Shown: piece after piece, positions 1 to 34,535 of the stretch | Layout: the number at the start of each line of letters is the position of its first letter | Numbering within the stretch: the first letter of the stretch is position 1 | Assembly: GCF_001891165.1 (NCBI RefSeq) | Contig: NZ_LKKW01000014.1 | Location: 1-34,535, forward strand | Reading direction: 5' to 3' | Length of the DNA: 34,535 nucleotides | Source: Streptobacillus ratti | GTDB taxonomy: Bacteria; Fusobacteriota; Fusobacteriia; Fusobacteriales; Leptotrichiaceae | Position numbers and translations under genes: made by a program | The notes under the pieces: generated by a model | What the model saw: only the letters and a program-made list of their open reading frames with translations | Told to the model about the DNA's origin: nothing | The model's database searches: none

Positions 1-243
1 AAGTATATTACTGATTTAGATATTAAGTGGTATTTTGCTCACCCTTATTGTTCTAATGAGAGGGGTAGTAATGAAAATAATAATAAGATGATTAGGAGAT
101 TTATTCCTAAGGGTAGGTCTATGAATAAATTAAGAAAAAAAGATGTTAAATTTATTGAAAATTTTATGAATAATTATCCTAGAAAAATTTTCAATTCTTC
201 AACATCTTATGAAGTTTATGAATGTCTTTTAAATCTTGTTTAA
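1..243 (+). CDS. IS30-family transposase, C-terminal fragment (5' end outside window)
   Basis: Frame 1 is open from the first base to a TAA at 241-243 and encodes the last 80 residues of a transposase. The stretch reading FAHPYCSNERGSNENNNKMI, followed by RRFIPKG and a C-terminal region with YPRKIFNSSTSYEVY, matches the end of the DDE catalytic domain of IS30-family transposases; the glutamate of SNE.GSNEN lies in the region of the last catalytic acid. The enzyme would cut and join the ends of its own element. Only the C-terminus is visible, so whether the copy is intact cannot be told. The reading frame is undisturbed as far as seen. Family assignment is fairly secure from the motif. Confidence 0.85.
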   Translation, partial: KYITDLDIKWYFAHPYCSNERGSNENNNKMIRRFIPKGRSMNKLRKKDVKFIENFMNNYPRKIFNSSTSYEVYECLLNLV

Positions 244-280
244 GTTGTTTTTGGACATTTACTTTTGGAATTTAGGTACA
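1..280 (+). mobile_element. IS30-like insertion sequence, right end
   Basis: The transposase stop at 243 is followed by about 37 bases ending near 280 that probably hold the terminal inverted repeat. TTTTGGA occurs twice there (249-255 and 263-269), 14 bases apart. The left end lies outside the window, so the exact boundary and any target duplication cannot be fixed. The terminator of the next operon starts only about 9 bases later, so the element sits directly behind that operon. Confidence 0.6.
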
Positions 281-288
281 ATAAAAAA

Positions 289-306
289 TGCACCATTTGA
301 GGTGCA
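289..306 (-). terminator. Rho-independent terminator of the metal-type ABC operon
   Basis: A perfect 6-bp stem (TGCACC/GGTGCA, loop ATTTGA) lies 17 bases beyond the stop codon at 323. Read on the minus strand the stem is followed by a run of six T. This fits an intrinsic terminator closing the five-gene minus-strand operon. Confidence 0.75.
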
Positions 307-322
307 ATAAATTTTTAATATA

Positions 323-778
323 TTAAAATTTTCTAGTTTTGTAAATTTCTGAATATTTTCCTAATGTTTTATTATGTTTTTCAAGTACTTTTTCCCAGTT
401 TTGTTCATCTTCTGAATTTAAAGATAAACCTTTTCCAACAAAGTCATGATCTCCACCACCAGCTATTAATATTATATATCTTTTAACACCTGGTTTAGGA
501 AGTACTAATTCTCCCATATTATCTAACATTCCTTTAAAAAGAATTAACTTACCATGAAAATCTTCAGAGCCTGCTTTTTCAAACACTTCTAAATCTCCAT
601 CATATGCTAAATCACTTAATACATATATTTCTTCATTAGCTTCTCTATTTCCACTATCATCTATAGCTCTAATTAAAATTTCACCTTTTTCTGCTCCCTC
701 TAAAACATTTACTGTTACAACATGTGAAAATGTAACAAAAGAAAACATAATAAATAAGCTTAATAATATTTTTTTCAT
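323..778 (-). CDS. Small secreted protein at the end of the metal-type ABC operon
   Basis: A 151-residue protein with a signal peptide (residues 1 to about 18: MKK, hydrophobic core, FSFVTFS) and a mature domain of probable beta-sandwich type. Visible are a strand GEILIRAID (32-40), a DxxGxLVLP-like turn (86-94) and a GGGDHDF segment (107-113) with one histidine flanked by aspartates. The pattern recalls small extracytoplasmic carboxypeptidase-regulatory-like domains found beside metal importers, but no family is recognised with confidence. The ATG at 778 has an AGGAGG site 4 bases upstream and lies 8 bases after the binding-protein gene. It is the last gene before the terminator. A role in handing metal or a metal complex to the importer is inferred from context only. 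Confidence 0.8.
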   Translation of the reverse strand: MKKILLSLFIMFSFVTFSHVVTVNVLEGAEKGEILIRAIDDSGNREANEEIYVLSDLAYDGDLEVFEKAGSEDFHGKLILFKGMLDNMGELVLPKPGVKRYIILIAGGGDHDFVGKGLSLNSEDEQNWEKVLEKHNKTLGKYSEIYKTRKF

Positions 779-786
779 TTTTCCTC

Positions 787-1680
787 CTATTTAATTAATA
801 ATTTTTTTAATCTATCTAAGTTAGTTTTTAAGATATCTAAATATCCATTCATATCCATAATTTCATCTTCATTTTCATCTAAAGGTATATTTCCTAAATC
901 TAATTTAACATATTTTATTTTCTCTTTTTTTAATTGTTCTCTAATAGTCTTACTTAAAGTCTTACCAGAAACAACCTTATTAATACCTGTTTCTCTTATT
1001 GTTTTCTTAATTAAACTTAAATTTGAATTATATGGAATATTTTGATGATAAAGTTCTAAGCTATCAAATAAAAAATCCATTTCTGAATCACCTATATATA
1101 TTACTCCTAAATCTACATCACTACTATATACTGTTTCTGTAAAATCATTAAACATTTCTAAAAATTCTAATTTCAATTTCTCAGCATTCGTAATTATATC
1201 TTCTCTATATTCAGGATAAATATCTATTAAATCGCTTGATAATATATCTATCATTTTATATATATTACTAAAATCTAACCAAGAATTAGTATTTCTTTTC
1301 CCATCTTCATTAAATTTCTTGCTTAATACTAAAGAATTATTATCTCTATAACTATACCCTAAATCTATTTCTATTACCCCTATATTATATCTCCTAGCTT
1401 GTTCATATAGGAAATCATCATCTAAAATTTTAGAAAAAGTTACTACTACTCCTGCATCTGAAAATATTTCAGATTTATTTGGTAAATTTTTAAATGTATT
1501 TTTTTGTTTAAACATATCAGTATAAGAATCTACAGCAGAAATAACTTTAATATCTGTTCCTTTAACTACATTACTTGCTAAAGTATATGAAACTTGATTA
1601 GATGTTAATATCTTTTTATTTACTGCACCCTTACTTAAAATACTTAAAATTAATAATAAGGTTAAAAATATTTTTTTCAT
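787..1680 (-). CDS. Cluster A-1 (ZnuA/TroA-type) ABC substrate-binding protein with lost His ligands
   Basis: A 297-residue secreted protein: signal peptide about 1-19, no lipobox cysteine. The fold of ZnuA/TroA proteins can be followed: DAGVVVTFSKILDDDFL (75-91) for the usual 'advvv..G...e.wl', NTNSWLDFSNIYKMIDIL (130-147) for the usual 'dpHvWldp.n', and a C-terminal LDLGN...GYLDILKTNLDRL (260-291). In the family three histidines and one Asp/Glu bind Zn or Mn. Here the HxY position reads DSY (D51), the HxW position reads NSW (N132), and the third site reads YIGDSEMDF; only the late Asp (D261) remains. The whole protein has one His (H212). The start overlaps the permease stop as TAATG, with GGGAG 7 bases upstream. 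Metal import is the family role; the true ligand here is uncertain. Confidence 0.85.
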   Translation of the reverse strand: MKKIFLTLLLILSILSKGAVNKKILTSNQVSYTLASNVVKGTDIKVISAVDSYTDMFKQKNTFKNLPNKSEIFSDAGVVVTFSKILDDDFLYEQARRYNIGVIEIDLGYSYRDNNSLVLSKKFNEDGKRNTNSWLDFSNIYKMIDILSSDLIDIYPEYREDIITNAEKLKLEFLEMFNDFTETVYSSDVDLGVIYIGDSEMDFLFDSLELYHQNIPYNSNLSLIKKTIRETGINKVVSGKTLSKTIREQLKKEKIKYVKLDLGNIPLDENEDEIMDMNGYLDILKTNLDRLKKLLIK

Positions 1681-2573
1681 TACATCACTCCCTCTCTATA
1701 TTTTCTAGTAATATTTTTTATAGCTACGGTTATAAAAAATATTGTTGAAGCAACCAATATTATTGCTGGACCTGACGGTAATGATAGCGATAATGATAAT
1801 GGCACTATAATTCCTAAAAGACAACTAATCGTTGAAAATATTATACTTTGTAGTATAAATTGCTTAATAGACTTAGATAAATTTTTTGCTGCAGCTGCTG
1901 GAATTATTAAAAGAGCCTCAACTAAAGATGCTCCAATTATTTTAACAGATGCAACAGTAACAATAGTAATTATTAATATGAATACATATTCTAAAAATAC
2001 TACATTTACATTTTTTACTATAGATATATTTTTATTAAAACTTGAAAGTAACATTTTGTTATACCATAACATTATTAAAATAATTAAAATAATATTTGTA
2101 AATAAAAGTACTTTTAAATCAAAATCTGATACCGTAAGTATAGATCCAAATAGTACTGTTTCTAACATATGTGAATTAACTTTTCCTGATATGTATATAA
2201 GTAAAATTGCACCTAATGCTATAGATATTGATAAAAATATACCTATTAATGTATCTGTTCCCATTTTAGTCCTATTTCTTGTATAATTAATAATAAGTCC
2301 AAATATTATACAATAACTAAATAGCATAATATATGGCGAATTATATGGCTCACCCAAAAGTATTCCTATAGAAATACCTGCAATAGCAGCATGTCCTATA
2401 GCCTCTGAAAAAAAAGCCATTTTTTTAATTACTACCATAGTTCCAATACCACCAAGCATAGGTCCTATTAATATAGCTGCTATTATGGAATTTACAACAA
2501 ATCCATATGCAAAAAATTCAGGTAGCAATCCACTATTAGCAAGTTCTGCTAAAAAGTTTCTTAAAACTTCCAT
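1680..2573 (-). CDS. Metal-type ABC transporter permease (ZnuB/TroC family)
   Basis: A polytopic inner-membrane protein of 297 residues with about eight hydrophobic segments. GPMLGGIGTMVVIKKMAFFS and EAIGHAAIAGISIGILLGE near the N-terminus and the VKIIGASLVEALLIIPAAAA segment (about 210-230) are typical of the ABC-3 permease family that moves Zn2+, Mn2+ or Fe2+. The ATG at 2573 is chosen because GGGGAG stands 7 bases upstream and it lies just after the ATPase stop; an in-frame TTG at 2600 has no site and would overlap the ATPase. It is translationally coupled to the binding-protein gene by TAATG. It should dimerise and pair with the ATPase at 2584-3276. Confidence 0.92.
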   Translation of the reverse strand: MEVLRNFLAELANSGLLPEFFAYGFVVNSIIAAILIGPMLGGIGTMVVIKKMAFFSEAIGHAAIAGISIGILLGEPYNSPYIMLFSYCIIFGLIINYTRNRTKMGTDTLIGIFLSISIALGAILLIYISGKVNSHMLETVLFGSILTVSDFDLKVLLFTNIILIILIMLWYNKMLLSSFNKNISIVKNVNVVFLEYVFILIITIVTVASVKIIGASLVEALLIIPAAAAKNLSKSIKQFILQSIIFSTISCLLGIIVPLSLSLSLPSGPAIILVASTIFFITVAIKNITRKYREGVM

Positions 2574-2583
2574 TTTATCTCCC

Positions 2584-3276
2584 CTATGAAAAAATATCAA
2601 ATATTCTTTCTTCTACTATTTCTTCCTTAGGAACTCCACTAAATATTACTGTTCCTTTAATACAAGTTACCTTATCAGCAATCTCTATTACTTGTTTTAA
2701 ATTATGGTGTATCCAGATTATAGTTACACCCTCTTTTTTAAGTTTTTGTATCATCTCTAAAAAGTAAGTTTCACATACTGTATCTATACCTGAAAACGGC
2801 TCATCTAAAATAAGTAAATTAGGTTGTGGATGCAAAGCTTGTGCAAGTAAAACTCTTTGTAATTCTCCACCTGATAAAGACCCTAACATTCTATCTTTTT
2901 TATGATACATATCTATTTTTTTTAAAAGTTCATTTATCTTTAACCTTGTTTCATTATTCATACCAAAAAATACTGCTCTGTCTTGAAAAATCATGGCTAA
3001 AAAATCTTCTACTGTAATAGGAAGTGTTTTATCAAAATCTAAATTTTGTGGAACATATCCTATAACTTTTCCCTCATCATAACTCATCTTTATTTCTCCC
3101 TCAAAGGGAACTAAAGATAACATACACTTTACTAAGCTTGATTTCCCACCACCATTTGGACCTATAAGGCAATGAATTTCTCCACTTTTAATATCTATAT
3201 TAATATTTTTAAGTATTTGATTCCCCCCTAAATTAAGTGAAACATCTTTTAAACTTAATTCTACTCCTTTTTTCAT
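2584..3276 (-). CDS. Metal-type ABC transporter ATP-binding protein (ZnuC family)
   Basis: A cytoplasmic ATPase of 230 residues, the usual length. It has Walker A GPNGGGKSS (about 39-47), a Q-loop in YVPQNLDFD, the signature LSGGELQRV (about 134-142), Walker B LLILDEP and the H-loop in IWIHHNLKQV. The pattern GYVPQ...LPITVEDFL and the HHNL motif are typical of the Zn/Mn importer branch. The ATG at 3276 follows an AGGGG site and lies 11 bases after the upstream stop. It drives import through the permease encoded next. No residue expected for ATP hydrolysis is missing. Confidence 0.93.
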   Translation of the reverse strand: MKKGVELSLKDVSLNLGGNQILKNINIDIKSGEIHCLIGPNGGGKSSLVKCMLSLVPFEGEIKMSYDEGKVIGYVPQNLDFDKTLPITVEDFLAMIFQDRAVFFGMNNETRLKINELLKKIDMYHKKDRMLGSLSGGELQRVLLAQALHPQPNLLILDEPFSGIDTVCETYFLEMIQKLKKEGVTIIWIHHNLKQVIEIADKVTCIKGTVIFSGVPKEEIVEERIFDIFS

Positions 3277-3287
3277 TTTATCCCCTT

Positions 3288-3827
3288 TTATATATCTTTT
3301 CCAGTTAAAGGTTTTACTTCATAAAACATTTTAGATATTTTTAAAATATCTTTTTCTACTATTTCCCCCTTATAGTATTTAATGATATTTTTAACATCAT
3401 TTCCCTCAATAACTGAATCTATTAAAAAATTCCCTATATCATCATTTTTACTTATACCTAAGTAATAATAATGATTTTCTTTAATAACTAAACTCCAATC
3501 AAGTTTACCTCTTTTTTCCCATAAATCATCTTTAACAAAAGGATAAATATATTCATTTTCAAGGCTTTCTATACTTGGATATCCACTATCTTTAGCAAAA
3601 AATTCTAAATTTGTGCTAAAATTATACAAATCTGAATATATCCCATTTTCTTCTGGATTAAAACTCTCAAAACTACTTATTTCTTTTTCTGATAAAAATT
3701 TATCTTCATAACTACTTTTTGTAAAATTTATCAACAAAACTGATGTTATAAGCAAAACTAGTATTGTTATTAATATATATATACTTTCTTTTTTATTATT
3801 CTGAGGTTTAATATATTCTATTTTCAT
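3288..3827 (-). CDS. Single-pass membrane-anchored accessory protein of the metal-type ABC operon
   Basis: First gene of the operon: 179 residues with a short cytoplasmic head, one membrane helix (about 16-34, ESIYILITILVLLITSVLLI) and an extracytoplasmic domain of about 140 residues rich in Tyr, Asp and Glu (YPSIESLENEYIYPFVKDDLW, DWSLVIKENHYYYLGISK). I do not recognise it with certainty. Small membrane proteins of this size and topology sit next to some bacterial zinc-type importers (I recall the name DUF6162), so that is the first family to test. The ATG at 3827 is preferred over an upstream in-frame ATG at 3884 because GGAGG lies 9 bases before it and the -10 box at 3856-3861 lies between the two. 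A chaperone or docking role is inference. Confidence 0.8.
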   Translation of the reverse strand: MKIEYIKPQNNKKESIYILITILVLLITSVLLINFTKSSYEDKFLSEKEISSFESFNPEENGIYSDLYNFSTNLEFFAKDSGYPSIESLENEYIYPFVKDDLWEKRGKLDWSLVIKENHYYYLGISKNDDIGNFLIDSVIEGNDVKNIIKYYKGEIVEKDILKISKMFYEVKPLTGKDI

Positions 3828-3855
3828 ATTTTCACACCTCCAAAGCTTTAAAACG

Positions 3856-3884
3856 ATTATATCACTTTTACCTTTATTCTTCAA
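3856..3884 (-). promoter_or_regulatory. Sigma70-like promoter of the metal-type ABC operon
   Basis: On the minus strand TTGAAG (3879-3884), a 17-bp spacer, then a perfect TATAAT (3856-3861). About 20-30 bases of leader precede the start at 3827. Just upstream is a perfect palindrome GTATTAATAC (3898-3907), which could be an operator half or chance. Confidence 0.8.
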
Positions 3885-3950
3885 GCTTGCAAATTCAGTA
3901 TTAATACGGTTTTTGCCTTTATTTATCAGAAAAATTGTTCATGATTTTTT

Positions 3951-5027
3951 TTAGTGTTCTTTCCAAATATTTAATAAAATATATATACTAAAAATAAGTA
4001 AGAAAATGAAGATATATAAATTAAAATATTCAAATTCTATACTAATATATTTAAACCTTGAAATAAGATGTATTAATTCCATAACTAGATTATAGTATTT
4101 ATCTATTAATACAGCAAAAATTGAAATACCAAAAATATTTAAAATAAAATTTATAAATATCATCTCTATAAGTAATGTAAATACTGGAATAATTAATATA
4201 TTTACTAAAAAAGTAAATATTAGAATAATATTTGAGAAATAGTAAGAAAAAGGCATAATTGCTATTTGAATACATAAATTTAAATAAATAAAACTAAAGC
4301 TATAGCCTTTAATTAAAGGATATATGTATATGAGGATAAAAACTGATGAAAAAGTATAAATAAAACCTGAATCAAAAATATTAGACATATTATTTAATAA
4401 TAAAACAACTATACTAACTATATACATATCACTTTTACTTAAACCAAAAAAATCTAGTAATTTCATTAAATATACTCTTTTTATAGATGCTGAAAATCCA
4501 ATTAAAACAGAATAAATAGTGATAAAAATAAAGGATATGTATCTATTTTTAAAAATAGATGAAATTAAATGAATATGCAATCCAGAAATAGCAATTAAAT
4601 GTATAATTCCTAAATAATTAAACATTTTCAATGTTTCCCTATCAATATCACTCTTATCACCAAGTATTATCGCTTTACTTATAGAGCGAGTATCAAAATT
4701 TTCATATGACTTATTTATAACACTTAAAATATATTGCCTATAAGTATTAAAATAACTAGATTTTACATTTAAAATCCTACCTTTATCCTTATTATCCCAA
4801 ACATATGAAATAATATACCTACCATATTTTAAGTCATCATCATTTCTTAAAAATATTTTTCTATTAGTATACTTACCATTAATTTTAATAACACTCATAT
4901 TCTTACCGACTACTTTAACATCTAAACTATATATTAACCCATAAGAAATATCATCTACATTAAATTTATATAAATTAAAAAATACAAAAAGAATGAAAAT
5001 AGAAAATATATATAAATATTTTTTCAT
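3951..5027 (-). CDS. comEC: ComEC/Rec2-family competence channel protein, short form
   Basis: A polytopic membrane protein of 358 residues. An N-terminal helix (about 4-20) is followed by a small soluble part (about 35-95) that may be the reduced OB-like domain of ComEC, then the competence core: AIILGDKSDID (119-129) and LGIIHLIAISGLHIHLI (139-155), the family's most conserved stretch, then about seven hydrophobic helices to the end. ComEC carries single-stranded DNA across the inner membrane during transformation. The C-terminal metallo-beta-lactamase-like nuclease domain of long ComEC proteins is absent. The ATG overlaps the stop of the pseudopilin gene as ATGA, so the two are coupled. No clear terminator follows; the next promoter starts 67 bases on. 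Confidence 0.85.
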   Translation of the reverse strand: MKKYLYIFSIFILFVFFNLYKFNVDDISYGLIYSLDVKVVGKNMSVIKINGKYTNRKIFLRNDDDLKYGRYIISYVWDNKDKGRILNVKSSYFNTYRQYILSVINKSYENFDTRSISKAIILGDKSDIDRETLKMFNYLGIIHLIAISGLHIHLISSIFKNRYISFIFITIYSVLIGFSASIKRVYLMKLLDFFGLSKSDMYIVSIVVLLLNNMSNIFDSGFIYTFSSVFILIYIYPLIKGYSFSFIYLNLCIQIAIMPFSYYFSNIILIFTFLVNILIIPVFTLLIEMIFINFILNIFGISIFAVLIDKYYNLVMELIHLISRFKYISIEFEYFNLYIFIFLLIFSIYILLNIWKEH

Positions 5028-5473
5028 AATTTTATACCTTTTACTGTTATTACAGGATATGAAATGCTATTACTACTATCAAATGATATTTCAGCAAGTA
5101 AATTACCAGATTTATTTAATATGAGTAAATTAAAACCCCTATTAAGATTACCATTTTCAGTAAAATATCTTTCAAAATTAGCTATGTCAGACTTATTTTT
5201 GCTTAAATATATAAATTCATCAGATAATTTTAAATTATTCTTACCAAAAAATATTTCTTTTTTCTCTAAATCAAAATATATAGGTATATATTCTCCATAT
5301 ATTTCTGATTTTTTTTGATTTTTCCTAAATGAACTAGTAATTTCAACTACTTCTTTTTTAAGTCTTTCTTTTTCTAAGATGAAACGATAAGATTTTGATG
5401 ATATAAAAAATGTAACTAAAATTAATGATATGTAAACTATCACCTCTATTAATGTTATCCCCCTATTTTTCAT
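5024..5473 (-). CDS. Type IV pilin-like / competence pseudopilin
   Basis: A 149-residue protein beginning MKNRGITLIEVIVYISLILV: a short basic leader, cleavage Gly at residue 5, Glu at +5 of the mature chain, and a hydrophobic alpha1 helix of about 20 residues. This is the class III signal read by prepilin peptidase. The rest (SSFRKNQKKSEIYGEYIPIYFD, YFTENGNLNRGFNLLI, PVITVKGIKL) resembles the beta-rich heads of GspH/ComGD-like minor pilins. Because it is coupled to a ComEC gene, a part in a DNA-uptake pseudopilus is likely; a type II secretion or pilus role is the alternative. The GGGGG site lies 4 bases before the ATG. Confidence 0.85.
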   Translation of the reverse strand: MKNRGITLIEVIVYISLILVTFFISSKSYRFILEKERLKKEVVEITSSFRKNQKKSEIYGEYIPIYFDLEKKEIFFGKNNLKLSDEFIYLSKNKSDIANFERYFTENGNLNRGFNLLILNKSGNLLAEISFDSSNSISYPVITVKGIKL

Positions 5474-5491
5474 TATTCCCCCTTTTTTTTA

Positions 5492-5520
5492 ATTATATCT
5501 TAATTTTTAATAAAAGTAAA
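5492..5520 (-). promoter_or_regulatory. Promoter of the pseudopilin-comEC pair
   Basis: On the minus strand TTTACT (5515-5520), 17-bp spacer, TATAAT (5492-5497). The -35 lies in the T-rich tail of the PFOR terminator. Transcription would start about 10-15 bases before the pseudopilin ATG. Confidence 0.6.
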
Positions 5521-5526
5521 TAAAAA

Positions 5527-5548
5527 ATCCTTGGCATTTCCCAAGGAT
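5527..5548 (-). terminator. Rho-independent terminator of pyruvate:ferredoxin oxidoreductase
   Basis: An 8-bp perfect stem (ATCCTTGG/CCAAGGAT, 6-base loop) abuts the stop codon of the gene ending at 5549, and on the minus strand runs into TTTTTTATTT. Confidence 0.85.
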
Positions 5549-8500
5549 TTATTCTTCCTTATAGTCCATTTTAGATAATCTTTGATAATAGTTCCATACT
5601 TCTTTAGAATTATTCATATTTTTTTCAAATAATTCAGTTGCCATTTCTGGATTAGTTTTCATAAGTGAAGTAAATCTTGTTTCACTCATTAAGAAATCCA
5701 TATATTTATCCCAGTTTGGTTTTCTACTATCAAGTTGTAATGGATTTTTACCTGTTTTAGCTCTTCTTGGATCAAATCTTAATAAAGTCCAATAACCTAC
5801 TTCTGTTGCTAATTTTTCATGTTCATTGGCTATTCCAAGTCCTCCCTTAATACCATGAGCTATACAAGGTGAATATGCTATAACTATAGCTGGTCCATCA
5901 TATTCTTGAGCCTCTTTTAAAGCTTTTAATGTTTGATTTTGATTTGCACCCATAGAAATTTTTGCTACATATATATCTCCATAACTCATCATAATTGATG
6001 CTAAATCTTTTTTCTTTCTTCTCTTACCATTATTAGTAAATTTAGCAACAGATGCTATTGGAGATGAAGATGATGATTGACCACCAGTATTTGAATAAAC
6101 TTCTGTATCAAGAACTAAAACCTTAATATTATCTCCTGTTCCTAAAACATGATCAAGTCCACCAAACCCTATATCATAAGCCCAACCATCTCCACCTATA
6201 ACCCAAATAGATCTTTGATTTAAATAGTATTTTAATTCTAAAATATTTTCAATTTCTTCATATTTATCCTTATTAGACTCTAAAGCATTTAATAATTCTT
6301 CTTTAATTTTCTGTATCTCATTTGCATTGTTTACTACACTTAAATACTTTTCTAATATTTCTTTTAAAGAATTATCTATATTTTCTTTTTTACTTAAATT
6401 ATCTATTAATTCCACAACTCTTATTCTCAATTTTTCACTTGCTTGAAGCATACCGTAACCATATTCAGCCGTGTCTTCAAATAAAGAAGATGACCATGTT
6501 GGACCTTGTCCTTTATCATTAGTTGTATATGGTGTTGATGGTGCATAACCACCATAAATAGATGAACAACCTGTTGAATTTGCTATCATCATTCTATCTC
6601 CATAAATTTGAGTTAAAAGTTTAATATATGGAGTTTCTCCACAACCTACACAAGCTCCTGAAAATTCAAATAAAGGTTTAGCAAATTGTGAACCTATAAC
6701 TGTTTCTCTATTAAAATACTCATCTTTGTATGTTACATGATTATATAAATAATCTGCATTTTCTTTTTCACCCTTTTCAAGCTGTTCTTCTATAGGTCTC
6801 ATTACTAAAGCCTTAGTTCTTGCTGGGCATACTTCTGCACATGCCGTACAACCTGTACAATCGAGAGGAGAAACCTGTATTCTATATCTTAATCTTTCAA
6901 GACCTTTTCCTAATGGATTTAATAAATCCATACTATTTGGTATATTTTCTAATTCTTTCTCATCAATTAAAAAAGGTCTTATAGCTGCATGAGGACAAAC
7001 ATAAGAACATTGATTGCATTGTATACAATGTTCTGGTCTCCATTCTGGTATATATTTAGCTATTGCTCTTTTTTCAAAATTCGCCTCTCCATTTTCAAAA
7101 GTACCGTCCTCATACCCATCAAATATTGAAACTGGTAATTCATCTCCTTTTAAAGCTGTCATAGGTTCAGCAATTTTAGCTATAAAAGAATTTTTATCTA
7201 AACTATTCCCATAATCTAGGGTTAAATATTCCTCTTCATCTACTAAATTTGCCCATTCTTTTTTTACTTCTATTTCAACTATATTTTCTTCTGCCAATTC
7301 TATCATTTTTAAATTCTTAAGAACTATGTCTTCTCCCTTTAATCCATAGTTTTTAATGACATGTTTTTTTAATTCTTCTTTTGCCATTTTAAAGTCTATT
7401 ATATTAATAAGTTTAAAAAAAGCTGATTGTAATATAGTATTAGTCTTACTTATCATACCTAAATCATAAGCTATTTTATTTGCATTAATTACAAAAAATC
7501 TTGCTTCTGCTAAAGCAAGTTCCCTCTTTATTTTCTTTGGTAAACTCTCAATTAATCTTTCTCCCTCATATATACTATTTAGTAAAAAAGTTCCTTTTTT
7601 TCTTAACCCTGAAAGTACATCATATTTTTTCAAAAAAGTTTGATTAGAACATGATACAAAACTAGGATTACTAACTAAATATGTCGAAGTTATAGGTTTA
7701 TCGCTAAATCTTAAATGAGACCTAGTAATACCACCAGATTTTTTAGAATCATAAGAAAAATAGGCTTGTACATATTTATCAGTTAAATCTCCAATTATTT
7801 TTACACTACTTTTATTAGCCCCTACAGTTCCATCTGACCCTAATCCAAAAAAAAGACATGAAATATCATTTTCCTTTGATAAATCTGGATTTTCATATAT
7901 AGGAAGTGAAGTAAATGTAACATCATCTTTTATTCCTACAGTAAAATGGTCTTTAGGTTCTTTTAATACTAAATTTTTAAATACAGAAATAATATGAGAT
8001 GGATTTACATTTTTAGAAGCTAATCCATATCTTCCACCAATAACTTTTGGTGCATTTTCTCTTCCATAAAGTACTGATTTAACATCTAAATAAAGTGGTT
8101 CTCCATAAGAACCTGGTTCTTTAGTTCTATCTAATACTGCAATTTTTTTAACACTCTCTGGTAATTCTTGTAAAAAATCCTTTGCAGAAAATGGTCTGTA
8201 TAGACTTACCTTAATCATACCAACCTTTTCTCCACGTGCATTTAAAAAATCTATAGTTTCTTTAATAGTTTCACATACAGATCCCATTGCAACTATTACA
8301 GATCTTGCATCTTTATGACCATAATAAGTATAAGGTTTATACTCTCTACCAGTAATTTTAGAAATTTCTTTCATATATTCTTTAACTATCTCTACTGAAT
8401 TATTATAGAAAATATTCTGTGCTTCTCTTGCTTGAAAGAAAATATCATCATTTTGTGCTGTTCCTCTTGTTACTGGTACATCAGGTGTTAAAGACCTCAT

Positions 8501-9118
8501 TCTAAATTTCTTTAAAGCTTCCATATCTATTAATTTTTCTAAATCACTATATTCAATTTTTTCAATTTTTTGTATTTCATGCGATGTTCTAAAACCATCA
8601 AAGAAATGCAAAAAAGGCACTCTTGATTTAATAGCCGATAAATGTGCCACTCCAGCTAAGTCCATAACTTCTTGTACAGATGATGAAGATAACATAGCCC
8701 AACCTGTAGTTCTTGCTGAATATATATCTTGATGATCTCCAAAAATTGAAAGTGCATGTGTTGAAATCGATCTTGCTGCAACATGTATTACCCCTGGTAA
8801 AAGTTCACCTGAAATTTTATACATATTTGGAAGTTTTAATAATAATCCTTGAGATGCTGTGAAAGTTGTTGTTAAAGCACCTGTCTGCAATGATCCATGA
8901 ACTACACCTGCTGCTCCTGCTTCTGATTGCATTTCTATTATTTTAGGTACTGTCCCAAAAATATTTTTTTTCCCCTTTGAAGCCCATTCATCTGTGTATT
9001 CTGCCATATTGGTAGATGGAGTTATTGGATAAATTGCTGTAACCTCTGTAAAAGCATAAGAAATATAGGCCGCAGCTTCATTTCCATCCATTACTTTCAT
9101 TATAGGTTTTCTTTCCAT
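5549..9118 (-). CDS. nifJ: Pyruvate:ferredoxin (flavodoxin) oxidoreductase, full length
   Basis: A single-chain cytoplasmic enzyme of 1189 residues, the standard homodimeric form. It converts pyruvate and CoA to acetyl-CoA and CO2 and passes electrons to ferredoxin or flavodoxin. The N-terminal domain I holds YPITPSTNMAEYTDEWAS (about 30-47). A ferredoxin-like insert has CIQCNQCSYVCP (near 698) and CTGCTACAEVCP (near 752) for two [4Fe-4S] clusters. GACVGCGETPY (near 820) gives the proximal-cluster cysteines, and the thiamine diphosphate site follows at GGDGWAYDIGFGGLDHV (near 975) with LDTEVYSNTGGQ. All expected cysteines are present. The ATG at 9118 has GGAGGG 5 bases upstream. It is alone in its transcript, with its own promoter and terminator. 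Confidence 0.97.
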   Translation of the reverse strand: MERKPIMKVMDGNEAAAYISYAFTEVTAIYPITPSTNMAEYTDEWASKGKKNIFGTVPKIIEMQSEAGAAGVVHGSLQTGALTTTFTASQGLLLKLPNMYKISGELLPGVIHVAARSISTHALSIFGDHQDIYSARTTGWAMLSSSSVQEVMDLAGVAHLSAIKSRVPFLHFFDGFRTSHEIQKIEKIEYSDLEKLIDMEALKKFRMRSLTPDVPVTRGTAQNDDIFFQAREAQNIFYNNSVEIVKEYMKEISKITGREYKPYTYYGHKDARSVIVAMGSVCETIKETIDFLNARGEKVGMIKVSLYRPFSAKDFLQELPESVKKIAVLDRTKEPGSYGEPLYLDVKSVLYGRENAPKVIGGRYGLASKNVNPSHIISVFKNLVLKEPKDHFTVGIKDDVTFTSLPIYENPDLSKENDISCLFFGLGSDGTVGANKSSVKIIGDLTDKYVQAYFSYDSKKSGGITRSHLRFSDKPITSTYLVSNPSFVSCSNQTFLKKYDVLSGLRKKGTFLLNSIYEGERLIESLPKKIKRELALAEARFFVINANKIAYDLGMISKTNTILQSAFFKLINIIDFKMAKEELKKHVIKNYGLKGEDIVLKNLKMIELAEENIVEIEVKKEWANLVDEEEYLTLDYGNSLDKNSFIAKIAEPMTALKGDELPVSIFDGYEDGTFENGEANFEKRAIAKYIPEWRPEHCIQCNQCSYVCPHAAIRPFLIDEKELENIPNSMDLLNPLGKGLERLRYRIQVSPLDCTGCTACAEVCPARTKALVMRPIEEQLEKGEKENADYLYNHVTYKDEYFNRETVIGSQFAKPLFEFSGACVGCGETPYIKLLTQIYGDRMMIANSTGCSSIYGGYAPSTPYTTNDKGQGPTWSSSLFEDTAEYGYGMLQASEKLRIRVVELIDNLSKKENIDNSLKEILEKYLSVVNNANEIQKIKEELLNALESNKDKYEEIENILELKYYLNQRSIWVIGGDGWAYDIGFGGLDHVLGTGDNIKVLVLDTEVYSNTGGQSSSSSPIASVAKFTNNGKRRKKKDLASIMMSYGDIYVAKISMGANQNQTLKALKEAQEYDGPAIVIAYSPCIAHGIKGGLGIANEHEKLATEVGYWTLLRFDPRRAKTGKNPLQLDSRKPNWDKYMDFLMSETRFTSLMKTNPEMATELFEKNMNNSKEVWNYYQRLSKMDYKEE

Positions 9119-9175
9119 ATTTCCCTCCGTTTAACTAGGCAATTTCTTCCATTGCAGTAGTTTATTAACAATAAT

Positions 9176-9204
9176 AGTATACAATAACTATGTATTATTG
9201 TAAA
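9176..9204 (-). promoter_or_regulatory. Promoter of pyruvate:ferredoxin oxidoreductase
   Basis: On the minus strand TTTACA (9199-9204), 17-bp spacer, TATACT (9176-9181), each one base from consensus. An inverted repeat CAATAATA (9169-9176) ... TATTATTG (9193-9200) brackets the spacer and could be an operator. The -35 overlaps that of the divergent promoter. Confidence 0.75.
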
Positions 9205-9226
9205 GCCTTTTAATTTGTGTTATACT
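9198..9226 (+). promoter_or_regulatory. Promoter of the divergent small membrane protein
   Basis: TTGTAA (9198-9203), 17-bp spacer, TATACT (9221-9226). The -35 hexamer shares five bases with the -35 of the opposing promoter, so two polymerases could not bind at once. Confidence 0.65.
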
Positions 9227-9254
9227 TTTACTATATCAAAATAAGGGGAACAAA

Positions 9255-9635
9255 ATGTTTAATTTTTTAATATTAATTACCATACTAATTGCATATATTA
9301 AAATATACATAGGAATAAGTAAGTTTTTCAGATTAAAATATCCATTTAACAGTTTAAATTTATTAGTAATTCCTATATTATTATTTGAGATAATAGCTAT
9401 AATTTTATTTATGATTAATCCAAATTTAGCAAATATAGCTCCAACAATAATACATTTTGTTGGTAATAGTTTTACTATTTTACATTTTAACTTTTATACA
9501 ATAGTTTATCTTATAATTAACATACTACTTATAGTTACTAATTTAGGATTAAGTGATGATTTTATTCCAATACATAATTTTGTATTATTACTTCATTTTA
9601 TTATTAGTGCAATATTTACTATAAGGATATTATAA
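9255..9635 (+). CDS. Small four-helix membrane protein, unknown
   Basis: A 126-residue, very hydrophobic protein with about four membrane helices: roughly 2-20, 36-54, 62-95 (possibly one long or broken segment) and 105-124. The loops are short, with few charges (KFFRLKYPF, LGLSDDFIP). No signature motif is seen and no family is recognised. The ATG at 9255 has a GGGG site 7 bases upstream and the promoter at 9198-9226. It is the only plus-strand gene between 1 and 17337 apart from the IS fragment, and stands between PFOR and pflA in a one-gene transcript with its own terminator. Real by promoter, ribosome site, terminator and coherent topology; function unknown. Confidence 0.8.
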   Translation: MFNFLILITILIAYIKIYIGISKFFRLKYPFNSLNLLVIPILLFEIIAIILFMINPNLANIAPTIIHFVGNSFTILHFNFYTIVYLIINILLIVTNLGLSDDFIPIHNFVLLLHFIISAIFTIRIL

Positions 9636-9648
9636 AGGATTATAGATG

Positions 9649-9678
9649 AGAGAATTTCTAAAATTTATGAAATTCTCT
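9649..9678 (+). terminator. Terminator of the small membrane protein gene
   Basis: A 10-bp stem (AGAGAATTTC/GAAATTCTCT with a 10-base loop), then a run of T on the plus strand, 13 bases after the stop at 9635. Confidence 0.8.
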
Positions 9679-9693
9679 TTTTTTAAATGAAAA

Positions 9694-9713
9694 AGAGAGC
9701 ATAAAATCTCTCT
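9694..9713 (-). terminator. Probable terminator of pflA
   Basis: AGAGAG/CTCTCT stem with an 8-base loop, followed on the minus strand by TTTTC. It lies 20 bases past the pflA stop and faces the convergent terminator at 9649-9678. The repetitive stem can slip by two bases. Confidence 0.6.
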
Positions 9714-9732
9714 CATTTCTTATATTACTTCT

Positions 9733-10476
9733 CTATTTAACTTTATACAACGGTAAATCATACTTTAAAAATATTTCTTCAGCTATTTTAATTTCTTCTT
9801 TAGTCGGTGTTGGTGTATCTCTCAATTTATATTCTTTTTTCATTTTATCCCATTTTGGTGTTCCCATTTGATGAAAAGGTAATATATCTACTCTTTCAAC
9901 ATTTTTAAATTTAGAACAATATTTAGCCCAATCATCTAAATCTTTAGGGTCATTTGAATATCCTGGAACTAAAACATATCTTAACCATACTGGTTTATTA
10001 ATACTTTCTAAATAATCTGCCATTTTTAAAGTTGGTGCTAGATTAACAGAAGTTAATACCTTATACTTTTCTTGATCTATATGTTTAATATCAAGCATAA
10101 CTAAATCTGCTAATTCTATTGCCTGTTTAGCTTTCTCAGTGAAAATATATCCTGAAGTATCAATGCAAGTATGTATTCCAGCTTCTTTACATAGTTTAAA
10201 TAATTCTATAATAAAATCAGATTGAAGCAAAGGTTCTCCACCAGAAACTGTAACTCCACCTGTTTTAATAAATCCTCTTACTTTCATAATTTCTTTAAAT
10301 ACTTCTTCTGGTGTCATTAATTTTTTATGGTCTTTCAAATTCCAAGTATCTACATTATGACAGTAAAGACATCTTAAGGGACAACCTTGTAAAAAAAGTA
10401 CAAATCTTATACCAGGACCATCTTTAGTCCCAAATGATTCAAATGAATATATATATCCTGCATTTTTCTTTTCCAT
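9733..10476 (-). CDS. pflA: Pyruvate formate-lyase-activating enzyme (radical SAM)
   Basis: A 247-residue cytoplasmic radical-SAM enzyme that installs the glycyl radical on pyruvate formate-lyase. The SAM-cluster motif CPLRCLYCHN (CxxxCxxC, about 27-36) is intact. FGTKDGPGIRFVLFLQGC precedes it, and TGGVTVSGGEPLLQ (about 75-88), DLVMLDIKH and RYVLVPGYSND follow, all typical of PflA. The ATG at 10476 is chosen because AGGGAG lies 8 bases upstream; a GTG at 10485 overlaps that site. No pyruvate formate-lyase gene is in the window, so the partner must be elsewhere. A related glycyl-radical activase is possible, but length and motifs fit PflA best. Confidence 0.93.
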   Translation of the reverse strand: MEKKNAGYIYSFESFGTKDGPGIRFVLFLQGCPLRCLYCHNVDTWNLKDHKKLMTPEEVFKEIMKVRGFIKTGGVTVSGGEPLLQSDFIIELFKLCKEAGIHTCIDTSGYIFTEKAKQAIELADLVMLDIKHIDQEKYKVLTSVNLAPTLKMADYLESINKPVWLRYVLVPGYSNDPKDLDDWAKYCSKFKNVERVDILPFHQMGTPKWDKMKKEYKLRDTPTPTKEEIKIAEEIFLKYDLPLYKVK

Positions 10477-10506
10477 ATACAACACTCCCTAATAAGTTAT
10501 ATTATA

Positions 10507-10535
10507 ATTATATAATGAAAATTTTTTAAATGCAA
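10507..10535 (-). promoter_or_regulatory. Promoter of pflA
   Basis: On the minus strand TTGCAT (10530-10535), 17-bp spacer, TATAAT (10507-10512), about 30 bases before the pflA start. The rest of the 158-bp gap to 10643 is A+T-rich with nothing else convincing. Confidence 0.65.
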
Positions 10536-10643
10536 TAAAGATAGATACTTTTATAACAAACTATCATGTCTTATTAATCTAGCTATAGTATTTACAAACA
10601 TATTTAACATATCTTTTTATTCAGTGTTTCTTAATCTGAAATC

Positions 10644-12632
10644 TTATTTTAAATTAATTACAGCTTCTATTACCATATTAGATCTATATGGTTTAACAAA
10701 TATCTTATATGGATTTTCTTTTGCTCTTTTTATTATTTCTTCATTTGATATATTTAAATTATACTCATAATTATTTCTATTGAACATTAATCCATCTCTA
10801 CCATAATATTTATACATTTCATTATCATCATCTTTAATAGATTTAAATCCTTTAGTTTCTATATTTTCTAATTTATTAAATCTATTTTCCTTATTTTTTA
10901 AATCCTTAAGTAATTCATCATAAAATAGTTTTTGATAATTTTCAACATTATCCAAACCATAATTAATATATTCAGTTTCTATACCTAATTCTCTTAATAG
11001 CGATACCATAAGTGATAAATTAGATATATCTTTTGTAACAATTTTAAGTTTATTATTAGTAATGTAGTTTGTAACTTTTTCAGTTATTTCTTCTCTTTCA
11101 ACTAAAGAAGTATTGTGGTATTGTTCAAGATTAATGTCAACATTTAATTTTGCAAGATTTAATTTTAAACTTCCATATCTCTTATTTGCCAAATTATATG
11201 CTTCATTAACAGTTTTAGCACTCTCTTTTATTTCTAAAAATAGTTCATTATTACTAGTATATACCCTAATTTTATCATTATCTGTCAATTCTAAAAACTT
11301 TTGATAATTTAAAGTATTAATTTTACCTACTCTAATATTAAAAGTTGCTTGTTGTTCATTTTTAATTACTTTCCCTAATTTTTTCTCATAATTTTCATAT
11401 ATTTTAGTATCAAATGAGATAGTTTCTATATTTTCATAAGAAATCTTAGCATTTGATAAAAGTTTCTTTAACTTAGCTAATACTTCAGCATTCTTATTAT
11501 TAGAATCAATCATATTCTTATTAGACTTAGTATTTATAGATATTTCAAAATTAACTATATCAGCTTTAATATCTTTACTAAAACTAGAATAAAGATTTAA
11601 TTCATTAGGATATTTTATATCTTCTTTACCATCATCAGCTATAAATTCTACAGTTAATTCATTTTGAAGTTTAATTTTTGGAGTAACTATTTCTAATCCA
11701 TTAGTTTTTGTGCTTTCTTTAGCACTTTCAACTCCCCTTGTTTTATAACTAGCTAACATAGGCATTGCATATTCAACTACATCATTTGCAATATTAATCT
11801 TTCTTTCAAGTTCATCTACTAAATATCTATTTTCTTTAATTGATTTTATATTCTTAATTTCATAATCTTTCATCATCAATAATTTAGCTTTTTTTCTAGC
11901 TTTTGTATACGCATCTTCATACATATCTAAATATCTTTCTTTTAAATTAGATACTGAATATTCTATATTATTATCAATTTCTACATTTAATTTAGATGCT
12001 ATTTCAATTAATTTATTAATCTTATTTAAATCTCTTAATTTAAGAGAAAAATCATTTTCTACTTCATAATATGTTTCATCTATTCTTTCAATTTTTTTAT
12101 ATGAATCTGAAAATACAAACTCAAAATCTAAACCTAGATTTTTTTTAAGTCTTTTAATTTTTTCATTTATTTTATTATATGTATCTTTCTTATCTTTACC
12201 AGTAGAAGATAATTTAAAGGTAATTACTCCCTTATTCATCTTATACCCTATAGCACCTATTTTTTCTAGTTCGTTTATAATTTTAGAACCATTACTAATA
12301 TCAGATGTTATAGAAAATGTCATATTTGTTTCATAGCCATTTTCTTTTTCTTCTTTAAGTTTAGAAAACTTTCTATCACTAATAACATTTGTTGTTATAT
12401 TATCAAACTTAATTCCATTTTCATTTAATTTCATAAAAAATTCATTTAGTTTTTCTCTATTAACACTTCTTGTTTTTTCTAATTTTTTACCCTCTGATTT
12501 TAGTTTAAAATTTATTAATGCTGTATCGGCAATAATTTCTTTTTCTACTTTTTGTCTAGTTGATATCGTAATTTCTTGACCAACAACATTTAATCCCACT
12601 ATTAAGGATAATAATAAAAATATTTTTTTCAT
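10644..12632 (-). CDS. Exported protein with two SIMPL (DUF541) domains
   Basis: A 662-residue protein with a signal peptide (1-18, MKKIFLLLSLIVGLNVVGQ). Two regions have the same order of features and the SIMPL pattern: about 20-265, starting ADTALINFKLKSEGKKLEKT and running through NREKLNEFFMKLNENGIKFDNITT; and about 335-520, starting KADIVNFEISINTKSNKNM and running through NAEVLAKLKKLLSNAKISYENIET. A shorter third part (about 525-662) has LKIVTKDISNLSLMVSLLRELGIE and ends FVKPYRSNMVIEAVINLK. Ordinary SIMPL proteins are about 230-250 residues with one domain. They are periplasmic or surface proteins of poorly known function. AGGAG lies 6 bases before the ATG. No strong promoter was found in the 71-bp gap; TATAAT at 12681-12686 lacks a good -35, so readthrough from the desulfurase gene is possible. 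Confidence 0.82.
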   Translation of the reverse strand: MKKIFLLLSLIVGLNVVGQEITISTRQKVEKEIIADTALINFKLKSEGKKLEKTRSVNREKLNEFFMKLNENGIKFDNITTNVISDRKFSKLKEEKENGYETNMTFSITSDISNGSKIINELEKIGAIGYKMNKGVITFKLSSTGKDKKDTYNKINEKIKRLKKNLGLDFEFVFSDSYKKIERIDETYYEVENDFSLKLRDLNKINKLIEIASKLNVEIDNNIEYSVSNLKERYLDMYEDAYTKARKKAKLLMMKDYEIKNIKSIKENRYLVDELERKINIANDVVEYAMPMLASYKTRGVESAKESTKTNGLEIVTPKIKLQNELTVEFIADDGKEDIKYPNELNLYSSFSKDIKADIVNFEISINTKSNKNMIDSNNKNAEVLAKLKKLLSNAKISYENIETISFDTKIYENYEKKLGKVIKNEQQATFNIRVGKINTLNYQKFLELTDNDKIRVYTSNNELFLEIKESAKTVNEAYNLANKRYGSLKLNLAKLNVDINLEQYHNTSLVEREEITEKVTNYITNNKLKIVTKDISNLSLMVSLLRELGIETEYINYGLDNVENYQKLFYDELLKDLKNKENRFNKLENIETKGFKSIKDDDNEMYKYYGRDGLMFNRNNYEYNLNISNEEIIKRAKENPYKIFVKPYRSNMVIEAVINLK

Positions 12633-12703
12633 ACCTAACTCCTTTTAATCATTTATACCTCTATATTTTACACCATCTTTATTATATTTCTCTTATACTA
12701 TTC

Positions 12704-13825
12704 TTATTTTATACTTCTTAGCATTTGTAAAAAAGGTGTTAATACTTCAAAAAACTTGTCAATTTCCCCCTTATTATTATACTTAGAAAAACTTATTCTA
12801 ATAGAACTTTCTATTCTTTCCTTAGGTATATTTAGAGCCTTTAAAACATGTGAATCTTTTTTGTTTGCAGAACAAGCAGAACCGATAGAAATAAATATAT
12901 CATTACTTGCAAGAAAATTTTGTAATACTTCAGATTTTGCACCAATAAAAGATACATTAATTATACTATCACTAGAATTTTTAGGACTATTAACATATAT
13001 ATTAGGTATATTTGATAATTTCTCTAAAAAATATTCTTTTAAATCTTTAATCTTATTTTTATCTTCTAAATTTCCTATTTCTATAGCTTTTAAAAATCCC
13101 ATAACTAATTCATTAGGCATAGTACGTGGAATGTATTTGTTTTCACTATTACTACCATATATTTGTTCTTTAATTTTAACTCCATTTTTAATATATATAG
13201 CTCCTATTCCTTTAGGCCCATGTATTTTATGTGAACTTATAGATAAGATATCAACTTCAATTTTAGAAAAATCAAAATCAACATGGTTTAATCCTTGTAC
13301 AAAATCTATATGAAAATATGTATTGCTATTTTTTTCTTTAATAGCTTTAGATATATTTGCCATATCCATTATTGTCCCTATTTCATTATTAACACCCATA
13401 ATTGAAACAAGTTTAGTATCATTTCTGATTAAATCTTTTAAATTATCTATATCTATATTCCCAAATTCATCAACATTTACAAAATCTAATTCATAACCCT
13501 CATTTTTTAGTTCCATAGCCGTATTTAAAAGTGAAGGATGCTCAATAGCTGAAATTATTAAATGTCCTTTTTTTTCTTTTCTCATAACACATGTTAATGC
13601 TAAATTATTTGCTTCTCCACCACCAGATGTAAAAGAAAAATTATCAGGATTTAAACCTAATACTTTCTTAAATATCTTTTTTCTATCTTTTATAATTTTC
13701 TTTATATCATATGCTAAAGTATAACCTGAATCTATATTTAAATACATCTCCCTCATTACCTTAGCCATTTCTTCTATTACTCTCTCATCTACACGAGTAG
13801 TTGCTGAATTATCAAAATATATCAT
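12704..13825 (-). CDS. NifS/IscS-family cysteine desulfurase
   Basis: A 373-residue PLP enzyme that takes sulfur from cysteine for Fe-S clusters or thiolated molecules. It opens with MIYFDNSATTRVDERVIEEM; FTSGGGEANNLAL (about 64-76) and IEHPSLLNTA follow. The PLP lysine lies in SISSHKIHGPKGIGA (about 196-210), and the catalytic cysteine in IGSACSANKKDSHVL (about 316-330). The usual arginine loop (GGGQE.G.R.GT.N) is altered to YGSNSENKYIPRTMPNEL. No iscU or thiI gene is adjacent. The start follows a modest AGGT site, directly after the terminator hairpin of the branching-enzyme gene, so expression may depend on readthrough or on a promoter inside that gene. Confidence 0.93.
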   Translation of the reverse strand: MIYFDNSATTRVDERVIEEMAKVMREMYLNIDSGYTLAYDIKKIIKDRKKIFKKVLGLNPDNFSFTSGGGEANNLALTCVMRKEKKGHLIISAIEHPSLLNTAMELKNEGYELDFVNVDEFGNIDIDNLKDLIRNDTKLVSIMGVNNEIGTIMDMANISKAIKEKNSNTYFHIDFVQGLNHVDFDFSKIEVDILSISSHKIHGPKGIGAIYIKNGVKIKEQIYGSNSENKYIPRTMPNELVMGFLKAIEIGNLEDKNKIKDLKEYFLEKLSNIPNIYVNSPKNSSDSIINVSFIGAKSEVLQNFLASNDIFISIGSACSANKKDSHVLKALNIPKERIESSIRISFSKYNNKGEIDKFFEVLTPFLQMLRSIK

Positions 13826-13855
13826 AAATCTACCTACTTTTTCAAAAATTTAGAA

Positions 13856-13873
13856 AAGAGGGTCGCCCCTCTT
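13856..13873 (-). terminator. Terminator or attenuator after the branching-enzyme gene
   Basis: A G+C-rich 7-bp stem (AAGAGGG/CCCTCTT, loop TCGC) overlaps the stop codon of the gene ending at 13872. On the minus strand it leads into TTCTAAATTTTT, a broken T-run, so termination may be partial and allow readthrough into the desulfurase gene. Confidence 0.65.
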
Positions 13874-15443
13874 ATCTATATACTCTATAATCTATATTTC
13901 TAAATATATTATCTCTACCCTCTATTTCTCTTAACCATTCTTCATCTATGCTTCCATGTTTAATATCTTCATATATTTTAAATAGTCTATAAGTATGATC
14001 TGATACTTTCTTTTCTGCATATCCAACCATAGTTTTTGTAAACATTATAAACGGCCAACAAGAAGTTTGAGCCAAGAATAATTCTCTAGCTGCTTGATTT
14101 AAAGCCCTATATTCTAATTCGTTTGCTGGTTCCATTTTAGCCATTTCTATCATTTTAGATGCAGCCTTATGTAAATGTCTGTAAATATAGTCATTAGAAC
14201 CATCTACCCAAACATCATAATATCCATTAGCTCCCCAACTTGACATACTTAAATCAACAATCTGATTTAATTTATATACATCTAAATATCTTGATGGTGT
14301 GATACTTCCAAAATTAGATTCCTGCATTGCTCTAAATATATATTCTAAAAATATTGGACCCTCATACCACCAATGTCCATATAGCTCTGCATCATATGGA
14401 GATACTATTATTGGTTTTCTATATTTCATTTTACTTGCTAAATAATCTATTTGTTTACTACGATTATATACAAAATTATAGGCATGAGATATAGCAGTAT
14501 TTCTTGCTTCTTCTGGATTATATGCTTTTTTAAACGTTCCTTTTTTATCAGTAATTGCATGATATTTTATCCCTATATTACGTCTTACTCCATCACTATG
14601 TAAGAATGGTTTAATATATTCATAATCAAGTTCATAACCAGCATCTTTATGAAATTCTCTATATGCTCCATCTCCAGGATATCCAACCTCAGATGACCAA
14701 ACTTGCTCTGATGATTCTAAATCTCTAGCAAAGGCTGCTACACCATTTTCAGTAAATACAGGAGAATAAACTCCATAAACAGGTCTTGGATTAGAATTTT
14801 TTATTCCATGAGCATCAACTAAGAAATATCTAATTCCCTCATCTTTTAAATATATATCTTGTCCTTTATAATAAGCACATTCTGCAAGCCATATCCCTTG
14901 AGGTTCTCTACCAAAATTAGACATGTAATCAAGTTTCGCCATTTTAACTTGTGCTTTTACAGCATTAGGGAAATCTTTCATCATAGGAAGCATTCCATGT
15001 GTTGCAGTAACTGGAATAATTTCTAAGTTACCTAAATCTTGAAAATATTTAAATCTCTTAATTAAATTTTTATCATTATCTAAAAAGTATTTTCTTGCAT
15101 TGAAATATGTATCATAATTATGTACAGCAATAGCGTACATATCAGGATATGGAGCTAATCTTTCTAATTCTAAAGTACAAAAATCCACTAATTTATCCAT
15201 ATGTTTTAAATATCTATTTTGTAACATTTCATCATTTAACATATTAGCTAAAGTTCCTGAAATTGTCATAGTAATATTAAAAGGTACTCTATCTCTAGTT
15301 AAGTTCTCAAACATATTTAGAAGTGGTATATATGTTTCTGTAATTGCTTCAAATAACCAATCTTCTTCTAAAAACTCTTCATATTCTGGATGTCTTACAT
15401 ATGGCAAATGTGCATGTAAAACTATACTTAAATAACCTTTCAC
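13872..15443 (-). CDS. 1,4-alpha-glucan branching enzyme, glycoside hydrolase family 57
   Basis: A 523-residue cytoplasmic enzyme that makes alpha-1,6 branches in glycogen-like glucans. The GH57 landmarks are in order: SIVLHAHLPYVRHPEYEEF near the N-terminus, THGMLP, GIWLAECAYY with the catalytic nucleophile Glu (about 187), RYFLVDAHG, and SPYDAELYGHWWYEGP with the acid/base Asp (about 350). A C-terminal helical part contains WGANGYYDVWV and LAQTSCWPFIM, the latter typical of the branching enzymes rather than the amylases of GH57. The GTG at 15443 is chosen because AGGGAG lies 8 bases upstream; a GTG at 15452 would overlap it. It follows the rimI-like gene by 12 bases and shares its transcript with lepB. 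No other glycogen gene is present in the window. Confidence 0.93.
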   Translation of the reverse strand: MKGYLSIVLHAHLPYVRHPEYEEFLEEDWLFEAITETYIPLLNMFENLTRDRVPFNITMTISGTLANMLNDEMLQNRYLKHMDKLVDFCTLELERLAPYPDMYAIAVHNYDTYFNARKYFLDNDKNLIKRFKYFQDLGNLEIIPVTATHGMLPMMKDFPNAVKAQVKMAKLDYMSNFGREPQGIWLAECAYYKGQDIYLKDEGIRYFLVDAHGIKNSNPRPVYGVYSPVFTENGVAAFARDLESSEQVWSSEVGYPGDGAYREFHKDAGYELDYEYIKPFLHSDGVRRNIGIKYHAITDKKGTFKKAYNPEEARNTAISHAYNFVYNRSKQIDYLASKMKYRKPIIVSPYDAELYGHWWYEGPIFLEYIFRAMQESNFGSITPSRYLDVYKLNQIVDLSMSSWGANGYYDVWVDGSNDYIYRHLHKAASKMIEMAKMEPANELEYRALNQAARELFLAQTSCWPFIMFTKTMVGYAEKKVSDHTYRLFKIYEDIKHGSIDEEWLREIEGRDNIFRNIDYRVYR

Positions 15444-15455
15444 TATAATCACTCC

Positions 15456-15845
15456 CTATTTTTTCATTATCAATGCGTTACTTCCATCTAAATAATATTT
15501 TTTCCTAACTGATATTTTCTTAAATCCAATTTTTTCATAAAGTTTTATTGCCGATATATTTTTTTCAGAAACTTCCAAAAAAACATCTTTATCATATGAA
15601 ATATTTTGTAAAAGTTTTTGGGCATACCCTTTATTTCTAAACTCTTTTTTAATGGCAATTTCAAATAATTCATAACAGTCAAAACTATCAAGAATTATCA
15701 TATATCCAACTAATTCTTCTTCATAAATACAGAATATAGAATAATTAGGATTTTCATAGATACTTACAATATCTTCATATCTTTTTTTATCTAAAAAATT
15801 TTTATTATGTAAATATAAAATTTCTTCAATTTCCTTTTCATTCAT
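15456..15845 (-). CDS. rimI: GNAT N-acetyltransferase, RimI-like
   Basis: A 129-residue cytoplasmic acetyltransferase. The acetyl-CoA loop reads KKEFRNKGYAQKLLQ (about 65-79; the family has R/QxxGxG/A). It is followed by FLEVSEKNISAIKLYEKIGF and a C-terminal KKYYLDGSNALIMKK, the order found in RimI, which acetylates the N-terminus of ribosomal protein S18. RimI usually has an acidic ED pair just before ALIM; here it reads GSN, so substrate choice may differ. The ATG at 15845 overlaps the lepB stop by 8 bases. The general GNAT call is sure, the RimI name likely. Confidence 0.82.
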   Translation of the reverse strand: MNEKEIEEILYLHNKNFLDKKRYEDIVSIYENPNYSIFCIYEEELVGYMIILDSFDCYELFEIAIKKEFRNKGYAQKLLQNISYDKDVFLEVSEKNISAIKLYEKIGFKKISVRKKYYLDGSNALIMKK

Positions 15846-17136
15846 TTAAAAGCCCTACTCTATTAAATGGATACCATCTTAGTAATAATTTACCATATAT
15901 TCTTTCTTCTTTAACATATCCAAAAAATCTTGAATCATTACTATTTCTTGTGTTATCTCCCATAGCCATATAGTAATTACTTTCTAATTCAATTTCTTCT
16001 CCATTTAATAATTTAGTCATAACATCTTTATCATATTTAAAATCAAGTATAGGAAGTACAAATCTACCATCACTTTCTAAAACATAGGTATATCTTTTAC
16101 TACTTAAATCTTGGTCTACTCCACTTATTTGCTCTAATGTATTAGTATTAAAGAAACCAAATAAGTACTTGTAGTATTTTTCAGAAATGTTCTTAGCTAA
16201 AAAATCTTCTCTTGTTACCTCTACTACTCCATTTCCATTAACTATATCAAGTTCTAATATGCTTAAAAGTTTAACCTTATCTCCTTTTTTAGGTATATAT
16301 ATTTCAGGATTGTTATATAGTTTCAAAATACCCTCTACAGAATATTCTCTATTTAAACTTGATTTTTCTCCATTAATATATATATTATTATCTTCTTCAT
16401 TAATTTTAAATGTTACTCCAGATGTTCCTGTAATTCTTTTTGTGTACATCAAACTATTATCAAGTGGCTCTTTAAATGAAATAATATCCCCTATTTGAGG
16501 TTTCTTAAATCTATATAACACATTATTGGCAAATATTCTATCTCCAACTTCTATAGTTGGTTCCATAGAACCTGTTGGTATAGCATAATTACCTAAATAA
16601 TAACCCTGTATGATTAATACAAGAATAATAATATAGATAGAGTTAAATATTTTCTTCACCTTATTTCCTAATTCAATGTTAGAATAAAAAATTAATATTA
16701 ATGAAAATATAGTTCCCACTATGTTTATTATTAAAAAGTATTTATCATCTACACCAAACATTGCTTTACCAAATACTATAAGGACTATATTTAATATAGC
16801 CGTATATTCATAATAGTATTTTTTTAAATAAGTTCCTAGGAATATTAAGAAATTTAATGCACTTCCAATTATTATTATCTTATTCTTAATTGGTAATATA
16901 TCATTTCTTGTATAATCTACTTTAAATGCTAAAATTCCTAAAATTATCAACACTAATGTATTAATAAATATTAATATTTTATCATTTTTAATTTTTTCAC
17001 TTTTTAATCCTAATTTTTCTAAAAGTTTATCTACTATTTTATTTATATAATCTACTACTTTCTTTTCTTTAAATAAATAAGTTAATATCATTATTGATGT
17101 AATAATGTAAAAAAGTAGATATAAGACTATTTTCAT
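15838..17136 (-). CDS. lepB: Signal peptidase I with a long multi-helix N-terminal region
   Basis: A 432-residue membrane protease that removes signal peptides. The catalytic domain has PTGSMEPTIEVGDRIFANN with the nucleophile Ser (about 190), YTKRITGTSG with the general-base Lys (about 232) and the late box MAMGDNTRNSNDSRFFGYV (about 390-408). Before it lie about 170 residues with some six hydrophobic helices (from about 2, 55, 85, 112, 132 and 163), more than the one or two usual in bacterial enzymes. An insert between the Lys box and the GDN box is also long. The ATG at 17136 has GGAGG 5 bases upstream. First gene of the lepB-rimI-branching enzyme unit. Confidence 0.93.
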   Translation of the reverse strand: MKIVLYLLFYIITSIMILTYLFKEKKVVDYINKIVDKLLEKLGLKSEKIKNDKILIFINTLVLIILGILAFKVDYTRNDILPIKNKIIIIGSALNFLIFLGTYLKKYYYEYTAILNIVLIVFGKAMFGVDDKYFLIINIVGTIFSLILIFYSNIELGNKVKKIFNSIYIIILVLIIQGYYLGNYAIPTGSMEPTIEVGDRIFANNVLYRFKKPQIGDIISFKEPLDNSLMYTKRITGTSGVTFKINEEDNNIYINGEKSSLNREYSVEGILKLYNNPEIYIPKKGDKVKLLSILELDIVNGNGVVEVTREDFLAKNISEKYYKYLFGFFNTNTLEQISGVDQDLSSKRYTYVLESDGRFVLPILDFKYDKDVMTKLLNGEEIELESNYYMAMGDNTRNSNDSRFFGYVKEERIYGKLLLRWYPFNRVGLLNE

Positions 17137-17168
17137 ATATGCCTCCTACTTCAATAAATATTAAATGT

Positions 17169-17177
17169 ATTATAACA
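17169..17177 (-). promoter_or_regulatory. Extended -10 promoter of the lepB unit
   Basis: On the minus strand TGTTATAAT: an exact TATAAT (17169-17174) with the extended TGn. No good -35 is seen at 16-18 bp, as expected for an extended -10 promoter. It lies 32 bases before the lepB start. Confidence 0.65.
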
Positions 17178-17212
17178 TAAAAAAAAGAAAAATAGAATAA
17201 CACACTTTCACA

Positions 17213-17234
17213 TATATATTACCTTGAATATATA
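17213..17234. repeat. Inverted repeat between the divergent lepB and glpX promoters
   Basis: Perfect 8-bp arms TATATATT/AATATATA with a 6-base centre ACCTTG, midway in the 201-bp divergent gap. It could be an operator or simply low-complexity sequence. Confidence 0.4.
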
Positions 17235-17298
17235 AAAAGTCAATAGATGAACATAAGTGTAAATAGACATTTTATCTCTACAATCATTGCTTTTTTTA

Positions 17299-17307
17299 TG
17301 GTATAAT
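17299..17307 (+). promoter_or_regulatory. Extended -10 promoter of glpX
   Basis: TGGTATAAT: exact TATAAT (17302-17307) preceded by TGn, with only a weak -35. It lies 30 bases before the glpX start and mirrors the type of promoter used by the divergent lepB gene. Confidence 0.65.
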
Positions 17308-17337
17308 TTATATAACATAATATTGAAAGGAGCAAAA

Positions 17338-18354
17338 ATGAAAAGAGAATTAGCATTAGAATTCGCAAGAGTTACTGAGGCAGCAGCACTTGCAGCACAC
17401 AAACTAGCAGGTAGAGGTAATAAAGAAGAAATAGACAGAGTTGCCGTTGAAGCAATGAAAATAATGTTAAATAGAATAAAAATAAAAGGTGAAGTTGTAA
17501 TTGGCGAAGGTGAAATAGATGAAGCTCCAATGTTATACATTGGTGAAATTCTTGGTAGACCTGATGGACAATATCTTGAGGTTGATATAGCCGTAGATCC
17601 TGTTGAGGGAACTCGCATGACTGCACAAAGACAGGCAAATGCAATAACTGTACTTGCAGTTGGTAAAAAAAATTCATTCTTAAAAGCTCCAGATATGTAT
17701 ATGGAAAAATTAATAGTAGGTCCAAATGCAAAAGGTTTAATTGATTTAAATAAACCATTAAAAGATAATATAGAAATAATAGCAAAAGCAAATAATAAGG
17801 ATTTAAAAGATTTAACTGTAATAATATTAGATAAACCTAGACATAAAGAAATAATTAAAGACTTACAGAAATTAGGAATTAGTGTTTATGCCCTGCCTGA
17901 TGGAGATGTTGCTGCATCTATACTAACATGTATGGTTGATAGTGATATTGATGTTGTTTATGGAATAGGTGGTGCTCCTGAGGGTGTAATATCAGCTGCT
18001 GCCATAAGAATTTTAGGTGGTGATATGCAGGCAAGATTAAAATTACGTAATGAGGTTAAAGGATATTCTTTAGAAAATGATAAAATATCAAAAGATGAAA
18101 AACGTAGATGCGAAGAAAAAGGTTTAGTAATAGGTGATGTTCTTAAATTAGATGATTTAGCTCATGATGATGAAATAATTTTTTCTGCCACTGGTATTAC
18201 TACAGGGGATTTACTTGAGGGTATAAAAAGACGTGGAAATATAGCTAGAACACAAACTCTACTAATTAGAGGTAGTTCAAAAACAGTAAGATATATAAAT
18301 TCAATTCATAATTTAGATTATAAAGATGATAAAATAAATCATTTAGTCAAATAG
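17338..18354 (+). CDS. glpX: Fructose-1,6-bisphosphatase class II (GlpX)
   Basis: A 338-residue cytoplasmic phosphatase that turns fructose 1,6-bisphosphate into fructose 6-phosphate in gluconeogenesis. GlpX landmarks are EFARVTEAAALAAHKLAGRG (9-28), VVIGEGEIDEAPMLYIGE (about 56-73), the metal-binding DPVEGTRMTAQRQANA (about 88-103), ALPDGDVAASILTCM, YGIGGAPEGVISAAA and FSATGITTGDLL. The ATG at 17338 has AAAGGAG 5-6 bases upstream; an in-frame ATG at 17287 lies upstream of the -10 box and is rejected. Single-gene transcript with its own terminator. Confidence 0.96.
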   Translation: MKRELALEFARVTEAAALAAHKLAGRGNKEEIDRVAVEAMKIMLNRIKIKGEVVIGEGEIDEAPMLYIGEILGRPDGQYLEVDIAVDPVEGTRMTAQRQANAITVLAVGKKNSFLKAPDMYMEKLIVGPNAKGLIDLNKPLKDNIEIIAKANNKDLKDLTVIILDKPRHKEIIKDLQKLGISVYALPDGDVAASILTCMVDSDIDVVYGIGGAPEGVISAAAIRILGGDMQARLKLRNEVKGYSLENDKISKDEKRRCEEKGLVIGDVLKLDDLAHDDEIIFSATGITTGDLLEGIKRRGNIARTQTLLIRGSSKTVRYINSIHNLDYKDDKINHLVK

Positions 18355-18372
18355 ATGCTTAGTTGCATCTAT
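18351..18372 (+). terminator. Terminator of glpX
   Basis: A perfect 8-bp stem (ATAGATGC/GCATCTAT, loop TTAGTT) that begins within the stop codon region and is followed by eight T. Confidence 0.9.
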
Positions 18373-18384
18373 TTTTTTTCAAAA

Positions 18385-18411
18385 AAAAAGGGTGTATTAT
18401 AACACCTTTTT
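18385..18411 (-). terminator. Terminator of rpmB, usable from both sides
   Basis: GGTGT/ACACC core with A/T flanks and loop ATTATA. On the minus strand it is followed by a run of nine T, on the plus strand by five. Its arm at 18403-18411 can also pair with 18429-18437, giving an alternative hairpin. Confidence 0.75.
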
Positions 18412-18447
18412 CTATGTGAATCCCCTAAAAAAAGGTGATTTCACTTA

Positions 18448-18711
18448 TTAATTTGCTGAAAATAAGATTTTTGCAAGTTTAGAGCTTAAGTTATCTTTAT
18501 TTTCAAGTAATATTTTCTTCACTTGATCCTCATTTTTACCTTTTAATGTTTTCATTGCTTTTGTACTTACTCTAACTTTAACTTCTTTACCATCAAGCAT
18601 TAATTTCATAGTTTGAAGATTAGGTCTCCAAATTCTTTTAGTTGCTCTATTTGAGTGACTTACTAAGTTACCATGACCTACTTTTTTCCCAAATACTTCA
18701 CAAATTTGCAT
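18448..18711 (-). CDS. rpmB: 50S ribosomal protein L28
   Basis: An 87-residue ribosomal protein. MQICEVFGKKVGHGNLVSHS at the start, TKRIWRPNLQTMKL in the middle and VKVRVSTKAMKTLKG after it are the L28 pattern. The C-terminal tail (from about 62, NEDQVKKILLENKDNLSSKL...) is charged and somewhat longer than in short L28 proteins. The ATG at 18711 is chosen since GGAGG lies 7 bases upstream and the family begins at this point; an in-frame ATG at 18732 is upstream of that site. Monocistronic, with its own promoter and terminator. Confidence 0.95.
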   Translation of the reverse strand: MQICEVFGKKVGHGNLVSHSNRATKRIWRPNLQTMKLMLDGKEVKVRVSTKAMKTLKGKNEDQVKKILLENKDNLSSKLAKILFSAN

Positions 18712-18747
18712 ATCTACACCTCCTAATTTCACTTTTACTAGATTTTA

Positions 18748-18776
18748 ATTATAACATAAATAACAATATTATTCAA
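18748..18776 (-). promoter_or_regulatory. Promoter of rpmB
   Basis: On the minus strand TTGAAT (18771-18776), 17-bp spacer ending TGT, TATAAT (18748-18753): both hexamers and an extended -10, as expected of a strong ribosomal protein promoter. Further upstream 18777-18894 is A+T-rich and holds only a near-palindrome at 18827-18848. Confidence 0.8.
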
Positions 18777-18826
18777 GCAATAATATCAAGTATTTTACAA
18801 TTTACAAATAATTATACAATAAAACA

Positions 18827-18848
18827 ACATAAATTGCAAATTTTATGT
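18827..18848. repeat. Near-palindrome upstream of rpmB
   Basis: ACATAAA and TTTATGT arms around TTGCAAAT, which itself holds the palindrome TTGCAA. It lies 51 bases upstream of the rpmB -35. It may be a protein site or chance in A+T-rich sequence. Confidence 0.3.
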
Positions 18849-18894
18849 AAAAATTTAACATAACTTTTATATAACATGTAATATAAAAGAGTAA

Positions 18895-18916
18895 AAAGCC
18901 TGTTTTTTCAGGCTTT
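18895..18916 (-). terminator. Terminator of the methionine-type importer operon
   Basis: A perfect 8-bp stem AAAGCCTG/CAGGCTTT with a T6 loop (A6 on the minus strand). On the minus strand it continues TTTACTCTTTT. It is 44 bases past the metQ-like stop. Confidence 0.8.
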
Positions 18917-18960
18917 CTAAACTAATTAAAATTATTTATTATTGGAATATTTGTTAGTAA

Positions 18961-19737
18961 TTAAAATACTGGATAACCCTCTTCTTTATAATTTTCAAGT
19001 AAGAATTTTCTTACCTTTTCTGAAGTCATTGCTTTTGTTAAATCCTTTATTTTTTGACTATCTTTATTATCTTCTCTTGCAGCAAGCATTACAGCAAATC
19101 TAGCATCAGATGATTTTTCTAAAAGAATTGCATCTTTAACTTTTACACCTATTTTTAACATATGTGATGGCCAGTTAAATGCTAAATCAAATTCTTGGTA
19201 AGCTTGTACTAATGCCGTTATTGCAACAGGAGTAATTTTTAATCTTTTTTTGTTTTCTTTAACATCTGCTAAATTATTTAATCCTGTTTTTTTAGCAAGT
19301 TTTATAAATCCTTCTTTTTCAAGTATTCTTAAAGCTCTATCTTGATTAGTAGGATCGCTAGGAACTGCTACTCTTGCACCATTAGGAATTTGTGATTTTC
19401 TTTTAATAGTTTTTGAATAAAATCCAATATGTACATCATATATAGGTTTAACTTTAACTAAAGTCCCATTATTTTTTTCATTAAAAATTTGCATAAATGG
19501 CTCATGTTGATGGAAGTTTGCATCAAATTCTTTTGCATTTAACCCTATATTAGCCGTTACATAATCAGTTAATAATGAAATTTGTACATCATAACCTTGT
19601 TCTTCTAAATCTTTTGCAGCAATTTTAACTATTTCATTCATAGGATATCCTGCTGCTGCAATTTTAATAACTTTATCATTTGAAAAAGTTAAACTAGAAA
19701 ATAAAATAGTAAAAAATAATAATATTTTTTTTAACAT
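18961..19737 (-). CDS. metQ: MetQ/NlpA-family substrate-binding protein, not a lipoprotein
   Basis: A 258-residue secreted binding protein of the NlpA family. After a signal peptide (1 to about 18) come IKIAAAGYPMNEIVKIAA, FDANFHQHEPFMQIFNEKN (the family's 'dan.fQH.pyL') and VAVPSDPTNQDRALRILEK. FDLAFNWPSHMLK stands where the family has an Asn-containing 'DlavingNya'. MetQ proteins usually carry a lipobox Cys; here the signal peptide ends SSLTFSND with no cysteine, so signal peptidase I cleavage and a free periplasmic protein are expected. Stop/start TAATG coupling to metI. Methionine is the usual ligand; other amino acids or thiamine-like ligands occur in the family. Confidence 0.88.
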   Translation of the reverse strand: MLKKILLFFTILFSSLTFSNDKVIKIAAAGYPMNEIVKIAAKDLEEQGYDVQISLLTDYVTANIGLNAKEFDANFHQHEPFMQIFNEKNNGTLVKVKPIYDVHIGFYSKTIKRKSQIPNGARVAVPSDPTNQDRALRILEKEGFIKLAKKTGLNNLADVKENKKRLKITPVAITALVQAYQEFDLAFNWPSHMLKIGVKVKDAILLEKSSDARFAVMLAAREDNKDSQKIKDLTKAMTSEKVRKFLLENYKEEGYPVF

Positions 19738-20399
19738 TAAGAATCTCTCCTTCTTTTATCTAATTTTTTTGAAATTTTATTACCTGTAACCTGTATCAAA
19801 AATACCATAACTATCATTATAGACACCACCTTGTAAACCAAGGCATAGTTGTATTCTTGGTATCCATATCTAATAGCAAAATCTCCTATACCTCCACCAC
19901 CTACTATACCCATAACAGTAGAGTAAGATATAAAGCTAATTATACTAGAAGTTAATCCTAAAACTAAAGAACTCCTAGATTCAACTAATAAAAAATGCCA
20001 AACTATTTGAAAACTTGTTGCTTTCATAGATAATGCTGCATCTATTATACCTAAATCAACATCATGAAATGATTGTTCAACAAATCTTGCATAAAGGGCT
20101 ACTGCTACAAAACATATAGGAAAACTTGCTGGTAATAATCCAAAAGCTGTCCCAAAAACTAATCTTGTAAGCGGTATTAGAATAATAACAAAGATTAAAA
20201 AAGGAAAACTTCTTACAACATTAATATATATATTAATGGGTATATATATATACATATTCTCTTTTAATCCATTCTTTTTAGTGATATATAGCAATGAACC
20301 TAACGGTATTCCAATTAATATTGCACAAATTGTTGGAATTAATACCATAATAAATGTATCTTTAATAGATAAAAGTAATTCTAAAGTAAAATAATCCAT
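19737..20399 (-). CDS. metI: MetI-type ABC transporter permease
   Basis: A 220-residue membrane protein with five or six helices, the normal MetI size. NVVRSFPFLIFVIILIPLTR (about 60-79), ASFPICFVAVALYARFVEQS, and the ATPase-contact stretch IDAALSMKATSFQIVWHFLL (about 133-152, in place of the usual EAA loop) are typical, as is VMGIVGGGGIGDFAIRYGYQ near the end. It is coupled on both sides by TAATG overlaps, with GAGGT 9 bases before its ATG. It forms the channel for the metN/metQ neighbours. Confidence 0.92.
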   Translation of the reverse strand: MDYFTLELLLSIKDTFIMVLIPTICAILIGIPLGSLLYITKKNGLKENMYIYIPINIYINVVRSFPFLIFVIILIPLTRLVFGTAFGLLPASFPICFVAVALYARFVEQSFHDVDLGIIDAALSMKATSFQIVWHFLLVESRSSLVLGLTSSIISFISYSTVMGIVGGGGIGDFAIRYGYQEYNYALVYKVVSIMIVMVFLIQVTGNKISKKLDKRRRDS

Positions 20400-21067
20400 T
20401 ATTTTAGTACCTCTTTTGCATATTCTAAATAGCTAAATTCTCTTTCTTCGCAAAAATCCTTATTTACTTCAAATATTTCTAAAATTTCTCCATTTTCTAT
20501 AACAGAAACTCTATCACATATTTTTTTAGCAACCTCTAATTCATGAGTTACAAATAATATTGTAGTTCCATAATCTCTATTTATTTTTTTAAATAAAGAT
20601 ATAACCTCATTTTTAGTAATTTTATCAAGTGAAGTTGTAACTTCATCACAAATCAATAAATCTGGATTTGAAACTAAGGCTCTTGCAATAGCTACTCTTT
20701 GTTTTTGTCCACCACTTAAAAAAGATATGTATTCATTTTTCTTTTCAAGTAAACCTACATACTTTAATACTTCTTCAACTTTTTCATTATCTTTTTGTTT
20801 TTTTAATATTAAAGGAAGTGCTACATTTGAATATACATCTTTATTATTTAAAAGATTTAATCCTTGAAATATAGATGACATTTCTATATTTTCATCTATA
20901 CTAATCTCACCACTATCAGGTTTAATTAATCCTTGAACAATCTTTAAAATAGTTGATTTACCACTTCCAGATTTTCCAATAATTCCAAAAATCTCACCTT
21001 TTTTTAATTCTAAATTTACATTTAATGTAAAATCTCCAATTTTTTTGTTGATATTTTTTAAATTCAT
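20399..21067 (-). CDS. metN: MetN-type ABC ATPase lacking the C-terminal regulatory domain
   Basis: A 222-residue ATPase: Walker A GKSGSGKST (31-39), Q-loop SSIFQGLNLLNNKDVYSNVA (typical of MetN), signature LSGGQKQRVAIARAL, Walker B LLICDEVTTSLDK and H-loop FVTHEL. Full MetN proteins have about 340 residues because of a C-terminal NIL (ACT-like) domain that binds methionine and stops transport. Here the chain ends soon after the ATPase core (FSYLEYAKEVLK), so that feedback site is missing. The ATG at 21067 follows AGGTG by 5 bases. A second AGGTG stands 10 bases before an in-frame ATG at 21097; that start would add ten residues and is less likely. Confidence 0.9.
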   Translation of the reverse strand: MNLKNINKKIGDFTLNVNLELKKGEIFGIIGKSGSGKSTILKIVQGLIKPDSGEISIDENIEMSSIFQGLNLLNNKDVYSNVALPLILKKQKDNEKVEEVLKYVGLLEKKNEYISFLSGGQKQRVAIARALVSNPDLLICDEVTTSLDKITKNEVISLFKKINRDYGTTILFVTHELEVAKKICDRVSVIENGEILEIFEVNKDFCEEREFSYLEYAKEVLK

Positions 21068-21170
21068 TCTATCACCTAAGTTTATTCTAACATGCATATT
21101 TTATTAACACCTAAATTTTTCTTAAAATATGGAAAAAAATATATATTTAATTTAATTTCAAATAAAAATG

Positions 21171-21185
21171 TTCCATATTATGGAA
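21171..21185. promoter_or_regulatory. Operator-like palindrome TTCCATATTATGGAA
   Basis: Perfect 7-bp arms (TTCCATA/TATGGAA) around one central T, about 104 bases before metN and 120 before the plus-strand -35. Its placement between two divergent importers suggests a regulator site; which regulator is unknown. Confidence 0.5.
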
Positions 21186-21304
21186 TAAAAGGCTTTGTAT
21201 TCTATCATTTTCATCTTATTAAATCTAACTTTGTGAATAATATATTTTTTAAATAAAAATTTTTTCAATCAAATAATATATACTTTAAATAATGTATAAA
21301 TACC

Positions 21305-21333
21305 TAGATATTTTAAAAATAATATAGTATAAT
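21305..21333 (+). promoter_or_regulatory. Promoter of the AfuABC/FbpABC-type importer
   Basis: TAGATA (21305-21310), 17-bp spacer, TATAAT (21328-21333). Transcription would begin near 21340, which excludes the in-frame ATG at 21338 as a start and supports 21380. Confidence 0.65.
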
Positions 21334-21379
21334 ATTTATGCAACAAGATATTAATAAACAAATATTTATGGAGGAAAAA

Positions 21380-22408
21380 ATGAAAAAATTATTAATAAGC
21401 ATACTTTTAGGTGCTTTTTTATTTTCTTGTGGTAGTAATTCAGAAAACAATTCTAAAACTGAAGAAAAATTAGTTTTCTATGCAGGGTTACAAGAAGATC
21501 ACGCAGCTTTAATAGCTGAAAAATTCACAGCAGAAACTGGTATACCTACAGAATTTGTAAGAATGAGTAGTGGAGAAACTTTAGCTAGACTAAAAGCAGA
21601 AAAAAATAATATGGTTGCTTCAGTTTGGTATGGAGGACCAGTTGATGGAATTATAGCAGCAGATAATGAAGGATTAATAGAAGCATATGATTCTCCTACA
21701 TCTAAAGAAATATTAGATCAATTCAAATCTGGTGATGGAAGATGGACAGGAATCTATGTTGGTTATTTAGGATTTGTTGGAAATAAAAAGATATTAGAAG
21801 AAAAAGGTTTAGAAATGCCTAAATCATGGCAAGATTTATTAAATCCTAAATTTAAAGGAGAAATAGTTGTAGCTCATCCAGGTTCATCTGGAACTGCTTA
21901 TACTATGCTTGCATCTTTAGTTCAATTAATGGGTGAAGAAAAAGCTATGTCTTACTTTAAACAATTAGATGGTCAAATAAGACAATATACAAAATCTGGA
22001 ACTGCTCCGGGAAGAATGGTTGGAAGTGGAGAAGTTGCCTTAGGTATTACTTTCTTACATGATGCAATTAAATATCAAAAAGAAGGTTATTCAGATATTA
22101 TATTATCTTCTCCAAATGAGGGTACAGGATATGAAATAGGAGCTGTTGCTTTATTAAAAAATGCACCTAATAGTGAAGCAGCTAAAAAATTTATCGATTG
22201 GGTATTAACTAAAGATGTTCAAGAATTAGGTAAAACTGTTGGTTCATTCCAATTCTTAACTAATATGAATGCACAAAATCCTGAAGAAGCAGATCCAATT
22301 AAAGATACTAAATTAATAAATTATGATTTTGAATGGGCTGGTAAAAATAGAAAAGATTTAGTTGAAAAATATACTAAAGAAACTAGTTCAACAATACCTC
22401 AAAAATAG
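21380..22408 (+). CDS. Lipoprotein binding protein of an iron or sugar-phosphate ABC importer (FbpA/AfuA family)
   Basis: A 342-residue lipoprotein. The signal ends LLGAFLFSCGSN with the lipid-bearing Cys at about 19. The mature part has LVFYAGLQEDHAALIAEKF, TGIPTEFVRMSSGETLARLK and SVWYGGPVDGIIAADNEGL, then PKSWQDLLNPKFKGEIV, of the periplasmic-binding fold family that includes FbpA and AfuA. The Tyr-Tyr pair with which classical FbpA holds Fe3+ is not seen (SPNEGTGYEIGAV has one Tyr). A His-Asp pair FLHDAIKY (about 227-228) and a Glu about 25 residues later recall AfuA, which binds hexose phosphates. The ATG at 21380 has GGAGG 5-6 bases upstream. The ligand is undecided. Confidence 0.88.
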   Translation: MKKLLISILLGAFLFSCGSNSENNSKTEEKLVFYAGLQEDHAALIAEKFTAETGIPTEFVRMSSGETLARLKAEKNNMVASVWYGGPVDGIIAADNEGLIEAYDSPTSKEILDQFKSGDGRWTGIYVGYLGFVGNKKILEEKGLEMPKSWQDLLNPKFKGEIVVAHPGSSGTAYTMLASLVQLMGEEKAMSYFKQLDGQIRQYTKSGTAPGRMVGSGEVALGITFLHDAIKYQKEGYSDIILSSPNEGTGYEIGAVALLKNAPNSEAAKKFIDWVLTKDVQELGKTVGSFQFLTNMNAQNPEEADPIKDTKLINYDFEWAGKNRKDLVEKYTKETSSTIPQK

Positions 22409-22415
22409 ATAAATT

Positions 22416-22442
22416 AATACAAGGGTGCAATTCCCTTGTATT
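22416..22442 (+). terminator. Hairpin between binding-protein and permease genes, probable partial terminator
   Basis: A perfect 10-bp stem (AATACAAGGG/CCCTTGTATT) with a 7-base loop, followed by TTATTG, a poor T-run. It lies 8 bases after the binding-protein stop. Such hairpins commonly stabilise the upstream message and reduce downstream transport genes. Confidence 0.65.
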
Positions 22443-22460
22443 TTATTGAAAGGATTATTT

Positions 22461-24170
22461 ATGTCAGATTTAAAATTAAAAATAAAAGACAGCTTTAAAG
22501 ATTTCAGGAAAATGTTAAATGATCCTATACTTGTAGCAACTATAATATTTTCAATAGTTGTAGTGGCTTTCTTTATTTTAGTCCCTTTATACAACGTGTT
22601 TTTAGAAAGTGTTACCGTAAATGAAAAATTTTCCATAATAAATTACATAGATTCATTTAAGAATTCAGGTAATTTACAAATTATACTTAACACTTTAATA
22701 TTAGGATTTACTACTGGATTAATTTCATTAATTATAGGATTCATATTTGCATATTTAACAGTATATATTAAGATTAAGGGTAAGGCTGTATTTGATTTCA
22801 TAGCTTTACTTCCAGTAATTTCTCCACCATTTATAGTTGCACTATCAACTATATTACTATTTGGTAGAACAGGTTTAATTACTAAAAAATTATTAGGAAT
22901 TGAATATGAAATTTATGGATTTCATGGATTAGTTTTAGTACAAGTATTAAGTTTCTTCCCTATAGCATATATGATGCTAGTTGGATTATTAAACAATATA
23001 GATCCATCTGTTGAGGAAGCTTCAAGATCTCTTGGTGCAAATAGGTTTAAAGTATTTACTACAGTAACTTTACCATTAATGATGCCTGGACTTGCTAATG
23101 CTTTTTTATTAGTATTTATACAATCAATTGCAGATTATGCTAACCCATTTGTTATAGGGGGTAAATTTACTACCATAGCAGTTAAAATATTCCAAGAGGG
23201 AATAGGAAATTACCAATTAGGGCTTGCATCTGCACTGTCAATAATATTATTAACAATATCTATTTCTATGTTTACATTACAAAGATATTATGTTAATTCA
23301 AAATCATATATAACTGTAACAGGCAAGGCTTCTCGCTTTAGAGAATTAATAAATACAAAATTTGCTACTATTACATCTAGTATAATTTTAATATTACTTT
23401 CTGTTTGTGTTATAGGAATGTATATATTAATACCTATTAGTTCATTTACAAAATTATTCGGTATAGATAATAGTTTAAGCTTATACAATTATAGAGAAAT
23501 ATTTAGGTATGCAAATAGAATAAATCCTATTATTACCACTACAACTCTATCAATAATAGCTACATTTATTGCATCAATTTTTTCTATGATAATAGCATTT
23601 TTAATAGTTAGAAAAAAATTCTTAGGAAAGACTTTTATAGAATTTACAGTAATGATGGGTCTAGCAATACCCGGAACTATTATTGGTATAGGTTATGCTT
23701 TAAGTTATAACAAAGTATATAACATACCATTTACCAATACAGTATTAATTCCTACATTAACTGGTACTGGGTTTATAATAATCATGGCATTTATTATTAG
23801 ATCACTTCCAGTTGGTGTAAGATCAGGAATAGCAGCATTAAACCAAATAGATCCAAGTATAGAAGAAGCTTCTACTATTCTTGGAGCAAATACAGTACAA
23901 ACATTTACAAAAATAACTTTACCTATGGTAAGAGAAGCTTTCTTATCAGGATTAATATATTCATTTGCAAGATCTATGACTCTTGTTTCAACAGTAATAT
24001 TTTTAATATCTGCTAAATGGAAATTATTAACTCCTACTATCATGGATAATGTTGACCAAGGTAGAATAGGTATAGCTGCGGCATACTGTACTATACTAAT
24101 AGTTATAGTTTCATTATTTATGATATTAATGAAAATTTTCATGAGATTATTAGAACCTAAAAATAAATAA
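22461..24170 (+). CDS. Fused two-domain ABC permease (FbpB/AfuB type)
   Basis: A 569-residue inner-membrane protein made of two homologous permease halves with about twelve helices. Each half carries the ATPase-contact loop: EEASRSLGANRFKVFTTVTL (about 190-209) and EEASTILGANTVQTFTKITL (about 470-490). This fused form is typical of ferric-iron and AfuB-type importers. The ATG at 22461 is chosen because AAAGGA lies 7 bases upstream; an in-frame ATG at 22425 lies inside the hairpin. It serves the binding protein before it and the ATPase after it (13-base gap). Confidence 0.93.
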   Translation: MSDLKLKIKDSFKDFRKMLNDPILVATIIFSIVVVAFFILVPLYNVFLESVTVNEKFSIINYIDSFKNSGNLQIILNTLILGFTTGLISLIIGFIFAYLTVYIKIKGKAVFDFIALLPVISPPFIVALSTILLFGRTGLITKKLLGIEYEIYGFHGLVLVQVLSFFPIAYMMLVGLLNNIDPSVEEASRSLGANRFKVFTTVTLPLMMPGLANAFLLVFIQSIADYANPFVIGGKFTTIAVKIFQEGIGNYQLGLASALSIILLTISISMFTLQRYYVNSKSYITVTGKASRFRELINTKFATITSSIILILLSVCVIGMYILIPISSFTKLFGIDNSLSLYNYREIFRYANRINPIITTTTLSIIATFIASIFSMIIAFLIVRKKFLGKTFIEFTVMMGLAIPGTIIGIGYALSYNKVYNIPFTNTVLIPTLTGTGFIIIMAFIIRSLPVGVRSGIAALNQIDPSIEEASTILGANTVQTFTKITLPMVREAFLSGLIYSFARSMTLVSTVIFLISAKWKLLTPTIMDNVDQGRIGIAAAYCTILIVIVSLFMILMKIFMRLLEPKNK

Positions 24171-24183
24171 CAGGGAGAAAAAA

Positions 24184-25248
24184 ATGAGTAAACCAATTAA
24201 ATTAAATATACAAAATTTAACTAAAATTTTCACACCTAAGGGTAGAAGAGTAGTTGCTGTAGAAGATGTAAATTTAGAAATAAAAGAGGGAGAATTTGTA
24301 TGTCTATTAGGTCCATCAGGTTGTGGTAAAACTACTACTCTTAGAATGATAGCTGGATTTGAAACTCCAAGTGAGGGACATATTACTATAAATGATAGAG
24401 ATATAGCTTATTTAACCCCAGATAAAAGAGGAATATCTATGGTTTTCCAAAACTATGCACTATTCCCACATATGAATGTTTATGATAACATAGCTTATGG
24501 ATTAAAAATACAAAAAAGACCTAAGGAAGAAATAAAACAAAGAGTAGATAAAATTTTAAAATTAATGAAAATGGAAGATTTTGCAGAACGTATTCCATCT
24601 CAAATGTCTGGTGGACAACAACAAAGAGTTTCACTTGCAAGAGCTTTAATAATGGATTCAGAAGTTCTATTATTTGATGAACCTTTATCAAATTTAGATG
24701 CTAAATTAAGATTACATATGAGAGATGAAATTAGAAAATTACAATTAGAAGTTGGTATAACTTCAATATATGTAACACACGCCCAAGCTGAAGCAATGGC
24801 ACTTTCAGATAAAATTGTAATAATGAAAGATGGAAAAATTGCACAAGTTGGTACACCACAAGAGATATATCAAAAACCAAATTCAGAGTTTGTAGCAAAA
24901 TTCATAGGTAGAGCAAATATATTAGATGCTAAAATATTAGAAAGTAAAGAAAATAGTACTTTAATTTCTATTTTAGGACAAGAATATTTAATAAATGAAA
25001 AGGTTAATTATGCTGTAGGAGAAGATGTTAAAGTAGTTATTAGACCTGAATCTATTAAATTCACTGATGAAAAACATACTTTAGAAATTTCTAAAAGTAT
25101 ATTTATGGGAGAAAACCACGAATATGAAGTTAAAAATGGAAATGATATTATAGAAATAGTTTTAAATAATCCTCATGGAAAAGAAATTAAAAAGGTTGGA
25201 GATAAATTAGGTTTTGTATTTGACCAAAATTCAATACATATATTATAG
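24184..25248 (+). CDS. ABC importer ATPase (FbpC/AfuC/PotA type)
   Basis: A 354-residue ATPase: Walker A GPSGCGKTT (about 42-50), Q-loop SMVFQNYALFPHM, signature MSGGQQQRVSLARAL, Walker B VLLFDEPLSNLDAK and H-loop YVTHAQAEA. A C-terminal regulatory TOBE-like domain (about 240-354) includes VGEDVKVVIRPESIKF. The length and the KPNSEFVAKFIGRANILDA linker match ATPases for iron, sugar-phosphate, phosphonate or polyamine uptake, so substrate is judged from the neighbours. GGGAG stands 6 bases before the ATG. Confidence 0.94.
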   Translation: MSKPIKLNIQNLTKIFTPKGRRVVAVEDVNLEIKEGEFVCLLGPSGCGKTTTLRMIAGFETPSEGHITINDRDIAYLTPDKRGISMVFQNYALFPHMNVYDNIAYGLKIQKRPKEEIKQRVDKILKLMKMEDFAERIPSQMSGGQQQRVSLARALIMDSEVLLFDEPLSNLDAKLRLHMRDEIRKLQLEVGITSIYVTHAQAEAMALSDKIVIMKDGKIAQVGTPQEIYQKPNSEFVAKFIGRANILDAKILESKENSTLISILGQEYLINEKVNYAVGEDVKVVIRPESIKFTDEKHTLEISKSIFMGENHEYEVKNGNDIIEIVLNNPHGKEIKKVGDKLGFVFDQNSIHIL

Positions 25249-25258
25249 GAAATTATAT

Positions 25259-25293
25259 AAAAGCAGAAAATACATTTTGTGTCTTCTGCTTTT
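25259..25293 (+). terminator. Terminator of the AfuABC/FbpABC-type operon
   Basis: A 10-bp stem AAAAGCAGAA/TTCTGCTTTT with a 15-base loop, then TTGTT. It lies 11 bases after the ATPase stop. Confidence 0.8.
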
Positions 25294-25379
25294 TTGTTAT
25301 ATAAATATAATTTTTACTTAACCCAAAACAACCATTTATACAATATATACTCTGATTCATTATTTATATATTCAATTTA

Positions 25380-25409
25380 TTGACAATTATTTATAATTTT
25401 TGGTATTAT
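25380..25409 (+). promoter_or_regulatory. Strong promoter of the ABC half-transporter
   Basis: A perfect TTGACA (25380-25385), an 18-bp spacer ending TGG, and TATTAT (25404-25409) with extended TGn. It leaves an untranslated leader of about 85 bases (to 25499), with GATA/TATC and AAGATA/TATCTT inverted repeats. Confidence 0.8.
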
Positions 25410-25499
25410 TAAAAAAATAGTTTTTCTCAAGATAGGTTATCTAGCTCAAAATTTATATTCCTATATAGAAAAATATCTTAAATAAAAGAAAGGTAAAAT

Positions 25500-27062
25500 A
25501 TGAAAAAATATATTAAAGAAGAAAAATTTAAATTCTTATTAAGCATAGTATTAATGTTAGTAATCTCTATAGGAACAATTTATTCAATATATATTAGAGC
25601 AAATATTACTAATTTAATTCTTGAAAAAAATTATAATGTATACAAATATATAGCTATATTAGTAATATTAATAATTTTAATTGAAAATTTAGGTACATTA
25701 TTAAAGTTAAATAATGCAGACCTTATTAAAAAATGGAAGTTGAAATTAGGAAATAATATTAGTGAAAATATATCTAAAATGGGCTATGATAAATATAAAG
25801 AAAAAACTGTAGGTTCATATATTTCTTGGTATACTGGAGATTTGCCTTTGATAAGTGCATATATTTTTGAAAACAGTATAGCCATACTAAATCATGTTAC
25901 ATTATCTTTAGTTTCATTACTTTTAATGTTCTACATTAGTATTTATATAGGTATATTAGCCTTAATCCTATTATTTGCTCTATATTTAATAGGTGGTATA
26001 TTTGGTAAAAAAATTAGTGCTGCTTATCAAAGATATGCAATTTTAAATGGTAAATTCAATAATATATTACAAGATTTTTTAATAGGTTATGACTTGTTAA
26101 AAAATTACAACAATCTAACATTTTTAAAAAAGAATATAACTTATGGTCAAAGTGAATTAGAGCATCAGCATTACATCATTAAAAAAGTTTCAGCTTATGG
26201 TAACTTAGTTTCTCAAGGTACTAAAAAACTACTTGAAACTATAATGTTTATTATAACAGGATATTTAGTATTAAATAATAGATTGACTATAGGAATGTTA
26301 GTTGTAACACCGACTATATTATCTGTATTTTTATCTTCAACTATGGATATATTCGATGTAGTTTTACAATATCTTGGTACTAAAGATCTATTTAAAAAAT
26401 TAAATAATATTTCAGAAACTTCAACATATAAATACCCTATTTTAAATGAAAAAATTAATTTAGAAAATATTTCATTTAAGTATGATGAAGTAAATATAAT
26501 TAAGAATTTAAGCTTAACATTTGAGAAAAATAAGAAATATGCAATTATTGGAGAAAGTGGTTCTGGAAAATCTACATTATTAAAATTAATAATAGGTAGA
26601 TTAAAAGAAAATGAGGGACAAATATTAATTGATGATAAAATGATAAAAAATGGAGACATTGATTTTTCAAACCAAATAGCATATGTTAGTCAAGACAACT
26701 ATATGTTTAATTTAAGTGTAAAAGATAACATATCTTTAAATGATAGTTATACAGATAATGAAATAAATGAAATTTTAAAAGAAGTTAAAATATATGATGT
26801 TATAAGTTCTAAAAAAGACGGATTAAATACTAATATAAATGAATTTTCAGGTGGAGAAAAACAAAGAATTTCACTTGCAAGAGCTTTAATTAGAAACACA
26901 CCTATTATAATACTAGATGAGGCTACATCAGCATTAGATAAAAATACAACTATAGAAATTGAAAATATTTTATTATCTAAAAAAGATAAAACTATAATCC
27001 TTATATCACATCATTTAAGTGAGGATACAAAAGAAAAATTTGATAATGTATATTTATTATAA
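25500..27062 (+). CDS. ABC half-transporter, fused membrane domain and ATPase (exporter type)
   Basis: A 520-residue protein with an N-terminal membrane domain of about six helices (from about 11, 46, 128, 150, 240 and 270). The ATPase domain starts near 315 (INLENISFKYDE): Walker A GESGSGKST (about 348-356), Q-loop AYVSQDNYMFNLSVKDNI, signature FSGGEKQRISLARAL, Walker B IIILDEATSALDK and H-loop LISHHLS. It should work as a dimer, exporting a peptide, lipid or drug. The chain stops at FDNVYLL, right after the H-loop strand, without the usual 20-30 residue tail. AAAGG stands before the ATG. It is alone in its transcript, so no substrate can be read from context. Confidence 0.9.
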   Translation: MKKYIKEEKFKFLLSIVLMLVISIGTIYSIYIRANITNLILEKNYNVYKYIAILVILIILIENLGTLLKLNNADLIKKWKLKLGNNISENISKMGYDKYKEKTVGSYISWYTGDLPLISAYIFENSIAILNHVTLSLVSLLLMFYISIYIGILALILLFALYLIGGIFGKKISAAYQRYAILNGKFNNILQDFLIGYDLLKNYNNLTFLKKNITYGQSELEHQHYIIKKVSAYGNLVSQGTKKLLETIMFIITGYLVLNNRLTIGMLVVTPTILSVFLSSTMDIFDVVLQYLGTKDLFKKLNNISETSTYKYPILNEKINLENISFKYDEVNIIKNLSLTFEKNKKYAIIGESGSGKSTLLKLIIGRLKENEGQILIDDKMIKNGDIDFSNQIAYVSQDNYMFNLSVKDNISLNDSYTDNEINEILKEVKIYDVISSKKDGLNTNINEFSGGEKQRISLARALIRNTPIIILDEATSALDKNTTIEIENILLSKKDKTIILISHHLSEDTKEKFDNVYLL

Positions 27063-27075
27063 TACACAAAAAAGA

Positions 27076-27109
27076 GGTGATACAAGAATTTTAAAAATTC
27101 TTAATCACC
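27076..27109. terminator. Bidirectional terminator between convergent genes
   Basis: GGTGAT/ATCACC outer stem and AAGAATT/AATTCTT inner stem, with TTTTTTG on the plus side and CTCTTTTTTG on the minus side. It serves the half-transporter gene (plus) and the DUF2207 gene (minus, stop at 27117). Confidence 0.85.
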
Positions 27110-27116
27110 TTTTTTG

Positions 27117-28883
27117 TTACCAACTTCTTCCCCCTCCTCCTCCAAATCCACCACCTGATGAACCTGAAGATGAAAATCCGCCTGAAAAACTAGACTTTCC
27201 TCCATAACTTTTACTACTATTAGTAGCCTTTTCTATACTTCTATTTATTATCTTATCATAATATCTTCTATTAACAATATGTGAATAATATACATACTCA
27301 TGTATTCTTTCAACATCTAAAGATAATCTTGAAATTACATTATCTAACATTCTTAAATATTGATTTTCTAATCCAAATGCAATGGCAAATGGAAGAATCT
27401 GTTTAAAATATGTTATTACTTCTTCCTCTGTTACAAAATGTTTAAGTTTTTCTACTTCTGTTTTTTGTAAAAATTTTTCAAAACCTTTTGCTTTTGGATA
27501 TTCTTTTTCATAATCTTTAGTATATCTTTTAACTGTTGTAGCATTCATAAAAGTTATTAAAAACATTACTCCTAATACTACTAATGTTGGCATTTCTGAA
27601 AGCAATAATTCTCCAACAAACATTGCTATAAGACCTATTACAGAAAATGCGAGTACAATTAAAATTACATAATACTTAAATACCGGTATTTCATATTCAC
27701 TAGAGTATTTTTTATCAAAATATTTTTTTAAATTTTCTTCAACTTCTGCTATATATTTTTTTGATTTAAATATATCATTTTTATTAAGTATAATCTTATT
27801 TAAAAATATTTCTTCTTCTTTTGACAGTTTTTCTTGATTACATTCATATTTATACATATCAACATAATATTCTTTTTCAACATAATCATTAAAATCTTTT
27901 CTTTTCTGTTTAACATTATTTCCAAATTTAACAACATATTCTTCATCAAAATTATGATTAGGATTTTTTTCTCTTAATTTAATAATTCCTTTTTGTATTA
28001 GCATAAATAACACTACTATAAAGTTAGAGGAATATGTATTTCTTTTTACCATTCTTTTAGCTATTAAAGCTGAAATATCTGGAACAAGATATTCTACCAT
28101 TATTGCCTTATTAAACTTGTTTCTATTTTTAAATCTAAGTATAAATAAATTAAGTAATATAATAGGGAAAATAGCTAAAAAAGTAATTAATACTAATGGG
28201 TAAGCTTTTATTCTGTTATACCATAAATCAAAGCTTGAATATTCAAAACTATCTGAATTTAGTAAAAACGATAATCCCTCTCCTGGATTACTTACCGTAG
28301 TAGTTTTAATTTCATAACCATCTTCTAATTCTCTTATTTGATAATCCTTATTAACTTCTCCAACATAACCTGTAAAGACATCTATATTTCCTTTAATTCC
28401 TCTAATAGTTAATTTAAATTTTTCTATAGGAATTTTCCAATAATTTCCTAAAGCATTAAAATATATTTGGTTAATGTCCCCTTCGCTTCTTATACTGTTA
28501 TACACCTTATATTTAATTTCATAATTAATATCTTTATTAGCTGGTAAGTATACATCACTTTTGCCTAACCTATATTCCATAACATTTTCTTGTATTTCAC
28601 TATATAGTCCTACTTCATTTTCAGAATCTAAATATCTTACCTTGAAATCTTCTATTTTAATCCTATCTTCAAATTTTAAATATGAGCCATTGTCATATAC
28701 ATAAGGGATTATTCTATAAATTCCTCTTGTTATTTCAACTTTTGTAATATACGTTATTCTTTCTGTAATGTCTAAAACTCCATTTGGTTTAACTAATATA
28801 TCCATTTCAAAATTAGATATATTTTCAAAAGAAAAAGTAAAAACCGAAATAAAAATAAGGAATAAAAATAACATTTTTTTCAT
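27117..28883 (-). CDS. DUF2207 membrane protein, LemA partner
   Basis: A 588-residue protein with signal peptide (1 to about 19), an extracytoplasmic beta-rich domain (about 20-230) with VKPNGVLDITERITY and TRGIYRIIPY, one helix (about 235-255), a cytoplasmic part, a helical pair (about 405-450) and a C-terminal tail of Ser and Gly (KSSFSGGFSSSGSSGGGF, then G5-RSW). This order is that of DUF2207 proteins, often beside lemA as here. Their role is not established; an envelope function is assumed. It starts one base after the lemA stop (TAATATG), so the two are coupled. Last gene of the radC unit. Confidence 0.9.
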   Translation of the reverse strand: MKKMLFLFLIFISVFTFSFENISNFEMDILVKPNGVLDITERITYITKVEITRGIYRIIPYVYDNGSYLKFEDRIKIEDFKVRYLDSENEVGLYSEIQENVMEYRLGKSDVYLPANKDINYEIKYKVYNSIRSEGDINQIYFNALGNYWKIPIEKFKLTIRGIKGNIDVFTGYVGEVNKDYQIRELEDGYEIKTTTVSNPGEGLSFLLNSDSFEYSSFDLWYNRIKAYPLVLITFLAIFPIILLNLFILRFKNRNKFNKAIMVEYLVPDISALIAKRMVKRNTYSSNFIVVLFMLIQKGIIKLREKNPNHNFDEEYVVKFGNNVKQKRKDFNDYVEKEYYVDMYKYECNQEKLSKEEEIFLNKIILNKNDIFKSKKYIAEVEENLKKYFDKKYSSEYEIPVFKYYVILIVLAFSVIGLIAMFVGELLLSEMPTLVVLGVMFLITFMNATTVKRYTKDYEKEYPKAKGFEKFLQKTEVEKLKHFVTEEEVITYFKQILPFAIAFGLENQYLRMLDNVISRLSLDVERIHEYVYYSHIVNRRYYDKIINRSIEKATNSSKSYGGKSSFSGGFSSSGSSGGGFGGGGGRSW

Positions 28884-28884
28884 A

Positions 28885-29448
28885 TTAAAAACTCACTTTT
28901 GGTGCATTTTTAGCTTCAACATCTTCTTTAAAGTATTCAGCATTTCTAAATTTAAATAAACCTGCAAGTAATACTGTAGGAAATTTTCTAATAAAGCTAT
29001 TCAACTCTCCAACAGTAGCATTATAGTATCTTCTTGCCCCCTCTATTTGATTTTCAATCTCAGTTAATGATTTTTGTAATTCTAAAAAGCTAACATTTGC
29101 TTTTAAATCTGGATATGATTCACTTAAAGCCATAATAGATTTTAAAGTTTTTGTTAATTCATTTTCCATTTTTCTAATTTCTTCTAAATTATTAATATCA
29201 TTTAAATCTAATTTAAGCATTCTACTTCTTGCTTCTATAACACCTTGTAATGTTTCATTTTCATGTTTAGCATATCCTTTAACTGTTTCAACTAAATTAG
29301 GTATTAAATCTAATCTTTTTTGTAAAAAAGTTCCAATGTTACTAAAAGCTGTTTGATTTTCTGTATCTAAACTAATATATCTATTATACACTCCTATAGC
29401 CCATAAAACTATTAAAATTACCAATCCTAAAATAATTAACAATACCAT
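28885..29448 (-). CDS. lemA: LemA family protein
   Basis: A 187-residue protein with an N-terminal membrane helix (about 2-20) and a helical domain: AIGVYNRYISLDTENQTAFS, LQKRLDLIPNLVETVKGYAKHE, LKANVSFLELQKSLTEIENQ, IEGARRYYNATVGELNSFIR and FPTVLLAGLFKFRNAEYF are the classic LemA sequence. LemA proteins are anchored with the helical body on one side of the membrane; function is poorly known. The ATG at 29448 has GGGAG 8 bases upstream and lies 13 bases after the GTPase stop; an in-frame ATG at 29475 lacks a site. Confidence 0.95.
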   Translation of the reverse strand: MVLLIILGLVILIVLWAIGVYNRYISLDTENQTAFSNIGTFLQKRLDLIPNLVETVKGYAKHENETLQGVIEARSRMLKLDLNDINNLEEIRKMENELTKTLKSIMALSESYPDLKANVSFLELQKSLTEIENQIEGARRYYNATVGELNSFIRKFPTVLLAGLFKFRNAEYFKEDVEAKNAPKVSF

Positions 29449-29461
29449 TTTTATCACTCCC

Positions 29462-30037
29462 TTATAATTTATCAATAAAATCTAATATTTCAACCGTTCC
29501 AATATTCTTCAATGATGAATGAAAAAATACATCTTCATTATTAAATTCTAATTTTTTCTTAATTTCCTTTAACTGTTTAAATTTTTCATTATTTGATAAT
29601 TTATCACATTTAGTAAATACTATATAGTATTCAATGTTATAGTGTTCTAAATATTCAAGCATTTCTATATCTTCTCCACTTGGAACACGCCTAATATCTA
29701 ATAAAACAAAAACAACTTTTTTTCTTTCAGAATTTAAATATTCTGATATAATATTACCCCAATTTTTCTTAACATTTGCTGGTACTTTAGCAAATCCATA
29801 ACCTGGAAGATCAACAAAATATCTATCCTTATTTACTAAAAAGAAATTTACAAGTTGTGTTCTACCTGGTGTTTTACTTGTCCTAGCTAAATTTTTTCTT
29901 TTTACTATAGTATTTATTAAAGATGATTTTCCTACATTAGATCTACCCACAAATGCAATTTCAGTATTATTCATTTTTTCAGGATAATCAGCAAGTTTAA
30001 TACAACTTCTTGAATAATCAGCACTCTTTATTTCCAT
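29462..30037 (-). CDS. yihA: Ribosome-biogenesis GTP-binding protein YihA/YsxC (EngB)
   Basis: A 191-residue GTPase needed for large-subunit assembly. G1 GRSNVGKSSLIN (about 31-42), G2 region SKTPGRTQLVNFF, G3 DLPGYGFAKVP and G4 FTKCDKLS are intact, with the usual short N-terminal strand ending NNTEIAFV. GAGGT stands 6 bases before the ATG, inside the coaE reading frame; the two genes overlap by 20 bases, so translation is probably linked. Confidence 0.96.
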   Translation of the reverse strand: MEIKSADYSRSCIKLADYPEKMNNTEIAFVGRSNVGKSSLINTIVKRKNLARTSKTPGRTQLVNFFLVNKDRYFVDLPGYGFAKVPANVKKNWGNIISEYLNSERKKVVFVLLDIRRVPSGEDIEMLEYLEHYNIEYYIVFTKCDKLSNNEKFKQLKEIKKKLEFNNEDVFFHSSLKNIGTVEILDFIDKL

Positions 30038-30608
30038 ATGTTACCTCTTTTCTTAACTTCATTAAAACATCTAAAGTATTTATATAGCCTAACTCTATAT
30101 CTCCAGAATTATCTATTACATAGTCTGCTTTTTCTTTCTTTATTTCTATATCTATTTGTTTTTCTACACGAGAAATAGCCTCTTTATATGAAATATTATT
30201 TCTTTTCATTACTCTTTCAATTTGAATATTTTTAGGAGCATAAACCACTATTATTTTATCAAATAGATATTCAAGATTTAATTCATATATTAAAGGAACA
30301 TCTAAAAACATATATTTTTTATCACAATTTAAAATTTCATTTTTTAATTTATCAATAATTATTTTATGTATATATTCATTAAGCATAATAAGTTTTTTTG
30401 AATCTGAAAATACTATTTTAGATACCTCATTTTTATTATATGTCCCAAACATAGAATAAAGTTCTTTTTTTACAGTTTCATCATTATATAGTTCAGCTGT
30501 TATTAAATCTGCATCTATATATTTAGCTTCATCTTTCATAATAGTTTTAATGAAATTAAATATTGTACTTTTTCCTACACCTATAGAGCCTGTTAATCCT
30601 ATTATCAT
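30018..30608 (-). CDS. coaE: Dephospho-CoA kinase
   Basis: A 196-residue cytoplasmic enzyme for the last step of coenzyme A synthesis: phosphorylation of dephospho-CoA at the 3'-hydroxyl. P-loop GLTGSIGVGKST (about 4-15), YIDADLITAEL, the lid region LNEYIHKIIIDKL, LDVPLIYELNLEYLFDKIIVV, ERVMKRNNIS and ADYVIDNSGD match CoaE in order and length. The ATG at 30608 follows the upstream stop by one base (TAGTATG), with AGGAG before it. Confidence 0.95.
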   Translation of the reverse strand: MIIGLTGSIGVGKSTIFNFIKTIMKDEAKYIDADLITAELYNDETVKKELYSMFGTYNKNEVSKIVFSDSKKLIMLNEYIHKIIIDKLKNEILNCDKKYMFLDVPLIYELNLEYLFDKIIVVYAPKNIQIERVMKRNNISYKEAISRVEKQIDIEIKKEKADYVIDNSGDIELGYINTLDVLMKLRKEVTYGNKEC

Positions 30609-30609
30609 A

Positions 30610-30885
30610 CTACTCCTTTAGAAAAATACATAACCACTTACAATCAGCACTAGTATATGTTACCTTGTGTTCTGTATTTTTAGGGATTAAAAATCCTGAA
30701 TTTTTATCTAATAATATTTCTTTATCTTCTATTAAAAGTATTGCAGAACCATCAAGAATATATACATACTCATCTATATCAGAAATCATGAAATCTGTTA
30801 TATTAGAATTTGATGTTATTCTTTCAACTTTAATCTTATCATCATTAATTAAAACTTCTACTAATTCTCCATACTCATTAATCAT
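30610..30885 (-). CDS. Small cupin-domain protein
   Basis: A 91-residue single-domain beta-barrel. The cupin pattern is DEYVYILDGSAILLIEDKE (about 38-56), LLDKNSGFLIPKNTEHKV (about 58-75), then WLCIFLKE. The His pair of the first cupin motif is replaced by D-I-D-E; a single His (about 73) remains in the second motif, so a standard metal site is doubtful. It may bind a small ligand rather than catalyse. Its start overlaps the stop of the methyltransferase gene by 8 bases. Confidence 0.8.
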   Translation of the reverse strand: MINEYGELVEVLINDDKIKVERITSNSNITDFMISDIDEYVYILDGSAILLIEDKEILLDKNSGFLIPKNTEHKVTYTSADCKWLCIFLKE

Positions 30886-31489
30886 TTTTAGCCTTTCTTA
30901 AAAGATAACTTATGAAATTTTTTTTACCTCTAAAATGATTTTTAAAATTTGTTATAATAAATCTAGTGTCTTTCCTTAATTCCTCATCTCTTTCAATAGG
31001 TAATATTAAAAAAAAGTATCCTCTATCATCTAATATATTATTTACAACATCAAGTAATTCAGAAACTTTTAAACAAACTTCAAATTTTGAAATTTTCATA
31101 ATTTCATCTTGTGGCATATATCCACTATTAGTCTTATAAAACGGTGGGTTTGATATTATATATTTAAATTTAAATGGTAAATTAAAATCCTTTATATCCA
31201 TATTATATGCTTTAACCGATATATTATTTAAAGAAATATTAGAAACTAGTATATCATATACACTTTTTTGTATCTCAACTGCATGAAATTCTGTAAAATT
31301 TTTATGTCTATAAAGCATAAATGTAAGAGTACCTATACCAGCACCTATATCAAGCATATTTCCAACTTCATCTATATTAACTAGGTTTTCTTTAATAAAT
31401 TCAATTAAATCCAAAGCATCTGTAGTAATATTTAATGCACCTTGACCATAATTTAATTTTAAATCCACACTTTCTAAGTAGTGTGTCAT
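30878..31489 (-). CDS. TrmN6-like tRNA1(Val) adenine-N6 methyltransferase
   Basis: A 203-residue SAM-dependent methyltransferase. The glycine-rich SAM loop reads MLDIGAGIGTLTFML (about 44-58), the acidic loop HAVEIQKSVYDIL, and the catalytic NPPFYKTNSGY (about 115-125) is the NPPY-type motif with the F-Y-x-T-x-x-G extension typical of TrmN6 (YfiC). ITTDALDLIEFI corresponds to the family's 'tDavLLa.f'. The start is uncertain: the ATG at 31489 lies one base after the previous stop (TAATATG) and is preferred; an ATG at 31513 with a weak GGG site would add eight residues and overlap. Action on tRNA is known for the family, not shown here. Confidence 0.85.
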   Translation of the reverse strand: MTHYLESVDLKLNYGQGALNITTDALDLIEFIKENLVNIDEVGNMLDIGAGIGTLTFMLYRHKNFTEFHAVEIQKSVYDILVSNISLNNISVKAYNMDIKDFNLPFKFKYIISNPPFYKTNSGYMPQDEIMKISKFEVCLKVSELLDVVNNILDDRGYFFLILPIERDEELRKDTRFIITNFKNHFRGKKNFISYLLRKAKND

Positions 31490-31490
31490 A

Positions 31491-32006
31491 TTACCAATAT
31501 ATTTCACGTCCATATTTCCCAAAAGCATTAAGAATTCTACCCTCATCATTATACTTTATTTGATAAAATTCTACTCTTCTATTAAATGCTTTGTTTACTT
31601 CTTTAACTAAATCTCTAAAATCTAATCTTCCCTCGGCAGTGAAATAAAATATTAATTTTTCTCCACCGAACATATATTCCCCTATAACTAAATTCATTTC
31701 AGGTAAAACTCTTTTTACTATTTCTTTACAAATAAAATAGGCTTCTCTAGCTTTTTCATCTAAAATATCTAATTCCTTAACTTCTTCATCGTTTAATTTT
31801 CTTTTCACTTTTCTTATTTTTAAATCATCATCTTCTGATTCAAAATTAACATTATTTAGTCTATTTTCACCTAATACTACACCTATTTGATCTCCTCTAA
31901 TAGTTTCAACTATTACATAATCCCCTTTCTTATATTCATTAACATTTTCAATATAAAAAGGGTAAACTTTTTTTGTTTTTCTAAATCTAATATTAACAAT
32001 CTTCAT
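31491..32006 (-). CDS. PSP1/RicT-like protein, truncated, all cluster cysteines gone
   Basis: A 171-residue protein aligning with the first two thirds of RicT (YaaT) proteins: IVNIRFRKTKKVYPFYIEN, KGDYVIVETIRGDQIGVVLG (about 36-55), MNLVIGEYMFGGEKLIFYFT and RLDFRDLVKEVNKAFNRRVE. In RicT a GPCGRPLCC-like box and a second cysteine box follow, which bind an Fe-S cluster with partners RicA and RicF. Here the chain reads GKYGREIYW and stops, so the three cysteines are Tyr, Tyr and Trp and the last 100 or so residues are absent. The stop abuts the start of the next gene, leaving no remnant. GAGGT lies 5 bases before the ATG at 32006. Confidence 0.88.
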   Translation of the reverse strand: MKIVNIRFRKTKKVYPFYIENVNEYKKGDYVIVETIRGDQIGVVLGENRLNNVNFESEDDDLKIRKVKRKLNDEEVKELDILDEKAREAYFICKEIVKRVLPEMNLVIGEYMFGGEKLIFYFTAEGRLDFRDLVKEVNKAFNRRVEFYQIKYNDEGRILNAFGKYGREIYW

Positions 32007-32019
32007 TTTAACCTCTTTC

Positions 32020-32628
32020 TTAAATTTGTCCATTTTCTAAAAAACTATAATACCCCTTATTTGAGATAATAATATGATCGGACAACCTTACATCTATTAA
32101 TTTTAAAACATCAATTATCTTTTTTGTTAAATATCTATCATCATTAGATGGTTCTAAATTCCCACTAGGATGATTATGTACTACAATAATAGATTTTGCA
32201 TTATACTTCAATATATTTTTTACTATTTCTCTAACATATACTATACTTTTATCTATAGTTCCATAAAACATATTTTCATCTTTAATCAAAGCATTCTTAG
32301 TGTTAAAATACAACACTTTAAACACTTCTCTTTCCATATCTACATATTGAAATTTTAAATATTTTACTAAATCTTCAAAACAATTAATCTTTTTTTCTTC
32401 TCTAAAACATTCATTAAATAATACATGGTTATATATCAAATTAATATTTTTAATAATTCCCATAGTTTTTTTAGATAAAATATTCATATTTTCAATTACC
32501 TTAAAATCTTCTCTTAAAATATTAGAAATACTCCCATATTTTTCAATAATTTCATTAGCTTGAATTTTTGCTGATTTTCTATTTTCAACTAAACTAATCA
32601 AACTTTCAAGTAAATCAAAATCACTCAC
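32020..32628 (-). CDS. radC: RadC family JAB/MPN-domain protein
   Basis: A 202-residue protein: an N-terminal helix-hairpin-helix-like part (SDFDLLESLISLVE, YGSISNILRED) and a C-terminal MPN domain with the metalloprotease-like site VVHNHPSGNLEPSNDDRYLT (about 151-170) and VRLSDHIIISNKGYYSF. RadC was once tied to DNA repair, but its action is unsettled. The GTG at 32628 is chosen: GGGGG lies 4 bases upstream, and the promoter -10 at 32654-32659 puts the transcript start near 32647, which excludes the ATG at 32649. The protein then begins directly at the conserved LSD-ELL region, lacking the usual short leading segment. First gene of an eight-gene unit. Confidence 0.88.
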   Translation of the reverse strand: MSDFDLLESLISLVENRKSAKIQANEIIEKYGSISNILREDFKVIENMNILSKKTMGIIKNINLIYNHVLFNECFREEKKINCFEDLVKYLKFQYVDMEREVFKVLYFNTKNALIKDENMFYGTIDKSIVYVREIVKNILKYNAKSIIVVHNHPSGNLEPSNDDRYLTKKIIDVLKLIDVRLSDHIIISNKGYYSFLENGQI

Positions 32629-32653
32629 TTTTCCCCCTTGTGCTACCATACAT

Positions 32654-32682
32654 ATTTTAACATAAACCATACATAAAATCAA
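32654..32682 (-). promoter_or_regulatory. Promoter of the radC unit
   Basis: On the minus strand TTGATT (32677-32682), 17-bp spacer ending TGT, TAAAAT (32654-32659), an extended -10. It is the only convincing promoter seen for the run of genes down to 27117. Confidence 0.65.
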
Positions 32683-32716
32683 ACAACAAAAAGATTTTAA
32701 TAGGGTATTTAGTAAA

Positions 32717-32745
32717 TAGACTTTTTCAAATAAGTATGATAAAAT
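32717..32745 (+). promoter_or_regulatory. Promoter of fhs
   Basis: TAGACT (32717-32722), 17-bp spacer ending TGA, TAAAAT (32740-32745), an extended -10. It lies 28 bases before the fhs start and 34 bases from the divergent radC -35. Confidence 0.65.
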
Positions 32746-32773
32746 TAAGAAAATGAAATAAGGTGGTGGTCAA

Positions 32774-34429
32774 ATGACAGATATAGAAATTGCACAAAAT
32801 TCAAAATTACTTCCTATTGAAGAAATAGCAAAAAAAATAGGTGTAGAAAATGATATAGAATTTTATGGAAGATATAAGGCTAAGTTAAATTTAGATATAT
32901 TAGATAGATTAGAATCAAAAGCTAATGGAAAATTAATATTAGTTACCGCTATTACTCCTACTCCATATGGAGAGGGGAAAACCACAGTTTCTGTTGGATT
33001 AACACAAGGATTTAATAAGTTAGGTTATTCTTCAATTGCAGCATTAAGAGAACCATCTCTTGGTCCTGTATTTGGACTTAAAGGTGGAGCTACTGGTGGT
33101 GGTTATTCACAAGTATTACCTATGGAAGATATAAACTTACACTTCACCGGAGATTTTCATGCTATTACATCTGCTAATAATTTAATAGCTGCAATGATAG
33201 ATAATCATTTAAACAGAGGAAATGAATTAGAATTAGATTTAAATAATATATATTTTAAAAGAGTGCTAGATATGAATGATAGATCTCTTAGAAACATTAC
33301 CATAGGTCAAGGTAGTAAGATTAATGGTCCTGTTCGTGATGCTTCATTTAAAATAACAGTTGCTAGTGAAATCATGGCTATATTATGTCTTGCTGAAAAT
33401 TTACATGACTTAAAAGAAAAAATAGGTAATATTATAATAGGTAAAAATATACATGGTGACTTCATATATGCAAAAGATTTAAAAGTACATGGAGCTGCTA
33501 GCGTATTATTAAAAGAGGCTATCAAACCAAACTTGGTTCAAACTACAGAAAATACTCCAGTAATAATACATGGTGGTCCATTTGCAAATATTGCACATGG
33601 TTGTAATTCTGTACTTGCAACAAAACTAGCTTTAAAACTTTCAGATTATACAGTAACTGAAGCTGGATTTGCTGCTGATTTAGGAGCTGAAAAATTCTTT
33701 GATATTAAATGTAGAAAAGCCTCTATAACTCCAGATATGGTTGTATTAGTTGCAACAGTAAGAGCTTTAAAACATCATGGAAGTGGAAATCTTGAAGATG
33801 GATTAGAAAACTTAGATAAACATATAGAAAATATAAAGAAATTTAATTTACCTGTAATAGTAGCTATTAATAAGTTTACTGATGATACAGAAGATGAAAT
33901 AAAAATAATAAAAGATTTTACTTTAACTAAAGGTATTATTGCTGTTCCTATAGAAATACATTCAAAAGGTGGAATTGGTGCTGAAGATTTAGTAAAAGAA
34001 ATAGTAGAAGTATTAGACTATGTTGAAGAAATACCATCAGAAAATGTAAATTCAGTATTTGAATATCTTTACACTTTAGATAAAAGTATAGAGGAAAAAA
34101 TTGAAACTATTTGTAAAGAAATTTACGGTGCAAAAGATATAGAATATTCTGAACTTGCTTTAGAAAAATTGAAATTATTTACAGAAAAAGGATTTGCAAA
34201 TTTACCTATTTGTATGTCTAAAACTCCTGCTTCAATATCTGATAATCCAAAACTATTAGGTAAGCCAAAAGATTATGTATTCAAGGTTACAGATATAAAC
34301 ATATCAGCAGGTGCAGGATTTTTAGTAGTAATGGCTGGAGATATTTTAGATATGCCAGGACTTCCTAAAGTTCCAGCTGCCGAACATATAGATATAGATG
34401 AAAAAGGTAATATCGTAGGTTTATCATAA
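32774..34429 (+). CDS. fhs: Formate-tetrahydrofolate ligase
   Basis: A 551-residue cytoplasmic enzyme that joins formate to tetrahydrofolate using ATP, giving 10-formyl-tetrahydrofolate for purine and initiator-tRNA synthesis. Landmarks: the ATP-site TPTPYGEGKTT (61-71), REPSLGPVFGLKGGATGGG, HFTGDFHAITSANNLIAA, GFAADLGAEKFFDIKCR, LPVIVAINKFTDDT and a C-terminal MPGLPKVPAAEHIDID. Length and motifs are complete. AGGTGG stands 7 bases before the ATG. Together with the pflA-dependent lyase it would let formate enter the folate pool. Confidence 0.97.
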   Translation: MTDIEIAQNSKLLPIEEIAKKIGVENDIEFYGRYKAKLNLDILDRLESKANGKLILVTAITPTPYGEGKTTVSVGLTQGFNKLGYSSIAALREPSLGPVFGLKGGATGGGYSQVLPMEDINLHFTGDFHAITSANNLIAAMIDNHLNRGNELELDLNNIYFKRVLDMNDRSLRNITIGQGSKINGPVRDASFKITVASEIMAILCLAENLHDLKEKIGNIIIGKNIHGDFIYAKDLKVHGAASVLLKEAIKPNLVQTTENTPVIIHGGPFANIAHGCNSVLATKLALKLSDYTVTEAGFAADLGAEKFFDIKCRKASITPDMVVLVATVRALKHHGSGNLEDGLENLDKHIENIKKFNLPVIVAINKFTDDTEDEIKIIKDFTLTKGIIAVPIEIHSKGGIGAEDLVKEIVEVLDYVEEIPSENVNSVFEYLYTLDKSIEEKIETICKEIYGAKDIEYSELALEKLKLFTEKGFANLPICMSKTPASISDNPKLLGKPKDYVFKVTDINISAGAGFLVVMAGDILDMPGLPKVPAAEHIDIDEKGNIVGLS

Positions 34430-34445
34430 AATATTATAACTAAAA

Positions 34446-34481
34446 AAATTGCTGTATGATGTAAAACATTAACAGCAATTT
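34446..34481. terminator. Bidirectional terminator after fhs
   Basis: AAATTGCTGT/ACAGCAATTT 10-bp stem with a 16-base interior, followed by TTAATTT on the plus strand and TTTTAGTTA on the minus strand. It lies between fhs and the partial convergent gene at the right edge. Confidence 0.75.
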
Positions 34482-34495
34482 TAATTTAATCAAAA

Positions 34496-34535
34496 TTATT
34501 TTTTATTCATAACTTCTATAATTCTATCTGTATTA
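34496..34535 (-). CDS. C-terminal end of a minus-strand gene (partial)
   Basis: On the minus strand the codons from 34534 read NTDRIIEVMNKK and stop at TAA (34496-34498), 14 bases before the bidirectional terminator. Only 12 residues are visible, so no product can be named. The terminator placed just after this stop supports a real gene end. Confidence 0.45.
   Translation of the reverse strand, partial: NTDRIIEVMNKK

Follow-up and report, generated by a model that had tools for sequence, protein, structure and literature searches.

A RicT paralogue without iron-sulfur cysteine boxes, conserved in Leptotrichiaceae and sole RicT of Streptobacillus ratti

The region considered here, referred to as the window, is a stretch of 34,535 nucleotides from Streptobacillus ratti (Fusobacteriota; Leptotrichiaceae; contig NZ_LKKW01000014.1). 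Near its end lies a gene for a short RicT-like protein, directly downstream of a RadC-family gene and followed by a gene for a small methyltransferase (Table 1). The hallmark of RicT is its Fe-S clusters. In Bacillus subtilis, where RicT (YaaT) is a member of the RicA-RicF-RicT complex assisting RNase Y, it cannot function without them. Adjacent genes for LemA and a DUF2207 membrane protein can be found in the same gene run as ricT (27117-29475, minus strand).

Table 1. Features of the ricT locus in the window
Feature	Position	Strand	Basis
TrmN-like small methyltransferase, next gene	30878..31489	-	Pfam MTS, 43 bits; top NCBIfam model is TrmN at 54.7 bits, short of its cut-off
Site where relatives hold the canonical long RicT; here gone	31490..31491	-	gene-order comparison
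Short RicT without Cys boxes, 171 aa: N-terminal beta domain, KH-like PSP1 domain, aromatic tail	31491..32006	-	ORF and start-site reading, Pfam, NCBIfam
Conserved C-terminal tail GKYGREIYW-stop replacing Cys box 1	31491..31520	-	tail conserved in 32/32 genomes
PSP1 domain (PF04468 match)	31557..31811	-	Pfam match; predicted alpha/beta, mostly confident
RadC-family gene, directly upstream	32020..32682	-	Pfam RadC 145 bits

Read from 31520 to 31491, the end of the gene is GGG AAA TAT GGA CGT GAA ATA TAT TGG TAA, i.e., G-K-Y-G-R-E-I-Y-W-stop. When aligned to full-length RicTs, the CxxxxCC positions of the first Cys box are taken by Tyr165, Tyr170 and Trp171 (171-aa numbering), the codons of which are each one base away from a Cys codon, and the chain finishes inside this box, leaving the protein with neither the second Cys box nor the C-terminal domain. 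The initial annotation, made from the letters alone, had described precisely this replacement of three cysteines by aromatic residues and this truncation, and both the reading of the tail and the alignment bear it out. It had also placed the gene at 31491-32006, and these limits hold: a Shine-Dalgarno-like AGAGG can be found only before the ATG at 32006 and none before the ATG at 32033 chosen by the ORF tool, so that 32006 is taken as the start, and an equivalent start is used in most relatives. Likewise, the next gene does start at once, as had been noticed, the probable ATG of the methyltransferase (31489) lying one base past the TAA of ricT.

Regarding family membership, the Pfam PSP1 model (PF04468) matches the short RicT with 83 bits against a cut-off of 27, over model positions 2-86 of 86, and the NCBIfam model RicT_YaaT_fam (NF041131) with 101.6 bits against a cut-off of 70, but over model positions 1-137 of 213 only. 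Iron-sulfur RicT is defined by six cysteines arranged as CX4CCX30CX4CC, four of them ligating cluster 1 (PMC6751060). None of the six is present in any short form (0/6 in 32/32), and the region that lies C-terminal to the Cys boxes in iron-sulfur RicT is lacking. A sequence search of the PDB with the short RicT returned chance-level matches only. In the genome to which the window belongs (1.43 Mb, 99.98% complete), this gene is the sole one with a PSP1 domain, and a PSP1 search found no second full-length RicT there; the reading as a decaying paralogue next to a full-length RicT, which had been put forward as a possible refutation, can thus be rejected for this genome.

Among the neighbouring genes, radC can be found beside the short ricT in 31 of the 32 loci. 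At one locus (L046, genome G076), the radC gene upstream of an intact short ricT is split into two ORFs, likely by a frameshift. As for the methyltransferase, the idea that it inherited the start codon of a lost gene was dropped, since a better start sits just after the ricT stop codon. In B. subtilis too, ricT and the methyltransferase gene yabB lie near one another. The two genes have been reported as grouped (PMC3814617).

The short form is by no means a peculiarity of one assembly. A phylum-wide search gave a PSP1 match in 94 of 98 Fusobacteriota genomes; no PSP1 protein was detected in G001, a reduced Fusobacteriota genome of the same class (0.8 Mb, 91% complete). The short form was found in 32 of 33 Leptotrichiaceae genomes, the lone exception being an 82%-complete draft, and the comparison of PSP1 proteins across the phylum that the initial annotation had proposed thereby assigns it to this family, the other families having the long form only. 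All 32 short forms, from 11 genera and with complete chromosomes among them, end in FG[KR]YG[KR]E[ILM][YF]W-stop. Since this tail, varying by conservative changes only, recurs in all of them, it is neither a product of chance nor a sequencing error at 31491-31520, an objection that had been raised beforehand and that fails, as does assembly error, on the shared end in so many genomes. Between close pairs of short forms, dN/dS is about 0.01-0.13, indicating strong purifying selection. Among full-length RicTs, taken from Fusobacteriota, from Bacillota and from a small number of further phyla, the three cysteines of box 1 and all six cysteines are kept in 126 of 126. In many loci with the short form only, the tail is overlapped by no conserved gene, and its conservation must therefore act on the protein; the proposal that it is kept merely through an overlapping gene is rejected for most genomes, and in the window the methyltransferase begins only after the stop codon. 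Judged by frame length only, no short form can be found outside Fusobacteriota among 143 Bacillota and 25 Omnitrophota genomes with PSP1, the single 192-aa frame in the Bacillota set being cut at a contig edge. Literature searches on fusobacterial RicT and on proteins with a PSP1 domain retrieved nothing relevant.

The origin of the short form can be read from its surroundings in related genomes. In five genera, a canonical six-Cys RicT (297-312 aa, with both Cys boxes) lies directly downstream of the short gene, and the two genes share exactly 38 bp in each of the eight tandem genomes (L037, L038, L052, L055, L056, L058, L059 and L061). In the tandem loci inspected, no ATG further along can be found close to the start of the long gene, which, together with the overlap, suggests translational coupling. 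The gene order is radC-short-long-methyltransferase in the eight tandem genomes and radC-short-methyltransferase in the window; six genera, that of the window included, are without the long gene, and tblastn detected no remnant of it downstream of the short gene in the short-only genomes. Other Fusobacteriota families have the long RicT alone, and loss of the short copy was not seen in the Leptotrichiaceae genomes compared. With Bacillota and further phyla as the root of the tree, the short forms make up one clade (100/100) within Fusobacteriota. A topology uniting them with the long forms of the family is not rejected (AU p 0.60, lnL 1.9 higher); owing to long branches the exact attachment of the short clade is unsure, and the tandem position is the stronger evidence for duplication. 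Because the short gene adjoins and overlaps the canonical one in five genera, it is a tandem duplicate already present in the ancestor of Leptotrichiaceae. On the RNase Y tree, a single clade of short-only genera is rejected (AU p 0.028) and the long copy has to be lost two to three times; the short-only genera not being one clade, the canonical copy must have been lost independently at least twice. Sequence comparison thus shows that RicT was duplicated in tandem in the family ancestor, that the upstream copy shed every Cys ligand together with the Cys-rich segment and the Tudor-like C-terminal domain and fixed a new aromatic tail, and that the downstream canonical copy was dropped later, on at least two occasions, leaving the short copy as sole RicT.

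The changes in the short protein go further than the loss of the cysteines. The KLxFYF...RxDFR core is retained, and about 10 residues that are near-invariant in the 126 long RicTs are each swapped for a single different residue that is fixed across the 32 short forms (E40Q, A71L, L102P, L137V, A138N, I145V, L147F, R148Y, G151K and C165Y, from long to short). Most of these lie at positions 137-165, the stretch running up to the cluster box, and further positions are replaced by small sets of residues (G160 by S/N, R153 by N/S). That these positions were rebuilt and then frozen points to a new role for this face of the protein and argues against decay. For the short RicT (mean pLDDT 83.5), AlphaFold predicts confident N-terminal beta and PSP1 alpha/beta modules, with a disordered tail (pLDDT 41), so that an aromatic patch is not visible in the model. 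The model of a long RicT (locus L055) additionally shows a Cys segment of low confidence and, C-terminally, a Tudor-like domain. With Foldseek, the PSP1 domain gives weak matches to the KH-type RNA-binding folds of RbfA, uS3, NusA and RimP (E 0.04 or more).

With regard to the partners that had been asked about, RNase Y is present in 33 of the 33 family genomes searched (644 bits in that of S. ratti), and RicA/RicF-type proteins (YmcA, YlbF; Com_YlbF, PF06133) were detected in none of 98 Fusobacteriota genomes, S. ratti included, the B. subtilis and Lactococcus lactis controls being positive. In B. subtilis, C167 of RicT shares a cluster with RicA and RicF. The long RicTs of Fusobacteriota keep all six cysteines, including the equivalent of C167, despite the lack of any RicA/RicF-type protein in the 98 genomes. 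As these proteins go undetected throughout the phylum, its RicT appears to dispense, in the long as in the short form, with the loading by RicAF known from B. subtilis (PMC10470536). Nor was the cluster abandoned for want of assembly: SufB/D can be found in 33 of 33 family genomes, 32 of which also have a scaffold of the NifU/SufU type, and lost Fe-S assembly is accordingly rejected as the reason for its disappearance.

Taken together, these observations are best accounted for, with moderate confidence, by a stable RicT paralogue free of Fe-S clusters, in which the N-terminal and KH-like PSP1 modules would retain a cluster-independent activity and an aromatic tail may occupy the former cluster site. 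A settled RicT-like protein without the cluster is what had been proposed initially, and the uniform tails, the low dN/dS and its position as the only PSP1 gene here and in six genera support it. The cluster-independent activity would most likely be that of a cleavage adaptor that binds RNA, RNase Y or both. Tail residues Phe162, Tyr165, Tyr/Phe170 and Trp171, together with the fixed Phe147 and Tyr148, could make up an aromatic patch in the place of the cluster, either filling the site or serving as a docking surface; any redox- or iron-responsive control of RicT would then be gone and its scaffold role would remain. The short RicT probably still acts in RNA processing linked to RNase Y, its steps with RNA and with RNase Y being presumed, and its part in this processing may be a changed one. 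In B. subtilis, mutants in the cluster ligands of RicT show abolished or impaired maturation of the gapA mRNA and a much reduced association with RNase Y (PMC6751060, PMC10470536). A cluster-free RicT may for that reason not do the same job, and the functional claim is held at no more than moderate confidence: either the fixed replacements compensate for the cluster, or the short RicT does a different, cluster-free part of the work. In a bolder version, to which we give only tentative credence, it would be a fully functional, constitutive specificity factor of RNase Y in which the aromatic tail replaces the Fe-S cluster, a redox- or iron-sensing switch having been made fixed by duplication and by repeated loss of the sensing copy.

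The same evidence bears on other explanations. The short copy could have been neofunctionalised into a KH-like RNA-binding protein with no tie left to RNase Y, active perhaps in the biology of ribosomes or tRNA, next to the TrmN-like methyltransferase. The structural matches to RbfA, uS3, NusA and RimP, the rebuilding of the PSP1 face adjoining the cluster by fixed replacements and the radC and methyltransferase neighbours would fit such a role, which we regard as possible though rather unlikely; the neighbours are in fact shared by the canonical RicT of the tandem genomes, and ricT and yabB are close in B. subtilis too. Moreover, six genera have no RicT but the short form, and all of their genomes searched still encode RNase Y, so that the short form likely takes care of the ancestral role, at least as far as this is indispensable. 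It appears improbable that the short RicT evolved instead as a subunit of a short-long RicT heterodimer, with the aromatic tail docking on the long partner and perhaps substituting for the missing RicA/RicF. The 38-bp overlap and the constant gene order in the eight tandem genomes, which suggest translational coupling, are compatible with such a complex, as are the failure to detect RicA/RicF-type proteins in the phylum and the nature of the tail as a conserved yet unstructured end resembling a peptide ligand. The tail is equally conserved in genomes without the long partner, and docking on it cannot therefore be the only use of the tail.

The idea that the tail tyrosines or a single conserved cysteine bind some other metal or cofactor has very little to recommend it. 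Cys93 (171-aa numbering) is indeed the one cysteine conserved in 32 of 32 short forms, but it is common to most long RicTs, where it stands outside the six cluster cysteines; it sits in the long helix, well away from the tail along the sequence, and no His/Cys cluster exists. Least probable of all, to the point of being negligible, is a decaying paralogue or assembly artefact without function: the protein is truncated relative to every other RicT compared, but the shared end in 32 genomes of 11 genera, the low dN/dS, the single RicT of this genome and the conserved start, tail and neighbours speak against it.

The cluster-free RicT described above amounts to a natural experiment, one family having split off such a protein and then, at least twice, come to depend on it as its sole RicT. 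This experiment separates cluster-dependent from cluster-independent RicT work, suggests that part of this work is independent of the cluster, and makes available to biochemists and structural biologists a RicT core that is small and indifferent to oxygen. For the branch without Cys boxes (e.g., the gene in the window and the short form of L055), which includes human-associated species, the name attached to NF041131, 'regulatory iron-sulfur-containing complex subunit RicT', is misleading.

Compared with known systems, the likeness of the PSP1 domain to the KH-type folds of RbfA, uS3, NusA and RimP is a weak one of fold, with no sequence similarity shown and a Foldseek E of 0.04 or worse. With B. 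subtilis RicT, the short RicT shares homologous N-terminal and PSP1 modules and the KLxFYF...RxDFR core, and RNase Y is encoded in its genome as well. It differs in being devoid of the ligands of cluster 1 (C161, C166, C198 and C203) and of cluster 2 (C167), in lacking the C-terminal domain and in having no detectable RicA/RicF partners. Unlike the short form, the long RicT of Leptotrichiaceae and other Fusobacteriota carries the six cysteines as CX4CC...CX4CC, the Cys-rich segment and the Tudor-like C-terminal domain. The canonical long RicT of the family (e.g., in L055, 310 aa) is its sister gene in the tandem pair, with the same radC and methyltransferase neighbours.
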